Below are positions 1 to 64,000 of a DNA stretch of 64,000 nucleotides, in pieces. The DNA lies in the NCBI GenBank assembly GCA_947593615.1, contig CANQDR010000007.1, positions 1 to 64,000 on the forward strand, read 5' to 3'. The DNA is from an uncultured Clostridia bacterium. GTDB lineage: Bacteria > Bacillota > Clostridia > Oscillospirales > Acutalibacteraceae. Position 1 is the stretch's first letter, and every line of letters starts with the position of its first letter. Below the pieces are notes generated by a model. That model saw only the letters and a list, made by a program, of their open reading frames with translations, searched no databases and was not told the origin of the DNA. Position numbers and translations under genes: made by a program.

Positions 1-305
1 GTAAACTGCTTGCAGTTTTCCTCAATTCCACGGTTCACTCTCATTTTTTTGTAACACATCTATTGTAATCCTACATTGCTATATATCTACTGATTTTGCT
101 AATCTGTTTACTTTTTTGAAGATATGTGGTAAAATAATCTCGCCGCATATTTTAATATGTCTTAAGGCATGCATACTATTGGTAAAAACATATGTTTTTA
201 TGTCATTTCTTGCTTTGGATCTGAATGTGTGGCAACAGAAGTCAGGCTGCGTTTTTCGGTGCGTAGCTTCGGCTGCGTACTTTTTTATTATAGGAGGAAA
301 TGTTT
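1..305. other. Intergenic region upstream of the ABC exporter
   Basis: No convincing gene is seen. The listed ORFs at 116-334 and 169-360 run into the ABC gene in other frames and have no matching ribosome binding site. A short hairpin (AAACTG-CTTG-CAGTTT followed by TCCTC) at the left edge could be the end of an upstream transcript. The rest is AT-rich leader. Confidence 0.5.
107..135 (+). promoter_or_regulatory. Putative sigma-A promoter for the ABC exporter
   Basis: TTTACT and TAAAAT hexamers lie 17 bp apart, followed by a leader of about 160 nt to the first gene. The -35 is imperfect, so this is a moderate call. Confidence 0.4.
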
Positions 306-1196
306 ATGTATCTCGAACTCAAAGATATACATAAAAGTTTCGGTGAGAAACAGGTATTAAACGGTATTTCTTTTGTTGCAGAAGGCGGAAAAGCATTTGG
401 CCTGCTTGGCAGAAACGGAGCAGGAAAGACTACTACTATTCGCATTCTTATGGATGTTTTTCCTGCAAACAGCGGAGAAGTGATAATTGACGGTCAACCT
501 ATTGATTATACTAAAATTGGTATAGGATATTTGCCTGAAGAAAGAGGTTTATATCCGAAAAAGAAAATTATAGATCAGCTTACCTATTTTGCAGAGCTTA
601 AAGGAATGAAAAATACCGTGGCTGTAAAAGCAATAGATTATTGGCTTAAAAGGCTTGGTATGACTGAATATCGCAATAAACGTCTTGATACTCTTTCAAA
701 GGGTAATCAGCAGAAAATACAATTGATTACGGCTCTTGCACACAACCCTGAAATTATCATACTTGATGAACCTTTTTCAGGACTTGATCCTGTTAATGCC
801 ATGCTTCTAAAGGATGTGGTAAAAGAAGAAATTGCAAAGGGTAAAATCGTTTTATTTTCGAGTCATCAGATGAACTATATCGAAGAATTTTGCGACAGTA
901 TTGCTATTATCAATGGTGGTAAAGTTGTACTTCAAGGTGATTTGCACTCCATAAAGAGAAATTATACAAGAGATAAACTGGTTGTGCGTTCTGAGAATAC
1001 AGCGCCGATTATTGACGAACTTGGAAGCAGCTGCGATGTGATCAATGACCATGAACTTCTTGTCAGGCTTTCATCTCCTGATGATAAAAATAGCATGATG
1101 CAGTCGCTGATTTCTAAGTTTGACATTGATGAGATTAAGGTATTTGAACCAACCTTGAATGATATATTTGTTGAATATACCGGAAGTCATGAATAG
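306..1196 (+). CDS. ABC transporter ATP-binding protein (NatA-like)
   Basis: This is the cytoplasmic ATPase of an ABC-2 type exporter, 296 residues. Visible motifs are Walker A GRNGAGKT (about 35-42), signature LSKGNQQ (about 130), Walker B ILDEPFSGLD (about 152) and the switch histidine in SSHQM. A C-terminal extension of about 80 residues resembles the DUF4162 tail of NatA/CcmA-type ATPases. The ORF track starts at 300, but AGGAGG lies only 2 nt from that ATG and 8 nt from the ATG at 306, so 306 is preferred. The permease begins 12 bp downstream, so the two form one exporter. Known relatives export sodium, drugs or peptides; the substrate here cannot be read from sequence. Confidence 0.9.
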   Translation: MYLELKDIHKSFGEKQVLNGISFVAEGGKAFGLLGRNGAGKTTTIRILMDVFPANSGEVIIDGQPIDYTKIGIGYLPEERGLYPKKKIIDQLTYFAELKGMKNTVAVKAIDYWLKRLGMTEYRNKRLDTLSKGNQQKIQLITALAHNPEIIILDEPFSGLDPVNAMLLKDVVKEEIAKGKIVLFSSHQMNYIEEFCDSIAIINGGKVVLQGDLHSIKRNYTRDKLVVRSENTAPIIDELGSSCDVINDHELLVRLSSPDDKNSMMQSLISKFDIDEIKVFEPTLNDIFVEYTGSHE

Positions 1197-1208
1197 GAGG
1201 ACAGAGAA

Positions 1209-2447
1209 ATGAAACAGTTTATAACAATACTAAAGTTTGAGTTAAAAAATTATTTAAAAAATAAAGTATTTGTTGGTGTTACTGTATTTCTTGTAGCAGT
1301 TATTGCTTTTGTAATGTTTTTACCGAGTATTACAACTGTTTTTGACAGTAATGAACAGGAACAAAGTAACGACCGCTCAATAATGTTGATCAGCACAAAA
1401 CCTGAAGAGAACGCCGATTATGTTAAAGAAGCGTTTTCTGCTGCATTTGAGGAATATGACGTCCGCATTGCAGATGGCAGTATTGAAGAGATAAAACAGC
1501 AGGTTTCGTCTGATAATGCTCAATGTGCCTTTATTCTTGATAGTTTGACTACATATACATATTACGTTGAAAATCTTTCTATGTACGATGAAAACACATC
1601 AAGGGCAGATGAAGTTTTGCGTAATGTTTATCGCAGGAATACAATGATACAGGATGGCATTTCAGCTGAACAGGCAGAGCAAATTTTATCAATGCAGATA
1701 ACGCATGAAACCGAAAGTCTTGGCAAAAATCAGATGCAAAATTTCTTTTATACCTACATAATGATTTTTGCGCTCTATATGGTTATCCTGCTTTATGGAC
1801 AGATGGTGGCTACCAATGTTGCTACCGAAAAGAGTTCGAGAGCTATGGAGTTGCTTATCACAAGTGCTAAACCGACCTCAATGATGTTTGGAAAGGTAAT
1901 TGCATCTTGTATTGCCGGATTTATTCAACTTCTCTGTATTTTCGGTTCAGCTTTTCTGTTCTTTAATCTCAATAAGATATATTGGGACGATAATGCTATT
2001 ATAAATTCCATATTCAACATACCGATTGAATTGCTGATTTATATGCTTCTGTTCTTTTTGCTCGGTTTCTTCATATATGCTTTCATGTATGGCGCTGTCG
2101 GTTCTACCACATCCAAGCTCGAAGATATAAATACATCTGTTATGCCTATAACGATGCTGTTTATTATAGCTTTTATTGTGGTAATTTTCTCATTATCAAG
2201 CGGAGATGTTAATAATATATTGATGATAGTATGCTCGTATGTTCCGTTTACATCGCCAATGGCAATGTTTACCCGTATAGCAATGAGTACAGTGCCTTGG
2301 TATGAAATAGTAATTTCTGTTGGAATTCTTATTGGCTCAGTTTTCGGCGTCGGCGTACTTTCAGCAAAGATTTATCGTGTAGGCGTTTTGCTCTACGGCA
2401 CAACTCCAAAAATAGGCTCTGTTTTGAAATCTATCTTTAAAGTATAA
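1209..2447 (+). CDS. ABC-2 type permease (NatB-like)
   Basis: Integral membrane partner of the preceding ATPase, 412 residues. One N-terminal membrane segment (about 19-40) is followed by an extracytoplasmic domain of about 150 residues. Five or six hydrophobic segments then occupy about 180-400. This is the usual plan of ABC2_membrane_3/NatB permeases. The sequence ATEKSSRAMELLITS between segments is the typical coupling loop of the family. GGAGG precedes the ATG with good spacing. The gene lies 12 bp after the ATPase, and no solute-binding protein is nearby, consistent with export. Substrate unknown. Confidence 0.88.
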   Translation: MKQFITILKFELKNYLKNKVFVGVTVFLVAVIAFVMFLPSITTVFDSNEQEQSNDRSIMLISTKPEENADYVKEAFSAAFEEYDVRIADGSIEEIKQQVSSDNAQCAFILDSLTTYTYYVENLSMYDENTSRADEVLRNVYRRNTMIQDGISAEQAEQILSMQITHETESLGKNQMQNFFYTYIMIFALYMVILLYGQMVATNVATEKSSRAMELLITSAKPTSMMFGKVIASCIAGFIQLLCIFGSAFLFFNLNKIYWDDNAIINSIFNIPIELLIYMLLFFLLGFFIYAFMYGAVGSTTSKLEDINTSVMPITMLFIIAFIVVIFSLSSGDVNNILMIVCSYVPFTSPMAMFTRIAMSTVPWYEIVISVGILIGSVFGVGVLSAKIYRVGVLLYGTTPKIGSVLKSIFKV

Positions 2448-2765
2448 AAATATAAATATAAAATATAAATTCACTTAAAGGATTACTCTTGGCGGTATCC
2501 TTTAAGTGAAAATGTATTTGGTAAGTTTTTTTAAATGATAAAGAAAATAGAGAAAGAGTAAATAAATTCATAATCATTTAAAAGTTTTGTTTTCTAAGGC
2601 ATTGATTGTTATAGAATATTTGCCCATATAAAAAGGGTTATTTGTCCATATTTTGATTTTATTGATTTATATATATTTTCAATATATAATTTAGCAGTTA
2701 TGTAAGTAACAAAATAAATAACGTATAAATAAAACCAATAATACGCATGAGTACAGTGTTTTAAG
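2448..2765. other. Intergenic region with a strong hairpin
   Basis: No gene is supported. At about 2470-2512 a 13-bp inverted repeat (TTCACTTAAAGGA / TCCTTTAAGTGAA) forms a strong stem just after the permease stop. It lacks a clean T-tract, so it may be a terminator or an mRNA 3'-end stabiliser. The rest is very AT-rich. The minus ORF at 2609-2806 is not credible. Confidence 0.5.
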
Positions 2766-2794
2766 TTGACACTATATTTTTTCTGTGATAAAAT
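2766..2794 (+). promoter_or_regulatory. Sigma-A type promoter of the LRR-dockerin gene
   Basis: TTGACA and TAAAAT are 17 bp apart and lie about 50 bp upstream of the start codon at 2842. No operator is evident. Confidence 0.7.
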
Positions 2795-2841
2795 AGAATT
2801 GTGCAATATGTACTTTTTATTGCTAAAGGAGGAATAAAATT

Positions 2842-5337
2842 ATGAAAAAAATACTCAAATCAGCAGCAGCGTTTCTTTCAGTAATTGTATTGTTAACAGT
2901 TTTATCACCATCATTACTTACTGTTAATGCTGCGCAAAAAGATGAAACATTCGTTTTAAATGATTTTGAATTTATTTTAACAAATACGAATACTACATCA
3001 ATTCTTTCCTACAAGGGTACTTCTGCCGATATTGAAATTCCGTCAATTATTGGAGGAAGAACAGTAGTTACAATTGGTGAAAATGCTTTTAACGAGAACG
3101 AATATGTTAGAAGCATAAAAGTTCCGTCTTCGGTTACGACAATAGAAAACGGTGCTTTTTCTAATTCTCCGAATTTGGAAAGAGTGTCTTTCTCTGACGG
3201 ATTAATCACAATCGGCGACAACGCATTTGCAAACAGTGAAAAGTTATTTGAAATTGTTATTCCCGATACCGTAGTAAATTTAGGGGAAAACATATTCAGC
3301 AACACAGCTTGGTATAACTGTCAGCCTGACGGTATAATTTATATCGGAACAACAGCTTATGAATTTAAAGGCAGCCCTGCTGAGGACGGCATTGTAAGAA
3401 TAAAAGACGGCACTAAAGTTATACCGAAAAAAGTATTCTATCAGAATTCAGAGATAAAAACGGTCTACATTCCTGATAGTGTCACGCAATTAGATGATTA
3501 CGTTTTTGCTGAATGTACAAACCTTGAAAAAGTTTATTATGGTAGTGGTATTTCAAAAGTCCCTAATTATGCTTTTAGCGGTTGTATTTCTCTTAAATCA
3601 ATAGATTTACCTGAAACAATTACTGAAATAGGCAACTATTCTTTTTTGGGGTGTGAAAGCGTTAAAACGTTGGAAATACCTGAGCAAATTACAAGTATTG
3701 GCATGCAGGCTTTTAAGGACTGTAAAGGTATTGAAACAGTAAATTACAATGCAATAAACAGTAAAAACTCCATTACAAGCACATTTAAATGGTTTTTTTC
3801 ATGGGATAAAGAAAATTTTCCTAAAGGCAGAAACCGTGTAACAATAGCTGATGAAGATTATACTGTCTATTTGCACTATTCGCCTATGTTTGAAGGATGT
3901 GATTCTTTTAAAATATTGAATATAGGTAAAAATGTAAAAAGAATTTATGACTATACTTTTGTTGATTGTAAGTCACTCGAAACTGTTAATTACAATGCAT
4001 TGGATTGTACTGAAATGAGATCGGCTCATCATTATACCATTTATTATTATTATGGTAATTATAGCAAAAAAAACAGTTATACAACAACTGATTCAAATTT
4101 TCTCGGATGTGATTCTCTTACAACTATAAATATTGGAGAAGATGTTAAGAGTATTACTGAATATTCTTTTGCGGACTGCGAAAATCTAAAAACGGTTAAT
4201 TTTAATGCTGAAATGTGTACGATTGCAGGAGCGACAATTGATTCTGCATTTGGTGACTGCATAAATCTTACTGATGTAAACATAGGAGAAAAAGTACAAT
4301 CTATTACAGGAAATCCGTTTTTATATTGTCCTTCTCTTGAAAGATTTAATGTTGATGAATCAAACCAATATTTAACAAGCGTAGATGGTGCGCTATTAAG
4401 TAAAAATGAAAGAATTCTTTTTATTTGTCCAAACAATGCGGACAGCTACACTTTACCAAAAAAAGTTACAGAAATTAAAAATTACGCCTTTTGGGGCTGC
4501 GGCAATTTAAATGCACTTGATGTTGCAGAAGGAAATATAAATTATAAATCAGAAGACAATGCAATTTTATCTATTAACGGCTTCCATCTTATTACAGCCG
4601 CCCTTGCACAAGATAATTATACAATTCCTGAAAGTGTGAAGTATATTGACTCATATGCGTTTTTTAATAGAACAAAGCTAAAGGAAATAACATTCCCAGA
4701 CGAGTTAAGAAAAATTGGTAACCGTGCTTTTCAGAAATGTAATCATTTAACGTCCATAACAATTCCTGATAAAGTAATAACTATTGAGGATGCTGCATTT
4801 GCAAATTGTTCAAACATAACAGAAGCTGATATTGGTAACGGTTTATCTGTAGTACCGGATTCAATGTTTTTTAAATGTAATAATTTAAAAACAGTAAATC
4901 TTGGTGAAAGAGTTACTACTATTAATGTTCATGCTTTCTATCAGTGTACTTCTCTTGACTATATTTATGTTCCGGGCAGTGTAACTTCAATAGATACAAA
5001 CGCTTTCAGAGAGTGTAAATACTTCTCGTTCTATGCATATGATAATACTTATGCTCAAACGTACGCAAATTCAAAAGATATTATTGATTTTGTATCACTC
5101 GGTGAATATGTACCTGTGGAACTTCCTGACATTACTGATGTAACTTTGGGAGATGTCGATGGTGATGAAGTAATAACCGTAAAAGACGCAACATTACTGC
5201 AAAAATATATTGCTGAGCTAAGCTCATTGGATGATGAACAATTGGAAGCTGCTGATACTAACAAGGATAAAGTAGTCAATATTTTAGACGTGACTTTAAT
5301 CCAAAAATACGCAGCTAGTATTATAGATTCATTCTAA
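2842..5337 (+). CDS. Secreted leucine-rich-repeat (BspA-type) protein with C-terminal dockerin
   Basis: Secreted protein of 831 residues. Residues 1-31 are a signal peptide (lysine start, hydrophobic core, ending VNAA). Residues about 35-750 are many BspA/LRR_5-type repeats of the form 'I.IP..V..I...AF..C..L..V', a fold known for surface adhesion and protein binding. Residues about 765-828 are a type I-like dockerin with two calcium-loop repeats (DVDGDEVITVKDATLLQKY and DTNKDKVVNILDVTLIQKY). It should therefore be displayed through a cohesin on a scaffoldin or the cell surface. AAAGGAGG precedes the ATG. It is monocistronic between its own promoter and a terminator. No catalytic domain is seen, so binding or adhesion is the likely role; the ligand is unknown. 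Confidence 0.9.
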   Translation: MKKILKSAAAFLSVIVLLTVLSPSLLTVNAAQKDETFVLNDFEFILTNTNTTSILSYKGTSADIEIPSIIGGRTVVTIGENAFNENEYVRSIKVPSSVTTIENGAFSNSPNLERVSFSDGLITIGDNAFANSEKLFEIVIPDTVVNLGENIFSNTAWYNCQPDGIIYIGTTAYEFKGSPAEDGIVRIKDGTKVIPKKVFYQNSEIKTVYIPDSVTQLDDYVFAECTNLEKVYYGSGISKVPNYAFSGCISLKSIDLPETITEIGNYSFLGCESVKTLEIPEQITSIGMQAFKDCKGIETVNYNAINSKNSITSTFKWFFSWDKENFPKGRNRVTIADEDYTVYLHYSPMFEGCDSFKILNIGKNVKRIYDYTFVDCKSLETVNYNALDCTEMRSAHHYTIYYYYGNYSKKNSYTTTDSNFLGCDSLTTINIGEDVKSITEYSFADCENLKTVNFNAEMCTIAGATIDSAFGDCINLTDVNIGEKVQSITGNPFLYCPSLERFNVDESNQYLTSVDGALLSKNERILFICPNNADSYTLPKKVTEIKNYAFWGCGNLNALDVAEGNINYKSEDNAILSINGFHLITAALAQDNYTIPESVKYIDSYAFFNRTKLKEITFPDELRKIGNRAFQKCNHLTSITIPDKVITIEDAAFANCSNITEADIGNGLSVVPDSMFFKCNNLKTVNLGERVTTINVHAFYQCTSLDYIYVPGSVTSIDTNAFRECKYFSFYAYDNTYAQTYANSKDIIDFVSLGEYVPVELPDITDVTLGDVDGDEVITVKDATLLQKYIAELSSLDDEQLEAADTNKDKVVNILDVTLIQKYAASIIDSF

Positions 5338-5401
5338 AAGAAAATATAGCAATTATTTTAAGTACATAGCGACCTTATTATAATTTCATATTTTATAAAA
5401 T

Positions 5402-5433
5402 AAATTAGGAGCGATTATATTCGCTCCTAATTT
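5402..5433 (+). terminator. Intrinsic terminator after the LRR-dockerin gene
   Basis: A perfect 13-bp stem (AAATTAGGAGCGA / TCGCTCCTAATTT) with a 6-nt loop. The stem itself ends in T residues. Confidence 0.75.
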
Positions 5434-5494
5434 AAAACATTATATGGCGATATTTCAGAAATATATGAAATAGTGCTTTTGACCGGAGAAACAA

Positions 5495-6295
5495 ATGAAA
5501 ATAGGTGCTTGTCAGTTTTCGATAACAAGTGATATAAAACAAAATATGGAAACAATCAGAAATGCCATTATACGCGCATCATCAGAAAATATTAAATTAT
5601 TGGTTTTCCCTGAATGTGCTTTAACCGGTTATCCGCCATATAGTTTGGAAAATCCATCAAAAGTTGATTTTGGCTATTTGTCATCGGCTTATGATGAATT
5701 GCAAAGTTTGTCAAATAAATATGATATTAATATTGTAGTAGGCACAATTACAAGAGATGGAAGCAAGTTTTATAATAGTGCTGTTGCATTTCTTCCTAAT
5801 AGAGAAACTGCTGTATATCATAAAAGAGCCTTGTGGGGATGGGACAGAGAAAATTTCTGTGCAGGCAATAACAGCGGAGTTTTTGAGATTGACGGATTAA
5901 AAATAGGGATCAGAATATGTTTTGAGGTCAGATTTCCTGAATTTTTCAGAGAATTATACATAGAAAATACTGATTTAAACATTATTCTGTTTTATGATGT
6001 TTGCGAGAATGACGATATTGACAGATATGAAATGATAAAATCTCATATTCGTACAAGAGCTGTTGAAAATATCTGCCATACTTTAACAGTTAATACAATT
6101 CATCCTTTTCAGACTGCTCCTACGGCTTTGTTTGACAAATCTGGACGCATATTAGCTGAATTAAAAAGAAATGTCAGCGATTTGCTTATTTATGACCTGA
6201 AAGAGTTACCATTAGATTTTGGGGAGCAGGGAAGAAAAGAAATATCTGATTTATTAGTTAAAAACTGTAATATAAATTCTAATAAGTATCTATAA
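5495..6295 (+). CDS. Carbon-nitrogen hydrolase (nitrilase superfamily)
   Basis: Cytoplasmic amidase-type hydrolase of 266 residues, the usual length for the superfamily. The catalytic triad is visible: Glu40 in FPECALTGY, Lys110 in YHKRALWGW and Cys142 in IRICFEVRFPE. Known members hydrolyse amides, nitriles or N-carbamoyl compounds through the cysteine thiol. The start follows GGAG with suitable spacing. The sugar O-acetyltransferase gene begins 21 bp downstream, so the two may be co-transcribed, but the pairing does not reveal the substrate. Confidence 0.85.
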   Translation: MKIGACQFSITSDIKQNMETIRNAIIRASSENIKLLVFPECALTGYPPYSLENPSKVDFGYLSSAYDELQSLSNKYDINIVVGTITRDGSKFYNSAVAFLPNRETAVYHKRALWGWDRENFCAGNNSGVFEIDGLKIGIRICFEVRFPEFFRELYIENTDLNIILFYDVCENDDIDRYEMIKSHIRTRAVENICHTLTVNTIHPFQTAPTALFDKSGRILAELKRNVSDLLIYDLKELPLDFGEQGRKEISDLLVKNCNINSNKYL

Positions 6296-6316
6296 AATTT
6301 TTTTGGATGTGGAAAT

Positions 6317-6907
6317 ATGACAGAAAAAGAAAAAATGCTTTCGTGCAAGATGTATGACGCGAACAATGATAAAGAACTTTTACAAGAACGCGCCAATTGC
6401 AAGGATTTGTGCCACAAATTTAACAGCTTACTTCCGTCAGAAACCGACAGACAAATGGAGTTGCTAAAAAAGATATTGGGCAAAACAAAGAACGATTTCT
6501 GTATTATGTCGCCGTTTTGGTGTGATTACGGATATAACATTGAAATTGGAGAAAACTTTTTTGCAAACCATAATCTTGTAATTCTTGACGGCGCAAAAGT
6601 AAAATTCGGAGATAATGTTTTTGTTGCTCCTGACTGCGGATTCTATACGGCAGGACATCCTATTGATCATGAACGCAGAAACGCAGGATTGGAATATGCT
6701 TATCCGATTACGGTGGGAGATAATGTATGGATTGGCGGAGGAGTTAAAGTTATGCCGGGAGTGACCATCGGAAGCAATGTCGTAATAGGAGGAGGCAGCG
6801 TTGTAACAAAAGATATTCCAGATAATGTTGTGGCCGTCGGTAACCCATGCCGAGTACTTAGAGCAATTACTGATGATGATAAGAAAACTGACTTTAATCT
6901 TTATTAA
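6317..6907 (+). CDS. Maltose/galactoside-type sugar O-acetyltransferase
   Basis: Cytoplasmic acetyl-CoA-dependent O-acetyltransferase of 196 residues. An N-terminal helical cap (about 1-60, the 'Mac' region) is followed by left-handed beta-helix hexapeptide repeats (IEIGENFFANHN, ITVGDNVWIGGG, VTIGSNVVIGGGSVV). The catalytic histidine lies in AGHPIDHE. Family members (Maa, LacA) acetylate the 6-OH of glucose, maltose or galactosides. It is 21 bp downstream of the carbon-nitrogen hydrolase and is followed by a strong terminator. Acceptor sugar not determinable. Confidence 0.88.
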   Translation: MTEKEKMLSCKMYDANNDKELLQERANCKDLCHKFNSLLPSETDRQMELLKKILGKTKNDFCIMSPFWCDYGYNIEIGENFFANHNLVILDGAKVKFGDNVFVAPDCGFYTAGHPIDHERRNAGLEYAYPITVGDNVWIGGGVKVMPGVTIGSNVVIGGGSVVTKDIPDNVVAVGNPCRVLRAITDDDKKTDFNLY

Positions 6908-6912
6908 AAAAG

Positions 6913-6948
6913 AGGACTTTCCCGACATAATGGAAAGTCCTGTTTTTT
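6913..6948 (+). terminator. Intrinsic terminator
   Basis: Perfect 10-bp stem AGGACTTTCC / GGAAAGTCCT followed by GTTTTTT, directly after the acetyltransferase stop. Confidence 0.9.
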
Positions 6949-7034
6949 ACCTAACATTATAATTTTACCATATTTATAAATTAACTTCAATACATTTTAT
7001 AAAAATAAAAAATTAAATATTTTAAATAAAAGTA

Positions 7035-7063
7035 TTGACAATGTTAAAAATATACAGTATAAT
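7035..7063 (+). promoter_or_regulatory. Consensus sigma-A promoter of the short-peptide unit
   Basis: TTGACA and TATAAT match consensus exactly and are 17 bp apart. The predicted start is near 7070, about 30 nt upstream of the 22-codon ORF. Confidence 0.85.
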
Positions 7064-7098
7064 ATAGACAAAGAAAAGGACAGAAGGAGGTTTTAAAT

Positions 7099-7167
7099 AT
7101 GAAAACAAGAAAACCTTTTTTAAATCATATTAAAGATTATATTCGGAGTTTGCCGCCTAATATGTAA
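7099..7167 (+). CDS. 22-residue uncharacterised peptide
   Basis: ORF below the length cutoff of the supplied track. It encodes a 22-residue peptide beginning MKTRKPFLNHIKDY and ending SLPPNM. AAGGAGG (7084-7090) sits 8 nt upstream of the ATG, and a perfect promoter lies 35 bp further up. The peptide is basic and amphipathic at its N-terminus, and has no cysteine and no clear signal sequence. About 480 nt of transcript follow before the terminator, with no other convincing ORF. It may be a leader or regulatory peptide, a small toxin or a signalling peptide; I do not recognise it. Confidence 0.5.
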   Translation: MKTRKPFLNHIKDYIRSLPPNM

Positions 7168-7615
7168 TACCGAATACATTAGGTAAAGGTTAAAACTAAC
7201 TTGTTTGTGTCGGAATAACTGATCATTTTAATGTTATAAAACATAATTCATATTTTTAGATCATGTAATAGTATTCCGAATTCTTCTTATACAGCCTTCC
7301 TCCAGAAATAAATAATGATGTCAAGTGAAACCTGATAACCAATAAAAATAATAAGGTTGTAATTGTCCCAATAAGAAAATTTTAATTTCTTGCTCATTGT
7401 ATTTCGGTAAAATGGATTTTTCTATTATAATTTAATATATAGTTGGAAATTTATTTATGGTGGTTAGACCAATGAAGAGTTAAACTTTTATTCTTAAGAA
7501 CGGAGATTAATTCCAATGTACACTTAATTTTTTCTAAATATTTTAATACGGAGGATGAGTCCAAAGTACAATTCAGTTTAACTTATTAATCTAAATAATA
7601 TTTTCATTAGCATAT
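7168..7615 (+). ncRNA. Candidate long untranslated RNA downstream of the 22-residue ORF
   Basis: This stretch sits between a perfect promoter (7035) and a strong terminator (7616-7647), giving a predicted transcript of about 580 nt. Near its end are two diverged direct repeats of about 49 nt (7501-7549 and 7549-7600) starting CGGAGATTAATTCCAATGTAC and CGGAGGATGAGTCCAAAGTAC, with a weaker third copy near 7459. A small hairpin (CCTAATATGTA / TACATTAGG) overlaps the end of the ORF. It may be a structured or regulatory RNA; no known family is recognised. Confidence 0.35.
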
Positions 7616-7647
7616 GAGGTGACTGCAATAACAGTCACCTCTTTTTT
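7616..7647 (+). terminator. Intrinsic terminator of the short-peptide unit
   Basis: 10-bp perfect stem GAGGTGACTG / CAGTCACCTC followed by TTTTTT. Confidence 0.9.
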
Positions 7648-7729
7648 CGGCTCTATGTCAATAGTTGGGGTAAACCCGAAAAAATTAATCTATATAAATA
7701 AAAGTTGGTGTATCAAATACAGCTTACAA

Positions 7730-7763
7730 AAACGCTCTTTGCTTTTTTAAGCAAAGAGCGTTA
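7730..7763 (-). terminator. Intrinsic terminator of the phosphoglucomutase gene
   Basis: Stem AACGCTCTTTGCT / AGCAAAGAGCGTT. On the minus strand it is followed by TTTTGT. It lies 28 bp after the phosphoglucomutase stop codon. Confidence 0.8.
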
Positions 7764-7790
7764 AATGTTAATCGTAATAAAAGTATAAAA

Positions 7791-9512
7791 TTATTTAATT
7801 CCAAGAATTTCTTTAGCAGAATTAACAAGATTATCGCAAATAGTTTCTGCGTTGGTTTTGTCTTTTCCGACCGCAGTGATATAAAGCTTTATCTTTGGTT
7901 CTGTGCCGCTCGGACGGATAATAACAGCGTTGTCGCCTTCAAGATTTAATGAAATAACATTTGACTTAGGAAGCTCGATATCGCTTGTTTCTCCTGTGAT
8001 AATATCATTTTCTTTTTTAAGAAGATAATCGCTTATTTTAATGACCTTGTATCCACCTACAGATGACGGCATATTATCTCTTGCACCCGACATAATATCA
8101 GCCATTTTCTGCATACCGGCAGCGCCTTCAAACTCAAAAGAATAAGTCTTATTCAAATAATAGCCGAATTCCTCATAAAGTCCGTCAATGACTTCCGCAA
8201 GAGATTTTCCTTGTTTTTTATAATAAGCAGCCATCTCGCAAACCAGCATTGATGCAACAACAGCGTCTTTATCTCTAACATATGTTCCTGAAAGGTAGCC
8301 GTAGCTTTCTTCAAATCCGAAAAGATAACGGTTTTCTTCATGATTTTTTTCGAGATTTAGAATAACTTCTCCTATATATTTGAATCCTGTCAGTACATTT
8401 TTAAGCTCGCAGCCGTATTTTTCACAAAGCTTATTAACGAGTTTTGTGGTTACGATTGTTTTAACAACAACAGGCTTTTCAGGAAGTGTTCCGTTTGAAT
8501 TTTTGCAGGACAAAATATAATTGGTAAGCATAGCTCCGTTTTCGTTGCCTGATATAAGTCTGTAGCTTCCGTCATAATCCTTTACGGTAATTCCGACTCT
8601 GTCAGCGTCAGGGTCTGTAGCAAGCAGTAAATCGGGCTGTTCTTTTTCGCAGAGTTCAAGTCCTTTTTCAAGAGCTTCTTTTATTTCTGGGTTAGGGTAG
8701 GGGCATGTTGTAAAGTTACCGTCGGGAAGTTCCTGTTCCTTAACAACAATAACATCATTCACACCGATTTTACTTAAAACTTTTCTCACAAGCTTGTTTC
8801 CAGTACCGTTTAAAGGAGTATAAACAACCTTCAAATTTGCGTCTTTGCAAATTCCGGGATTTTCCTGCTGCTCCATAACTTTTTCAAGATAGCTGTCATA
8901 TACGCTTTCGTCAACATACTCAATCATACCTGATTCAACCGCAGAATCAAAATCGGCAATTTTTACATCTTTAAAAATGTTAAGCTTGCATATTTCATCA
9001 TATACAGCAGTTGCAGCCATATCAGTCATCTGACAGCCGTCTTCGCCGTAAGCCTTATAACCGTTATAAGCGGCAGGGTTATGACTGGCAGTTACCATAA
9101 TTCCGGCCTGACACTTAAAGTAGCGTACAAGATAAGAAAGAACGGGAGTAGGCTGCAATTCTTTAGTTATATAAACCTTAATGCCGTTTGCAGCCAGAAC
9201 TCTTGCTGCTTCAATCATAAATAAATCAGCTTTAATTCTGCTGTCGTGAGAAATAGCAACAGCACCCTTGCCGTATTTTGATAAAACATAGTTCGCAAGT
9301 CCCTGAGTAGCCTGACGAACAACATAAATATTCATTCTGTTCGTTCCTGCACCGATGATTCCTCTTAGTCCTGCTGTTCCAAACTTAAGTGAAGTATAAA
9401 AACGCTCGTGGATTTCATTCTCATCATTTTTTATGCTTTCAAGCTCTGAAATCAAATCCTTATCATCAACAGCATTTTTACACCATTCATTATATTCCTT
9501 CATAATATCCAT
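7791..9512 (-). CDS. Phosphoglucomutase/phosphomannomutase
   Basis: Cytoplasmic alpha-D-phosphohexomutase, 573 residues, the usual length of the Firmicutes PgcA-type enzyme. The catalytic serine is Ser143 in TASHNPAAYNGYKAY, the metal loop is DPDADRVGI (about 303), the sugar-binding loop is GFEESYGYL, and the phosphate-binding loop is RPSGTEPKIKLY near the C-terminus. It interconverts glucose-1-phosphate and glucose-6-phosphate, linking glycolysis and glycogen to nucleotide-sugar supply. GGAGG lies 8 nt before the ATG. The polysaccharide genes upstream on the same strand would use sugar nucleotides from this step, but a 160-bp gap makes co-transcription uncertain. Confidence 0.93.
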   Translation of the reverse strand: MDIMKEYNEWCKNAVDDKDLISELESIKNDENEIHERFYTSLKFGTAGLRGIIGAGTNRMNIYVVRQATQGLANYVLSKYGKGAVAISHDSRIKADLFMIEAARVLAANGIKVYITKELQPTPVLSYLVRYFKCQAGIMVTASHNPAAYNGYKAYGEDGCQMTDMAATAVYDEICKLNIFKDVKIADFDSAVESGMIEYVDESVYDSYLEKVMEQQENPGICKDANLKVVYTPLNGTGNKLVRKVLSKIGVNDVIVVKEQELPDGNFTTCPYPNPEIKEALEKGLELCEKEQPDLLLATDPDADRVGITVKDYDGSYRLISGNENGAMLTNYILSCKNSNGTLPEKPVVVKTIVTTKLVNKLCEKYGCELKNVLTGFKYIGEVILNLEKNHEENRYLFGFEESYGYLSGTYVRDKDAVVASMLVCEMAAYYKKQGKSLAEVIDGLYEEFGYYLNKTYSFEFEGAAGMQKMADIMSGARDNMPSSVGGYKVIKISDYLLKKENDIITGETSDIELPKSNVISLNLEGDNAVIIRPSGTEPKIKLYITAVGKDKTNAETICDNLVNSAKEILGIK

Positions 9513-9672
9513 AAAATTACCTCCAATGATAAATCAAAATTAGGTATAAGTTATTACTCCATAAAACATAATTTTTATTTTTTGCCTAAACATTACTAAT
9601 ATACCATATACAAGTAAAAAAAACAAGTTTTTTATTGCACGTATAGCTTATGAAAATTTAGCGGCAAAACAG

Positions 9673-12522
9673 TCAGTTTGTTTTTTCAAGCTTATAGCTT
9701 ACATCATTTTCAATTACATTATATCCGTTAGAAGCGGCGTCATTGTAAATGTTTGTAAGATCCCACTCGGAGTCTTTTGGAATATAAATATATTTAGGAA
9801 TATTTTCAGGATTAACAGAATAGTAGGTCTTAAGTCTTTCAATGCTTGAAGTTTTTTCGCCCGGAATCCATGCAGACATAGTTCCATAGGGGAAATCGGC
9901 AGCAAGGTAACACCATGTTTTGCTTGTAAGGAAAAGTATTTTATCCTTTTCCTTGTTATCATAATATTTCAAATCATTATTAATTGTTTCATATGTGTTG
10001 AAATTGTTTACATTTGTATAAATGCCTTTTGCAGGTCCGCTGTTTATCTGGCTTGTCAGCGCACTTGTATCACCTGATTCCCAGAAACAGTGAGTTGCTT
10101 TAACAGTTATTTGAAATGCACCTTGCAGGAAAATCATAAATGCAGCAAACACAAAGCTCGCTCTTTTTACCCAAACTGCATATTCTATATTATCCTGTGA
10201 TGTTTTCATTTCTCTGATAAGTTGTGCAAGGAAAACATATCCTGCCATATTTGTTGCTGTAATTGACACGGAAATAATATAGAAATACTGGTTTGACGAG
10301 AATGCTGTTGCAAATGAATATATAATACCAAGAACAAACAAGCTCGCAAACAATGCCTTTTGCTTTTTGTCACACAGAATATACGAGGTTATTCCTATGA
10401 AAATCAGCGGGAACATAATAGCATTGTAATAAACGCTTGTCAGCTGAGGCAGTAACAGCACATAACAGAATATTACAATTGCAGTGGTCACAATAAGATA
10501 TACAGAACGGTGAAGTTGTCTGTTTTTGTCAAATATCATAACGATTATCATTGCGAAATAGCTGTATAAAGCCCACTTAAAATGACTGTGATGATTTAAA
10601 ATCGAATTAAAATACATTTGAATTCTTGAAACAAGAGCAACTTGAGGGTGGTCAGGGTCAGTAAGAAGATAAGGCAGATTCTTAAAAATTTCACCGACGC
10701 TTACTCTTGTCAATGCAAAAGCGAGGAATACAGCCGCAAGCGCAAACACGCCTATGCTGAAAAACAGAAATGTTCTGCCTGAAAACAGTTCACTTTTAAA
10801 TATTATATTTGTATTTTTATTTTTAATAACTCTATGAACAATTATACATATTCCGTACAATATATAAGCAGCTGCAAGATACGGACAGCAAAGTACGGCT
10901 GCGGCAAAAGTTACACCGCATAATATTAGAGGCAGTTTCTTTTTATAGTTTATTGTGCCCATAACAGCGCCTGTCAGCGTAAGTAAATCAAGCGCCATAG
11001 TATTATAGCTCATAGCCATAATATCAAACGGAGTAAAGATAAAGTACAGAACGCAGGCAAAAACAGAAATATATCCGAATTTTCTGAAACGCGTATATAT
11101 AATAATTGAAACCACAGCGTGGAAAATAATATAAGCGACTCTTGCTGCAAGAATAATTCCTTCCGTTGACTGGGTTATCATTGTATAAAGACCGACAAAC
11201 GGCATAAGTAAAAATCCCGAAAGTTGAGATAAATTCCATTCATCTCTTATCAGCGCATCACCCATATTAAATCGTTGGGGAATAGTCAGATAAAATGGTT
11301 CGTCATTTCCTCCGAAACCAAATGAGCATTTCCAGAACGCAAAAATCAGAGCACCTGCCATTAATGCTATAAACAGATAATCCTGCCATTTATATTTATC
11401 CACTCTTGCTCGTTGTTCTTTTATAAAATCCACAAGCATTTTAAAGAATATCTGAATGTATTTTGCAATAAAATTAAGAATTGCCGAACCGATAGCAGAG
11501 CATACAAATACTATGGGAACGGTAACAAAGTAGAATGGAAGTCTATCGGTCATAACAGGGATTTTTTGATTAAGAATCGGATATACAAGCGAGTCAAAAA
11601 TAAATGACAGAAGATATATTCCGAGTGCAAGGTCAGAAACTTGCCATAATACAAATTTAAAGCCTTTGCCGATTTTAGTTGTATTGATTCTGCTTAAAAG
11701 TATGAATAAAAATACCGAGAGCACATAGGGCTCAAATCCGTACCAGAAAACATATGTGCCTGATTTAAAATTAGTTCCGTAGCTTCTGTAGAAATTAAAC
11801 GTACCGAATAACACAATGGCGGCGATAAATAAAATAAGCAGAGAACGTGTTTTTAGTTTTATTCCATACTCGCGTATGTAACAGCCGGAAAAATAATAAG
11901 TAATAGGATAAAATCCCATCCACCAGCTTGGAATGAGTTTAGCAAATGTATCGGAGGATTTAGGGTCAGCCCACCAGCCCGGAGTGTCAAAATTAAATAT
12001 ATTGAACAAGGTGGGAAGTATTGTAATAGCAATCATTGTTATTACAAGCACCTGTTTCTGGCGTTTGTTTTTCAGATTATTATAGGCAAGGTTCAAAAAT
12101 GGAATTAACAGAAACAAGCCGATATACATTTCAATATACCAAGAGTAGTTTGCTCCGGTAAAGTCAAGCGTACCCATAATAAATGATTTAAAAGTCAAAA
12201 TCTCATTGTCATGAACAGCCTTTAAAATCATGCAGGTTAAAGTGCTCAGGACAAAAATAATTAATGTTTTGGTTATTCCAGAGTAAAATTTTCTGCTTAA
12301 AGTTTTTTTACTCATAAGATAGCCGGTTAAAATCATAAACAACGGTACACAAACAGAGAACAGCGTGCGCATAAGTACCATAATATACATTTCTGTACCC
12401 TGTACTGTTTGGCTGTAAAATCCGTTGTGTAAAAAGAAGTGAACAGACAGAACCGTAAATACCGCAACTATTCTTATTATATCCATAGCGGAATTACGAT
12501 TTTCCAATTTTTTAATATCCAT
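9673..12522 (-). CDS. Acyltransferase_3 fused to a PMT-like glycosyltransferase membrane domain
   Basis: Large polytopic membrane protein of 949 residues from the ATG at 12522. The track counts a TTG one codon earlier; AAGGA precedes both. Residues about 1-370 resemble the acyltransferase_3 (OafA/WecH) family: an N-terminal MDIIRIVAVFTVLSVHFF segment with the family histidine, and ten or so membrane helices. Residues about 385-830 are a second polytopic module with GGNDEPFYLTIPQRF after its first helix, like the acidic catalytic loop of PMT/GT39-type lipid-linked glycosyltransferases. The C-terminal 120 residues are soluble and probably extracytoplasmic. The fusion suggests acylation and glycosylation of one lipid-linked or surface glycan. 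Substrates unknown. Confidence 0.8.
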   Translation of the reverse strand: MDIKKLENRNSAMDIIRIVAVFTVLSVHFFLHNGFYSQTVQGTEMYIMVLMRTLFSVCVPLFMILTGYLMSKKTLSRKFYSGITKTLIIFVLSTLTCMILKAVHDNEILTFKSFIMGTLDFTGANYSWYIEMYIGLFLLIPFLNLAYNNLKNKRQKQVLVITMIAITILPTLFNIFNFDTPGWWADPKSSDTFAKLIPSWWMGFYPITYYFSGCYIREYGIKLKTRSLLILFIAAIVLFGTFNFYRSYGTNFKSGTYVFWYGFEPYVLSVFLFILLSRINTTKIGKGFKFVLWQVSDLALGIYLLSFIFDSLVYPILNQKIPVMTDRLPFYFVTVPIVFVCSAIGSAILNFIAKYIQIFFKMLVDFIKEQRARVDKYKWQDYLFIALMAGALIFAFWKCSFGFGGNDEPFYLTIPQRFNMGDALIRDEWNLSQLSGFLLMPFVGLYTMITQSTEGIILAARVAYIIFHAVVSIIIYTRFRKFGYISVFACVLYFIFTPFDIMAMSYNTMALDLLTLTGAVMGTINYKKKLPLILCGVTFAAAVLCCPYLAAAYILYGICIIVHRVIKNKNTNIIFKSELFSGRTFLFFSIGVFALAAVFLAFALTRVSVGEIFKNLPYLLTDPDHPQVALVSRIQMYFNSILNHHSHFKWALYSYFAMIIVMIFDKNRQLHRSVYLIVTTAIVIFCYVLLLPQLTSVYYNAIMFPLIFIGITSYILCDKKQKALFASLFVLGIIYSFATAFSSNQYFYIISVSITATNMAGYVFLAQLIREMKTSQDNIEYAVWVKRASFVFAAFMIFLQGAFQITVKATHCFWESGDTSALTSQINSGPAKGIYTNVNNFNTYETINNDLKYYDNKEKDKILFLTSKTWCYLAADFPYGTMSAWIPGEKTSSIERLKTYYSVNPENIPKYIYIPKDSEWDLTNIYNDAASNGYNVIENDVSYKLEKTN

Positions 12523-12643
12523 CAAAAATTCCTTTCTTATAAAAAATATATATATTACTACAATAACATATTTTCTTGTTTTTTACAACAAAAATAAAAA
12601 AATAAATGCCTAAAATTTATAAAATTTCAGGCATATAAATCGT

Positions 12644-14212
12644 CTATATTTTTGATTTTAAAATGTTATTTAAAAATTTTATTCTTTCCGTTAAAAATTC
12701 AAACCCGTCAATCGACAGCAGAATGAAAACAGGTGTGAAATTATATAAATAGCGTGACCGTGTTTCCCATATAATAAAGAACACGAATGCTGCAAAAACG
12801 ATACCTTTTAAAAAAGTCTGTATATTAATTTCAGGTTTTATACATCCTCTGAGTATCGACAGACAAATCATAAACATAAGAAAAAGTTGAAAACCGCAGC
12901 TGTAAATATAAAATATAAGGTGATTTTCACCTTTATCGAGAACGAATGAATGTAAAAAGTTCTCTCTTATCGGTTGTTCAATGTGATGAGATATAAAATA
13001 GGTTCCGTCCTCCCATGTCCAAACAGCCTTCTTAACAATATGTTTTGAAAGTCCGATAAATCCAAAAGTTTTTATTCTGTTATTGATTTCTTTTAAATTA
13101 GCTTCCTGTTTTGATTCTATATCAGGATAGCTCGCAGTATATTGACTGTCTTTTTGATTGTAGTGTCCCAAGCCTTTAAGTCCCATCATAATCCAATGGG
13201 TGTACGGATACTGACATTTGTCTGATTCTTCTTTTGTAATAATCTTTGAATTGTCAAATTCTATGTTATATATAGAGCCGACAATTCCAAAACCTGCGGC
13301 AAGCGCAAGAATCAGACAAACAGTTTTCTTCATTTTAAATTTTAAATAAAGAAAAATAATAGTAACTGCAAGCAGTAAAACCAAACTGCCTTTTAATTTA
13401 TAGCCCAAAAAAATTAATGAACCGCTTATTGCAAGCAGAATATATTTTTTATATCGTGAGTCTGATTTAACAGCGCAGATAAAAAGATAAATTGCAGCAA
13501 TACAAAAAGGAATTGAAATTGAATCTGTATAATAATAAGATACGTAGGTGTAATACGGTGCAAAAAGGAATGATAGAATCAGTACCATAATTGCTTTTTT
13601 GTTTCCGTATATTTTTCTTGCGGTAAATACCGTAAGCAGCACGGAAATATTTATTGCCGCAGCATTAACTAAAACAGGCAGATACATAGGAACATACCCT
13701 AAAATCAGATATGCAGTTCTGTAAAAAAACGAAAGTAAAAAAAGGATTGCAAGGTTATTTGGATATCTTATGAGATAAACATCACCGTTTTGATAATTTT
13801 TCTGAATAAAATCAAAATTTCCGTTTTGAGCAAAATCAAGCGAGCATTGGTTAAGATAATTTAAATCCGTAACAGGCTTCATTTCAAGCAAATATCCGAT
13901 AAGCAGCTGAATTGCAAACATAATACCTGTTACGGAAAAAATTATAAGTTTAATATTTCTGTCCGTAAGATTTCCTTTTGCTAAAATTTTTGGTTTTCCG
14001 TTATATTTTTGAATAATAATATAAACAGCAGTAAAAAAAGCAAGCAGTATTACAAATCCAAGTATTACAAACAGCTGTTCTTTAACCGAATAGTTTTGTT
14101 TATCATCATGATAGCCAAACAGAATAACACATAAAAATATTAATCCGAAGCTAACCAAAAAAACAATATGAAAAATTCTGTTCAAAATTTCAGGAAATTT
14201 GTTTTTAGTCAT
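12644..14212 (-). CDS. Polytopic membrane glycosyltransferase (PMT/ArnT-like)
   Basis: Predicted membrane protein of 522 residues with 11-13 hydrophobic segments and a larger extracytoplasmic loop (about 330-420). The acidic and aromatic loop after the first TM pairs and the overall plan resemble C-type (GT-C) glycosyltransferases that use polyprenyl-phosphate sugars. The track start at 14281 lies inside the upstream GT2 gene. The ATG at 14212 follows GGAGG and overlaps the GT2 stop by 8 nt, a normal translational-coupling arrangement. The GT2 partner probably makes the polyprenyl-phosphate sugar donor used here. Family assignment is by architecture, not by a decisive motif. Confidence 0.7.
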   Translation of the reverse strand: MTKNKFPEILNRIFHIVFLVSFGLIFLCVILFGYHDDKQNYSVKEQLFVILGFVILLAFFTAVYIIIQKYNGKPKILAKGNLTDRNIKLIIFSVTGIMFAIQLLIGYLLEMKPVTDLNYLNQCSLDFAQNGNFDFIQKNYQNGDVYLIRYPNNLAILFLLSFFYRTAYLILGYVPMYLPVLVNAAAINISVLLTVFTARKIYGNKKAIMVLILSFLFAPYYTYVSYYYTDSISIPFCIAAIYLFICAVKSDSRYKKYILLAISGSLIFLGYKLKGSLVLLLAVTIIFLYLKFKMKKTVCLILALAAGFGIVGSIYNIEFDNSKIITKEESDKCQYPYTHWIMMGLKGLGHYNQKDSQYTASYPDIESKQEANLKEINNRIKTFGFIGLSKHIVKKAVWTWEDGTYFISHHIEQPIRENFLHSFVLDKGENHLIFYIYSCGFQLFLMFMICLSILRGCIKPEINIQTFLKGIVFAAFVFFIIWETRSRYLYNFTPVFILLSIDGFEFLTERIKFLNNILKSKI

Positions 14213-15155
14213 AATCCTCCAGGAATTCCTCAACAATATATCTTGGTCGCCTTTTAGCTTCCAAATATATTTTGCCAACATATTCCCCGATTATTCCTAT
14301 TGCCAGTAATTGTAAACCTCCTAAAGCCCAGATCGAGCATAAAAGACTTGCCCATCCGCTTACGGCAACACCCATAAAAAAGCTTATAAGAGAATAAATA
14401 ATCATTATAATGCTTATTGCAAATACAATAGCGCCGAGCCATGTAATCATTCTGATAGGCTGAATGCTCAGAGAGGTAATTCCCTCCCATGCAAGAGCAA
14501 GCATTTTTTTCAGCGGATATTTACTTTCTCCTGCAAGGCGTTCGGAACGCTCATAAGTTACAATATCAGACTTATATCCTATGAGAGGCACCATGCCTCT
14601 TAGAAATATATTTGTTTCTTTATATAATGAAAATGCTTCAAGCGCTCTTCTGCTCATAAGTCTGAAATCAGCGTGGTTGAAAATTACTTTTGCTCCCATT
14701 TTATTAAGTATTTTATAAAATGCTTCAGCAGTAAAGCGTTTAAAGAAAGTATCAGTTTCTCTTTTTGAGCGAACGCCGTAAACTACATCACAGCCATCCT
14801 CGAATTTAGCAACCATTTCGTCAAAAGTGTTTATATCGTCCTGTAAATCGGCGTCTATTGATATAACGGCGTCAGCTTTATCCTTTAAAGTCATAAGTCC
14901 GCACAGCAGTGCATTCTGATGACCTCTGTTTCTTGAGAGTTTTATTCCCTGAAAAATGGGATTTTCATTATGAAGCGATTTTATAATGCTCCAGGTCTTG
15001 TCCTTGGAGCCGTCGTCAATAAATACAATTTTACTGTCTGATGTAATTTTACTCTCATACATCATATCGTTATATTTGTTTAAGAGTTTTTCAGCTGAAT
15101 CTCTTAAAACTTCTTCTTCGTTGTAGCAGGGGATAGCAAGATATAGCTTTGTCAT
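14205..15155 (-). CDS. GT2 polyprenyl-phosphate glycosyltransferase (DPM1/GtrB-like)
   Basis: Membrane-anchored family 2 glycosyltransferase of 316 residues. The N-terminal GT-A domain shows IPCYNEEEVL, DDGSKDKTW and the metal-binding DADLQDD. Two C-terminal membrane helices (about 232-255 and 265-290) are typical of GtrB/DPM1-like enzymes, which move a sugar from UDP or GDP onto polyprenyl phosphate at the inner face of the membrane. GGAGG precedes the ATG. It overlaps the following GT-C gene by 8 nt, so donor synthesis and transfer are probably coupled. Confidence 0.88.
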   Translation of the reverse strand: MTKLYLAIPCYNEEEVLRDSAEKLLNKYNDMMYESKITSDSKIVFIDDGSKDKTWSIIKSLHNENPIFQGIKLSRNRGHQNALLCGLMTLKDKADAVISIDADLQDDINTFDEMVAKFEDGCDVVYGVRSKRETDTFFKRFTAEAFYKILNKMGAKVIFNHADFRLMSRRALEAFSLYKETNIFLRGMVPLIGYKSDIVTYERSERLAGESKYPLKKMLALAWEGITSLSIQPIRMITWLGAIVFAISIIMIIYSLISFFMGVAVSGWASLLCSIWALGGLQLLAIGIIGEYVGKIYLEAKRRPRYIVEEFLEDYD

Positions 15156-15304
15156 AATGTCCTCCGAATTGTATTACAAAATATTAAAAAAATATATGTG
15201 TAAAAATATACAATTTATCTGCAAAATAATTATAAGGCAGAGGAAAAATAATGTCAAGAATTTATAATTATTTGTAGTTTATTATATAAAATTAAAAAAT
15301 TTAC

Positions 15305-15333
15305 TTGTCAATAAAAACCAATTGTATTATAAT
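15305..15333 (+). promoter_or_regulatory. Sigma-A type promoter of pfkA
   Basis: TTGTCA and TATAAT are 17 bp apart and lie 40 bp upstream of the pfkA start. Confidence 0.75.
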
Positions 15334-15372
15334 ATAAAATATTAATGATAATAATTCTATGGAGGTAGTATT

Positions 15373-16341
15373 ATGTCACAAAAATCAATAGCGGTACTTA
15401 CAAGCGGCGGTGACGCACCGGGAATGAATGCGGCTGTCAGAGCAGTAGTTCGTGCCGGAATAAATAAAGGTATGAAAGTTTACGGCGTTTATCGCGGATA
15501 TAATGGATTATTAAACGGTGATGTTCAGGAAATGAATCTCAGAAGCGTGTCTGATATTATCGGTAACGGAGGTACAATGCTCTACACAGCAAGAAGTGAA
15601 GAGTACAATACTCCTGCGGGCGTAAAAAAGGCGGCTGATTATTGCAGAAGCCTTGGAATAAGCGGTGTGGTTGTAATCGGAGGCGACGGTTCATTCAGAG
15701 GCGCACGTGACCTTACGGGCGCAGGAATCAACTGCATAGGCGTTCCCGGTACAATCGATAATGATATAGCCTGCTCTGAATATACCGTAGGCTTTGATAC
15801 TGCTATGAATACTGCACTTCAGATGGTTGACCGTATTCGTGATACGGCTCAGTCACATGACCGCTGTTCAATCGTTGAGGTAATGGGCAGACGCTGCGGC
15901 GATATTGCATTGCAGACAGGTATTGCAACAGGCGCAACAGCAATTTTAGTCCCTGAAATTGAATATAATATTGAACGTGATGTAATAGCAAGAATTATCA
16001 ACACTCAGAAAACGGGCAAAAAGCATTTCGTAATTGTAGTTGCAGAAGGTGTCGGCGGAGTTCAGGACCTTGCTAAATATATTGAACAGCGTCTTGGCAT
16101 TGAAGCAAGAGCAACGGTACTCGGCCATGTTCAGCGCGGAGGTTCTCCGACACTCCGAGACAGAGTTGTAGCCAGTGAAATGGGTCACAGAGCAGTTCAG
16201 CTTCTTGACCAGAATATCGGAAACCGCGTAGTAGCAATGCAAGGCGGAAAAATTGTTGATTTAGATATTAATGAAGCTCTTGACATGAAACGAGTATTTG
16301 ATAAAGAGCTTTATAACATAGCAATGACAATTTCTATTTAA
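15373..16341 (+). CDS. pfkA: ATP-dependent 6-phosphofructokinase
   Basis: Cytoplasmic glycolytic enzyme converting fructose-6-phosphate and ATP to fructose-1,6-bisphosphate. The 322 residues match the short bacterial PfkA form (about 320). Visible motifs are TSGGDAPGMNAAVRAV at the N-terminus, GGDGSFRGA (Gly-Gly-Asp-Gly typical of ATP users), the catalytic GTIDNDI, and MGRRCGDIA in the substrate site. ATGGAGGTAGT provides the ribosome binding site. It has its own promoter and terminator, so it appears monocistronic. Confidence 0.97.
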   Translation: MSQKSIAVLTSGGDAPGMNAAVRAVVRAGINKGMKVYGVYRGYNGLLNGDVQEMNLRSVSDIIGNGGTMLYTARSEEYNTPAGVKKAADYCRSLGISGVVVIGGDGSFRGARDLTGAGINCIGVPGTIDNDIACSEYTVGFDTAMNTALQMVDRIRDTAQSHDRCSIVEVMGRRCGDIALQTGIATGATAILVPEIEYNIERDVIARIINTQKTGKKHFVIVVAEGVGGVQDLAKYIEQRLGIEARATVLGHVQRGGSPTLRDRVVASEMGHRAVQLLDQNIGNRVVAMQGGKIVDLDINEALDMKRVFDKELYNIAMTISI

Positions 16342-16364
16342 TCTTAATTTTTGTGCTATATTTT

Positions 16365-16395
16365 GGGCGGACAATGTTCGCCCTTCATTTTTATT
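16365..16395 (+). terminator. Intrinsic terminator of pfkA
   Basis: 8-bp stem GGGCGGAC / GTTCGCCC (one G-T pair), 3-nt loop, then TTCATTTTTATT. Confidence 0.75.
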
Positions 16396-16508
16396 ATTTG
16401 ATTTAAACATAATTAAATCTAAATTTTAAGCATTAAAAATAAATTTTTTACATACCATTATTTATTAATATAATTATAACTATATATTTCCTGAAAGGAA
16501 TTATAATT

Positions 16509-18005
16509 ATGCTTAATGATTCACGAAATTTAACAGAAGGACTTATCATATTTTCAGTATTGATATCTGATTTTGAAAAGCTTGATTTTAAAAACGACGC
16601 TCTTGCAGGCGTCCGTGCAAATTATTTTAACTCAAACAACAGTACACAGCAGGATAAAACGGAGGTCTCCATTGATGACAAAGATTATAGTTTGTCATAT
16701 TTTATGAGTAAAGATGATGCTTTATCTTGGAAAATCGCCAGAAATAATAGACCGTATCAGACTGTCAAAAAAGCTACAGGAGGTATTTACTGTGTTATTT
16801 TCTACAGTGAAAACGGCATAATATATAAAAGACAGTATTTTAATAAAGAGCATATTTGGATTCGCACCGAATATTATGACTCTAATTATGAGAATAAATT
16901 ACTTGCAGTCGTATCACAAAAAAATATTTGCGGCATAGTTTCTCTTCATTTTGAAAAAATACATTCGGACGGCAAAAGAGATATATCATATTTGTTTCCT
17001 TCACAAGAAAAGCCTGACAAGAAGTGTACTGCAATTATTTACTCAAATGCAGGTATGCTCTGGTATGATGTATGTTTTAAACCCGAAGATTTAACCGAAT
17101 ACGAACAGGATGATGAAAATAAGTCCGGTTTTGTATTTAATTTAGACAGTTTTTCAGGCAAACGCAATAATAACAATACTATTGATCTAACAAAAGCCGA
17201 TTATTTAGAAGATACCGATATTAAAGAGGATGCAACGCCTAAAATATCTGAAAGTGACAATTCAGATAATTCAAAATCATATTCTGCCTATGATAAAATC
17301 GAAAGGATTCTTTCGGAGGCTCATAAAACGAATAAAGACTTGTTTGGTGAAATAATCAATCAGACATCAGATGACTTTATATCAGAAGAGGATAATTCCG
17401 ATGAAAGTACCGACAGCGGAAATTTGACGAACAAGGATGACTGTCAGGACTTATCACCTGAAAACAATAGCTTGAATAATAACTCTGGCGATTTTTCAGA
17501 AAACTCCAATGAGCAGGAGTTTGAGCAATGTGAAAATTCCCCGTGCAATATTGTTATTCATACAAAATCCGGGCGTTATTCATATTACGGAGAAGTTGAT
17601 GAAAATAATTGCAGAACCGGCAGAGGAAGAACGGTAACTCCCGAAGGACTTACATCTTATGACGGAGATTATAAAAACGATAAGCGAAACGGCTTTGGGG
17701 TATGTTACTATAAAGAAGGCGTTATAAATTATGTCGGCAATTGGGAGAATAACAGCAGATGCGGAAGCGGAGTAGGTTATCGTTTGAGCGACGGAACTAT
17801 GCATGCAGGAAAATGGAATGATAATGCACCCGAAGGTGTTGGTGCGCGTTTTGACAGTGACGGAAATTTTATTGATGTTTGCTCGTACATAAACGGGGTC
17901 AGAAACGGTAAAAGTATTTCCTTTGATGAAAACGGCAGTGTTGTTATAACAAAATGGGAAAACGGAGAAATAATTTCCGAACGTATAATATCAGATGAGG
18001 ATTAG
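16509..18005 (+). CDS. MORN-repeat protein of unknown function
   Basis: 498 residues with no signal peptide or membrane segment, so probably cytoplasmic. Residues about 1-210 form an unrecognised globular domain. Residues about 215-345 are acidic and rich in Asn, Ser, Asp and Glu, probably disordered. Residues about 355-490 contain at least four MORN-type repeats (YYGEVDENNCRTGRGR, YDGDYKNDKRNGFGVCYY, YVGNWENNSRCGSGVGY, HAGKWNDNAPEGVGARF). MORN repeats often mediate protein or lipid association. AAAGGAATT precedes the ATG. The MscS gene begins 6 bp downstream, so the pair is likely co-transcribed. Confidence 0.75.
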   Translation: MLNDSRNLTEGLIIFSVLISDFEKLDFKNDALAGVRANYFNSNNSTQQDKTEVSIDDKDYSLSYFMSKDDALSWKIARNNRPYQTVKKATGGIYCVIFYSENGIIYKRQYFNKEHIWIRTEYYDSNYENKLLAVVSQKNICGIVSLHFEKIHSDGKRDISYLFPSQEKPDKKCTAIIYSNAGMLWYDVCFKPEDLTEYEQDDENKSGFVFNLDSFSGKRNNNNTIDLTKADYLEDTDIKEDATPKISESDNSDNSKSYSAYDKIERILSEAHKTNKDLFGEIINQTSDDFISEEDNSDESTDSGNLTNKDDCQDLSPENNSLNNNSGDFSENSNEQEFEQCENSPCNIVIHTKSGRYSYYGEVDENNCRTGRGRTVTPEGLTSYDGDYKNDKRNGFGVCYYKEGVINYVGNWENNSRCGSGVGYRLSDGTMHAGKWNDNAPEGVGARFDSDGNFIDVCSYINGVRNGKSISFDENGSVVITKWENGEIISERIISDED

Positions 18006-18011
18006 CATATT

Positions 18012-18803
18012 ATGGATAAAATAAATGAGTTTTTGTTAAAATGTATGCCTAATGTATTAATGCTTGCAGCTGTCCTTGTTATAGGGTATATATTAGTAAA
18101 AATTATAATTAAACTTTTTAAGAAAGTTCTAATAAAAACCAATATGGAACATACAGCCGTAACATTTATTATATCTTTGGTTAAGGTAGTGCTCTACCTT
18201 GTAGTAGCCATAACAGCTCTTGCAACTATTGGCGTAAATGTGGCTTCTCTTATTACGGCAGTCGGTGCAGCAGCGCTTACAGCAGGACTCGCTTTGCAGG
18301 ACAGTCTGAGCAATGTAGCAAGCGGACTGACTATTTTGCTAAGCAAACCGTTTGTGGCGGGAGATGTGCTTGAATTTGAAGGTATTACAGGAAGCGTTGA
18401 AAGTATTAAAATTTTTTTTACAACCATACATACTCTGGACAATAAACTTGTAACGATTCCGAATTCAAGACTTACTAAAAACAATGTTGTAAATTGTACA
18501 ATGGTTGACAAGCGCAGAGTTGATTTAAAATATACTATCAGCTATAATGATGACATATCAAAGGTTAAGGGACTTTTATACAATCTTATATCGCAGAATC
18601 AAATGATTTTAAAAGATCCCGGACCGTCAGTCTGCGTCGGAGAACATCTTGAAAGCGGAATTGAAATTTTAGTTTTTATCTGGGCTGAACCTGATGATTA
18701 TTACGATGTTTACTATTATATGCAGGAAAATGTTAAGCTGTTGTTTGATAAAAACGGAATTACAATTCCTTATCCGCACGTTGTTGTTAAAAAAGATAAA
18801 TAA
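18012..18803 (+). CDS. Small-conductance mechanosensitive channel (MscS family)
   Basis: Membrane channel of 263 residues. Three TM helices lie in the first 100 residues. The pore-lining TM3 is rich in Gly and Ala (VGAAALTAGLALQDSLSNVASG), followed by the MscS beta domain (KPFVAGDVLEFEGITGSVESI) and a C-terminal alpha/beta domain. The length matches MscS/YkuT (about 270). The family releases solutes on hypo-osmotic shock. The start is only 6 bp after the MORN-repeat gene and has a weak RBS, suggesting translational coupling. Confidence 0.92.
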   Translation: MDKINEFLLKCMPNVLMLAAVLVIGYILVKIIIKLFKKVLIKTNMEHTAVTFIISLVKVVLYLVVAITALATIGVNVASLITAVGAAALTAGLALQDSLSNVASGLTILLSKPFVAGDVLEFEGITGSVESIKIFFTTIHTLDNKLVTIPNSRLTKNNVVNCTMVDKRRVDLKYTISYNDDISKVKGLLYNLISQNQMILKDPGPSVCVGEHLESGIEILVFIWAEPDDYYDVYYYMQENVKLLFDKNGITIPYPHVVVKKDK

Positions 18804-18825
18804 AAGAAAATAAATTGTAAATAAT

Positions 18826-18855
18826 AATGGTGTCGTTATTAACGGCACCATTTTT
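18826..18855 (+). terminator. Intrinsic terminator after the MscS gene
   Basis: Stem AATGGTGTCGTTA / TAACGGCACCATT followed by TTT. It lies immediately upstream of the lipoprotein gene. Confidence 0.75.
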
Positions 18856-18877
18856 GATTATAAAGGATGTAATTCAT

Positions 18878-19255
18878 ATGAAAAAAATCTTATGTATTGC
18901 CGTAGCAGCAGTTATAATGCTTTTGGTAATTGCCGGATGCGGAATGGATAAAGCTGCTGACAGTGCAATGTCAGGCGCATCAAATGCGGCTTCAGACGTA
19001 GTCAGCGGTGCAGGAAACGCAGCCTCTGATGCAGTAAGCGGTGCTGAAGGTGCAGCATCTGATGCAATGAGCGGTGCAGAAAGTGCTGACGGCGGAATGT
19101 CTAATGGAACTGTAAGTGATGGTGACGGAGTTATAGGAAATGAAGGAACAGAAAAAGACAATTCATCTAATGCCAACAGCGGCAGCGGTACTGATGAAAA
19201 CAGTTCCAACGGAGATAATTCAGGAGAAAGTAATCCTTCAGACACTTTAATGTAA
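18878..19255 (+). CDS. Small low-complexity lipoprotein
   Basis: 125-residue predicted lipoprotein. The ATG at 18878 follows AAAGGATG; the track start at 18827 lies in the terminator hairpin and is rejected. The signal peptide ends in the lipobox VIAGC, so Cys20 should be lipidated. The mature part has four short tandem repeats of the type 'SGAxNAASDAV' followed by a Gly/Ser/Asn/Asp-rich tail, probably extended and unstructured. No enzymatic domain is seen. Function unknown. Confidence 0.65.
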   Translation: MKKILCIAVAAVIMLLVIAGCGMDKAADSAMSGASNAASDVVSGAGNAASDAVSGAEGAASDAMSGAESADGGMSNGTVSDGDGVIGNEGTEKDNSSNANSGSGTDENSSNGDNSGESNPSDTLM

Positions 19256-19270
19256 AAAACGTCACACAGT

Positions 19271-19302
19271 AAAAAGGGTGGGGCAGACCTCACCCTTTTA
19301 AA
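19271..19302. terminator. Bidirectional terminator between the lipoprotein gene and sigE
   Basis: Stem AAAAGGGTG / CACCCTTTT separates convergent genes and has A and T flanks suited to both strands. Confidence 0.8.
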
Positions 19303-19317
19303 CTAAAATATTAAACT

Positions 19318-20019
19318 TTAAACTGCTTTTTCAAGTTCGTGTTTTAAATGCTTTATTATTTTCTTTTCAAGTCTTGATATGTATGACTGTGAAATTCCAA
19401 GCCTGTCAGCAACCTGCTTTTGCGTATGCTCTTTTTTTCCGTTTAATCCGAACCTCAGCTCCATAATAAGACATTCCCTGTCATTAAGCTTTGAAACTGC
19501 ATTTAAAACGAGCTTTTTTTCAAGCTCGTTTTCTATGTTGTTGTTTACTGTATCGGGGTCGCTTCCCAGAATATCGCATAGCAGAAGCTCATTGCCGTCC
19601 CAGTCGGTATTAAGAGGTTCATCAATTGAAACCTCGTTTTTTAACTGAGACGATTTTCTCAGGAACATTAAGATTTCATTTTCAATGCATCTTGAAGCGT
19701 ATGTAGCAAGCTTTATGTTTTTCTCGGGAGAAAAGGTATTCACAGCCTTTATAAGACCTATGGTCCCGATTGATATTAAATCCTCCGCACCTGCACTTGG
19801 AGATTCAAATTTTTTGGCAATATAAACTACAAGTCTAAGATTATGTACAATAAGCGGTTCTCTGGCATTGTTGTCGCCATCCATAATTTTTTTCATTATT
19901 ATGTTTTCTTCTTCTTTACTCAGCGGAGGGGGGAGTGTCTCGCTTCCGTTGATGTAAAACACCTCATTTTCCGAAAGAAAAAGCATTTTTATTTTTTTAA
20001 TAATACTATGTATTAACAT
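19318..20019 (-). CDS. sigE: Sporulation sigma factor SigE (mother-cell)
   Basis: RNA polymerase sigma-70 family factor of 233 residues for early mother-cell transcription in sporulation. The N-terminus carries a pro-sequence of about 21 residues before the conserved [16 protein letters not shown] block, as in pro-SigE of Bacillus subtilis but about six residues shorter. Region 2 shows [19 protein letters not shown] and [17 protein letters not shown]; region 4.2 has a helix-turn-helix ([21 protein letters not shown]). GAGGTATAAAA precedes the ATG. The processing protease gene spoIIGA lies 15 bp upstream on the same strand, the classic spoIIG operon order. Confidence 0.96.
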
Positions 20020-20034
20020 TTTTATACCTCACAA

Positions 20035-20838
20035 TCATTTTATATCTTTTACGATTTCATATGGAACTAAGGCTTTTACGTCACCTTTAATTACATCTCT
20101 GCATATACCGATATAAACGTCATTTTCTATTCGGTTTCCGTCTATTTTAATTTTTTCAGGTTTAAATCCTGTTAAAATTCCGCTTCCGCCAAGACTTTCA
20201 AAGGGAATGAGTCTTGTTTTGCTTTCCTCGGGTTTAAAGTTCTCGAGCAGCTCGGATTCCGCGATTATTACATAATCTCCTGAAAACGGCTCTTTTACGT
20301 TACAACCCGTGTCAATCTTTGCGCAAAACGTTAATATCTTATTAAGTATGTAAATTTCAACATTACAGGTACCTCCTCCGTTGACACCTTTCGTCAGTCT
20401 TTTTATAAGTTTGAGAATATAATAACAGGCAAGAGTAAGAATAATAAGAACAACAGGGGAAATATTAAAATAAACAATATCATTGTAGATTTCCATTCCC
20501 TGTGGTTTGAATGCTGTGTAAATAAATATCATTATGCCGCAAAATGAAAAGGAAAAAGAAAAATATACTGCAACTCTTTTTATGTAGTTTTTTAAATTGC
20601 ATTTTCCGAATGATACAAATATTATTACAGCTGCAACTGCAATATCAGCCAAAATATTAAGTCCGAAAATAAAAGAGGGGAGAAGAGCTATGAGGCTTGA
20701 CAGTCCTCCGATTACGCTGCCGATTATCATTCTTTTGAGTGATACTTTGATGTGAAGGCATTTTTTGGTACAAAGAATCAGAAAAAAATCAATGAAAATG
20801 TTTACGGTAATAAGAACGTCAATATATATGGTTTTCAT
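20035..20838 (-). CDS. spoIIGA: Sigma-E processing peptidase SpoIIGA
   Basis: Membrane aspartic protease that removes the pro-sequence of SigE. 267 residues from the ATG at 20838; the track start at 20889 lacks an RBS. Five TM helices fill residues about 1-145, and the cytoplasmic catalytic domain follows, with the aspartic protease motif FCAKIDTGCN (Asp176). The C-terminal part, with IPFESLGGSGILTGF, matches the family. It is placed directly before sigE in one operon. Its presence supports real endospore formation in the host. Confidence 0.95.
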   Translation of the reverse strand: MKTIYIDVLITVNIFIDFFLILCTKKCLHIKVSLKRMIIGSVIGGLSSLIALLPSFIFGLNILADIAVAAVIIFVSFGKCNLKNYIKRVAVYFSFSFSFCGIMIFIYTAFKPQGMEIYNDIVYFNISPVVLIILTLACYYILKLIKRLTKGVNGGGTCNVEIYILNKILTFCAKIDTGCNVKEPFSGDYVIIAESELLENFKPEESKTRLIPFESLGGSGILTGFKPEKIKIDGNRIENDVYIGICRDVIKGDVKALVPYEIVKDIK

Positions 20839-20913
20839 TATTTTCGCCCCTATTAAATTATTGCATAACGAATAAATAATTAATGTCAAAATATGTACAG
20901 GAGGTAAATTAAA

Positions 20914-21000
20914 ATGTTACCGGGATTTATAATAGGAATGTTTATAGGTGCTTTCGTGGGAGTAAGCATTATGTGCCTGTTCTATTATTCCAAAAATTAG
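20914..21000 (+). CDS. 28-residue single-pass membrane peptide (DUF3789-like)
   Basis: Short ORF missed by the track. It encodes 28 residues, MLPGFIIGMFIGAFVGVSIM and then CLFYYSKN: one Gly-rich membrane helix with a short basic tail. CAGGAGG precedes the ATG with 8-nt spacing. The pattern resembles the DUF3789 family of very short membrane peptides in Clostridia, whose function is not known to me. A strong GC-rich hairpin follows at 21010. It is transcribed divergently from spoIIGA. Confidence 0.6.
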   Translation: MLPGFIIGMFIGAFVGVSIMCLFYYSKN

Positions 21001-21009
21001 AATAATAAA

Positions 21010-21036
21010 AGCCGGCTCAAATGAGCCGGCTGTACG
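21010..21036. terminator. GC-rich terminator hairpin
   Basis: Stem AGCCGGCTCA / TGAGCCGGCT with a very short loop, between the convergent 28-residue ORF and the degV-family gene. Confidence 0.65.
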
Positions 21037-21058
21037 AATACATATATATATTATTTTG

Positions 21059-21931
21059 TTAGAATTTAAGATTGCGCTTACCCAAAAACAGTATTGCAAG
21101 CATTCCGGAACCAACATGAGTACCTATTACAGGACCGATGTCACAAATCTGAGTTTCTTTACACATACCCTTTACAGCTTTTTGAAGTTGAAGAGCGCCC
21201 TCTTTATTATCAGCATGGGCAATAAAGACAAGACTGTTCTTTAAATCATCAGCGTCGCGTTCAAGATGCTTGACCAGTGTGCTGATTATGTTGCTTTTTC
21301 CTCTTATTTTTCCAACATTAATAAGATGTCCGCAGTCATCAACGCTGATAAGAGGTTTAATCTGAAGAGCTTTTCCGAAAGTAGCCGTAACAGTAGAAAT
21401 TCTGCCGCCTCTTTTAAGCTGGTCAAGATCCTCAACCACAAACCAGTGGCATACTTTTAATCTTATATCTTCAATATATTCTGCAAGTTCTTCAATAGAT
21501 ATACCTTCAGCGTACTTTTTTCCTGCAAGATATACAAGAAAACCAAGTCCTGCCGAATCACATAATGAGTCGATTGCAATTATTTTTCTTTCGGGATACT
21601 TTTCTTTAAGATCTTTTACTGCCATCATACAAGTGTTGAAAGTTCCGCTAAGACCTGTTGAAATACCTGTGTAAATTATATCTTTTCCTGCTTTAAGATA
21701 ATTCTCAAAATATGTGGTAAAGCTGCTATAGTTTATCTGTGTGGTTTTTGAATAAACTCCCTTTTTCAATTTTCCGTAAAATTCCTCAAGACTCATCATT
21801 CTTGCGTCTGTGTAGTGAAGATAAGACTTGTCATCCATATGAAATTCCATAGGCAAAACTTCAACGCCGATTTCATTTACTTGTTTTTCTGTTAAATCGC
21901 AGGAGGCATCAGTCATAAAAACATAATCCAT
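21059..21931 (-). CDS. DegV family fatty-acid-binding protein
   Basis: Cytoplasmic protein of 290 residues from the ATG at 21931, preceded by GGGAGATG; the track start at 21970 is less likely. It has the N-terminal DegV motif FMTDASCDLT, the central TTQINYSSF fatty-acid/phosphate site region, GLSGTFNTC, and LKRGGRIS near the middle. DegV/FakB proteins bind fatty acids; FakB members present them to the kinase FakA for phosphorylation and phospholipid synthesis. No fakA is in the window, so whether this one is a FakB is open. Confidence 0.88.
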   Translation of the reverse strand: MDYVFMTDASCDLTEKQVNEIGVEVLPMEFHMDDKSYLHYTDARMMSLEEFYGKLKKGVYSKTTQINYSSFTTYFENYLKAGKDIIYTGISTGLSGTFNTCMMAVKDLKEKYPERKIIAIDSLCDSAGLGFLVYLAGKKYAEGISIEELAEYIEDIRLKVCHWFVVEDLDQLKRGGRISTVTATFGKALQIKPLISVDDCGHLINVGKIRGKSNIISTLVKHLERDADDLKNSLVFIAHADNKEGALQLQKAVKGMCKETQICDIGPVIGTHVGSGMLAILFLGKRNLKF

Positions 21932-22061
21932 ATTCACATCTCCCATAATCATAATTTTATATGATAACAAAGTTATTTTATCAAATCAAAATTCAAAAGT
22001 CAATGTATATAAGAAATAACATTATACATATATATAGTATTGACAAGACAGGGGGCAGATT

Positions 22062-22349
22062 ATGAATTGTCGATTGACTGATTTAAGACATAAAGAAGTA
22101 ATAAGCGTATGCGACGGTGCGCGCATCGGTTTTGTTGATGATGTTATTGTGGATACAAAAACTGCGTGTATTGTATCTATTGTAATATTTGGCAGGACGG
22201 GCTTCTTAGGATTATTCGGTAAATGCGAGGATTATATTATTCCATGGGGGAAAATTGACCTGATCGGCGAGGATACAATCATTATTTCGTGCGCTACTCC
22301 GAAACCCACGAAAAGGCAGAAAAAAAGGGGTTTTCGCAAAAAAAATTAA
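22062..22349 (+). CDS. YlmC/YmxH family PRC-barrel protein
   Basis: Small cytoplasmic protein of 95 residues. It has a PRC-barrel fold pattern (CRLTDLRHKEVISVCDGARIG, FVDDVIVDTKTACI, YIIPWGKIDLIGEDTIII), as in the YlmC/YmxH sporulation-associated family. The C-terminal 12 residues are strongly basic (KPTKRQKKRGFRKK). GGGGGCAGATT precedes the ATG. The nearby spoIIGA-sigE pair fits the family's sporulation association. Molecular role unknown. Confidence 0.8.
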   Translation: MNCRLTDLRHKEVISVCDGARIGFVDDVIVDTKTACIVSIVIFGRTGFLGLFGKCEDYIIPWGKIDLIGEDTIIISCATPKPTKRQKKRGFRKKN

Positions 22350-22496
22350 AAAAACTTCACTTTCTAACCTAACGGCAAAATACACGAAGAAATAATTTAA
22401 AATATATGCAAAATACACAAAGAATAATTTCTTTAAAAAATTAAAAAAATAAATATTACAAAAATATTACAAATATTACATGTAAAAACAGGGGCG

Positions 22497-22525
22497 TTGA
22501 CTTGCAATTTAAAAAATTTTATGTT
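22497..22525 (+). promoter_or_regulatory. Putative promoter of the SleB-like hydrolase gene
   Basis: TTGACT and TATGTT are 17 bp apart, giving a leader of about 120 nt. The -10 is imperfect. Confidence 0.4.
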
Positions 22526-22653
22526 TAAATACAGTTGATGTTGTGTGTTTGATAAAATTTTAACGACTAAAGACGTTGCACATTATAAAATTTGATTATG
22601 CAAATATCTACCGTGTCAAGTTAATGTGCAGAAATCAAAGGGAGGACAAATTT

Positions 22654-23562
22654 TTGAGAGCGACAAAGTATAAACATTACGGAAGTGAAAGCAATTTAAG
22701 TCTCAAGTCTGATAAGACTAAGACAACTAAAAAGAAACCTCATAAAAAGTTCAAGGCAATGTCCTTGATAATAGCAATTTCTCTGGCGGCTGCACTTATT
22801 CTGCCGACTACCACTCTTGCTCCTAATGTTGATGCGTTTGAGGACAGCAAGGCTGCTTCTTTTTCAATAGGAGATATCGATGCGTTTTCGGTAATAATCA
22901 AAGATAACTGTGTTACAGAAACAACTGTTCCGCTAACTCAAGAGCCTACAACCGTGGCAGAAACAACTAAAGCAACAGAAGCTGTAAAGACAACTGAGGC
23001 TGAAAAAGAAAAAGTTGAAGAAACTAAGCCTGTAAAAACTGAAAAAGTTGTGAGTGAAGTTTCCGAAACTGAAACAGAATCAATTGAAATATCGGATGAT
23101 TATGACGAATATGTTGATGACTCTTATACTGTGAGCAATGATGACAGCACATACAGTTCGGAAGGTTTTCTTGTTGATATCAGCAATCCCGATCCTTCAT
23201 ACAGTCCAAAGCCTGTAACACTTTCATCTTATGACAGAGCTAAGCTTGAAAGACTTGTAATGGGGGAAGCAGGTTCATTAGGTTACACAGGTTGTGCACT
23301 TGTTGCACAGGCGATTCGTGATTCCATGAATCGTTCAGGCACTACATCAATTGACACGATTATTTCAGAGTATAAGTATTATGCACCTACGAATAAGACT
23401 CCGAATCAGTCAGTAAAAGATGCCGTTTCTTACATATTTGACCAGAACGGCTCAGCCGTGCAGCACAGAATATTGTGTTTCTATACAGGAAAAAGCGGCT
23501 GGCATGAAACCCAGAATTTTATTGTGGGATACGGAAATGTGAGATTTTTTGACTTATGGTAA
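22654..23562 (+). CDS. Membrane-anchored SleB-like cell-wall hydrolase
   Basis: The start is most likely the TTG at 22654, since GGAGG (22641-22645) lies 8 nt upstream; the track ATG at 22576 has no RBS. That gives 302 residues. An N-terminal basic stretch is followed by one membrane segment (about 38-57), so the protein faces outward. A Thr/Glu/Lys-rich linker runs to about residue 180. The C-terminal 115 residues match the Hydrolase_2/SleB fold (LERLVMGEAGSLGYTGCALV with its catalytic-type Glu, then VAQAIRDSM). Known relatives are lytic enzymes acting on spore-cortex or cell-wall peptidoglycan. The sporulation neighbourhood fits. Confidence 0.8.
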   Translation: MRATKYKHYGSESNLSLKSDKTKTTKKKPHKKFKAMSLIIAISLAAALILPTTTLAPNVDAFEDSKAASFSIGDIDAFSVIIKDNCVTETTVPLTQEPTTVAETTKATEAVKTTEAEKEKVEETKPVKTEKVVSEVSETETESIEISDDYDEYVDDSYTVSNDDSTYSSEGFLVDISNPDPSYSPKPVTLSSYDRAKLERLVMGEAGSLGYTGCALVAQAIRDSMNRSGTTSIDTIISEYKYYAPTNKTPNQSVKDAVSYIFDQNGSAVQHRILCFYTGKSGWHETQNFIVGYGNVRFFDLW

Positions 23563-23613
23563 TTTATATTTATTACTGACGAGTGATAATTTTATAAATA
23601 ATTTTTCAGAAAA

Positions 23614-23649
23614 AATCAAGTGTTTATGTAAAAAGCACTTGATTTTTTC
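23614..23649 (+). terminator. Terminator of the hydrolase gene
   Basis: 10-bp stem AAATCAAGTG / CACTTGATTT followed by TTTCC. Its 3' arm overlaps the rpsB -35 hexamer. Confidence 0.75.
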
Positions 23650-23666
23650 CATTTTTATGGTATAAT
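23639..23666 (+). promoter_or_regulatory. Promoter of rpsB-tsf
   Basis: TTGATT and TATAAT are 16 bp apart. The -35 sits inside the 3' arm of the preceding terminator, a compact arrangement. Confidence 0.7.
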
Positions 23667-23674
23667 ATATAAGC

Positions 23675-23760
23675 ATTTCGCACGCTGATGCTTGTCGGCA
23701 GGGTGGCATATTGCATTTTGCGCCGATAAATCAAGGGCACAGCGGAGGTTTTAACCTAAG
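23675..23760 (+). promoter_or_regulatory. rpsB 5' leader with paired segments
   Basis: The roughly 100-nt leader holds GC-rich segments that can pair (GTCGGCAGGGTGGCA with TGCGCCGATA) and a second stem around CAGCGGAGGTTTTAACCTAAGG next to the ribosome binding site. Ribosomal protein S2 operons are often autoregulated through leader RNA. Autoregulation here is inference by analogy; no Rfam comparison was possible. Confidence 0.4.
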
Positions 23761-23772
23761 GAGGATTTTATA

Positions 23773-24510
23773 ATGGCAGTAGTTTCAATGAAACAACTTT
23801 TGGAGGCCGGAGTACATTTCGGTCACCAGACAAGAAGATGGAACCCTAAGATGGCGGAGTACATTTTCACAGAACGTAACGGAATTTACATCATTGACCT
23901 TCAGAAGAGCGTAAAAAAGCTCGAAGAAGCTTACAATTTCGTTCGTGAAATCGCAGCAGAGGGTAAAAACGTACTTTTCGTAGGTACAAAAAAGCAGGCT
24001 CAGGATTCTGTAAAAGAAGAAGCTGAACGTGCAGGCGCTTATTATGTAAACGCAAGATGGTTGGGCGGTATGCTCACAAACTTCTCTACAATTCGCAGAA
24101 GAGTTGCTCGCTTAAAGCAGCTCCGCACAATGCAGGAGGACGGAACATTTGACCTTCTTCCAAAGAAAGAAGTTATCAAACTCAACCTTGAAATTGAAAA
24201 GCTCGAAAAATTCATGGGCGGTATCAAGGATATGACAGAGATGCCCGGCGCACTCTTCATTGTTGACCCAAGAAAAGAAAGAATTGCAGTTTCGGAAGCT
24301 AAGAAGCTCAATATTCCGATTGTTGCAATTGTAGATACAAACTGTGACCCTGATGAAATTGACTATGTTATCCCGGGTAACGATGACGCTATCCGTGCTG
24401 TAAAGCTTATTGCCGGCGCAATAGCTAACGCTGTAATTGAGGGAAGAGAAGGTCAGATGGGCGCAGCTGCCGTTGAAGAAGAAACAGCAGACGAAGAAAC
24501 CGAAGAATAA
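23773..24510 (+). CDS. rpsB: 30S ribosomal protein S2
   Basis: Universal small-subunit protein of 245 residues. Diagnostic sequence includes [45 protein letters not shown] and [13 protein letters not shown]. The C-terminus is an acidic tail ([11 protein letters not shown]). AAGGAGG lies before the ATG. It forms the conserved rpsB-tsf operon with the next gene, 38 bp downstream. Confidence 0.98.
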
Positions 24511-24548
24511 TTTGAATTACTATTTACTTTTGAAAGGATGAATTAATA

Positions 24549-25460
24549 ATGGCAGCATTTACAGCTCAGGATGTAAAGGCACTCAGAGAAAAAACAGGCT
24601 GCGGTATGATGGATTGCAAAAAAGCACTCACAAATGCTGACGGCGATATGGATAAAGCTATTGACTTTTTACGTGAACAGGGTCTTGCTAAGCAAGCTAA
24701 AAAGGCCGGCAGAATTGCCGCTGAGGGTGTTGCTTATGCATGCACCAGCGATGACCTTTCAGTAGGTGTTGTAATTGAAGTTAATGCAGAAACAGACTTT
24801 GTTGCTAAGAACGATTCATTTATGGATTTTGTAAAGGCTTGTGCAAATACTGTTATGCAGAATAATCCTGCTGATGTTGAGGCACTTCTTGCTTTGCAGG
24901 CAGTGGGCACAACTCAGACAGTTGCTGAGCTTTTACAGGAAAAGGTTCTTACAATAGGTGAGAACATTCAGATTCGCCGTTTTGAGCGTCTTGAAGGTGC
25001 TTGCGTAGCATATGTTCATGCAGGCGGTAAAATCGGCGTTCTTGTAAACTTCGATACAGACCTTGCTTCAAAACCTGAGTTCACAGCTTACGGTAAAGAC
25101 GTTGCAATGCAGATTGCAGCTCTCAACACACCGTACCTTACAGAAAGCGATGTTCCTGCTGATGTAATTGAGCATGAAAAAGAGGTTATGCGCCAGCAGG
25201 TTATTAACGAGGGTAAGCCCGAAGCCATTGCAGACAAGATTGTAATGGGCAAAATCGGTAAATTCTTTAAGGAAAACTGCCTTGTTGACCAGGAATTTGT
25301 TAAGGACAATAAGCAGACAATTAAGCAATATACTCAGAATACTGCAAAGGCTCTCGGCGGTTCAATCGAGATTAAAAAATTCGTTCGTTTTGAAAAGGGC
25401 GAAGGAATTGAAAAGCGTCAGGATGATTTTGCTGCTGAAGTTGCAAGTATGGTAAAATAA
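24549..25460 (+). CDS. tsf: Elongation factor Ts
   Basis: Guanine-nucleotide exchange factor for EF-Tu, 303 residues. The N-terminal UBA-like segment (VKALREKTGCGMMDCKKAL) is followed by the core with the TDFVAKND motif. AAAGGATGAATTAATA supplies the RBS. It is the second gene of the rpsB operon. Confidence 0.98.
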   Translation: MAAFTAQDVKALREKTGCGMMDCKKALTNADGDMDKAIDFLREQGLAKQAKKAGRIAAEGVAYACTSDDLSVGVVIEVNAETDFVAKNDSFMDFVKACANTVMQNNPADVEALLALQAVGTTQTVAELLQEKVLTIGENIQIRRFERLEGACVAYVHAGGKIGVLVNFDTDLASKPEFTAYGKDVAMQIAALNTPYLTESDVPADVIEHEKEVMRQQVINEGKPEAIADKIVMGKIGKFFKENCLVDQEFVKDNKQTIKQYTQNTAKALGGSIEIKKFVRFEKGEGIEKRQDDFAAEVASMVK

Positions 25461-25875
25461 TTTACTAAATAAGTTATTCCTATCATTGAAGTGCCTTAAA
25501 CTTAAAAGAGATATACAAATTTTTAGCTAATAATTTTTCAAATTAAATATTAAGCATCTAAATTGGCTTGGTGTCTGTGTTGAGCAGATGTCAAGCCATT
25601 TAGTTTAGTTTATTTCTACGTCTTGTCACAATGTTTAAAACTGGTCTATCGCAAATTGTATACGCAACCAATGAATGGGGTTCGATTTAGTCCCTTGCGG
25701 ATTTTATTTTTAACTAGGAAATAATAAAAGGAAAATTTTATTGTTATTCATAGTTATAATTTTGTTATCTTTCGCGGGTTGACAATAATAGGAAATAAAT
25801 GTATAATAATAAATTGTAGTAAATGGTCTTATAATGGCTGTAGCACACTAAAAATATAACGAAAAGAGGCTAATT
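25461..25875. other. Intergenic region with terminator-like hairpin and promoter
   Basis: No gene is seen. A 13-bp stem with two G-T pairs (GGCTTGGTGTCTG / CAGATGTCAAGCC) at about 25564-25596 probably ends tsf transcription. A consensus promoter for the next operon lies at 25779. About 180 bp between them carries no recognisable feature. Confidence 0.5.
25779..25807 (+). promoter_or_regulatory. Consensus promoter of the glycan operon
   Basis: TTGACA and TATAAT are 17 bp apart, 70 bp upstream of the aminotransferase gene. Confidence 0.85.
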
Positions 25876-27009
25876 ATGATTCCTTTTAATGTTCCTCCGT
25901 TCATTGGTTCGGAGTTGGATTACATACGTAAATCCATTCAAAATCATAAAATATGCGGCGACGGTGAATATACAAAAAAATGTCATCTCTTGCTTGAAGA
26001 AAAAACAAATTCTCCCAAAGTTTTACTTACCACATCATGCACACACGCTTTAGAGCTTGCTGCATTACTTGCTGATATAAAACCCGGCGATGAAGTAATT
26101 ATGCCGTCATATACATTTGTATCAACTGCTGACGCTTTTGTCCTCAGAGGCGCAACTATTGTATTTGTTGATATCAGACCTGATACAATGAATATAGATG
26201 AAAAATTAATTGAACAGGCTATTACTCCAAAAACAAAAGCGATTGTTCCAGTTCATTATGCAGGCGTTGCATGTGAAATGGATACTATTTGCGATATAGC
26301 ACGCAGATATAATCTTGTTGTTGTAGAAGATGCTGCTCAGGGAGTTATGGCGTCATATAAAGGCAGGCAGCTTGGCTCTATAGGAGATTATGGCTGCTAT
26401 TCATTTCATGAAACGAAGAATTACAGCATGGGAGAGGGCGGTGCAATACTTATTAAATCACCGCAATCAGCAGAGCGTGCTGAAATAATCCGTGAAAAAG
26501 GTACAAACAGAAGCCGTTTTTTGAGGGGACAGATAGACAAATATACATGGGTTGATTTGGGTTCTTCGTATTTGCCGAGCGATATGAACGCTGCTTATTT
26601 ATATGCACAGCTTGAAAAAGCTGATGAAATCAATAACGCCAGATTAAAAATATGGAATCAATACAATGACGGCCTTTCTGATTTAGCTGAAAAGTCGCTC
26701 ATTGATTTGCCTTACATTCCTGAGGAATGCACACATAATGCGCATATGTATTATATAAAATGCAAAGATATCGATGAGCGTACAGAATTGATTTCGTTTA
26801 TGAAGGAAAAAGATATTCTTACGGTATTTCATTATATTCCGTTACATTCTTCACCTGCCGGAAAGAAATTCGGACGTTTTGCAGGAGAAGACCGTTACAC
26901 TACAAAAGAAAGTGAACGCTTGCTCAGACTTCCAATGTACTATGGTTTAAAAACAGAAGAAGTTGACTATATTATTGAACAAATTCATACATTCTATAAA
27001 GACAGATAA
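25876..27009 (+). CDS. dTDP-4-amino-4,6-dideoxygalactose transaminase (RffA/WecE-like)
   Basis: PLP-dependent sugar aminotransferase of the DegT/DnrJ/EryC1 family, 377 residues. It opens with IPFNVPPFIGSEL, typical of RffA/WecE. PLP contacts include TTSCTHALELAALL and VEDAAQG, and the Schiff-base lysine lies in HETKNYSMGEGGA. The known reaction converts dTDP-4-keto-6-deoxyglucose to dTDP-4-amino-4,6-dideoxygalactose. The GNAT gene directly downstream could N-acetylate the product. It has its own consensus promoter. The dTDP-sugar synthesis genes themselves are not in the window. Confidence 0.9.
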   Translation: MIPFNVPPFIGSELDYIRKSIQNHKICGDGEYTKKCHLLLEEKTNSPKVLLTTSCTHALELAALLADIKPGDEVIMPSYTFVSTADAFVLRGATIVFVDIRPDTMNIDEKLIEQAITPKTKAIVPVHYAGVACEMDTICDIARRYNLVVVEDAAQGVMASYKGRQLGSIGDYGCYSFHETKNYSMGEGGAILIKSPQSAERAEIIREKGTNRSRFLRGQIDKYTWVDLGSSYLPSDMNAAYLYAQLEKADEINNARLKIWNQYNDGLSDLAEKSLIDLPYIPEECTHNAHMYYIKCKDIDERTELISFMKEKDILTVFHYIPLHSSPAGKKFGRFAGEDRYTTKESERLLRLPMYYGLKTEEVDYIIEQIHTFYKDR

Positions 27010-27031
27010 GATGAATCAGGAGGTCCGACAT

Positions 27032-27559
27032 ATGAGTGATTTTGACGTTTCAATTCGCCCTATCACAGTAGAGGATACAGAGAAAATTGTTTTCTGGAGA
27101 AATACTCCGGATGTACAGAATAATTTTATTTATCGCACGCCTTTTACAAGTGAAGCTCATCTTAATTGGTTCAAAAACCGTGTTCAGACCGGAGAAGTTG
27201 CACAATTTATGATTCATTCCGAAAAGCTCGGCCGTGATGTAGGCTCCGTATATTTAAGAGATATTGACTGTGAAAACCAAAAAGCTGAGTTCGGTATTTT
27301 TATTGGAGAAGCTGACGCCAGAGGACAGGGGATCGGTTCAAAGGCAACTATGCTGACACTTCAGTACGGATTTGAGAAATTAAATCTTAACCGCATATTT
27401 TTAAGAGTTTTTGCACGAAATATCGGTGCTGTAAAGGCATACAAAAAAGCCGGATTTATTCAGGAGGGCTTATTTCGTGAGGACGTTATTATTGACGGAA
27501 TAAAGGAAGATATGATTTTTATGTCAGTTCTGAAAGCAGAATATATGGAAAACAAATAA
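27032..27559 (+). CDS. GNAT N-acetyltransferase (PseH/RimJ-like)
   Basis: 175 residues from the ATG at 27032, which has AGGAGG 8 nt upstream; the track start at 26963 lies within the preceding gene. The GNAT fold is complete: acetyl-CoA loop ARGQGIGSKAT and the C-terminal NIGAVKAYKKAGF motif. Its N-terminus (IRPITVEDTEKIVFWRN) resembles PseH and other amino-sugar N-acetyltransferases. Placed 22 bp after a sugar aminotransferase, it likely acetylates the nucleotide amino sugar made there. A ribosomal-protein acetyltransferase is the alternative. Confidence 0.82.
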   Translation: MSDFDVSIRPITVEDTEKIVFWRNTPDVQNNFIYRTPFTSEAHLNWFKNRVQTGEVAQFMIHSEKLGRDVGSVYLRDIDCENQKAEFGIFIGEADARGQGIGSKATMLTLQYGFEKLNLNRIFLRVFARNIGAVKAYKKAGFIQEGLFREDVIIDGIKEDMIFMSVLKAEYMENK

Positions 27560-27561
27560 AA

Positions 27562-27604
27562 GAAGAGGAGGAATACCCATCCTCTTCATATACTTTTAAT
27601 TTTT
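27562..27604 (+). terminator. Hairpin after the GNAT gene
   Basis: Stem GAAGAGGA / TCCTCTTC followed by ATATACTTTTAATTTTTT. It may reduce, rather than end, transcription into the following GT2 gene. Confidence 0.55.
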
Positions 27605-27633
27605 TAAGTGTATTGTGAGAATGGGGAGTAGAA

Positions 27634-28596
27634 ATGATGAAAAAAAAGCTGTCGTTTATTATTCCCTGCTATGGTTCTGAAAATACTATAGCAAATGTTG
27701 TAGATGAAATAAAAACCACCCTTCGAAATGAAGGTGCAGAATATGACTATGAAATCATTTTAGTAAATGACCATTCTCCCGACAAAGTTTATTCGGTAAT
27801 ATGTAAACTCGCCAAAGAAGACAATAAAATTAAAGGAATTGACCTTGCACGTAATTTTGGTCAGCATGCTGCTTTAATGGCAGGATTTAATCACGTAACC
27901 GGTGATATAATCATTTGTCTTGACGATGACGGACAGTCACCGGCTAATCAGATGTTCAGACTTATTAACCGACTTGATGATGACTGTGATGTTGTTTTTG
28001 CGAGCTATTCTCATAAAAAGCATTCTTTCTTCAGAAACTTAGGCAGCAAGATAAATGATCGCATGGCACGTTCATTGCTTAATAAGCCAAAAAATTTACA
28101 AATTATGAGTTTTTTTGCCTGCAAGCGATACATTGCCGATGAAGTTATGAGATATGATAAACCCTATCCCTATATGTCTGGTCTTTTGCTGAGAGCAACC
28201 AAAAATATTGCAAATGTAGAGGTTGACCACAGAGAGAGAGAATCCGGTTCTTCGGGTTACAACTTTAAAAAGTTATTTTCTCTTTGGGTAAACGGCTTCA
28301 CGGCTTTTTCTGTGCGACCTCTTAGAATAGCGACCCTTTTGGGTGTTTTATGCGCAGGAGTTGGTTTTTTATACGGAATATACATTATAATTAATAAGTT
28401 TATTAATCCGCTGGCACCATTGGGTTACAGTTCTATGATGGCTGTTTTCCTTTTTGTAGGCGGTATAATTATGCTTATGTTGGGTCTTATCGGAGAATAT
28501 GTTGGCAGAATTTATATAAGTCTTAACAAAGCTCCTCAATATGTTATCCGTCAGTCAGTTAACATAGAAAAAAACTCGGAGGACAGCAATGCTTAA
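27634..28596 (+). CDS. GT2 polyprenyl-phosphate glycosyltransferase (ArnC/GtrB-like)
   Basis: 320-residue membrane-anchored glycosyltransferase. The GT-A domain has IIPCYGSENTI, LVNDHSPD, LARNFGQHAALMAGF and the metal motif CLDDDGQSP. Two C-terminal membrane helices (about 232-258 and 270-295) are followed by GEYVGRIY, as in ArnC/GtrB. It should load a sugar, plausibly the N-acetylated amino sugar made upstream, onto undecaprenyl phosphate. Its 3' end overlaps the first SMR-like gene by 8 nt. Confidence 0.88.
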   Translation: MMKKKLSFIIPCYGSENTIANVVDEIKTTLRNEGAEYDYEIILVNDHSPDKVYSVICKLAKEDNKIKGIDLARNFGQHAALMAGFNHVTGDIIICLDDDGQSPANQMFRLINRLDDDCDVVFASYSHKKHSFFRNLGSKINDRMARSLLNKPKNLQIMSFFACKRYIADEVMRYDKPYPYMSGLLLRATKNIANVEVDHRERESGSSGYNFKKLFSLWVNGFTAFSVRPLRIATLLGVLCAGVGFLYGIYIIINKFINPLAPLGYSSMMAVFLFVGGIIMLMLGLIGEYVGRIYISLNKAPQYVIRQSVNIEKNSEDSNA

Positions 28597-28948
28597 TTCT
28601 TCAAATAAAATTGCAGTAAAAGATATAATATTCCTGCATATAATACTGCTTTTATATTCAGGCAGCAGCATTTGTTCAAAGCTTGCAGCTTCTCAAGAAT
28701 TCTTATCATTACCGTTTATATTACTTTACGGATGTGTTGTTTTATGCCTGATGATTTTTGCCGTCCTTTGGCAGCAAATACTTAAAAAAATGCCGCTTAC
28801 GGTCGCATATGCAAACAAATCCGTGGTAATTATATGGGGTATGCTTGCAGGTTCATTGTTTTTTCAGGAAAAAATAACGTGGCCTATTATTTTAGGTTCA
28901 GTTATTATAGTTATTGGAGTTTATTTGGTGGTACGAGAAGATGGATAA
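28589..28948 (+). CDS. SMR/EamA-like small membrane protein (ArnE-like)
   Basis: 119 residues with four predicted TM helices, the size and plan of one subunit of a small-multidrug-resistance or ArnE/ArnF-type flippase. The motif PLTVAYANKSVVIIWGMLAG-type helix with downstream LGSVIIVIGVYLV fits the EamA/SMR fold. It overlaps the GT2 stop and the next SMR-like gene. The pair probably forms a heterodimer that flips the undecaprenyl-phosphate sugar to the outer face. Family identity is good; the substrate is inferred from context. Confidence 0.78.
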   Translation: MLNSSNKIAVKDIIFLHIILLLYSGSSICSKLAASQEFLSLPFILLYGCVVLCLMIFAVLWQQILKKMPLTVAYANKSVVIIWGMLAGSLFFQEKITWPIILGSVIIVIGVYLVVREDG

Positions 28949-29303
28949 AAGCGGAATATTTATGATAATTTTTATATGTTCGGTTTTAATATCATCTATT
29001 TCTCAGGTTTTATTAAAAAAGAGCGCAAATAAAAGCTATTCAAGCGTACTGAAAGAGTATTTTAATCCGCGTGTTATAATAGCTTACGGTATGTTTTTTC
29101 TTTCAACGCTGATAACCGTTTTTGCATATAAGAATGTTCCGCTGTCACTCGGCCCGGTATTGGAGTCTGCGGGATATATTTTTGTTGCAGTGCTTAGTTA
29201 TCTGTTCTTAAAGGAAAAACTTAAAAAAAGGCAAATTATAGGTATGGGATTAATTTTAATTGGGATTGCAGTCGTTTCAATAGGAGGTGCATATGTTGCT
29301 TAG
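28941..29303 (+). CDS. Second SMR/EamA-like small membrane protein (ArnF-like)
   Basis: 120 residues from the ATG at 28941, which overlaps the previous stop by 8 nt; the track start at 28914 is in-frame but lies further inside the upstream gene. Four TM helices and the SMR-like VPLSLGPVLESAGYIFVAVL segment are seen. A C-terminal GLILIGIAVVSIGG helix completes the fold. Two adjacent non-identical SMR-like genes after an ArnC-like GT2 reproduce the ArnC-ArnE-ArnF logic of sugar-lipid flipping. Confidence 0.78.
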   Translation: MDKSGIFMIIFICSVLISSISQVLLKKSANKSYSSVLKEYFNPRVIIAYGMFFLSTLITVFAYKNVPLSLGPVLESAGYIFVAVLSYLFLKEKLKKRQIIGMGLILIGIAVVSIGGAYVA

Positions 29304-30723
29304 TAAAGAAGGTTTTTTAATAAAATATCACTCTTCAAAAGTTTACCTGCCCGAATGGATACTTGCTGCAATTATTTTCCTTGTTGTTTTATTTTCTTTT
29401 GTTTTCGTAGATACAAGAAGTCTTACTATATGGAGCACAAATCTTTGGGATGTTATCTGGGAAGGACGTCCGTTCGATTTTTACTTATACACTTCTCAAA
29501 ATATACACGGCGCACCTCATGAATTAATGGGAAGCGATATAATCAGTATTCTTCCGCTTTCAATATGGAACATTCCCATCTGGATTGCTCAGCGCTTTTT
29601 CGCTAAGGAGATTACAGGAAATTATATACTCCTGAGTTGGTCAAAGCTCGGTTTAATACTTTGCTTGGCTGCAATGTCATATGTTGCCTACAGAATTGCA
29701 AAAAAGCTTACTGATAATAAAGATTGCTCAGTATGGACAGCTATTCTTACATTTTCAAATGCATCATGTGTAGCAGGGGTAGGTTTTGCCGGACAGAACG
29801 ATATATTTTTTGTATTTTTAAGCCTGTTGTCGGTTAATGCACTTATTAATAAAAAGACAGCATGGTTTATTATATATGCCGCTCTTTCTATATCAATTAA
29901 ACCGTTTTTCCTTTTTGCATATATTCCTCTTGTTCTGTTTACAGATAAAAATATTTTCAGAATATTTGCAAAAATTGTCGGTGCTGCTTCACTGTATGTT
30001 GGAAACAGAATTATTTTTTCTGCAATGCCAATGTATAAGGAATCTTTAGAGAGCGGACCTACAACATCTGTTATCAAACATTTATTTTCACCCGGTATTG
30101 ATGTTTCAAAGGGTTCGGCATCCTTATATATTATCGGATTGTTAATAATATGCTTTATTGCTTATGTAGTAAAGGCTAAAGATGATGAGGAAAGATCAAA
30201 ATTTCTTATTTATATTCCAACAGCAGTATACTTTATTCAGTGCTGTCTGTCATATACTGAATATTACCGAAGTCTGGTAATTATGCCTTTTGCGGCAATA
30301 TTATTTGCAATGAATTTTAAAAAATTCCGCTTAAATCTCGCCTTGCTTGCAACTTACCAATTTTCTTTCTTGGCAATGCTCACCGTAAACAGTAAATATT
30401 TTTTGGCTCCAAGATTTATTAAACACTCCTTGTTTGAAACTCTATTCAACGGAGGTGTAAGTCCTGAACTTGCGTATCCTAACTTGCCAAGCTATATGCT
30501 TAAATATGAGGATTCAGCTATGACTTATCTGAGTCTTGCATTTGCGGCAGTGTATGTTGTTGCGGCAATTCTGATTTTGGTACTCAATTATCCTCGTTTT
30601 AATAAGAAAATTGATTTAATTGAAAGCGGAGTGTTTGCAAAATACGACCATGGACTTCTTATTCTGAACATTTTAATAATTGTTCCGTTTATTATATTGT
30701 CCTTTAAACTGTATTTTTCTTAA
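29293..30723 (+). CDS. Polytopic glycosyltransferase-like membrane protein (GT-C type)
   Basis: 476 residues from the ATG at 29293, placed 5 nt after GGAGG and overlapping the preceding stop. The track uses GTG at 29287. About ten hydrophobic helices, with an acidic/aromatic first extracytoplasmic loop (WDVIWEGRPFDFYLY), suggest a GT-C mannosyltransferase-like enzyme. As last gene of the operon it probably transfers the flipped lipid-linked sugar to a surface glycan or protein. No motif identifies the acceptor. Confidence 0.68.
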   Translation: MLLSKEGFLIKYHSSKVYLPEWILAAIIFLVVLFSFVFVDTRSLTIWSTNLWDVIWEGRPFDFYLYTSQNIHGAPHELMGSDIISILPLSIWNIPIWIAQRFFAKEITGNYILLSWSKLGLILCLAAMSYVAYRIAKKLTDNKDCSVWTAILTFSNASCVAGVGFAGQNDIFFVFLSLLSVNALINKKTAWFIIYAALSISIKPFFLFAYIPLVLFTDKNIFRIFAKIVGAASLYVGNRIIFSAMPMYKESLESGPTTSVIKHLFSPGIDVSKGSASLYIIGLLIICFIAYVVKAKDDEERSKFLIYIPTAVYFIQCCLSYTEYYRSLVIMPFAAILFAMNFKKFRLNLALLATYQFSFLAMLTVNSKYFLAPRFIKHSLFETLFNGGVSPELAYPNLPSYMLKYEDSAMTYLSLAFAAVYVVAAILILVLNYPRFNKKIDLIESGVFAKYDHGLLILNILIIVPFIILSFKLYFS

Positions 30724-30749
30724 ACTTATTTGCTAATTTAATAAAATAT

Positions 30750-30790
30750 AAACAGCAGTTGAGCGTAATAAGTTCTCAACTGCTGTTTTT
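30750..30790. terminator. Bidirectional terminator
   Basis: 14-bp stem AACAGCAGTTGAG / CTCAACTGCTGTT with T-tail on the plus strand, between convergent genes. Confidence 0.85.
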
Positions 30791-31889
30791 AAATCAGCTC
30801 GCTTAATATTGTATTTGAAACAAGAAAGCCCTTAGGCGTGAAATGTACGCTTTTATCATCAGCTTCCATATATCCCAACTCACAGTATTTTTTTACTTTA
30901 GCCAAAAAATACTTAGATATATATTTACCAAATCTTCTTTTATATTCATTAAACACAAGACCCCTTTTCAGCCTTAAGGACAGCATAATAAATTCTTCTT
31001 CATTTCCTCCGTCGCAGTCAAATACTGTTATGTCATTTTCAAAATCGGTAATACTATTACTATAGTAAAATCTTTTACCCATAAAAAATGAATGTGCAGA
31101 GGGACCTATTCCGATGTATTCACCGCAATTCCAATAATTGATATTGTGTCTGCTCTTAAATCCGTCTTTTGCAAAATTTGAGATTTCGTACTGCTTGTAA
31201 CCGAGAGCTTCAAGCAAATTAACAGCATATAAATAAAGTTCAGCCTGTTGATCATCATCAGGTAAAGGAAGCCTGTCTTTTAGTGAATAAAATTTAGTGT
31301 TTTTCTCTATTTTTAATATATATGATGAAATGTGCGTAACTCCGCATTCACTGCAAAATTCAATTGATTTTTTAAGGCTGTCAAATGTTTGATGGGGAAT
31401 ACCGAGCATTAAATCAAGAGATATGTTATTAATACCTGATCTTTTTGCTCTGCTTACTGTAAGCCTTGCATCGTTGGCTGAGTGAATTCTTCCCAATGCT
31501 TTTAATTCTTCGGTTACAGCGCTTTGCATACCAATTGAAATTCTGTTAAAACCTGATTTTTGCATAATTTCAAAATCTATACTTTTGCCTGTATCAGGAT
31601 TTATTTCAGCAGTAATTTCAGCATTATCAGTAATTCTGAACGAAGATTTTACTGTATCTAAAATACGGCATAATCGTTCTGCTCCTATAACGCTCGGAGT
31701 ACCTCCGCCGATATATATGCTTGAAACAGGCAAATCGTTTTTTGCGCCCCAAAATTTAATTTTGTCTATAAGTATGCAGGTATATCTCTCATATTCAATG
31801 TTACTCTTACATTCGCTGAAAAAGTCGCAGTAAGGACACTTGCTTTTGCAAAACGGAATATGAATATATAAGCCAATTGAGTTAATCAT
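30789..31889 (-). CDS. hemW: Radical SAM heme chaperone HemW
   Basis: 366 residues. The radical SAM cluster motif is Cys14-x3-Cys18-x2-Cys21 (PFCKSKCPYCDFF), preceded by LYIHIPFC as in HemW. GGGTPSV is the SAM-binding glycine motif. A C-terminal HemN_C domain follows (EFIMLSLRLKRGLVF). HemW was long annotated as oxygen-independent coproporphyrinogen oxidase, but characterised members act in heme trafficking. GAGGTTATTT precedes the ATG. Monocistronic by appearance. Confidence 0.9.
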   Translation of the reverse strand: MINSIGLYIHIPFCKSKCPYCDFFSECKSNIEYERYTCILIDKIKFWGAKNDLPVSSIYIGGGTPSVIGAERLCRILDTVKSSFRITDNAEITAEINPDTGKSIDFEIMQKSGFNRISIGMQSAVTEELKALGRIHSANDARLTVSRAKRSGINNISLDLMLGIPHQTFDSLKKSIEFCSECGVTHISSYILKIEKNTKFYSLKDRLPLPDDDQQAELYLYAVNLLEALGYKQYEISNFAKDGFKSRHNINYWNCGEYIGIGPSAHSFFMGKRFYYSNSITDFENDITVFDCDGGNEEEFIMLSLRLKRGLVFNEYKRRFGKYISKYFLAKVKKYCELGYMEADDKSVHFTPKGFLVSNTILSELI

Positions 31890-31908
31890 AAATAACCTCT
31901 TTAATGTG

Positions 31909-31940
31909 CTTGAGGCAGAAACAAAAGTTTCTGCCTCAAG
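31909..31940. terminator. Strong hairpin upstream of hemW
   Basis: Perfect 14-bp stem CTTGAGGCAGAAAC / GTTTCTGCCTCAAG with a 4-nt loop AAAA. It lies 20 bp upstream of the hemW start. It could terminate unseen transcription or act in the hemW leader. Confidence 0.5.
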
Positions 31941-32067
31941 TTGGAAGGTATATGAAAAAAATAGGAAAAATCTTATTTCTACCTTTTCTAAGAATATATT
32001 ACATTATTTTAATATTTTTGTCAAGCTTTTGTATTAATTTATTTTAAGATTATTTACGTTCATTTTG

Positions 32068-32097
32068 TTGACATATGCAGGGAAAAAATAGTAAAAT
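32068..32097 (+). promoter_or_regulatory. Promoter of prfC
   Basis: TTGACA and TAAAAT are 18 bp apart, about 45 bp upstream of the prfC start. Confidence 0.6.
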
Positions 32098-32142
32098 AAT
32101 TACTTGTGGATAATTACAAAATTCCGAAAGGATTGTACTGAT

Positions 32143-33729
32143 ATGAGTTCATTTAAAGAAGAAATCAGCAAACGAAGAACCTTTGCTATTATTTCGCATC
32201 CTGACGCAGGTAAAACAACTCTTACAGAGAAACTTCTGCTTTACGGCGGAGCGATTAACCTTGCGGGTTCTGTCAAGGGAAAGAGAACTGCAAAGCATGC
32301 TGTTTCTGACTGGATGGAAATTGAAAAACAGCGCGGAATTTCGGTTACTTCGTCTGTACTTCAGTTTAAATACAACGATTATTGCATTAATATTCTTGAT
32401 ACGCCGGGACATGAGGACTTTTCTGAAGACACTTATCGTACGCTTATGGCAGCGGATTCAGCGGTAATGGTAATTGACGGTTCAAAAGGTGTTGAAAAAC
32501 AGACAATAAAGCTGTTTAAAGTTTGCGTAATGCGAAATATTCCTATAATTACCTTTATTAATAAAATGGACAGAGATGCCAAAAATCCTTTTGACTTGCT
32601 CGAAGATATTGAAAATGTTCTCGGGATTCATACCTGTCCCATAAATTGGCCTATAGGTTCAGGAAAAGAATTCAAAGGCGTGTTTGACAGAAATTCAAAG
32701 AAAATACTCTCTTTTACCGCAAACAACGGTCAAAAAGAGGTTGAAAAAACCGAACTCTCACTTGACGACCCTACTCTTGAAGATATGATCGGCATATATC
32801 ATAAACAGGATTTGTTTGATGATATAGAGCTTTTAGACGGCGCAGGAGACGATTTTGACCTTGAAGCAGTACGAAACGGTACCCTAACGCCTGTATTTTT
32901 TGGTTCAGCACTCACAAACTTTGGTGTTGAGCCGTTTCTTGAGCAATTTCTAAAGCTCACTACTTCTCCGCTGCCGAGAGAAACAATAAGCGAAGAGGTT
33001 GAACCTATGTCGGATTATTTTTCTGCATTTGTATTTAAAATTCAGGCTAATATGAATAAGGCTCACCGCGACCGTGTGGCGTTTATGAGAATTTGCAGCG
33101 GTAAGTTTGAAAAAAATATGGAAGTATTCCATGTTCAGGGCAACAAAAAAATGCGCCTGTCACAGCCTCAGCAGATTATGGCACAGGAACGTGAAATTGT
33201 TGAAGAAGCATATGCAGGAGATATAATAGGAGTATTTGACCCCGGTATTTTCTCAATCGGCGATACTATCTGTTCACCGGGTCATAAAATACAGTTTAAA
33301 GGTATTCCGACATTTGCGCCCGAGCATTTTGCACTTGTACGTCAGAAAGATACAATGAAACGCAAGCAGTTTATCAAGGGAACAAGTCAGATCGCTCAGG
33401 AAGGTGCAATTCAGATTTTTCAGGAACTTGACGCAGGTATGGAAGAAGTAATTGTAGGAGTTGTAGGCGTTCTGCAATTTGATGTGCTCAAATATCGTCT
33501 GGAAAATGAGTATAATGTCGATATAATTATGGAGTCCCTGCCGTATGAGTATATACGCTGGATTGTAAATGAAGACATTGACCCCAAAAGTCTTGATCTT
33601 GCTTCAGATACAAAGAGAATTCAGGATTTGCGCGGAAATCATCTTTTGCTGTTTACAAGCTACTGGAGCATCAACTGGGCGCTTGAACATAATAAAGGTC
33701 TTGAACTAAGAGAATTCGGCACAAACTAA
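32143..33729 (+). CDS. prfC: Peptide chain release factor 3
   Basis: Translational GTPase that recycles RF1/RF2, 528 residues from the ATG at 32143. The track start at 32104 lacks the family N-terminus, while MSSFKEEISKRRTFAIISHPDAGKTTL matches RF3. G motifs: SHPDAGKT (G1), DTPGHEDF (G3), NKMDRDA (G4). The characteristic QRGISVTSSV switch segment is present. The decarboxylase follows after 15 bp, possibly co-transcribed. Confidence 0.96.
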   Translation: MSSFKEEISKRRTFAIISHPDAGKTTLTEKLLLYGGAINLAGSVKGKRTAKHAVSDWMEIEKQRGISVTSSVLQFKYNDYCINILDTPGHEDFSEDTYRTLMAADSAVMVIDGSKGVEKQTIKLFKVCVMRNIPIITFINKMDRDAKNPFDLLEDIENVLGIHTCPINWPIGSGKEFKGVFDRNSKKILSFTANNGQKEVEKTELSLDDPTLEDMIGIYHKQDLFDDIELLDGAGDDFDLEAVRNGTLTPVFFGSALTNFGVEPFLEQFLKLTTSPLPRETISEEVEPMSDYFSAFVFKIQANMNKAHRDRVAFMRICSGKFEKNMEVFHVQGNKKMRLSQPQQIMAQEREIVEEAYAGDIIGVFDPGIFSIGDTICSPGHKIQFKGIPTFAPEHFALVRQKDTMKRKQFIKGTSQIAQEGAIQIFQELDAGMEEVIVGVVGVLQFDVLKYRLENEYNVDIIMESLPYEYIRWIVNEDIDPKSLDLASDTKRIQDLRGNHLLLFTSYWSINWALEHNKGLELREFGTN

Positions 33730-33744
33730 TTTTTAGGAGGATGT

Positions 33745-35160
33745 ATGCTGTACGATAAGCTAAAAAAATATTCAAATAGCGGCATATATCCTTTTCATAT
33801 GCCCGGGCATAAACGAAATAATACAGACATCAGTAATATTCTGCCGTATGGTATTGACCTTACAGAAATAAACGGTTTTGACAATCTTCATAACGCATCA
33901 GGCTGTATAAAAGAGCTTGAACAGAAAACAGCAAACGCATATTCAGTCAATAATGCGTTTTTGCTTGTAAACGGCGCAACTGGAGGAATACTTGCTTCAA
34001 TCCGCGCAATGACAAATTACGGCGATACTATAATAATGGCCCGAAACTGCCATAAGTCAGTGTATAATGCAATTGAGATTTGCGGTTTAAATCCTGTATA
34101 TGTTCAGCCAGAAACCGATGATGAATTTGGCATATTTTCTTCTGTTGCTCCAAGTGAAATAGAAAATCAGCTTATAAAAAATCCAAATGCAAGTCTTGTT
34201 ATATTAACTTCACCAACTTACGAGGGTGTAGTGTCAGATATAAAGGCGATTTCAAAAATCTGCAAAAAATATTGTGTAAAGCTTTTTGTTGATGAAGCCC
34301 ACGGAGCCCATTTTCCATTTTGTAAAATTTTTCCAGAAGAAGCTGTAAAGTGCGGAGCAGACGCAGCAGTTGTAAGTTTGCATAAAACCCTGCCGTCGCT
34401 TACTCAGACTGCTCTGCTTTTGACCGATGATATTAATTTGTCAAAAAAATTTGAGGAAAATCTTTCTGTATTTGAAACCAGCAGTCCTTCTTATATTCTT
34501 ATGAGTTCAATTGAAAACTGCATCGAATACATTTGCGATAATCCTAAAATTTTTGATACATATGCAGATAACCTCAAAAATTTTAACGAGTGTGTGAAAT
34601 CATTTGAAACTCTCAAAATTCTATGCTTTGGCAGTGACAGTATAAATAATCATTCATTTTTTAATTTTGATATTGGAAAAATTATAATTTCAACTGCACA
34701 TATTGGTATTAACGGAACAGAACTTGCAAATATTCTCAGAGAAAAATATAAAATAGAAACTGAAATGGCTTACGGCAATTATGTTTTAGCTATGACATCT
34801 GTTTGCGATACAAAAGAGGGATTTGACAGACTGTCAAATGCTTTGATTTCAATTGATAAAGATTTTGTTTCTAACTCGAAAATTAATAAAAGCAAATTTA
34901 AAACAGAAATACCCAAAAAACAGTTTAATGCCTCGCAAAGATATAAATATAAAGCTGAAACTGTTGCTTTGAGCATGACACAGGGTAGAACCTCGCTTGA
35001 ATATGTGTGGGCCTATCCTCCGGGAGTACCGCTGCTTGTGCCTGGAGAAATAATAACCGACGCGCTGATAGAGGAAATAGCATTTCTTATAAAAACGAAC
35101 ACAGAGATTTTTTCGAATGAAAAAAATATGCCTGAAAGTATTTCTGTAGCAGTAATCTGA
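33745..35160 (+). CDS. Orn/Lys/Arg decarboxylase (fold type I, YaaO-like)
   Basis: PLP-dependent amino acid decarboxylase of 471 residues, the short Gram-positive form without the N-terminal wing. Motifs: FHMPGHKR at the N-terminus, NGATGG for PLP phosphate, FVDEAHGAHFPF, and the Schiff-base lysine in SLHKTLPSLTQ. It would produce agmatine, cadaverine or putrescine; which one cannot be read here. AGGAGG precedes the ATG, 15 bp after prfC. Confidence 0.9.
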   Translation: MLYDKLKKYSNSGIYPFHMPGHKRNNTDISNILPYGIDLTEINGFDNLHNASGCIKELEQKTANAYSVNNAFLLVNGATGGILASIRAMTNYGDTIIMARNCHKSVYNAIEICGLNPVYVQPETDDEFGIFSSVAPSEIENQLIKNPNASLVILTSPTYEGVVSDIKAISKICKKYCVKLFVDEAHGAHFPFCKIFPEEAVKCGADAAVVSLHKTLPSLTQTALLLTDDINLSKKFEENLSVFETSSPSYILMSSIENCIEYICDNPKIFDTYADNLKNFNECVKSFETLKILCFGSDSINNHSFFNFDIGKIIISTAHIGINGTELANILREKYKIETEMAYGNYVLAMTSVCDTKEGFDRLSNALISIDKDFVSNSKINKSKFKTEIPKKQFNASQRYKYKAETVALSMTQGRTSLEYVWAYPPGVPLLVPGEIITDALIEEIAFLIKTNTEIFSNEKNMPESISVAVI

Positions 35161-35189
35161 TTGACAAATCCTGCCGTATGTGGTAAGAT
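35161..35189 (+). promoter_or_regulatory. Promoter of the SCIFF gene
   Basis: TTGACA and TAAGAT are 17 bp apart. The -35 directly abuts the stop codon of the decarboxylase. Confidence 0.75.
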
Positions 35190-35224
35190 TTAAAAAAGAA
35201 ATCTTGCAAGGAGTATGATTTAAT

Positions 35225-35377
35225 ATGAAAAGAATTAAAACTATTGAGACTCGTGACCTTAATAAGAGCGTAAAAACAGGCGGCTGCGGAGAATGTCAGA
35301 CATCTTGTCAGTCAGCTTGCAAGACATCATGCGGCGTTGCTAACCAGCAGTGTGAAAAATGCCTTAACGAGAAATAA
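35225..35377 (+). CDS. scfA: SCIFF peptide precursor (six-cysteine ranthipeptide)
   Basis: 50-residue ORF below the track cutoff. Its core, GGCGECQTSCQSACKTSC, is the invariant SCIFF pattern. Known SCIFF precursors are modified by the radical SAM enzyme ScfB, which forms sulfur-to-carbon (ranthipeptide) thioethers between the cysteines and other residues. Here there are seven cysteines (21, 24, 28, 32, 36, 43, 46); typical members have six in about 45 residues, so Cys46 and the LNEK tail are extra. AAGGAG precedes the ATG. The maturase gene follows, separated by a terminator-like hairpin. SCIFF products are linked to quorum sensing and regulation in some clostridia; the role here is unknown. 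Confidence 0.95.
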   Translation: MKRIKTIETRDLNKSVKTGGCGECQTSCQSACKTSCGVANQQCEKCLNEK

Positions 35378-35402
35378 TAATTTTATTAAAATTAAGGATT
35401 AA

Positions 35403-35440
35403 CAGCCGTTTTACCTTGAGGTTTAACGGCTTTCCTTTTG
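35403..35440 (+). terminator. Intercistronic terminator between scfA and scfB
   Basis: Stem AGCCGTTTTACC / GGTTTAACGGCT-type pairing followed by TTTCCTTTTG. It lies between peptide and maturase genes and could favour excess peptide mRNA over enzyme mRNA. Confidence 0.65.
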
Positions 35441-35460
35441 TCTTTTACGGAGATAATTAT

Positions 35461-36834
35461 ATGATACATCAATATAAACTTAACGGATATAACATTGTTC
35501 TTGACGTATTCAGCGGAAGCGTTCACAGTGTGGACGACCTTGCTTATGATGTAATTGATATGTTTGAAAACAACAGCAGAGATGAAATTGTTTCTGCAAT
35601 GCTGAAAAAATATTCTGATGATCCCGAGATTACCGAGCAGGATATCAGCGAATGTATTGACGATGTTGATGAACTAAAGACTCAGGGCAAACTTTTTACA
35701 CAAGATAAATATGAAAACCTTGCATTTGATTTTAAAAACAGAAATACTGTTATTAAAGCCTTATGTCTGCATATTGCGCATACCTGTAATTTAAACTGCG
35801 AATATTGCTTTGCAAGTCAAGGAAAATATCACGGTGACAGAGCGCTAATGAGTTTTGAAACAGGTAAAAGAGCCATTGATTTTCTTGTTGAAAATTCGGG
35901 AAGCAGGGTTAATCTTGAGGTGGACTTTTTCGGCGGAGAACCATTGATGAACTTTGATGTAGTAAAACAGATAGTTGCATATGCACGAAGCATTGAAAAG
36001 GAAAAAAACAAGAATTTCCGTTTTACACTTACTACTAACGGAGTGCTTGTAGATGACGATGTTATTGAATTTGCAAATAAAGAATGTCATAATGTAGTTC
36101 TCAGCCTTGACGGCAGAAAAGAAATTCACGACAGCCTGCGAAAAACAATAAACGGAAAAGGCAGCTACGACACAATAGTTCCGAAGTTTCAGGAGTTTAT
36201 CAAGAGAAGAGGAAACAAGGGCTACTATGTGCGCGGTACATATACTCACAATAACACTGATTTTACTAATGATATTTTTCATATGGCTGATTTGGGATTT
36301 ACCGAGCTTTCAATGGAACCCGTGGTATGCGCTCCCGATGACCCATACGCACTTACATATGATGATTTACCTGTGCTGTATGAACAGTATGAGATGCTTG
36401 CTAAAGAAATGCTCAAACGTGAAAAAGAGGGAAGACCTTTGACGTTTTATCATTATATGATTGATTTGACAGGAGGTCCCTGTATATACAAGCGTATCTC
36501 TGGATGCGGTTCAGGTACCGAATATATGGCTGTGACTCCATGGGGTGAGCTTTATCCGTGTCACCAGTTTGTAGGCGACCCTAAATACAGTCTTGGAAAC
36601 ATTTATGACGGAGTTATCAATAAGGAAATTCAGAATGAATTTAAACTCTGCAATGCCTATGCAAGACCCGACTGCAAAGACTGCTGGGCAAAGCTTTATT
36701 GCAGCGGAGGCTGTGCTGCAAATGCTTATCACGCAACCGGCTCTGTAAAAGGAATTTATGAATACGGCTGTAAACTTTTCAGAAGACGTATGGAATGTGC
36801 TATTATGATGAAAGTTGCAGAAGCTGAATTATGA
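35461..36834 (+). CDS. scfB: SCIFF radical SAM maturase
   Basis: 457 residues from the ATG at 35461, where the family N-terminus IHQYKLNGYNIVLDVFSG begins. Residues about 1-85 form the PqqD-like RRE peptide-binding domain. The radical SAM motif is Cys109-x3-Cys113-x2-Cys116 (CNLNCEYCFA). The C-terminal SPASM domain carries further cysteines for two auxiliary 4Fe-4S clusters (CGSGTEYMAVTPWGELYPC, CKDCWAKLYCSGGC, YGCKLF). It installs thioether crosslinks in the ScfA peptide encoded just upstream. ACGGAGATAATT is the RBS. Confidence 0.95.
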   Translation: MIHQYKLNGYNIVLDVFSGSVHSVDDLAYDVIDMFENNSRDEIVSAMLKKYSDDPEITEQDISECIDDVDELKTQGKLFTQDKYENLAFDFKNRNTVIKALCLHIAHTCNLNCEYCFASQGKYHGDRALMSFETGKRAIDFLVENSGSRVNLEVDFFGGEPLMNFDVVKQIVAYARSIEKEKNKNFRFTLTTNGVLVDDDVIEFANKECHNVVLSLDGRKEIHDSLRKTINGKGSYDTIVPKFQEFIKRRGNKGYYVRGTYTHNNTDFTNDIFHMADLGFTELSMEPVVCAPDDPYALTYDDLPVLYEQYEMLAKEMLKREKEGRPLTFYHYMIDLTGGPCIYKRISGCGSGTEYMAVTPWGELYPCHQFVGDPKYSLGNIYDGVINKEIQNEFKLCNAYARPDCKDCWAKLYCSGGCAANAYHATGSVKGIYEYGCKLFRRRMECAIMMKVAEAEL

Positions 36835-36837
36835 TAA

Positions 36838-36864
36838 AGAGGGCATATAAATGCCCTCTTTTAA
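36838..36864. terminator. Bidirectional terminator between scfB and feoB
   Basis: 9-bp stem AAGAGGGCAT / ATGCCCTCTT with A/T tails on both sides. Confidence 0.85.
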
Positions 36865-38771
36865 AATATACGCATAATGTTAGCTGTAATCATACAAAGA
36901 ATAATGCCCATTACAGTAGGAAGCGCCATTGAAATTAAAGTCCATTTCAAACTGCCTGTTTCTTTTTTTATCGTTAAACAAGTTGTAGAGCAGGGAAAAT
37001 GCATTATACACATAATCATTGTACAAACGGCAGTTACCACTGTCCATCCGTTAGCAGAGAAAAGCTGAAAAAGCTGTTCATAACTTGTATATTCAACAAG
37101 CGTACCGCTTGCCATATACGACATAATTATAATCGGTATGACAGTTTCATTTGCAGGAAATCCGAGGATGAATGCCATTACAATTACACCGTCAAGTCCG
37201 ATAAATTGACCAAATGGATTTAAAAACTCTGTGCAGTACGCAAGAATAGAAGTATTACCGATGTTAATATTCGCCAACAGCCAAATAACCGCTCCCGCAG
37301 GTGCTGCTACTACAACGGCTCTTCCCAAAACAAACAGAGTTCTGTCAAGCAGTGAACGAACTATGGTTTTAATAATTTGCGGCTTTCTGTAGGGAGGAAG
37401 TTCAAGTGCAAAACCCGACGCTTCTCCCTTTGCAATTGTCAAAGACAAAAGTTTTGACACCCCTAAAGTCACCAGAACACAAAGCACAATTATTCCCAAC
37501 AGTATAGCGGCAACCGTAAGTGATGAAAAAATTCCGAATGTGCTTCCTGCAAAAAACATCATTATTATTGCAATTAAAATAGGAAACCTTCCGTTGCAAG
37601 GCATAAAGTTATTTGTAAGTATTGCAATAAGGCGTTCCTGCGGAGATTCTATTATTCTGCATCCGGTTACTCCGCATGCATTACAGCCTATTCCCATTGC
37701 CATAGTAAGACTTTGTTTACCGTGCGCTCCGCACCCTGAAAAGAACTTATCAAGATTAAATGCAATTCTCGGCAGATAGCCTGAATCCTCAATAATTGAA
37801 AACAACGGGAAGAAAATTGCCATTGGCGGAAGCATTACCGATACAACCCAAGTAAGAGTTGTATATACTCCGTCAATTAAAAGTCCGGTAATAAAACTTG
37901 GTACACTTAACAGCTCAAATAAATCGTATAGATTGGATTTTATGAAATCGAACAGAATACTCAGCCATTCGCTCGGATAATTCGCTCCAACGGCTGTAAT
38001 CCAGAAAAGCATGCCGAACAGCAGCAGCATTATCGGAATCCCTGTTGCCTTTGATGTAAGTATTTTATCAACTTTCTTGACTCTCTCGTTAAGCGCCATA
38101 CAGTTATACGTTACGCAATCATTACATATTTTTTTAGTCTTTTCTGCAAGTGTTTCAATATTGTTTTTATGATGTTCATTGTCCAGAACATCAACACCTT
38201 CAAAATTTCTTGACACTCTAAAGCAATTTTTCTTGCCCATACATACATCATAAACAACACTTTTAAGTTCTTTCAGTCCTTTTCTTTTTGATGCACAGGT
38301 GCAGACAACCGGTATTCCGAGATTTAGAGAAAGCTCATCTTTATCAATGCAAATACCGTTTTTTTCTGCTTCGTCGCATAAATTAAGGCACAGTACGGCA
38401 TTTTTTTGAATAGACAATACCTGTAATGCAAATGAGAGATTTCTTTCAATGACATTTGAATCAATTACTATTATTACGCAGTCAGTTTTATTATTTGCAA
38501 GAAATCCCTTTGCGACCGCCTCTTCTTTTGAAAACGACAGCATGGAGTATGTTCCGGGAAGGTCGGTAATTAAAAAACTTTTATCTTTGATTTTAGCTTT
38601 GCCCGAAGAACATTCAACGGTTTTTCCCGTCCAGTTTCCTGTGTGTTGTTTTAAACCTGTCAGGGCGTTGAATATCGTACTTTTTCCTACATTTGGGTTA
38701 CCAGCTAAAGCTATATTAAAGTCTGTATCCAAGCCAATTTTATTACTTGTGACCGAATTTCTTGCAAACAA
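36861..38771 (-). CDS. feoB: Ferrous iron transporter FeoB
   Basis: 636-residue membrane iron(II) transporter. The N-terminal G domain shows GNPNVGKST (G1), LPGTYSM (G3) and NLCDE (G4). The core follows with two Gate domains (GCNACGVTGCRI and the second half), each with several helices. The start is TTG at 38771 with GGGAGG 8 nt upstream. At 636 residues it is shorter than E. coli FeoB but complete from G domain to the last helix. feoA lies 20 bp upstream on the same strand. No Fur box was identified with confidence. Confidence 0.93.
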   Translation of the reverse strand: MFARNSVTSNKIGLDTDFNIALAGNPNVGKSTIFNALTGLKQHTGNWTGKTVECSSGKAKIKDKSFLITDLPGTYSMLSFSKEEAVAKGFLANNKTDCVIIVIDSNVIERNLSFALQVLSIQKNAVLCLNLCDEAEKNGICIDKDELSLNLGIPVVCTCASKRKGLKELKSVVYDVCMGKKNCFRVSRNFEGVDVLDNEHHKNNIETLAEKTKKICNDCVTYNCMALNERVKKVDKILTSKATGIPIMLLLFGMLFWITAVGANYPSEWLSILFDFIKSNLYDLFELLSVPSFITGLLIDGVYTTLTWVVSVMLPPMAIFFPLFSIIEDSGYLPRIAFNLDKFFSGCGAHGKQSLTMAMGIGCNACGVTGCRIIESPQERLIAILTNNFMPCNGRFPILIAIIMMFFAGSTFGIFSSLTVAAILLGIIVLCVLVTLGVSKLLSLTIAKGEASGFALELPPYRKPQIIKTIVRSLLDRTLFVLGRAVVVAAPAGAVIWLLANINIGNTSILAYCTEFLNPFGQFIGLDGVIVMAFILGFPANETVIPIIIMSYMASGTLVEYTSYEQLFQLFSANGWTVVTAVCTMIMCIMHFPCSTTCLTIKKETGSLKWTLISMALPTVMGIILCMITANIMRIF

Positions 38772-38791
38772 TAAAAATACCTCCCGATTAT

Positions 38792-39028
38792 TTATAGAGG
38801 AGTAACGGTAATTTTTTGACAGTCTTTATTTCTTAATGCTACAATTGCGTTTTTTATCAGATAGGCCGTAGGGTCGCCAAACGGACTTCTATATATGGGA
38901 GTAATTATTGAATCTTTTATAATCCCCAGGTCAAAAACCCTGTTAATAAGATTTTCTTTGCAATCAACCGAATTTACAATTGCGCTTTTATCAAGAGGTA
39001 AATTATTAAGCGTGCATTTTTCTTCCAT
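38792..39028 (-). CDS. feoA: Ferrous iron transport accessory protein FeoA
   Basis: SH3-like domain protein of 78 residues, starting at the ATG at 39028 (the track uses a TTG at 39046). The FeoA pattern is seen: TLNNLPLDKSAIV, NRVFDLGIIKDSIITPIYRSPFGDPTAYLIKN. FeoA stimulates FeoB-mediated iron uptake. It precedes feoB by 20 bp in a two-gene operon. Confidence 0.9.
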   Translation of the reverse strand: MEEKCTLNNLPLDKSAIVNSVDCKENLINRVFDLGIIKDSIITPIYRSPFGDPTAYLIKNAIVALRNKDCQKITVTPL

Positions 39029-39107
39029 CTTCTTCACCGATTTCAACTTTTTATTAGTATATTATTCATATCCGCAAATTCAGTGACTTAAAAATAGCTG
39101 TCTTTAC

Positions 39108-39136
39108 TTGACATAAAATGACAAAGATACTATAAT
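39108..39136 (+). promoter_or_regulatory. Consensus promoter of the B12 capture/import operon
   Basis: TTGACA and TATAAT match consensus exactly, 17 bp apart. It fires into the cobalamin-riboswitch-like leader and diverges from feoAB. Confidence 0.9.
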
Positions 39137-39154
39137 ACAGAAAATTCAATATAC

Positions 39155-39400
39155 AGAAACTGCGGTTCGAACAGATATTTCTTAGTAGGCAATTGGGAAT
39201 TCGGTCAGAATCCGAAACAACCGTCATTACTGTGTTTGGCAAATGCCATAAGTCAGATCACTCCCGCTTTTTCTTGGATTTTGCATTCTTGGACGAAGAA
39301 GAAGTGCTGCCGATTATAACTGTTGCTTTGATTTATTTCATTGCGGCATTAATCTGCTGTGCTTTCCTTTTCGGAAAGCATTTTTTATTTGCTTTCAAAA
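39155..39400 (+). promoter_or_regulatory. Cobalamin riboswitch-like leader with intrinsic terminator
   Basis: The leader of about 280 nt shows core elements of the adenosylcobalamin class in order. GGGAAT (39195), a small stem TTCGG / CCGAA (39200-39215), AACCGTCATTACTGTG (39219-39234, the conserved CCGCCACTGTG-like block) and AAGTCAGATCACTCCCGC (39250-39267, a diverged B12 box). Downstream, GCTTTCC / GGAAAGC followed by ATTTTTTATTT (39361-39392) is an intrinsic terminator just before the first gene. The layout fits an OFF switch that stops transcription when cobalamin is bound. The call rests on motif recognition; covariance scoring was not possible. Confidence 0.75.
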
Positions 39401-39421
39401 ATTTTATTTACGGAGGTTATT

Positions 39422-40411
39422 ATGAAAAAAACAATTAAAAAATTTTTGTCAATGACAATTGCCGTTGCAATTGTCATCGGAGTAATGTCAATAGCAACGG
39501 TTGCAAGTGCAAGTGAAACGGACAGTGTACGTGTAATAGTACGCAATGACGTTTACTCTGTTGAGGACGGCGCAGCGTGGGACGGCGTGCTTATTGATGA
39601 GTGGGTTGATATTGACGAAAATTCATCTATGATGTCTGCTGTAGTTGACGCACTTGATAATCACGGTTATACACAGAGCGGTGCAGAAAACAGCTATATT
39701 GAAGAGATAAACGGTCTTGCTGCATTTGATTCAACTCCTTCCAGCGGTTGGACAGGTACTATTAACGACTGGTTTACAAATGAAGCATATAGTGAATTTA
39801 CTGTTGCATCGGGCAAGCTTGAAGACGGTGACGAAATTTGTATTATGTACACCAATACGTACGGAGAAGATGTTGGCAGCTTATGGGACAACAATGAAAC
39901 AACTCTTAAAGATTTAAGCTTCAGCAATGGTACATTATCATCAGATTTTGAGCCGTCAGTTACCGAGTATACGCTAACACTTGACAGCAATGCTACAAGC
40001 ATTATGGTAACTCCGACTGCTACAAACAAAAATTATCAGGTAAGAACATACAAGAATGAATATACTCCCGATGCTGAGGATACGGAGTATAAAAGAAATG
40101 ACTTAATTGAAGTTGCCGACGGAGATAAAATAATCATAGGAGTAGGCGACTCTAATTGGCCATCAATGAATCAAACAGACGGCGGTACAGTTTACACGAT
40201 CAATGTTAAGATAGAAAGTGATGTATTGCTCGGCGATGTTAATCATGACAACTATATTGATGTAAAGGATGCAACATCAATTCAAAAATTCCTTGTTGGA
40301 TTGGAAAGATTTTCAGATGTGCAAATTGCAAACGCAGATTATAATAAAGATGGATTTGTTTCTGTTTTAGATGCAACTGCAATTCAAAAATATATAGTCG
40401 GAATAGAGTGA
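39422..40411 (+). CDS. Secreted DUF4430 (transcobalamin C-terminal-like) protein with dockerin
   Basis: 329 residues from the ATG at 39422, preceded by ACGGAGG. Signal peptide 1-31 (…ATVASA). Residues about 34-155 are a DUF4430 domain: SYIEEINGLA, then SSGWTGTINDWF and LEDGDEICIMY are its hallmarks. DUF4430 is known to be related to the C-terminal beta domain of animal transcobalamin and intrinsic factor. Residues about 162-262 match a cadherin-like beta-sandwich (LKDLSFSNGTLSSDFEPSVTEYTL). Residues about 268-328 are a dockerin with two calcium loops. First gene after the riboswitch. I infer a scaffold-attached corrinoid-binding half-module; binding is unproven. Confidence 0.82.
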   Translation: MKKTIKKFLSMTIAVAIVIGVMSIATVASASETDSVRVIVRNDVYSVEDGAAWDGVLIDEWVDIDENSSMMSAVVDALDNHGYTQSGAENSYIEEINGLAAFDSTPSSGWTGTINDWFTNEAYSEFTVASGKLEDGDEICIMYTNTYGEDVGSLWDNNETTLKDLSFSNGTLSSDFEPSVTEYTLTLDSNATSIMVTPTATNKNYQVRTYKNEYTPDAEDTEYKRNDLIEVADGDKIIIGVGDSNWPSMNQTDGGTVYTINVKIESDVLLGDVNHDNYIDVKDATSIQKFLVGLERFSDVQIANADYNKDGFVSVLDATAIQKYIVGIE

Positions 40412-40415
40412 TAAT

Positions 40416-40655
40416 ATGCAAGATGATAAAATTCTGCTTGCAATAAAACTACTGTCAGATATGGCAGAAAATCTCGGCAGAAATCCTAAGCGAACTGATT
40501 TTGACAGTGAAACAGCCTGTTTTATTAAGCAAAAATTAGGTCCTTGGCCGCGTGCACTTGAAAAAGCAGGATTAAAAAATGCACCTGAAATTTCTTCAAA
40601 AGAAAAATCAAAGCAAAAAAGAGAAAGAATCAGAAATAAAAATAAGAACAAATAA
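40416..40655 (+). CDS. Small basic HNH-repeat-like protein
   Basis: 79 residues, cytoplasmic. The middle segment LGRNPKRTDFDSETACFI with KLGPWPRALEKAGL resembles the short helical repeat found beside HNH/homing endonucleases and in some DNA-binding proteins. The C-terminus is a run of Lys/Arg/Asn. There is no nuclease motif. It starts 4 bp after the first dockerin gene and ends 22 bp before the next, so it belongs to the operon. A DNA- or RNA-binding regulatory role is possible; no known function fits B12 uptake. Confidence 0.6.
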   Translation: MQDDKILLAIKLLSDMAENLGRNPKRTDFDSETACFIKQKLGPWPRALEKAGLKNAPEISSKEKSKQKRERIRNKNKNK

Positions 40656-40677
40656 AATTATAAAAAGAGGTATAGTT

Positions 40678-41853
40678 ATGAACAAAACAGTAAAAAGAAT
40701 AACTGCACTTTCATTAATACTGATTATGAGCATATGCAGTATTATGTCAGTTAATGCTGCAACTGATGATGAACTGCTTTCAAAGTATGATGAAACAACA
40801 AATTACTTATCATCACTTGAAACACCGTCAGTAAGCTCAATCGGCGGCGAGTGGATGATTATCGGACTTGCAAGAGCTGAAAAAATCAGTGATGATTTTG
40901 TAAATGGATACTATGAAAACGTAGTAAATTATGTTTCTTCAAATGGCTCTGCAAAACTGCACAGAGCAAAATCCACTGAGAATTCAAGAGTAATTATTGC
41001 TCTTACATCAATAGGTAAAGACGTCACAGATGTGGCAGGCTATAATTTGCTTGAACCTCTTGCAGACTTTAATTACTTAGAAAAACAGGGAATAAACGGT
41101 CCTATTTGGGCGCTTATTGCTTTTGATTCTCTTAATTATGAAATTCCTGTTGACAGCAATGCATCTGTTCAGACAACAAGAGGGGCGCTTGTTGAATATA
41201 TTCTTAACGCACATATAGAAAACGGCGGCTGGTCATTAACAGGTTTAAATACAGACCCTGATATGACAGGTATGGCTATTCAGGCACTTGCACCTTACTA
41301 TGACACAAACGATTATGTAAAATCAGCTGTTGATGAAGCGCTTTCCGCTTTATCTGATATTCAAGATGAAAACGGAGGTTTTGCTTCTTGGGGATCTGTG
41401 AATGCCGAAAGCTGTGCACAGGTTATAACTGCGCTTACAAGCCTTGGCGTCAATCCTCAGACAGACGAACGTTTTATTAAAAACGGCAACACATTAATTG
41501 ACGCTCTTATGTCATTCGGCGTTGAGAACGGCTTCGCTCATATTGCAAATAGCAGCTACAATCAGATGGCGACTGAACAAGCATACTATTCACTTGTTTC
41601 ATATTACAGACTTGTAGATAATAAAACCTCGCTTTATGATATGAGTGATTTACTTAATACTCCAAAGAAACCAAACGACATTAACGGTGACGGCGTTGTA
41701 AATATTGTTGACTGTACTTGTATTCAGAAATACCTTGTTGATTTGGAAGAATTCAGCGAAAATCAGATTACGGATGCAGATTACAACGGTGACGGAATAG
41801 TAGACATTATTGACGCTACATCAATTCAGAAATATTTGGTAGGCATTATTTAA
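40678..41853 (+). CDS. Secreted alpha/alpha-barrel (transcobalamin alpha-domain-like) protein with dockerin
   Basis: 391 residues from the ATG at 40678 with AGAGG upstream; the track start at 40579 overlaps the previous gene. Signal peptide 1-28. Residues about 30-320 are helical repeats of the terpenoid cyclase/prenyltransferase fold: GEWMIIGLARA, GPIWALIAFDSLNY, ENGGWSL then DPDMTGMAIQALAPYY, ENGGFASWGS. The alpha6-alpha6 barrel of intrinsic factor and transcobalamin has this fold. Cyclase catalysis is unlikely: the protein is exported and lacks a full DxDD acid motif. A dockerin (about 333-390) ends it. I infer it supplies the alpha half of a corrinoid-binding pair. Confidence 0.82.
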   Translation: MNKTVKRITALSLILIMSICSIMSVNAATDDELLSKYDETTNYLSSLETPSVSSIGGEWMIIGLARAEKISDDFVNGYYENVVNYVSSNGSAKLHRAKSTENSRVIIALTSIGKDVTDVAGYNLLEPLADFNYLEKQGINGPIWALIAFDSLNYEIPVDSNASVQTTRGALVEYILNAHIENGGWSLTGLNTDPDMTGMAIQALAPYYDTNDYVKSAVDEALSALSDIQDENGGFASWGSVNAESCAQVITALTSLGVNPQTDERFIKNGNTLIDALMSFGVENGFAHIANSSYNQMATEQAYYSLVSYYRLVDNKTSLYDMSDLLNTPKKPNDINGDGVVNIVDCTCIQKYLVDLEEFSENQITDADYNGDGIVDIIDATSIQKYLVGII

Positions 41854-41857
41854 AATT

Positions 41858-42778
41858 ATGAAAGATTTATTAAAAAAATATAAATTAATTTTATTATCCG
41901 CTGTTGTTGCTGTTGCTGTTCTTGTTATTGCATTTTTTGCGGGGGGAACATTATCTGATAATACGAAAACAGTTGTTTCCCCATCAGCTTCAACTGCGGA
42001 TACAGCAAATTACACTGAGGCCGAAACTGTTTCCGAAACGGTTGCTGAAACAACTTCTTCTGATAATAAAACTGAGAAAAACGAAGAAAAAAATAAAGAT
42101 AAAAAGTCTGAGTCCAAAACAGATTCTTCTCAGACTCAAAAGAGCACAAATGCGGTTGTAAAAAGTGCAGAGCAAAGCTCAAATACAGCCGTATCAGGCT
42201 CTGATAAATCGTTAGTTAAAGCCGATAAAACTTCTTCCCGTCTAAATCAATCGTCGAACAGCACGGGAAATAAAGGACAAAAAGATAAGTATCTGACTGA
42301 CCCGATACCCGAGGGAAAGCCAAAGCCTGTAGAACCTCAGGAACAGGAAACTAAAAACAATAAAATCACCTGTACTTTTTCAATTTCGTGCAGTACAATT
42401 TTAGACAATATTAAAGATCTTGATCCTCCTGATAAAATTGAACTTGTACCAAACGACGGTTGGATATTAAAACCGACTAAAGTTGAATTTAAAGAGGGAG
42501 AATCTGTTTTTGATGTTTTGCAGCGTGTATGTAAAGAAAATAACATTCATATGGAATTTTCCTTTACGCCGATTTATAACTCCGCTTATATTGAGGGAAT
42601 AAACAACCTTTATGAATTTGATTGCGGAAGTAATTCAGGCTGGATGTACAGTGTAAATGACTGGTTTCCAAATTACGGTTGTTCCCGTTATGTATTGCAG
42701 GACGGGGATGTAGTCGAATGGAAATACACCTGCGATCTCGGCATTGATATTGGCGGTAGCAATGCAATAGGATATTAA
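41858..42778 (+). CDS. Membrane-anchored DUF4430 protein
   Basis: 306 residues. One N-terminal membrane helix (about 10-30) anchors the protein facing out. A Ser/Thr/Lys-rich, probably extended linker spans about 32-165. Residues about 168-306 are a DUF4430 domain: ESVFDVLQRVCKENNI, SAYIEGINNLYEF, SGWMYSVNDWFPNYGCSRY, LQDGDVVEWKY. It has no dockerin. Six cysteines occur in the domain, possibly disulfides. The start is 4 bp after the preceding stop with little RBS, suggesting coupling, and EcfT follows after 9 bp. I infer it docks or hands over the corrinoid to the ECF transporter. Confidence 0.82.
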   Translation: MKDLLKKYKLILLSAVVAVAVLVIAFFAGGTLSDNTKTVVSPSASTADTANYTEAETVSETVAETTSSDNKTEKNEEKNKDKKSESKTDSSQTQKSTNAVVKSAEQSSNTAVSGSDKSLVKADKTSSRLNQSSNSTGNKGQKDKYLTDPIPEGKPKPVEPQEQETKNNKITCTFSISCSTILDNIKDLDPPDKIELVPNDGWILKPTKVEFKEGESVFDVLQRVCKENNIHMEFSFTPIYNSAYIEGINNLYEFDCGSNSGWMYSVNDWFPNYGCSRYVLQDGDVVEWKYTCDLGIDIGGSNAIGY

Positions 42779-42787
42779 GGACTTGTT

Positions 42788-43678
42788 ATGAAAGACACAT
42801 TTTCACAAATGCACCCAATTGTAAATTTTATATATTTTGTATTTGTAATCGCATTTTCAATGTTTTTGATGAATCCCGTCTGCCTTGCAATTTCTCTTGT
42901 ATGTGCTTTGATAAATGCGGTTTATTTAAACGGTTATAAAACAGTAAAACTAAGTTTAAAATATTTGCTGCCTATGATTATTTTAATTACGGTGATTAAT
43001 CCTGTTTTTAACCACGAAGGAGTGACAATTCTTACATATTTTTCATGGGGTAATCCGCTTACCCTTGAATCAATTGTATATGGAATTGCAGCCGCAGTAC
43101 TATTGGCGTCAGTAGTACTGTGGTTTTCGTGCTTCAATGCTGTTATGACGTCAGATAAATTTATCTATCTGTTCGGCAGAATTATACCGTCTTTAAGTCT
43201 TATATTGTCGATGTCACTACGATTTATCCCCAAGTTTACATCTCATTTCAGGGAAGTGCGCAATACACAAAGATGTATCGGCAGAGATATTTCCGACGGT
43301 TCAATTTTTACAAGAATTAAAAACGGTGTAAAACAACTGTCAATTATGATTTCTTGGGCAATGGAAAATGCAATTGAAACTGCTGATTCTATGAAAAGCA
43401 GGGGATACGGATTAAAAGGTAGAACTGCATTTTCAATTTACAGATTTGACAAACGTGACGGCATTGTTCTTAGTTTAATACTGTCCGCAGGACTGTTAAT
43501 CGGTCTATCGATTTTTTTTGAGTTAGTAAAATTCAGATATTTTCCGTCAATAAAAGGTGATTTATTTAACTTTTCATCGGCTTTGGTTTACATTTTATAT
43601 GCGTTGTTGATGCTTATACCGTTTATATTAAATATCAAGGAGGAACTGAAATGGAAGCGTTTAAGGTCATCAATCTGA
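42788..43678 (+). CDS. ecfT: ECF transporter transmembrane component EcfT
   Basis: 296-residue integral membrane protein with five to seven hydrophobic segments. The cytoplasmic coupling helices carry ADSMKSRGYGLKGRT, the family Ala/Ser-Arg-Gly motif that contacts the ATPases, and an earlier MSLRFIPKFTSHFREVRNTQR stretch. ECF T components join the ATPases to a substrate-binding S component. The ATPase/S gene starts within its last 28 nt. With the riboswitch and DUF4430 genes, a corrinoid substrate is the best inference. Confidence 0.92.
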   Translation: MKDTFSQMHPIVNFIYFVFVIAFSMFLMNPVCLAISLVCALINAVYLNGYKTVKLSLKYLLPMIILITVINPVFNHEGVTILTYFSWGNPLTLESIVYGIAAAVLLASVVLWFSCFNAVMTSDKFIYLFGRIIPSLSLILSMSLRFIPKFTSHFREVRNTQRCIGRDISDGSIFTRIKNGVKQLSIMISWAMENAIETADSMKSRGYGLKGRTAFSIYRFDKRDGIVLSLILSAGLLIGLSIFFELVKFRYFPSIKGDLFNFSSALVYILYALLMLIPFILNIKEELKWKRLRSSI

Positions 43679-46326
43679 CTTTCAGATATCCCGAAACGGG
43701 AATAGATGTGCTTAAAAATATATCCTTTTCGATAAAACGCGGAGAATTTATAACGCTCTGCGGTCCTTCGGGATGCGGTAAAAGCACTCTTTTACGTCAG
43801 CTTAAACCCGTTCTTGCACCACACGGCGTAAAGTCAGGAGAAATTTTATTTTTTAATAAAGATATAAATGAACTGTCTTTGCGTGAGCAAAGCCAGAAAA
43901 TCGGATATGTACTGCAATCTCCCGACAATCAGATAGTCACCGATAAGGTCTGGCATGAGCTTGCTTTTGGACTTGAAAGTCTTGGATATGATAACGAAAC
44001 AATCCGCAGAAGAGTTGCAGAAACCGCAAGTTTTTTCGGAATTCACAACTGGTTTGATAAAAGCGTCACAGAGCTTTCGGGAGGACAAAAGCAAATTCTT
44101 AATCTTGCTTCTGTTATGGCTATGCAGCCCGAAGTGCTTATTCTGGATGAACCTACAAGCCAACTCGATCCGATTGCAGCTGCTGATTTTCTCGCCTGCA
44201 TTTCAAAAATCAACCGTGAACTCGGCACAACGATCTTAATTACCGAGCACAGACTTGACGAAGTGCTTCCTCAAAGCAATCGTGTTCTTGTCATTGAAAA
44301 CGGTGTAATCGTATCATATGATACACCTGTAAATACGGGTAAAAATCTTAAAAGCTGCGGCAGTAAATCATTTTTATCACTTCCTGCGCCAATGAGGATT
44401 TGGGAATCCGTATGCAGTGACGAATCAAATTGTCCGATAACTGCCGCACAGGGCAGAGAATGGCTTGAAAATTATTCTAAAAGCCACAAACTCTATGAAC
44501 TTTATCCCGAAAGGATTCCTGAACACAGTAACAAAGTTGCTGTACGGCTGAAAAATGTCTGGTTCAGGTATGAAAAAAATTCTCCCGATATTGTTAAGGG
44601 ACTTTCTCTTAACGCTTATCAAGGAGAATTTGTTGCCGTTCTCGGCGGAAACGGTACAGGAAAAACTACTATGCTGTCACTTATCAGCGGTATTAATAAG
44701 CCGTATAGGGGAGAAGTTAAGCTTACTGATTATCATAGCAATGAAAGTGATATAAAAACTGCCGTACTTCCGCAAAATCCTCAAAATTTATTTGTAAAGA
44801 AAACTGTTCTTGAAGATTTAAAAGAAGTATTTGACGGCAGAAAAATTGATACAGATGAAAAAAACAGACGTTTAAATGATGCAGTATCGCTGTGTCGGCT
44901 TGAAAAGTTTCTTAACAGCCACCCCTATGATTTATCAGGAGGCGAGCAACAGCGAGCCGCTCTTGCAAAGGTGTTGCTTTTGCGGCCTGAAATTTTGCTT
45001 CTTGACGAGCCTACAAAGGGACTTGACTCAGAATTTAAAATTGTTTTTGCAGATATAGTAAAATCACTCACAGACACAGGCGTAACAGTAATTATGGTAA
45101 GTCACGATATAGAATTCTGTGCCCGATTTGCTCATCGGTGTGTTATGCTGTTTAACGGAGAGATTGTATCTCAGGGTACTCCCAGAGAATTTTTTGCCTC
45201 CAACAGCTTTTATGTTACTTCTTCAAACAGAATGTCTAAAAATATTATAGAGAATGCAGTCACTGCTGAAGACGTAATCTATTGCTGTACGGGAAAAACA
45301 AGTAATGATGATAGTTTAACTGTTAAAACTAAGCTTTATGATAACAGGCTTTATTTTGAAAATAAGAATATCATTAAAGACAAAAATAAAAAACTGCCTA
45401 AATGGAAATGCGTTCTCGGTGCATTTTCAGCATTGCTTTTGATTTTCAGCATTTTTATAAACCTTGATTATTTAAGTTTTTTTAATTCAAAAACTTTGCC
45501 GCTTTGGGGTAATTTTATTTTAGTTGCAACACCTGTTATTTTGCTAATGATTTCTTTTGGTTCAAAATCCAAGCGTTCAATTGATGAAATAAGAATGGAT
45601 AAATCAAACCGCAAAATACCCAAGAGAACCATTGCCGCAGCTATAATAATATTATTCGCCGTGCCACTTACAATTTTTGTTGGTGTTACATATCTTCAGG
45701 ACCAAAAATATCTTTTTATATCACTGCTTGTAGTGATTGAGTGTATGCTTCCTTTCTTTATGATTTTTGAGGGCAAAAAACCGCAGGCGAGAGAGCTGAT
45801 AATAATTGCCGTGCTTTGTGCAATTGCCATATCAAGCAGAGCAATTTTTTCTATGCTGCCACAGTTTAAGCCGGTAATTGCACTTGTTATCATTTCAGGA
45901 GTTGCCTTCGGCGGTGAAACCGGTTTTCTTGTTGGCGCAGTAACAATGCTTGTGTCAAATGTTTTGTTCAGTCAGGGAGTATGGACTCCATGGCAGATGT
46001 TTGCAGCAGGCATAATAGGATTTATTTCTGGAATATTGTTTAAAAAGGGACTTTTAAGCCGCAACAGAGCCGCTCTTTGTACATTTGGCTTTTTTATTAC
46101 AATAATAGTGTATGGCGGAATTATGAATTTTTCATCTGCCGTTATGGCTCACGCAACTATAAATTTTGAAACATTACTTACGTTTTATCAGACAGGCTTT
46201 CCTATGGATATCGTACATGGTCTGTCAACTTTTGCTTTTCTTTACTTTGCCGCTGAGCCAATGCTTGAAAAACTCGACAGAGTTAAGGTAAAATACGGAT
46301 TAGTTAATGTAAAAGGGACTGCGTAA
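43651..46326 (+). CDS. Fused ECF ATPases (EcfA-EcfA') and S-component-like membrane domain
   Basis: 891 residues in one chain. ABC domain 1: Walker A GPSGCGKST (38-46), LSGGQKQ (142-148), LILDEPTSQLD (163-173). ABC domain 2: Walker A GGNGTGKTT (332-340), LSGGEQQR (428-435), LLLDEPTKGLD (449-459). From about 600 to 885 is a membrane domain: two or three extra helices, then RELIIIAVLCAIAISSRA, LPQFKPVIALVIISGVAFGG and WTPWQMFAAGIIGFISG. This resembles ECF S components of the predicted cobalamin (CbrT) type. AAGGAGG precedes the ATG inside ecfT. ATPase-S fusions make a dedicated rather than shared-module transporter. Confidence 0.88.
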   Translation: MEAFKVINLTFRYPETGIDVLKNISFSIKRGEFITLCGPSGCGKSTLLRQLKPVLAPHGVKSGEILFFNKDINELSLREQSQKIGYVLQSPDNQIVTDKVWHELAFGLESLGYDNETIRRRVAETASFFGIHNWFDKSVTELSGGQKQILNLASVMAMQPEVLILDEPTSQLDPIAAADFLACISKINRELGTTILITEHRLDEVLPQSNRVLVIENGVIVSYDTPVNTGKNLKSCGSKSFLSLPAPMRIWESVCSDESNCPITAAQGREWLENYSKSHKLYELYPERIPEHSNKVAVRLKNVWFRYEKNSPDIVKGLSLNAYQGEFVAVLGGNGTGKTTMLSLISGINKPYRGEVKLTDYHSNESDIKTAVLPQNPQNLFVKKTVLEDLKEVFDGRKIDTDEKNRRLNDAVSLCRLEKFLNSHPYDLSGGEQQRAALAKVLLLRPEILLLDEPTKGLDSEFKIVFADIVKSLTDTGVTVIMVSHDIEFCARFAHRCVMLFNGEIVSQGTPREFFASNSFYVTSSNRMSKNIIENAVTAEDVIYCCTGKTSNDDSLTVKTKLYDNRLYFENKNIIKDKNKKLPKWKCVLGAFSALLLIFSIFINLDYLSFFNSKTLPLWGNFILVATPVILLMISFGSKSKRSIDEIRMDKSNRKIPKRTIAAAIIILFAVPLTIFVGVTYLQDQKYLFISLLVVIECMLPFFMIFEGKKPQARELIIIAVLCAIAISSRAIFSMLPQFKPVIALVIISGVAFGGETGFLVGAVTMLVSNVLFSQGVWTPWQMFAAGIIGFISGILFKKGLLSRNRAALCTFGFFITIIVYGGIMNFSSAVMAHATINFETLLTFYQTGFPMDIVHGLSTFAFLYFAAEPMLEKLDRVKVKYGLVNVKGTA

Positions 46327-46344
46327 CAGTCCCTTATTTTTTTT
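46313..46344 (+). terminator. Intrinsic terminator of the B12 operon
   Basis: 9-bp stem AAGGGACTG / CAGTCCCTT then ATTTTTTTT. It overlaps the last codons of the fused ATPase gene. Confidence 0.92.
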
Positions 46345-46454
46345 GCTGAAGCATAATAATATAATTTAATTAATTGATTATAATCATATAATGATGTATA
46401 ATTATTGTAATATATTATATTTCACCTCGCATATTTTTTGTTAGAGGTGATGCT

Positions 46455-47165
46455 ATGAATTGTAAAAAAATCATATTTTCGTTTGTTTGTGTTGTTATGT
46501 TTTTTTCATTTATCATACTGATGGTATCGTCCGTATCAAATATAAAATTGGCTGTATCTACAGAAAGTGTAAAATCCTATCCTAAGCTTGTAATAGATGC
46601 TGGTCACGGTGGGGAAGACGGAGGAGCTGTAAATGACAGCGGCGTACTTGAAAAAGATATAAACCTTGTTATAGCAAACGATACTGCGTCATTGCTCCGA
46701 TTTTTTGGGTTTGATGTTGTGCAAACCAGAACACAGGACACGGCTCTTTCAACCGACGGTGATACAATACGTTCACGCAAAGTAGCCGATATGAAAAAAC
46801 GTCTTGAAATATTCAATTCATCCGATGACAATATAATTATAAGTATTCATCAGAATAAATTTCCTGAAAACAAATATCACGGTACTCAAATTTTTTATTC
46901 ACCGAACAATCCAAGCAGCAAAGAGCTTGCCGACAGTATAAAATTTTCTGTAAAAGGATTGCTTCAGCCTGAAAATGAAAGAGAGTGCAAACAGGCTGAC
47001 AGCGGAATTTATCTGCTGAAAAACACCGATAAACCTGCTGTTATTGTTGAGTGCGGATTTATATCAAACAATGATGAATGTAAAAAACTGCTTACAGATG
47101 ATTATCAGAAACAGATGTCATATTCAATTGTTGCAGGCTTTTTAAATTATTATAATACAAATTAA
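46455..47165 (+). CDS. cwlD: Germination-type N-acetylmuramoyl-L-alanine amidase CwlD
   Basis: 236 residues. An N-terminal signal anchor (about 8-28) leads to an Amidase_3 catalytic domain with VIDAGHGGEDGGAV (zinc His), EKDINL (zinc Glu), SIHQNKF (zinc His) and VECGFISN (catalytic Glu). In spore formers CwlD removes the stem peptide in muramic-lactam formation of cortex peptidoglycan. GAGGTGATGCT is the RBS. The host's sigE and spoIIGA support the assignment over a vegetative amidase. Confidence 0.87.
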   Translation: MNCKKIIFSFVCVVMFFSFIILMVSSVSNIKLAVSTESVKSYPKLVIDAGHGGEDGGAVNDSGVLEKDINLVIANDTASLLRFFGFDVVQTRTQDTALSTDGDTIRSRKVADMKKRLEIFNSSDDNIIISIHQNKFPENKYHGTQIFYSPNNPSSKELADSIKFSVKGLLQPENERECKQADSGIYLLKNTDKPAVIVECGFISNNDECKKLLTDDYQKQMSYSIVAGFLNYYNTN

Positions 47166-47186
47166 CAGAAAACAGGATGTGTAATA

Positions 47187-48554
47187 ATGGCTTCAAAAAT
47201 TAAAAGCGTGTATATATGTTCGGAATGTGGATACGAATCGCCGAAATGGTACGGAAAATGCCCGTCCTGCGGCGAATGGAATACTATGAATGAAGAAGTT
47301 AAGGAAACCTCAAAAAATTTATCAGCGGCTAAATCTCGCTCTTTTTCAAGCTTTTCAAAACCCGATGCGATAGGAGAAATATCCACAGAAGACGAACACC
47401 GTTATGACACGGGAAGCACAGAGCTCAACAGAGTGCTTGGCGGAGGTATAGTTCGCGGAAGCCTTATTCTGCTTGGCGGTGACCCCGGAATAGGAAAATC
47501 CACAGTCCTTATGCAGATATGTCAGTATTTGGGCGATAATCTCAAGATATTGTACGTATCGGGAGAGGAATCAAAGCGACAGTTAAAACTAAGAGCAGTC
47601 AGACTTGGAGTAGACTCACCGAATCTTTTTGTAATGACCGAGACAGATATTGAAATAGTGTGCGAACAAATTAAATCGGCTAAGCCCGATTTAGTAATGA
47701 TTGACTCAATTCAGACAATGAATTTAGCAGAACTTAGCTCATCTCCCGGAAGCGTCACTCAGGTAAGGGAATGTACAAATATGCTGATGAGGACTGCAAA
47801 AAGCTGTGAAGTTCCAATGTTTATTGTAGGTCATGTAAATAAAGAAGGTTCAATTGCCGGACCTAAGGTACTTGAACATATTGTAGATACTGTACTTCAT
47901 TTTGAAGGCGACAAGCAAATGAGCTGTCGTATTCTTCGTGCTGTTAAAAACCGTTATGGCTCTACCAATGAAATCGGTGTATTTGAAATGACTGATAAAG
48001 GCTTGCAGGAGGTAGAAAATCCGTCTGTAATGCTTCTTTCGGGCAGGCCGAAGAATGTTTCGGGAACTTGCGTAACTTGCACTGTTGAAGGTTCAAGACC
48101 TATACTTGCAGAAACTCAGGGACTGGCTACACAGAGCGGATACGGAAATGCTCGCAGAATGGCGACAGGATTTGATTACAACAGGCTTTCAATGTTGCTT
48201 GCCGTACTTGAAAAAAGGGCAGGATATTATTTTTCAAACTGTGATACATATATCAATATCGTAGGAGGTCTAAGAGTTGACGAGCCTGCGATTGATTTGT
48301 CAATTGCAATGGCTTTAATAAGCAGTCTTAAAGATACTCCCATAGACGAAAAATCCGTCGTTTTCGGCGAAATCGGACTTGCAGGAGAAATCAGAGCCGT
48401 GTCACAGGCTCAAATGAGAATCAATGAGGCAGTAAGACTTGGATTTGATAAAATAATCTTACCTTATCATAATTTAAAAAACGTTCATTGCGATGGGGCT
48501 CAGCTTATAGGCGTCAAAAATATACGTCAGGCTTTTGAGGCTATAAGCAGATGA
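47187..48554 (+). CDS. radA: DNA repair protein RadA
   Basis: 455 residues. The zinc finger has Cys11, Cys14, Cys25, Cys28 (CSECGYESPKWYGKCPSCGEW). Walker A is GGDPGIGKSTV (about 91-101), the RadA-specific motif KNRYGSTNEIGVF is present, and a C-terminal Lon-like (P domain) region follows (GGLRVDEPAIDLSIAMAL). RadA is a branch-migration helicase in recombination. It overlaps the next gene by 4 nt. Confidence 0.96.
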   Translation: MASKIKSVYICSECGYESPKWYGKCPSCGEWNTMNEEVKETSKNLSAAKSRSFSSFSKPDAIGEISTEDEHRYDTGSTELNRVLGGGIVRGSLILLGGDPGIGKSTVLMQICQYLGDNLKILYVSGEESKRQLKLRAVRLGVDSPNLFVMTETDIEIVCEQIKSAKPDLVMIDSIQTMNLAELSSSPGSVTQVRECTNMLMRTAKSCEVPMFIVGHVNKEGSIAGPKVLEHIVDTVLHFEGDKQMSCRILRAVKNRYGSTNEIGVFEMTDKGLQEVENPSVMLLSGRPKNVSGTCVTCTVEGSRPILAETQGLATQSGYGNARRMATGFDYNRLSMLLAVLEKRAGYYFSNCDTYINIVGGLRVDEPAIDLSIAMALISSLKDTPIDEKSVVFGEIGLAGEIRAVSQAQMRINEAVRLGFDKIILPYHNLKNVHCDGAQLIGVKNIRQAFEAISR

Positions 48555-49246
48555 GTATTTTTGTAATGTCGGACAAATATCCGCAGTTTTGTGCAAAGAT
48601 TAAAAAACTTGGTTATAACGTTATAGCTTCCGATACTATCGGTGCTTTTCCTGTTCCTGAACAAAAACATGTAGATATGCAGATTTTGCCTATCAATAAT
48701 GATATTTTTTTATTAAATGAGTGTACTTCTCTTATAAACAAGTTTAATTCTAAAAATCTGATTTTTTGTAAGAACATGGCAGGGCAGACTTATCCTGAAA
48801 ATATTCTCCTGAATTTTTTATTTCTAAATAATACCCTATACGGAAAAATGTCTGCTATTGACCCAAATTTACTTGAATATTGCATATTTTATAATATCCG
48901 AATGGTTAATGTAAAACAGGGATATGCCCGATGTTCTGCATTAGTTATAAATGAAAATGCCGTTATTACATCAGACACTTCAATAGAAAAAGCGTTAAAA
49001 GAAAACGGTGCGGACGTACTAAAAATTTCCTCGGGAAACATAGCACTTAAGGGTTATGACTACGGCTTTATAGGCGGTGCAGGGGGGAGGCTTGATAAAA
49101 ATACATTAGTATTTTTCGGAGATGCTGAAAAACATCCTGATTATAACTTAATTATTAAATTTTGCAATAAGTATAATATAAAAATTAAAATTATATGCAA
49201 AGAAATGCCGCTCACTGATATAGGCGGAATTGTAAAAGTTTTTTAA
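48551..49246 (+). CDS. Uncharacterised protein, DUF6873/GME-fold-like
   Basis: 231 residues, cytoplasmic, no signal or TM. Sequence blocks such as VNVKQGYARCSALVI and GGAGGRLDKNTLVFFGD recall the DUF6873 family with a guanidino-modifying-enzyme-like fold, found in Clostridia. No reaction is known to me for this family. The ATG overlaps the radA stop by 4 nt, so it is co-translated with radA. Family name from memory, moderate confidence. Confidence 0.55.
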   Translation: MSIFVMSDKYPQFCAKIKKLGYNVIASDTIGAFPVPEQKHVDMQILPINNDIFLLNECTSLINKFNSKNLIFCKNMAGQTYPENILLNFLFLNNTLYGKMSAIDPNLLEYCIFYNIRMVNVKQGYARCSALVINENAVITSDTSIEKALKENGADVLKISSGNIALKGYDYGFIGGAGGRLDKNTLVFFGDAEKHPDYNLIIKFCNKYNIKIKIICKEMPLTDIGGIVKVF

Positions 49247-49253
49247 ATAGTAA

Positions 49254-49295
49254 AAAAGCAAGCAGTTTCTTATTTATTAACTGCTTGCTTTTATA
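49254..49295. terminator. Bidirectional terminator
   Basis: 12-bp stem AAGCAAGCAGTT / AACTGCTTGCTT with flanking A and T runs, between convergent genes. Confidence 0.88.
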
Positions 49296-49308
49296 TTATA
49301 AATAATAA

Positions 49309-50304
49309 TTACTGTTTTGTATTAGTAGTGTCTTTTTTTGTAATGTTAGATAGGGGATTTTTATCAGCCGCATTTTTCATCTGATCGGAGCTTAAATGTG
49401 TGTAAATCTCCGTTGTGCTGAGATTCTCATGGCCTAGAACTTCTTTTAAAACCCGAACATCAACTCCGCCGTGCTGATACATAAGTGTAGCGGCAGTATG
49501 TCTGAGTTTATGGCATGAATATCCCTGAGCGTTTAATCCTATTTTTTCAAGATACTTATAAACCATAGCCTGAATTGTCTTAACAGACATTCTTTGATGA
49601 TTTCTGCTGATAAAAAGAGCGTTTTTATCTTTTACTCCGTCAACAGGACGAACCTTTTTATAATCATTTATTGCCGAAATACAGGCAGAATTCAAATATA
49701 TAACTCTCTCTTTATTGCCTTTACCTACAACTCGAATGGTGTTATCTGTTCTGATATCGCTAAAATTCAGTCCTGCCATTTCCGAAACACGCAATCCACA
49801 ATTTAAAAACAGGGTAATTATTGCATAATCACGCTCTTTATAAGGACCTTCAACCGCGTTTAATAATTCGATACTTTGTTCGAATGTTAGATATTTGGGA
49901 AGTGATTTTTTCTTCTTCGGTACTTCAAGCTCGGCAATTGGATTTTTATCAAGTAAATGTTTTTTAGTGAAGAGGTAGTTAAAATATCCTTTCAGACTTG
50001 AGCATTTGCGCGCGCGGGAAGCGCTTTGATTGTTTCGCTGACGCATAAGGTAATCCATATACTCGTAAGCGTCATTTAGCGTAATAGTTTTTATAAGTTC
50101 AAGATTAACATCATCAATTTTTATTTTATCAAACTCAGTATCAGAAGAAACTAAACCTCGGTTTAATTTGACATATCTGAAAAATGTGCGCAAGTCTATA
50201 TAATATTCATCTACAGTTTTTTGAGATTTACCTCTGATAGTCTGCAAATAATAAAGATATTCCTTTATAATCTGCGGAGCCTCGTCACGAAATGAAACAG
50301 CCAT
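49309..50304 (-). CDS. Tyrosine recombinase, XerC/XerD-like
   Basis: 331 residues. The N-terminal SAM-like core-binding domain (about 8-120, with YLYYLQTIRGKSQKTVDEY) is followed by the catalytic domain with all active residues: Arg in CGLRVSEMAGL, Lys in VGKGNKERV, HKLRHTAATL (His and Arg), LGHENLSTTEIYTH (His and Tyr). It resembles housekeeping XerC/XerD, slightly longer than the usual 300. It lies just outside the tandem element and is not part of the repeat, so it is host. Whether it is the true chromosome-dimer recombinase is not shown. Confidence 0.85.
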   Translation of the reverse strand: MAVSFRDEAPQIIKEYLYYLQTIRGKSQKTVDEYYIDLRTFFRYVKLNRGLVSSDTEFDKIKIDDVNLELIKTITLNDAYEYMDYLMRQRNNQSASRARKCSSLKGYFNYLFTKKHLLDKNPIAELEVPKKKKSLPKYLTFEQSIELLNAVEGPYKERDYAIITLFLNCGLRVSEMAGLNFSDIRTDNTIRVVGKGNKERVIYLNSACISAINDYKKVRPVDGVKDKNALFISRNHQRMSVKTIQAMVYKYLEKIGLNAQGYSCHKLRHTAATLMYQHGGVDVRVLKEVLGHENLSTTEIYTHLSSDQMKNAADKNPLSNITKKDTTNTKQ

Positions 50305-50403
50305 AAAATCACCACATAATAAGTTTTTATATTTATAAGTCTTGATTATTTATGAGTAAATTATATCATAAATGGGAGGAGTTATATAATTCCAATCTTT
50401 AAT

Positions 50404-50425
50404 ATTTGGGCAATTATACAAAATG
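50404..50425 (+). repeat. 22-bp direct repeat, left end of element (attL-like)
   Basis: First of three identical copies of a 22-bp repeat beginning ATTTGGGCAATTATACAAAA. It marks the boundary between host DNA upstream of the xer-like gene and element copy 1. Confidence 0.9.
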
Positions 50426-50627
50426 CCTGTTTTTGTATTGGTAGGCAGTAAAGTCCTTATAAATGGCGGCGGCGGTCTGTGTTTATCTGCTTTTCGGGTT
50501 ATTGCTTTGCTTCGCTTCCAATTAGCATATAATTTTTGTTTTGTTTAGTTGGTTAGTCGCTTTGCTATTCGATACTGTTTTTTCAAGGCTTCCATTTGAT
50601 GTTTTGTCTGTCGGTAGCTGTATCGTA

Positions 50628-50668
50628 GCGTTTCGGAGTGTGCCGCGCGAGTGGCGCGCCCGAAACGC
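50628..50668. repeat. Hairpin A of the element (copy 1)
   Basis: 9-bp stem GCGTTTCGG / CCGAAACGC enclosing a GC-rich inner repeat. A related hairpin (B) sits near the other end of the unit at 54046. Shared sequence TCGGAGTG…GCGCCCGA suggests both are recognised by the same factor, possibly Rep or Int. Copy 2 is at 54675-54715. Confidence 0.6.
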
Positions 50669-50739
50669 GGTATATGGAGCGTTTCTGCTTTATCCCGTGG
50701 CTTCTGTATCAAGTATATTTTATCCTGTGAGCGTGCGTT

Positions 50740-50758
50740 CCCCCGATTGTATCGGGGG
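50740..50758. repeat. Perfect 8-bp GC-rich hairpin (copy 1)
   Basis: CCCCCGAT-TGT-ATCGGGGG, followed by CGGAGGGGG. There is no T-tract, so it is probably not a terminator. Candidate structural element of the replication region. Copy 2 is at 54787-54805. Confidence 0.5.
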
Positions 50759-50924
50759 CGGAGGGGGTTAAGCTGTATTTTTTATGCCGCCGAGGTATTT
50801 ATCTGCTTTTTAATTGCTTCCCTCATTTATGTTTGCAATGCCGAGTAAAACAAAACCGCCACAACTTGGTAGCTTGTGACGGCTCTGTTTAATGAACGTA
50901 TCCCGTTCGCGTGCAACTTTATTG

Positions 50925-51040
50925 TAACAGAACCTTTTTTATTTGTCAACATATATTTGCTTTTTCTTGTCTGTGCTTTTGTTTGTGCATTTATTGCTTA
51001 CTCCTTTTTTATTTGCGGCACTTTAAAAGAGGTTCTGTTA
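50925..51040 (+). promoter_or_regulatory. Inverted repeats in the rep leader (copy 1)
   Basis: TAACAGAACCTTTTTT (50925-50940) pairs with AAAAGAGGTTCTGTTA (51025-51040), 16 bp with one wobble. A smaller hairpin (CCGCCACAA / TTGTGACGG) lies just upstream at 50856-50882. Both are in the untranslated region before the likely rep start, so they could control rep expression or replication. The track ORF covering this leader is probably not translated. Copy 2 is at 54972-55087. Confidence 0.5.
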
Positions 51041-51120
51041 TCTGCACTCCTTTGTCACTTTTCGTGTTTTCTGAGGGCTTCTTTATATACTTGATATATA
51101 GGACAGTATTCCGTCAGTTT

Positions 51121-52002
51121 ATGGATAAAATTGCTATTTTAAGAAAAGGCAAATCTCTTTCGGTGACTGCTGAGGAGTGCAAATATAATTCTCGAATTAA
51201 GCTGTACCCCTCAAGCTGTAATGCTGATGAATGGCTTCCTGTTCAACAAATGGTTTCGACTTCTTTTATCTTTAATCCTGATAATGTGACCTTAGATAAA
51301 AAGTCGATTACTCCGAAGATTTTTAAAGGTGATGAAGCATATTCTCCCGACAGGGAATTGCTTGAGCAACAGAACGCTTTGCGCGCTTTAAGACGTGCAA
51401 AGTGTAAACTCTATGACCTTATCAGATGTAATCTTGACTTGCGTTATTTTGTTACTCTCACTATATCTTCCGAACACTGCAACAGGGAAAATTACAGTGA
51501 GGTAATTAAAAAATTCAGCACTTGGACTGACAACAAAGTAAGGCGCAAAGGCTTGAAATATGTCGGCGTTGTTGAACGTCACAAGAAAAGTAACGGCTTG
51601 CATTTTCATTTGCTGTGCAATAATGCTCTTGATTATGTGCTGAGCGGCACTGTTAAAGTGCCGAACCATAAAAAACCGATTAAGGTTTCTACTGCCGACC
51701 GTTACCATATTCCTGAATCTGACTGGCAGTTCGTGTACAACATTCCGGAATGGAAGTTTGGTTTTACTACTGCCATTGAAATTATTAATGATGATAAACT
51801 GTTGAAATGCTCGCATTATCTGTGTAAATATCTGACTAAGGATTTTGAAAAAATCGGCGGCAGATATTATTATAACGGCGGAAAGCTGTTAAGACCTCGT
51901 TATGAGTATTCGGTTGTTTCTTTTAATGACGTTGTTGAGGATTACGCTTTCTGCATTGACGGTACTGATTTGAATTTTAAGGTGATTAACTTTGAGGATT
52001 AA
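51121..52002 (+). CDS. HUH rolling-circle replication initiator, G2P-like (copy 1)
   Basis: 293 residues from the ATG at 51121; the track start at 50911 adds a hydrophobic, hairpin-coded leader that looks untranslated. Rep motif 1 is FVTLTISS (about 110-117). The metal-binding HUH motif is GLHFHLLCNN (His161, His163). Candidate catalytic tyrosines are in HYLCKYLTKD (Tyr233, Tyr237). This is the pattern of G2P/ORF2-type replication proteins of filamentous phages and small plasmids, which nick one strand and start rolling-circle synthesis. The stop overlaps the next small ORF by 11 nt. Confidence 0.82.
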   Translation: MDKIAILRKGKSLSVTAEECKYNSRIKLYPSSCNADEWLPVQQMVSTSFIFNPDNVTLDKKSITPKIFKGDEAYSPDRELLEQQNALRALRRAKCKLYDLIRCNLDLRYFVTLTISSEHCNRENYSEVIKKFSTWTDNKVRRKGLKYVGVVERHKKSNGLHFHLLCNNALDYVLSGTVKVPNHKKPIKVSTADRYHIPESDWQFVYNIPEWKFGFTTAIEIINDDKLLKCSHYLCKYLTKDFEKIGGRYYYNGGKLLRPRYEYSVVSFNDVVEDYAFCIDGTDLNFKVINFED

Positions 52003-52219
52003 TACTAAAACCATTGAAATTTTGGTGTCGGGTTTTGAATGTGAGGACGATTTATACTGCGCCGCCATTGGTGCCGCTATGGGATTGCAGACTAAATACC
52101 GTTCCTCTCTTGTGCCTGTTATCGTTAAAAACGCTTCTGACGATTTTTTCGGCAACAGCTATGATATTATATTCAAGTATCACGATTTGTCAGGCAAAGA
52201 CAAATTAAAGATTAATTAG
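51992..52219 (+). CDS. Small protein overlapping rep (copy 1)
   Basis: 75 residues starting with TTG at 51992, overlapping the rep stop by 11 nt in another frame, which suggests translational coupling. No TM segment. No family recognised. The position after a G2P-like Rep recalls small ssDNA-binding proteins of filamentous phage, but no sequence evidence supports that. A hairpin near CACGCGCTTTTTGGCTCGTG follows at about 52219. Confidence 0.5.
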   Translation: MRINTKTIEILVSGFECEDDLYCAAIGAAMGLQTKYRSSLVPVIVKNASDDFFGNSYDIIFKYHDLSGKDKLKIN

Positions 52220-52324
52220 CACGCGCTTTTTGGCTCGTGCTTTTTTCGCATTATTCTGAATTTACTTTTTTAGGATTGTAAATTCACTCTCGTTTGTTTT
52301 TCGTTTTTATGATATAATTAAATT

Positions 52325-52924
52325 ATGAGGACTGATTATATTAAACCCTCTGTATATCGTAAAATATACCCGATTATGAATTATGAAAACGCACTTGCGC
52401 TTAGATGTAGTCTTGAAACTGGTATGAGAATTGGTGATGTGCTTGCTCTTGAAAAAAAACAGCTTGACGGGCGCACGGTTACTTATACCGCGCAGAAAAC
52501 GGGGAAGAAAGACAAAAAGATTATTAGTGCCGACCTTGCAAAGCGGCTTAAACAGATTAGCGGCAACAAGTGGATTTTTGAGGGCAGATTTGGTGACAAG
52601 CCGAGATGTAGGCAAACTGTATGGAAAGACGTTAAAAGAGCCGCTAAGCGTTTAAAAATATCTGAGAATGTGGGTTGTCATTCCGCGAGGAAAACTTATG
52701 CTGTATCGGAGTTTCAGGACAAAGGACTGCTGACGGTTCAAAAGGAATTGCAACATGACAGAGCTGATACTACTATGCTGTATGCGTTCAGCAATTTATT
52801 GACCGCTAACGCCGATAATAGCCACTTCTCTGAAAACAATATTGAATTTGCAAATTTTATTATTGAGGGTGTTTTCGAAAGAATTAAACCTTTTTTGGAA
52901 GAAATTCGTCAGAAAATTAAATGA
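52325..52924 (+). CDS. Minimal tyrosine recombinase (integrase), copy 1
   Basis: 199 residues, catalytic domain only. Arg35 (ETGMRIGDVL), a beta-hairpin lysine near 58-65, His119 and Arg122 (CHSARKTY), His144 (LQHDRADTT) and the nucleophile Tyr153 (TMLYAF) are all present. The N-terminal core-binding domain of about 100 residues found in most integrases is missing. It presumably acts on the 22-bp repeat/palindrome at the element ends. RBS weak. Confidence 0.85.
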   Translation: MRTDYIKPSVYRKIYPIMNYENALALRCSLETGMRIGDVLALEKKQLDGRTVTYTAQKTGKKDKKIISADLAKRLKQISGNKWIFEGRFGDKPRCRQTVWKDVKRAAKRLKISENVGCHSARKTYAVSEFQDKGLLTVQKELQHDRADTTMLYAFSNLLTANADNSHFSENNIEFANFIIEGVFERIKPFLEEIRQKIK

Positions 52925-52976
52925 ATTGTTTTAATTTTGGGGCAAATTCCGTGTTTACGGAAAATGCCCCTTTGCG

Positions 52977-53204
52977 TTATTTCTTGCTGTTTGCAACTAT
53001 GGACTGCATACATTCCGCATCAAATCCTCTTATGTAGCAGAATAGCTTGTATGCTTCGTATTCTTTGTGTGTGGGTATTTTATGCCAAATGCTTTTTATC
53101 TTTCTGTAGTTGGAATAGGGGAGCAGTCCGATTGTATCGCCGCCGCCTGTGTTGATGTTATTATCTCTGTTTCTGAGCTTTGCTCTGAGTTCTTCATTTA
53201 ACAT
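52977..53204 (-). CDS. Small element protein, minus strand (copy 1)
   Basis: 75 residues, hydrophilic, no TM. Contains GGGDTIGLLPYSNYRKI and ends IVANSKK. Its start overlaps the 3' end of the next minus-strand ORF by 11 nt, so both are one operon. No family recognised. Confidence 0.5.
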   Translation of the reverse strand: MLNEELRAKLRNRDNNINTGGGDTIGLLPYSNYRKIKSIWHKIPTHKEYEAYKLFCYIRGFDAECMQSIVANSKK

Positions 53205-53538
53205 TGCTGTCTGCTCCTTTGAATTTATTATAGTAGATGTTCATATGCTGTCTTGTTATGAAATATTCTTTTGCGTTGTAGTGCTTTGTCAGCGAGTTGT
53301 AAATGCGCTTTGCTTTGGCTTGGCGGTGACTGAAAAGCTGTTTTTGTGCTTTTGTGAGTAGCGGTTCATTGTGGATTGCTTCAAGCTGTAACAGTTCTAT
53401 GATGAGGAAATCGCACATATCATTGATGATTAACTGCTCTGTTAGGTTTGTGTGTCCGTAGGCGGCAAGGCATTTGCCGAGCTTCTTTGTGTCTTTGTCG
53501 GTGTACATTAGCATATCTCTGTAGTTATAGAGGTACAT
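53194..53538 (-). CDS. Element protein of about 114 residues, minus strand (copy 1)
   Basis: The preferred start is the ATG at 53538 (MYLYNYRDMLMYTDKDTKK), which has AAAGGGGGTG upstream. The track start at 53613 would add a Cys-rich stretch read from an A/C-rich region. Predicted helical and soluble. KAQKQLFSHRQAKAKRIYNSL is basic, possibly nucleic-acid binding. No family recognised. Confidence 0.55.
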   Translation of the reverse strand: MYLYNYRDMLMYTDKDTKKLGKCLAAYGHTNLTEQLIINDMCDFLIIELLQLEAIHNEPLLTKAQKQLFSHRQAKAKRIYNSLTKHYNAKEYFITRQHMNIYYNKFKGADSNVK

Positions 53539-53544
53539 TAAGAA

Positions 53545-53770
53545 CACCCCCTTTCCGCAAGAAAAGCTGGCATTACACAAGAAAACGGGCAAGACGCACA
53601 CAAACCCGAACAAGGGGGAGAAAAAAGAGCGGCGCTCTCAGCCGCCAAAACAGACCAATAAGCACAGTTGTCTGGACAGCGCCAACCACAGGGGACGGGA
53701 GCAGACGAAGAGCCGCCGACAACAAAGCGACAACGTGAACAACAAGAGTAGGGAAGTGCAGACATAGAAA
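53545..53770. other. T-poor, GC-richer strand-asymmetric stretch (copy 1)
   Basis: About 220 nt with very few T on the plus strand, in contrast to the AT-rich surroundings. One plus-strand frame stays open for about 75 codons with a Lys/Asn/Gln/Arg-rich translation but has no start codon. It may be a structural or origin region. Copy 2 is at 57592-57817. Confidence 0.4.
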
Positions 53771-53830
53771 AAACCACCTTTTTTAAAATTTGCCTTTTGG
53801 CAAGTTTACAGGTGATTTTTATGTGCGCTG

Positions 53831-53842
53831 AATTATACAAAA
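53831..53842. promoter_or_regulatory. Internal copy of the att core motif AATTATACAAAA (copy 1)
   Basis: This 12-bp sequence equals the inner part of the 22-bp direct repeat. It lies 620 bp from the right end, and may be an arm-type recombinase site. Copy 2 is at 57878-57889. In AT-rich DNA chance occurrence cannot be excluded. Confidence 0.35.
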
Positions 53843-53869
53843 GATTTATATGTAATTTTTTATACGGGA

Positions 53870-53942
53870 CTGTCAAGGGTGCGAAGCACCGCCGCAGGCG
53901 GCTGAAAAAAGAAAAGATTTTCTTTTTTCTTGCCCTTGACAG
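53870..53942. repeat. Cruciform-forming multi-hairpin structure (copy 1)
   Basis: Outer 10-bp stem CTGTCAAGGG / CCCTTGACAG encloses three further hairpins: GTGC-GAA-GCAC, CCGCC-GCA-GGCGG and AAAAAAGAAAA / TTTTCTTTTTT. The nested four-way layout is typical of single-strand or double-strand origins of rolling-circle replicons. Copy 2 is at 57917-57989. Confidence 0.6.
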
Positions 53943-54045
53943 CTTGTCACAACGTTAGACTGTGAACGGATAATTAAAAGACCAAAAGGCAAATTTTTTT
54001 AAGGGCGGGGGCATTGCTATTGTTTAGCTGTGAATCTGCTTTGTA

Positions 54046-54087
54046 GCTTTTTCGGAGTGCGTGCGCAAGGAACGCGCCCGAAAAAGC
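54046..54087. repeat. Hairpin B of the element (copy 1)
   Basis: 10-bp stem GCTTTTTCGG / CCGAAAAAGC around GCGTGCGCAAGGAACGCGC. It is related in sequence to hairpin A at 50628. Copy 2 is at 58093-58134. Confidence 0.6.
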
Positions 54088-54111
54088 GGTGAAAAACATT
54101 AAACTTTTTTG

Positions 54112-54140
54112 TTGACAAACATTGTTTATTGTAATATTAT
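54112..54140 (+). promoter_or_regulatory. Strong promoter for the element RNA (copy 1)
   Basis: TTGACA and TATTAT are 17 bp apart, with no credible ORF downstream. Copy 2 is at 58159-58187. Confidence 0.7.
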
Positions 54141-54146
54141 AAAAGC

Positions 54147-54450
54147 GTATATTAAAGCAAGCACCCCCATAAAATTGCCCCTTTCTCTCTTCTTTTGGCA
54201 ATTTTTAGGGGAGTGCTTGCGGAATTTTAGTTTACGGTTTCAAATTAACTTTTCTGACATTTTTACTCTGGGGCAGATTGGTGGTGATTAGTACGGAGGT
54301 AGCCGCCGCACCTTAGCATAATGGACTTTCTGCCTATCATACAAAAATTACGTTTTGTAAGCATTTAGTTTTTTGTGAATTCTTGGAGCAAAAAAGTAAA
54401 TGCGGTTAGTTGCGGAAATAAAAAATTGTGGTATTTACCACAACTTTTTT
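54147..54450 (+). ncRNA. Candidate structured element RNA (copy 1)
   Basis: A strong promoter at 54112 predicts a start near 54147. The RNA would open with a long hairpin, GCAAGCACCCCCATAAAATT… (54157-54179) pairing with 54197-54220, and end at a terminator (TTGTGGTA / TACCACAA then TTTTTT, 54426-54450). That gives about 300 nt with no convincing ORF. Possible roles are copy-number control or a regulatory RNA. Copy 2 is at 58194-58497. Confidence 0.45.
54426..54450 (+). terminator. Terminator at the right end of element copy 1
   Basis: 8-bp stem TTGTGGTA / TACCACAA then CTTTTTT, directly before the direct repeat at 54451. Confidence 0.85.
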
Positions 54451-54472
54451 ATTTGGGCAATTATACAAAATG
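54451..54472 (+). repeat. 22-bp direct repeat at the junction of the two copies (attP-like)
   Basis: Identical to the copies at 50404 and 58498. Here both sides are element DNA, so this junction has the sequence expected of the circular form. Confidence 0.9.
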
Positions 54473-55167
54473 CCTGTTTTTGTATTGGTAGGCAGTAAAG
54501 TCCTTATAAATGGCGGCGGCGGTCTGTGTTTATCTGCTTTTCGGGTTATTGCTTTGCTTCGCTTCCAATTAGCATATAATTTTTGTTTTGTTTAGTTGGT
54601 TAGTCGCTTTGCTATTCGATACTGTTTTTTCAAGGCTTCCATTTGATGTTTTGTCTGTCGGTAGCTGTATCGTAGCGTTTCGGAGTGTGCCGCGCGAGTG
54701 GCGCGCCCGAAACGCGGTATATGGAGCGTTTCTGCTTTATCCCGTGGCTTCTGTATCAAGTATATTTTATCCTGTGAGCGTGCGTTCCCCCGATTGTATC
54801 GGGGGCGGAGGGGGTTAAGCTGTATTTTTTATGCCGCCGAGGTATTTATCTGCTTTTTAATTGCTTCCCTCATTTATGTTTGCAATGCCGAGTAAAACAA
54901 AACCGCCACAACTTGGTAGCTTGTGACGGCTCTGTTTAATGAACGTATCCCGTTCGCGTGCAACTTTATTGTAACAGAACCTTTTTTATTTGTCAACATA
55001 TATTTGCTTTTTCTTGTCTGTGCTTTTGTTTGTGCATTTATTGCTTACTCCTTTTTTATTTGCGGCACTTTAAAAGAGGTTCTGTTATCTGCACTCCTTT
55101 GTCACTTTTCGTGTTTTCTGAGGGCTTCTTTATATACTTGATATATAGGACAGTATTCCGTCAGTTT

Positions 55168-56049
55168 ATGGATAAAATTGCTATTTTAAGAAAAGGCAAA
55201 TCTCTTTCGGTGACTGCTGAGGAGTGCAAATATAATTCTCGAATTAAGCTGTACCCCTCAAGCTGTAATGCTGATGAATGGCTTCCTGTTCAACAAATGG
55301 TTTCGACTTCTTTTATCTTTAATCCTGATAATGTGACCTTAGATAAAAAGTCGATTACTCCGAAGATTTTTAAAGGTGATGAAGCATATTCTCCCGACAG
55401 GGAATTGCTTGAGCAACAGAACGCTTTGCGCGCTTTAAGACGTGCAAAGTGTAAACTCTATGACCTTATCAGATGTAATCTTGACTTGCGTTATTTTGTT
55501 ACTCTCACTATATCTTCCGAACACTGCAACAGGGAAAATTACAGTGAGGTAATTAAAAAATTCAGCACTTGGACTGACAACAAAGTAAGGCGCAAAGGCT
55601 TGAAATATGTCGGCGTTGTTGAACGTCACAAGAAAAGTAACGGCTTGCATTTTCATTTGCTGTGCAATAATGCTCTTGATTATGTGCTGAGCGGCACTGT
55701 TAAAGTGCCGAACCATAAAAAACCGATTAAGGTTTCTACTGCCGACCGTTACCATATTCCTGAATCTGACTGGCAGTTCGTGTACAACATTCCGGAATGG
55801 AAGTTTGGTTTTACTACTGCCATTGAAATTATTAATGATGATAAACTGTTGAAATGCTCGCATTATCTGTGTAAATATCTGACTAAGGATTTTGAAAAAA
55901 TCGGCGGCAGATATTATTATAACGGCGGAAAGCTGTTAAGACCTCGTTATGAGTATTCGGTTGTTTCTTTTAATGACGTTGTTGAGGATTACGCTTTCTG
56001 CATTGACGGTACTGATTTGAATTTTAAGGTGATTAACTTTGAGGATTAA
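55168..56049 (+). CDS. HUH rolling-circle replication initiator (copy 2)
   Basis: Identical in sequence to the copy-1 protein at 51121-52002, with HUH motif GLHFHLLC and tyrosines in HYLCKYLTKD. The same start reasoning applies. Confidence 0.82.
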   Translation: MDKIAILRKGKSLSVTAEECKYNSRIKLYPSSCNADEWLPVQQMVSTSFIFNPDNVTLDKKSITPKIFKGDEAYSPDRELLEQQNALRALRRAKCKLYDLIRCNLDLRYFVTLTISSEHCNRENYSEVIKKFSTWTDNKVRRKGLKYVGVVERHKKSNGLHFHLLCNNALDYVLSGTVKVPNHKKPIKVSTADRYHIPESDWQFVYNIPEWKFGFTTAIEIINDDKLLKCSHYLCKYLTKDFEKIGGRYYYNGGKLLRPRYEYSVVSFNDVVEDYAFCIDGTDLNFKVINFED

Positions 56050-56266
56050 TACTAAAACCATTGAAATTTTGGTGTCGGGTTTTGAATGTGAGGACGATTT
56101 ATACTGCGCCGCCATTGGTGCCGCTATGGGATTGCAGACTAAATACCGTTCCTCTCTTGTGCCTGTTATCGTTAAAAACGCTTCTGACGATTTTTTCGGC
56201 AACAGCTATGATATTATATTCAAGTATCACGATTTGTCAGGCAAAGACAAATTAAAGATTAATTAG
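56039..56266 (+). CDS. Small protein overlapping rep (copy 2)
   Basis: Identical to 51992-52219; TTG start inside the rep stop region. Unknown function. Confidence 0.5.
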   Translation: MRINTKTIEILVSGFECEDDLYCAAIGAAMGLQTKYRSSLVPVIVKNASDDFFGNSYDIIFKYHDLSGKDKLKIN

Positions 56267-56371
56267 CACGCGCTTTTTGGCTCGTGCTTTTTTCGCATTA
56301 TTCTGAATTTACTTTTTTAGGATTGTAAATTCACTCTCGTTTGTTTTTCGTTTTTATGATATAATTAAATT

Positions 56372-56971
56372 ATGAGGACTGATTATATTAAACCCTCTGT
56401 ATATCGTAAAATATACCCGATTATGAATTATGAAAACGCACTTGCGCTTAGATGTAGTCTTGAAACTGGTATGAGAATTGGTGATGTGCTTGCTCTTGAA
56501 AAAAAACAGCTTGACGGGCGCACGGTTACTTATACCGCGCAGAAAACGGGGAAGAAAGACAAAAAGATTATTAGTGCCGACCTTGCAAAGCGGCTTAAAC
56601 AGATTAGCGGCAACAAGTGGATTTTTGAGGGCAGATTTGGTGACAAGCCGAGATGTAGGCAAACTGTATGGAAAGACGTTAAAAGAGCCGCTAAGCGTTT
56701 AAAAATATCTGAGAATGTGGGTTGTCATTCCGCGAGGAAAACTTATGCTGTATCGGAGTTTCAGGACAAAGGACTGCTGACGGTTCAAAAGGAATTGCAA
56801 CATGACAGAGCTGATACTACTATGCTGTATGCGTTCAGCAATTTATTGACCGCTAACGCCGATAATAGCCACTTCTCTGAAAACAATATTGAATTTGCAA
56901 ATTTTATTATTGAGGGTGTTTTCGAAAGAATTAAACCTTTTTTGGAAGAAATTCGTCAGAAAATTAAATGA
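56372..56971 (+). CDS. Minimal tyrosine recombinase (copy 2)
   Basis: Identical to 52325-52924, with the same complete catalytic set and the same missing N-terminal domain. Confidence 0.85.
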   Translation: MRTDYIKPSVYRKIYPIMNYENALALRCSLETGMRIGDVLALEKKQLDGRTVTYTAQKTGKKDKKIISADLAKRLKQISGNKWIFEGRFGDKPRCRQTVWKDVKRAAKRLKISENVGCHSARKTYAVSEFQDKGLLTVQKELQHDRADTTMLYAFSNLLTANADNSHFSENNIEFANFIIEGVFERIKPFLEEIRQKIK

Positions 56972-57023
56972 ATTGTTTTAATTTTGGGGCAAATTCCGTG
57001 TTTACGGAAAATGCCCCTTTGCG

Positions 57024-57251
57024 TTATTTCTTGCTGTTTGCAACTATGGACTGCATACATTCCGCATCAAATCCTCTTATGTAGCAGAATAGCTTGTATG
57101 CTTCGTATTCTTTGTGTGTGGGTATTTTATGCCAAATGCTTTTTATCTTTCTGTAGTTGGAATAGGGGAGCAGTCCGATTGTATCGCCGCCGCCTGTGTT
57201 GATGTTATTATCTCTGTTTCTGAGCTTTGCTCTGAGTTCTTCATTTAACAT
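57024..57251 (-). CDS. Small element protein, minus strand (copy 2)
   Basis: Identical to 52977-53204. Unknown. Confidence 0.5.
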   Translation of the reverse strand: MLNEELRAKLRNRDNNINTGGGDTIGLLPYSNYRKIKSIWHKIPTHKEYEAYKLFCYIRGFDAECMQSIVANSKK

Positions 57252-57585
57252 TGCTGTCTGCTCCTTTGAATTTATTATAGTAGATGTTCATATGCTGTCT
57301 TGTTATGAAATATTCTTTTGCGTTGTAGTGCTTTGTCAGCGAGTTGTAAATGCGCTTTGCTTTGGCTTGGCGGTGACTGAAAAGCTGTTTTTGTGCTTTT
57401 GTGAGTAGCGGTTCATTGTGGATTGCTTCAAGCTGTAACAGTTCTATGATGAGGAAATCGCACATATCATTGATGATTAACTGCTCTGTTAGGTTTGTGT
57501 GTCCGTAGGCGGCAAGGCATTTGCCGAGCTTCTTTGTGTCTTTGTCGGTGTACATTAGCATATCTCTGTAGTTATAGAGGTACAT
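57241..57585 (-). CDS. Element protein of about 114 residues, minus strand (copy 2)
   Basis: Identical to 53194-53538. Unknown. Confidence 0.55.
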   Translation of the reverse strand: MYLYNYRDMLMYTDKDTKKLGKCLAAYGHTNLTEQLIINDMCDFLIIELLQLEAIHNEPLLTKAQKQLFSHRQAKAKRIYNSLTKHYNAKEYFITRQHMNIYYNKFKGADSNVK

Positions 57586-57916
57586 TAAGAACACCCCCTT
57601 TCCGCAAGAAAAGCTGGCATTACACAAGAAAACGGGCAAGACGCACACAAACCCGAACAAGGGGGAGAAAAAAGAGCGGCGCTCTCAGCCGCCAAAACAG
57701 ACCAATAAGCACAGTTGTCTGGACAGCGCCAACCACAGGGGACGGGAGCAGACGAAGAGCCGCCGACAACAAAGCGACAACGTGAACAACAAGAGTAGGG
57801 AAGTGCAGACATAGAAAAAACCACCTTTTTTAAAATTTGCCTTTTGGCAAGTTTACAGGTGATTTTTATGTGCGCTGAATTATACAAAAGATTTATATGT
57901 AATTTTTTATACGGGA

Positions 57917-57989
57917 CTGTCAAGGGTGCGAAGCACCGCCGCAGGCGGCTGAAAAAAGAAAAGATTTTCTTTTTTCTTGCCCTTGACAG
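57917..57989. repeat. Cruciform-forming multi-hairpin structure (copy 2)
   Basis: Same structure as 53870-53942. In the tandem array the two candidate origins are exactly one unit length apart. Confidence 0.6.
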
Positions 57990-58193
57990 CTTGTCACAAC
58001 GTTAGACTGTGAACGGATAATTAAAAGACCAAAAGGCAAATTTTTTTAAGGGCGGGGGCATTGCTATTGTTTAGCTGTGAATCTGCTTTGTAGCTTTTTC
58101 GGAGTGCGTGCGCAAGGAACGCGCCCGAAAAAGCGGTGAAAAACATTAAACTTTTTTGTTGACAAACATTGTTTATTGTAATATTATAAAAGC

Positions 58194-58497
58194 GTATATT
58201 AAAGCAAGCACCCCCATAAAATTGCCCCTTTCTCTCTTCTTTTGGCAATTTTTAGGGGAGTGCTTGCGGAATTTTAGTTTACGGTTTCAAATTAACTTTT
58301 CTGACATTTTTACTCTGGGGCAGATTGGTGGTGATTAGTACGGAGGTAGCCGCCGCACCTTAGCATAATGGACTTTCTGCCTATCATACAAAAATTACGT
58401 TTTGTAAGCATTTAGTTTTTTGTGAATTCTTGGAGCAAAAAAGTAAATGCGGTTAGTTGCGGAAATAAAAAATTGTGGTATTTACCACAACTTTTTT
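58194..58497 (+). ncRNA. Candidate structured element RNA (copy 2)
   Basis: Second copy of the unit at 54147-54450, with its promoter at 58159-58187 and its terminator at 58473-58497 next to the right end. Confidence 0.45.
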
Positions 58498-58519
58498 ATT
58501 TGGGCAATTATACAAAATG
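58498..58519 (+). repeat. 22-bp direct repeat, right end of element (attR-like)
   Basis: Third copy. Only here does the repeat run into a perfect palindrome: CAATTATACAAAAT, GAAT, then ATTTTGTATAATTG (58505-58536). This suggests the uninterrupted host target was a symmetric recombinase-type site. Confidence 0.88.
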
Positions 58520-58614
58520 AATATTTTGTATAATTGAGGGCAGGGGGGTAATATTAATATAGCATTTAAATATATCAATATAATAATTCACAATAAATTC
58601 GTTAACAAACATAT

Positions 58615-59058
58615 TCATGAATTATTACAGTAATCACCAGTAATTTCAATAGTATTGCCGTCAGGGTCTTTTAAACAAAAATAATAATACGGAATTCCTG
58701 CATTAATATATTTTATTTCCGTAATATCAGAACCAATTTTTAAATTATTAATTCTTTCATACTCGGAATTTAAATTATCTGAGTAAAGATTAATTACAGT
58801 TTTTCCTGAGTTTCCAGCGTTAGCAATACTGACAGTATCGTCGTAAATTTTATCATATTTTCCGTCAGTGATAACTTTGTCAGAATTCAGACTGTCGAAC
58901 AATCCGTTTAGAATTGCAAGCTCCATTTCATTTATCTGAAAAATTGCAAACCTATTCATATTTATTGCAACTGTATCACGTTCCAACAAATTTTTGTAAA
59001 ATTCTACTGAAGCATCAAAGTCTTTTACAATCAAGTATGTCATAGCCTTATTTATCAT
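58615..59058 (-). CDS. VOC superfamily (glyoxalase/bleomycin-resistance-like) protein
   Basis: 147 residues, the usual single-chain VOC length with two beta-alpha-beta-beta-beta modules. It begins TYLIVKDFDASVEFYKNLL and ends with FCLKDPDGNTIEITG, the typical metal-site Glu region. VOC proteins are metal-dependent lyases, dioxygenases or antibiotic-binding proteins; this one's substrate is unknown. The DinB-like gene lies 36 bp upstream on the same strand, so the two may be co-transcribed. Confidence 0.82.
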   Translation of the reverse strand: MINKAMTYLIVKDFDASVEFYKNLLERDTVAINMNRFAIFQINEMELAILNGLFDSLNSDKVITDGKYDKIYDDTVSIANAGNSGKTVINLYSDNLNSEYERINNLKIGSDITEIKYINAGIPYYYFCLKDPDGNTIEITGDYCNNS

Positions 59059-59094
59059 AATACACCTGCTTTCCTAATTTCGACTGTTTTAAAA

Positions 59095-59628
59095 TCAGAA
59101 AAATTTTGAATAATTAGCGTCCATAGGCATTGGATTTTCCAACCCGAGAACTCTGGGCCACATTCCTGTGTCGTCAATAATAAATCCCATAATCATACCC
59201 ATATGTGTATGCAGATGCCTGAATTGTGCTAAAATCAGTGTAAATCTTGAATACTCACAGTTTTCGGGATATTCTGATAATTCTTTGTCATTTAACGATG
59301 ATAAATAGTTCTTTATTTTATCGCTGATCTGATTATAATAATTTGTAATTTCTAAATTAGTTAATGTTTTCTCGGTAATAACATCAAGATTGTTTAAGTC
59401 CTTTATGTGAAATTCAGGTTCTGCGTAGTTTATATCCCTTGGATTAATAAACCACAAATCCAAAGAATGCAGCATATGATATATGTGTTTCCATAATGGC
59501 ATTTCACAATATAGTTTGTTCCAAAGTTCGTCAGGAACACAGTCTATAACATTCTTTACTTCCCAAAGCGCTCTGACAGTTTGGTCGTATATAATACTTA
59601 CTTGTGAATTGTGTGAATATTGTCCCAT
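59095..59628 (-). CDS. DinB-like four-helix protein
   Basis: 177 residues from the ATG at 59628, which has GGTGATTG upstream. The track start at 59712 would read through the gdhA terminator hairpin. Predicted all-helical, with spaced histidines (WKHIYHMLHSLDLWF and FRHLHTHMGMIMG) as in DinB/YfiT putative metalloenzymes. Function unknown; some relatives are thiol-dependent transferases. Confidence 0.7.
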   Translation of the reverse strand: MGQYSHNSQVSIIYDQTVRALWEVKNVIDCVPDELWNKLYCEMPLWKHIYHMLHSLDLWFINPRDINYAEPEFHIKDLNNLDVITEKTLTNLEITNYYNQISDKIKNYLSSLNDKELSEYPENCEYSRFTLILAQFRHLHTHMGMIMGFIIDDTGMWPRVLGLENPMPMDANYSKFF

Positions 59629-59647
59629 AGCAATCACCATATATATT

Positions 59648-59688
59648 ATAAAAAATCCGCCTGAATAATTCAAGCGGATTTTTTTATA
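59648..59688 (-). terminator. Terminator of gdhA
   Basis: Stem AAAATCCGC(C/T)TGAAT with its complement, including ATTCAAGCGGATTTT, between gdhA and the DinB-like gene on the minus strand. Confidence 0.8.
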
Positions 59689-59705
59689 TTTATAATTTTG
59701 TTTTA

Positions 59706-61385
<1,680 letters not shown>

Positions 61386-61426
61386 TTGCAAACGCACATA
61401 TTAACATGTTATAATAATGTTAATAT
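61386..61426 (+). promoter_or_regulatory. Promoter with overlapping palindrome for the XRE gene
   Basis: TTGCAA and TATAAT are 18 bp apart. A perfect inverted repeat (ATATTAACAT / ATGTTAATAT, 61398-61407 and 61417-61426) encloses the -10 element. It is a good candidate operator for autoregulation by the XRE protein. Confidence 0.6.
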
Positions 61427-61455
61427 ACTAATAGTAATATTTCAGAGGTGTTAAT

Positions 61456-61665
61456 ATGGATTACTATAAGCGTCTTAGGCAATTAAGAATTGAGAACGGT
61501 TATACGCAACAGCAGATTGCTTTTATATTACATACTCGTCAAGAGCAGTACAGTAAATATGAAAGCGGAAAACGCGAGTTACCTATAAGACATTTAATTA
61601 CGCTTTGCTGTCTTTATAAGATTTCAAGCGATTATATTCTTGGTATAGAAAAATTTGTCAGTTAA
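61456..61665 (+). CDS. Small XRE-family transcriptional regulator
   Basis: 69-residue protein that is just an HTH_3 domain: LRQLRIENGYTQQQIAFILH with recognition helix TRQEQYSKYESGKREL. The C-terminal helices LITLCCLYKISSDYILG complete the fold. AGAGGTG precedes the ATG. The palindrome over its own promoter suggests autorepression; other targets unknown. Confidence 0.88.
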   Translation: MDYYKRLRQLRIENGYTQQQIAFILHTRQEQYSKYESGKRELPIRHLITLCCLYKISSDYILGIEKFVS

Positions 61666-61727
61666 CCTCTTCCCTGTTTTATAGTTTTTAAAATCAGATG
61701 GCTACTGGGTTATTTCTTTTATACAAC

Positions 61728-61768
61728 AAAAAAACGACAAGTTGTTTTTTACAGACTTGTCGTTTAGT
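61728..61768. terminator. Terminator between the XRE gene and lysA
   Basis: Stem AAACGACAAGT / ACTTGTCGTTT with A/T-rich flanks, between convergent genes. Confidence 0.75.
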
Positions 61769-61805
61769 TATGTTATTTATTAATATTTAATTTACAATAT
61801 GGGTG

Positions 61806-63104
61806 TTAAATATCGTTCTTTACAATATCCTCGTAGCTTTCACGTTTGATAATCACGCGAGATGTTCCGTTGTTAACCATAATCATTGCAGGACGAGGAA
61901 TTCTGTTGTAGTTTGACGCCATAGAGTAATTATATGCGCCTGTTGAAAGAACGGCAAGCGTATCCCCTACCTCGACCTCGGCAACTTTTGTATGCTCCTG
62001 AACAAGGTCGCCGCTTTCGCAGCATTTTCCAGCTACGGTAATAACTTCATCGGGAGTTTTATCGGCTTTACTTGCATTTACTACCGTATAATCAGACTGA
62101 TAGAGTGCATAGCGTATATTATCGGTCATACCGCCGTCAACAGAAACATAAGTTCTTATATTCGGTATTTCTTTTTTACCTCCTACGGTGTAAAGTGTGA
62201 TACCTGCTTCTCCCACAATTGAACGGCCGGGCTCAATATAAATAAACGGTACAGGAATACCATATTCGGCAGATTTCGCCTTAACGGCAACAGAAACCTT
62301 TTCCATATAATTTTCATACGGAACAGGTTCGTCCTTTTCAGTGTACATAATACCAAATCCGCCGCCAAGATTAAGTTCTGAAATAACAACGCCGAGTTCA
62401 TTTTTGATTTTACCCATAAAATCAATCATAATTTCTGCTGCGGTTACAAACGGTTCTATATCAAATATCTGAGAACCTATATGGCAATGAAGCTCTTTCA
62501 GACACACATTTTCAAGCTTTATTGCTTCTTTAACAGCATTAAAAGCCTCGCCTGTTTCAAGTGCAAAACCGAACTTTGAATCTATTTGACCTGTTCTGAT
62601 AAAATTATGCGTATGCGCGTCAACGCCCGGCTTGATTCTGAATGAGATATTAGCGGTTACACCCATTTCACCTGCAATGTTATTAAGCAGTTCAAGTTCG
62701 TAAAGATTATCAACAACAAACTTGCCAACCTTTGATTCTAATGCAAATTTTATCTCATCGGCAGTTTTGTTATTGCCGTGAAAATGAACCTTTTCCATTG
62801 GAAATCCTGCCTGCAACGCCGTATAGATTTCACCGCCCGATACAACATCAAGACCAATGTTTTCTTCATTGGCAATTCTGCAAAGCTCCTTGCATGACAA
62901 TGCCTTGCTTGCGTAAAGCGGCATACCGTTTCCGTCATAGAATTTTTTGAATGAATTAACATATGAACGGCAGGTTTCTCTTATCACATTTTCGTCAAGA
63001 ACATAAAGCGGAGTGCCGTATTCTTTGGCAAGCTCTACGGTGTCGCATCCTCCTATTGTAAGATGTCCGTCGCCGTTGACGTTCAAACAATCATTTACAA
63101 ACAT
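61806..63104 (-). CDS. lysA: Diaminopimelate decarboxylase
   Basis: 432 residues. PLP-dependent alanine-racemase-fold enzyme making L-lysine from meso-diaminopimelate. The PLP lysine is in PLYASKALSC. Other motifs are ELHCHIGSQIFD, LNLGGGFGI and PGRSIVGEAG; the C-terminal active-site CCESGDL and the YNYSMASNYN segment are present. It lies 3 bp after engB, so the genes are co-transcribed. Confidence 0.96.
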   Translation of the reverse strand: MFVNDCLNVNGDGHLTIGGCDTVELAKEYGTPLYVLDENVIRETCRSYVNSFKKFYDGNGMPLYASKALSCKELCRIANEENIGLDVVSGGEIYTALQAGFPMEKVHFHGNNKTADEIKFALESKVGKFVVDNLYELELLNNIAGEMGVTANISFRIKPGVDAHTHNFIRTGQIDSKFGFALETGEAFNAVKEAIKLENVCLKELHCHIGSQIFDIEPFVTAAEIMIDFMGKIKNELGVVISELNLGGGFGIMYTEKDEPVPYENYMEKVSVAVKAKSAEYGIPVPFIYIEPGRSIVGEAGITLYTVGGKKEIPNIRTYVSVDGGMTDNIRYALYQSDYTVVNASKADKTPDEVITVAGKCCESGDLVQEHTKVAEVEVGDTLAVLSTGAYNYSMASNYNRIPRPAMIMVNNGTSRVIIKRESYEDIVKNDI

Positions 63105-63107
63105 TTC

Positions 63108-63710
63108 TCATACCTCCGTATTTTTCAAATTATTAATAGAATTTTCTATTATCTTCCTTATATCTTCATTTCCAAGACCTGTCTGAGCAGAAAAAGGAAT
63201 TAACGGCACATAATCAATAGTTTTGAATATATCTTTGTAGTATTCCATTTGCTTATCAAACTGAGTCTTTTTAAGCTTGTCACTTTTTGTAAGAACAGCC
63301 GCAAAGTTATAACCGCCTCTGTAAAGAAAATCAATCATATGCAAGTCGTCATCAGTTGGCGGATGTCGCAAATCCAAAATCTGAATGACAAGCGCGCGGT
63401 TTCTGTCTTGCTCAAAATATCCTTCAACCAGTTTAGCCCATCTTTCTTTTTCTGTTTTGGAAACCTTTGCATATCCGTAACCCGGCAGATCAACCATACG
63501 AAATTCTTTAAGCTTGTAAAAGTTAATAGTTGCTGTTTTTCCCGGCTGAGAGCTTACTCTTGCAAGTGCTTTTCTTTGAACAAGCTTATTTATGAGTGAT
63601 GATTTGCCGACATTGGAATGACCCGAAAAAACTATTTCAGGCAAATCGGAATTTGGCAGCTGTTCAGGCTTGCCCGCGGCAAATTCAAAACTTACTTCAT
63701 TAAAATTCAT
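63108..63710 (-). CDS. engB: Ribosome biogenesis GTPase EngB/YsxC
   Basis: 200 residues. GTPase for late 50S assembly. G1 is GHSNVGKSSL, the switch region is PGKTATINFY, G3 is DLPGYGYAKVS, G4 is TKSDK, and G5 is FSAQTG. The conserved order lon-engB on the minus strand, as in many Firmicutes, supports the call. Confidence 0.96.
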   Translation of the reverse strand: MNFNEVSFEFAAGKPEQLPNSDLPEIVFSGHSNVGKSSLINKLVQRKALARVSSQPGKTATINFYKLKEFRMVDLPGYGYAKVSKTEKERWAKLVEGYFEQDRNRALVIQILDLRHPPTDDDLHMIDFLYRGGYNFAAVLTKSDKLKKTQFDKQMEYYKDIFKTIDYVPLIPFSAQTGLGNEDIRKIIENSINNLKNTEV

Positions 63711-63720
63711 CTTATCTCTC

Positions 63721-64000
63721 CTATTGTCTTATAGTGGCAACGGGTGATTTGGGCTGTGACGAAAAATTAAGACTGTTCCAATCCTTTTCTTTTTCATTAT
63801 CTTTTTCTGAGTTTAGTACGGAAAGAGATATGACATCTGAAAAATTATCAACAGGTATGAAATTTACTTTTTCCTTAACAGCTTTATCAACATCCTGTAA
63901 ATCAGGCTCATTTTCTTTAGGAATGATAACGGTATGTATTCCGTGCTTATATGCCGCCATACTTTTCTCTTTAAGCCCTCCAATAGGAAGAACTTTGCCT
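63721..64000 (-). CDS. lon: Lon protease, C-terminal fragment (runs off the window)
   Basis: Partial gene: the 5' part lies beyond 64000. Reading back from the edge gives GKVLPIGGLKEKSMAAYKHG, the P-domain segment that holds the catalytic lysine of Lon. It continues with VIIPKENEPDLQDV as in full-length Lon. The C-terminal 30 residues (after LSVL) are a variable hydrophilic tail. The stop is 10 bp upstream of engB, so they are one operon. Confidence 0.92.
   Translation of the reverse strand, partial: GKVLPIGGLKEKSMAAYKHGIHTVIIPKENEPDLQDVDKAVKEKVNFIPVDNFSDVISLSVLNSEKDNEKEKDWNSLNFSSQPKSPVATIRQ

Follow-up and report, generated by a model that had tools for sequence, protein, structure and literature searches.

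Dockerin-bearing transcobalamin-like proteins in a probable corrinoid-capture operon of an R. bromii relative

An uncultured Clostridia bacterium (Acutalibacteraceae) related to R. bromii probably captures and imports corrinoids with a riboswitch-controlled operon whose secreted products would dock on amylosome scaffoldins. The operon lies in the 64,000-nucleotide stretch of DNA analyzed here (the window; contig CANQDR010000007.1, positions 1 to 64,000), and its host appears to be a B12 auxotroph. In the proposed pathway, the alpha/alpha barrel of ORF B and the DUF4430 piece of ORF A would be secreted and held at the cell surface by their dockerins, which would plug into cohesins of amylosome scaffoldins. 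Captured corrinoid would then go to the membrane-tethered ORF C and pass from there to the CbrT-like S domain of an ECF transporter. The sequence-level evidence comprises the domains, the operon layout, the riboswitch, the cohesins of the genome, the auxotrophy and a conserved two-dockerin split. We infer corrinoid binding by ORFs A, B and C, as well as the order of hand-over.

Operon, leader and transporter

The initial annotation of positions 39422-42778 described a barrel and a beta-like domain as separate secreted proteins, each with a dockerin, and a second beta-like domain tethered to the membrane. All three ORFs were present at 39422, 40678 and 41858. Pfam placed Dockerin_1 on both ORF A and ORF B, and ORF C has a hydrophobic N terminus, a DUF4430 domain and, at curated Pfam cut-offs, no dockerin, so this description holds. 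A Cadherin-like domain in ORF A (residues 162-262, above the curated cut-offs) had been overlooked. The unit also extends beyond the annotated interval on both sides: it starts with a promoter and a riboswitch, continues through five genes, with ORFs A, B and C first and EcfT and an EcfA-A'-S fusion last, and ends at a terminator (Table 1). By profile search, the genome contains two DUF4430 domains, both in this operon.

Table 1. Features of the operon and its leader, in window coordinates
Feature	Position	Strand	Details
Sigma-70 promoter-like site	39108..39136	+	TTGACA-17-TATAAT; 12/12 consensus positions
Cobalamin riboswitch aptamer	about 39146..39312	+	RF01482 and model R1
Terminator-like hairpin with U tract	39359..39381	+	Candidate expression platform, between aptamer and first start codon
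ORF A	39422..40411	+	329 aa; signal peptide, DUF4430 beta-grasp, cadherin-like, dockerin
DUF4430 of ORF A (transcobalamin C-terminal-type)	39641..39853	+	Residues 74-144; E 4e-7, 35 bits
Type I dockerin of ORF A	40229..40396	+	Dockerin_1, residues 270-325; E 7e-10 (Pfam), E 1.6e-10 (genome dockerin search)
ORF B	40678..41853	+	391 aa; signal peptide, alpha/alpha barrel, dockerin
Alpha/alpha barrel of ORF B	40762..41667	+	AlphaFold2 pLDDT 96.2, pTM 0.93
Type I dockerin of ORF B	41674..41838	+	Dockerin_1, residues 333-387; E 4e-12 (Pfam), E 9e-13 (genome dockerin search)
ORF C	41858..42778	+	306 aa; N-terminal hydrophobic membrane anchor, Ser/Lys-rich spacer, DUF4430
DUF4430 of ORF C	42497..42730	+	E 4e-21, 78 bits
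EcfT (CbiQ family) transmembrane coupling subunit	42788..43678	+	PF02361, E 4e-9
EcfA-EcfA'-EcfS fusion	43651..46326	+	891 aa; TIGR04520, E 6e-110; PF07155, E 7e-9
S-component domain, relative of B12 S-component CbrT	45790..46224	+	6fnp_A (ECF-CbrT), E 7.6e-9
Terminator-like hairpin with T-rich tail, operon end	46313..46335	+	

At the Rfam gathering level the window returned nothing; the riboswitch surfaced only in a permissive search, where RF01482 matched 39174-39312 with 32.8 bits (E 0.0044; gathering score, 50), and relatives then confirmed it. A covariance model built from six relatives with the window excluded (R1) matched 39146-39287 with 120.5 bits (E 4.8e-27). In nine relatives, gathering-level Rfam Cobalamin matches precede the operon, and the conserved cores of the aptamer are common to the window and to such matches in L096, L107 and L115. 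Among the 22 dockerin-type relatives searched, 20 carry the riboswitch once upstream, and the contigs of the remaining 2 start inside the gene. At the level of sequence, the leader carries a match to the cobalamin riboswitch (RF00174/RF01482 clan) covariance model. The sequence GGAGG at about 39414 precedes the ATG at 39422.

The sole significant PDB match of the S domain was to ECF-CbrT, and this CbrT-related S component is accompanied by EcfT and EcfA/A'. CbrT imports cobalamin and cobinamide (PMC5997447). The only TP_methylase of the genome is RsmI, which implies that the corrin ring is not synthesized. Family searches, on which the genome-wide claims rest, found neither CobS nor a FecCD permease/BtuCDF permease; the assembly consists of 65 contigs and is 94% complete, so these absences are provisional. 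With these functions apparently missing but MetH present, B12 capture is well supported, and with the riboswitch and the CbrT-like transporter, this bears out the earlier suggestion of vitamin capture: the operon is best described as a predicted, cobalamin-riboswitch-controlled unit for corrinoid capture and import. R. bromii strains are predicted to make niacin as their sole vitamin (PMC5814915).

Fold of the barrel

The barrel of ORF B, whose mean column identity was 52% over 65 homologues, gave only a faint Pfam match, to SQHop_cyclase_C (E 0.018). A structure search with its AlphaFold2 model (pLDDT 96) returned transcobalamin, terpene cyclases and prenyltransferases, with transcobalamin among the top structures (8ixt, rank 6, E 1.4e-4). 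Neither the barrel nor the DUF4430 domains gave a significant match to transcobalamin in sequence-profile searches (Pfam, PDB). What links them to the animal proteins is therefore similarity of fold together with the published SLBB/DUF4430 assignment. Prenyltransferases and terpene cyclases share this fold match, as do thioester domains for a model of the fused R. bromii protein. That model (pLDDT 90, pTM 0.74) gave mixed fold matches, including complement and alpha-2-macroglobulin, and the domain interface is not readable from it. Membership in the animal transcobalamin family was rejected, as the domains are on separate ORFs here and the sequence profiles miss the transcobalamin chains; the match is at the level of fold only.

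It is extremely improbable that the barrel is an enzyme of the type II terpene cyclase or prenyltransferase kind rather than a binder, even though squalene-hopene cyclases and farnesyltransferase are among its best sequence and fold matches. The protein is secreted and is encoded in an operon with a cobalamin riboswitch and a CbrT-like ECF transporter. A type II terpene cyclase was rejected on its catalytic motif: the position of DxDD reads D-P-D-M-T, and the aligned homologues lack the last Asp.

Dockerins, cohesins and tethering

A family search found 39 dockerins in the genome. Those of ORFs A and B have both calcium-loop repeats intact and keep a common DATxIQK-type recognition pattern, and they are not each other's closest match in this genome. 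The other dockerin proteins include many starch, LRR and further surface proteins.

The initial annotation had envisaged that docking on a cohesin scaffold could bring the two halves together. The genome encodes at least six cohesins, four detected by Pfam and two in a 1,040-aa protein. This protein is an orthologue of the surface scaffoldin Sca5 of R. bromii, and its two cohesins, at residues 332-462 and 768-886, match the solved Coh5 (7uvg, E 1.5e-25) and 7urp. Two other cohesins sit on small, single-cohesin transmembrane (TM) proteins, and an Amy4-like GH13-CBM26-cohesin-dockerin protein is also encoded. Type I dockerins with two intact calcium loops thus occur together with a cohesin-bearing surface scaffoldin, as in an amylosome, and ORFs A and B may each dock to a particular cohesin.

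Dockerins are a hallmark of the amylosome (PMC5814915, PMC9112005). In keeping with this and with the company of the other dockerin proteins, the two pieces might serve starch adhesion or glycan binding, the ECF transporter next to them having a separate function. We regard this as very unlikely, because a single cobalamin riboswitch and a single strong promoter precede all five genes, and because an EcfT gene lies beside the barrel and DUF4430 in 60 of the 80 named relatives compared (many others are cut by contig ends), including genomes that lack cohesins. The ORF C layout likewise recurs beside EcfT, with 64 of 65 such proteins free of dockerins.

Three layouts were seen among the 80 relatives: a fused protein anchored by a TM segment, a fused protein bearing a dockerin, and split proteins with both halves dockered. 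In most bacterial relatives the two domains are fused, and DUF4430 is usually the N-terminal one. In R. bromii itself (ATCC 27255, 5AMG and YE282), a fused DUF4430-cadherin-barrel protein with one dockerin heads the same operon. Doc6 and Doc8 ('DUF Doc') were considered for this protein; their lengths do not match. The initial annotation had set the split against the single polypeptide of animals. The two dockered halves are indeed found here and are conserved in many relatives: in all 14 visible splits, the window's among them, each half carries a dockerin. The split does not, however, set bacteria apart from animals in general, since most bacterial relatives, R. bromii included, fuse the two domains.

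Cohesins were found in all 31 genomes with dockerin-type operons and in 8 of 19 with other types (Fisher p 2e-6, with shared descent ignored). In the barrel tree, the dockerin state changed about four times, and 29 barrel rows, including that of the window, form one dockerin clade (support, 83). Together with the two-cohesin scaffoldin, the tracking of cohesins by dockerin-type operons supports the proposed use of the cohesin-dockerin system for vitamin capture.

Many relatives have a C-terminal TM segment on the equivalent proteins, and the dockerins here, judged by these layouts, replace that membrane anchor. Simple surface tethering therefore explains them without assembly of the halves. 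Plain tethering also accounts for there being two dockerins, as each half has its own TM segment in some split relatives (L090), and the single dockerin of the fused R. bromii protein makes one anchor per polypeptide the rule. The dockerins may accordingly be mere anchor substitutes, with the pieces tethered separately, for instance on the single-cohesin TM proteins, and binding corrinoid or each other with no role for a scaffoldin. We give this slightly less than an even chance; it is a narrower form of the preferred explanation, and the two confidences overlap. Against it stands the two-cohesin surface scaffoldin, which makes co-docking physically possible. ORFs A and B could then sit side by side on the Sca5 orthologue in a calcium-dependent manner and jointly form one corrinoid cleft beside the ECF transporter, although we hold this assembly around a single corrinoid to be rather doubtful.

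R. bromii also has the cell-free scaffoldins Sca3 and Sca4 (PMC5814915), on which the pieces might mainly dock; they would then work as secreted carriers of corrinoids instead of forming a surface receptor. This is unlikely: ORF C and the ECF transporter are in the membrane and require the corrinoid to be delivered locally, the genome encodes the surface scaffoldin Sca5, and in many relatives without dockerins the pieces stay anchored in the membrane.

Significance and comparison with known systems

Cohesin-dockerin scaffolds have been studied as machines for polysaccharide breakdown, and R. bromii is a starch degrader and a keystone species of the human gut. If docked capture of corrinoids is correct, the surface scaffold would have a broader role as a docking platform for acquiring nutrients, with vitamin capture conserved in R. 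bromii and its kin, and a function would be suggested for one unassigned R. bromii dockerin protein. If the split-receptor reading were also true, a cellulosome-type scaffold would itself assemble a vitamin receptor. With natural split and fused versions available, the closure of a transcobalamin-type fold around B12 could be examined experimentally.

Literature searches found no paper that combines transcobalamin with dockerin or assigns any dockerin protein to B12, and papers containing dockerin, cobalamin and cohesin appear unrelated. The searchable literature thus mentions neither tethering through dockerins nor the two-dockerin split. In 2007, Burroughs et al. (PMC1796856) predicted that bacteria scavenge B12 with transcobalamin-like proteins encoded beside CbiO/CbiQ, and they also proposed cell-surface complexes; their main text does not mention dockerin or cohesin. 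As in their SLBB/alpha-alpha toroid operons, the toroid and DUF4430/SLBB domains occur here in secreted or surface proteins, with a second SLBB paralogue, a linked CbiO/CbiQ-type transporter and a host (genome 94% complete) predicted to lack B12 synthesis. The present operon adds the proposed dockerin tethering, the two-dockerin split, the CbrT-like S domain and the riboswitch.

DUF4430 was named for the C terminus of TCN (PMC4350170). Animal transcobalamin, haptocorrin and intrinsic factor likewise combine an alpha/alpha barrel with a DUF4430-type beta-grasp domain, but as one soluble polypeptide with the barrel first; here, there are two polypeptides with dockerins and an intervening cadherin-like domain, and DUF4430 comes first in the fused relatives. 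The genome resembles the R. bromii amylosome (Sca1/Amy4 to Sca5) in its Amy4-like protein and Sca5 orthologue, and differs in its predicted B12-linked cargo, the described cargo being starch-active or unassigned. ECF-CbrT of Lactobacillus delbrueckii, an ATP-driven cobalamin importer, has an S component related to the one found here, whereas in the window A, A' and S are joined in one chain and candidate extracellular binding proteins are encoded in the same operon.

Gene content and control of the operon

Pfam searches bore out the initial annotation of three consecutive genes, with a dockerin on the products of the first two (ORFs A and B) and none on that of the third (ORF C). These genes open an operon of five, in which the fourth encodes EcfT and the fifth an EcfA-A'-S fusion. 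Because about 270 bases separate ORF A from ORF B, we only infer that ORF A is co-transcribed with the remaining genes.

Features of the operon and of other genes in the window
Feature	Position	Strand	Description
LRR-dockerin gene	2842-5337	+	831 aa; BspA-type leucine-rich repeats, dockerin
FeoB-like GTPase and small FeoA-like ORF	36861-39046	-	upstream, divergent
Promoter-like site	39108-39136		TTGACA-17-TATAAT
Aptamer	about 39146-39312
Terminator-like hairpin	39359-39381		leader
GGAGG	5' of ATG 39422
ORF A	39422-40411	+	signal peptide, DUF4430, cadherin-like domain, type I dockerin (Pfam)
ORF B	40678-41853	+	signal peptide, helical barrel, dockerin (Pfam)
ORF C	41858-42778	+	N-terminal membrane anchor, DUF4430 (Pfam)
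Terminator-like hairpin	46313-46335		operon end

The leader aptamer scored below the curated threshold of the Rfam adenosylcobalamin model (32.8 bits, E 0.0044). A covariance model built from six relatives, with the window excluded, matched it at 120.5 bits and E 4.8e-27, against E 0.16 for the second-best match in the window; brief calibration makes these E-values rough, but the margin is large. With the same model, 20 of 22 additional dockerin-type relatives each gave a single hit upstream; the remaining two contigs start within the gene. Cobalamin riboswitches at gathering level precede the operon at loci L071, L074, L075, L077, L078, L084, L096, L107 and L115. The FeoB-like/FeoA-like pair shares its intergenic region with the operon promoter. 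FeoB-like and radical-SAM-like genes, named by their sequence appearance, adjoin the operon in Ruminococcus bromii ATCC 27255 (L093), where they lie upstream as in the window, and at L091 and L115.

Substrate and fold

Among solved structures, the only significant match to the S domain was 6fnp, the cobalamin ECF-CbrT complex (PMC5997447). The genome encodes MetH, its sole tetrapyrrole methylase is RsmI, and neither CobS nor a FecCD permease was found in it. On gene content, therefore, the host appears to be auxotrophic for corrinoids and to lack BtuCDF. Vitamin synthesis is predicted to be limited in R. bromii strains too, with niacin as the sole product (PMC5814915).

The barrel was modeled with a pLDDT of 96 (alignment of 65 sequences). 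In Foldseek, rat transcobalamin with cobalamin ranked sixth (E 1.4e-4) amid farnesyltransferases and terpene cyclases, and more transcobalamin entries fell within the top 50. The modeled fold is thus compatible with transcobalamin, but since the enzymes match too, it identifies no function by itself. In the alignment, the barrel has only part of the type II cyclase motif DxDD.

Dockerins among relatives

In both dockerins the two calcium-loop repeats are preserved, as is a DATxIQK-type recognition pattern common to most of the 39 dockerins in the genome; the only two DUF4430 domains are those of ORFs A and C. Other dockerin partners in the genome of this amylosome bacterium include CotH kinase, GH25 with D-Ala-D-Ala carboxypeptidase, CHAP, subtilase, carbon-nitrogen hydrolase and papain-like domains (L014, L021, L023, L031, L036, L038). 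The LRR-dockerin protein resembles those listed for R. bromii.

We screened 85,462 species genomes and annotated the resulting 80 named loci with purpose-built profiles. Three layouts recur, besides others: DUF4430-(cadherin)-barrel, or the barrel alone, with a C-terminal transmembrane (TM) anchor; DUF4430-cadherin-barrel-dockerin in a single protein, as in R. bromii ATCC 27255, 5AMG and YE282; and the split form of the window, DUF4430-cadherin-dockerin with a separate barrel-dockerin. Both halves carried a dockerin in all 14 split loci with a visible DUF4430-cadherin partner, a count that takes in the window and L095, which is broken into two frames. Of 65 membrane DUF4430 proteins adjoining EcfT, 64 lacked one; the other, in L131, resembles an A-type partner. 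A dockerin on each half would also be expected if each secreted piece simply needed its own anchor, and TM-anchored split relatives, such as L090, are known. On the barrel tree, dockerin state requires about four changes, the dockerin-bearing barrels of L083 (G019) and L078 (G106) falling outside the sample. L083 has two adjacent barrel genes, one dockerin-bearing and one TM-anchored, and L078 a barrel-barrel-dockerin tandem in a single protein. In the closest relative (L091:4895-6658, 587 aa; barrel 93% identical), the DUF4430-cadherin pair of ORF A is tandemly duplicated ahead of the dockerin.

Cohesins and relation to known systems

Docking on a cohesin scaffold had been proposed in the initial annotation, and cohesins are indeed present in the genome. 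Pfam found four, in an Amy4-like amylase that also bears a dockerin, two small single-cohesin proteins with C-terminal TM segments, and a 501-aa protein. Next to one of these genes, on contig 28, lies a 1040-aa protein (L007:3812-6934) with two cohesins and X25 modules that matches solved Coh5 (7uvg), 7urp and 7rpy and is an orthologue of the surface scaffoldin Sca5. The Pfam model missed both of its cohesins; thus, Pfam-only counts understate scaffoldins in R. bromii relatives. Among 50 relatives, all 31 whose operon is of the dockerin type had cohesins in the genome, versus 8 of the other 19 (Fisher p 2e-6, to be read with caution, as most of the 31 descend from one ancestor).

The strongest reading is that the operon serves corrinoid capture and import, its extracellular pieces hung on a cohesin scaffold in place of their own membrane anchors. 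Since a two-cohesin surface scaffoldin exists, docking may also unite the halves encoded by ORFs A and B, as the initial annotation suggested.

Burroughs and colleagues proposed in 2007 that toroid and beta-grasp proteins resembling transcobalamin, together with paralogues and CbiO/CbiQ genes, allow bacteria to scavenge B12, and that these proteins may assemble into complexes at the surface (PMC1796856). The main text of that paper does not mention dockerins or cohesins, and none of the papers searched combines transcobalamin with dockerin. Transcobalamin-like B12 scavenging with CbiO/CbiQ had thus been proposed before, and the predicted tethering through dockerin and cohesin would add to it.
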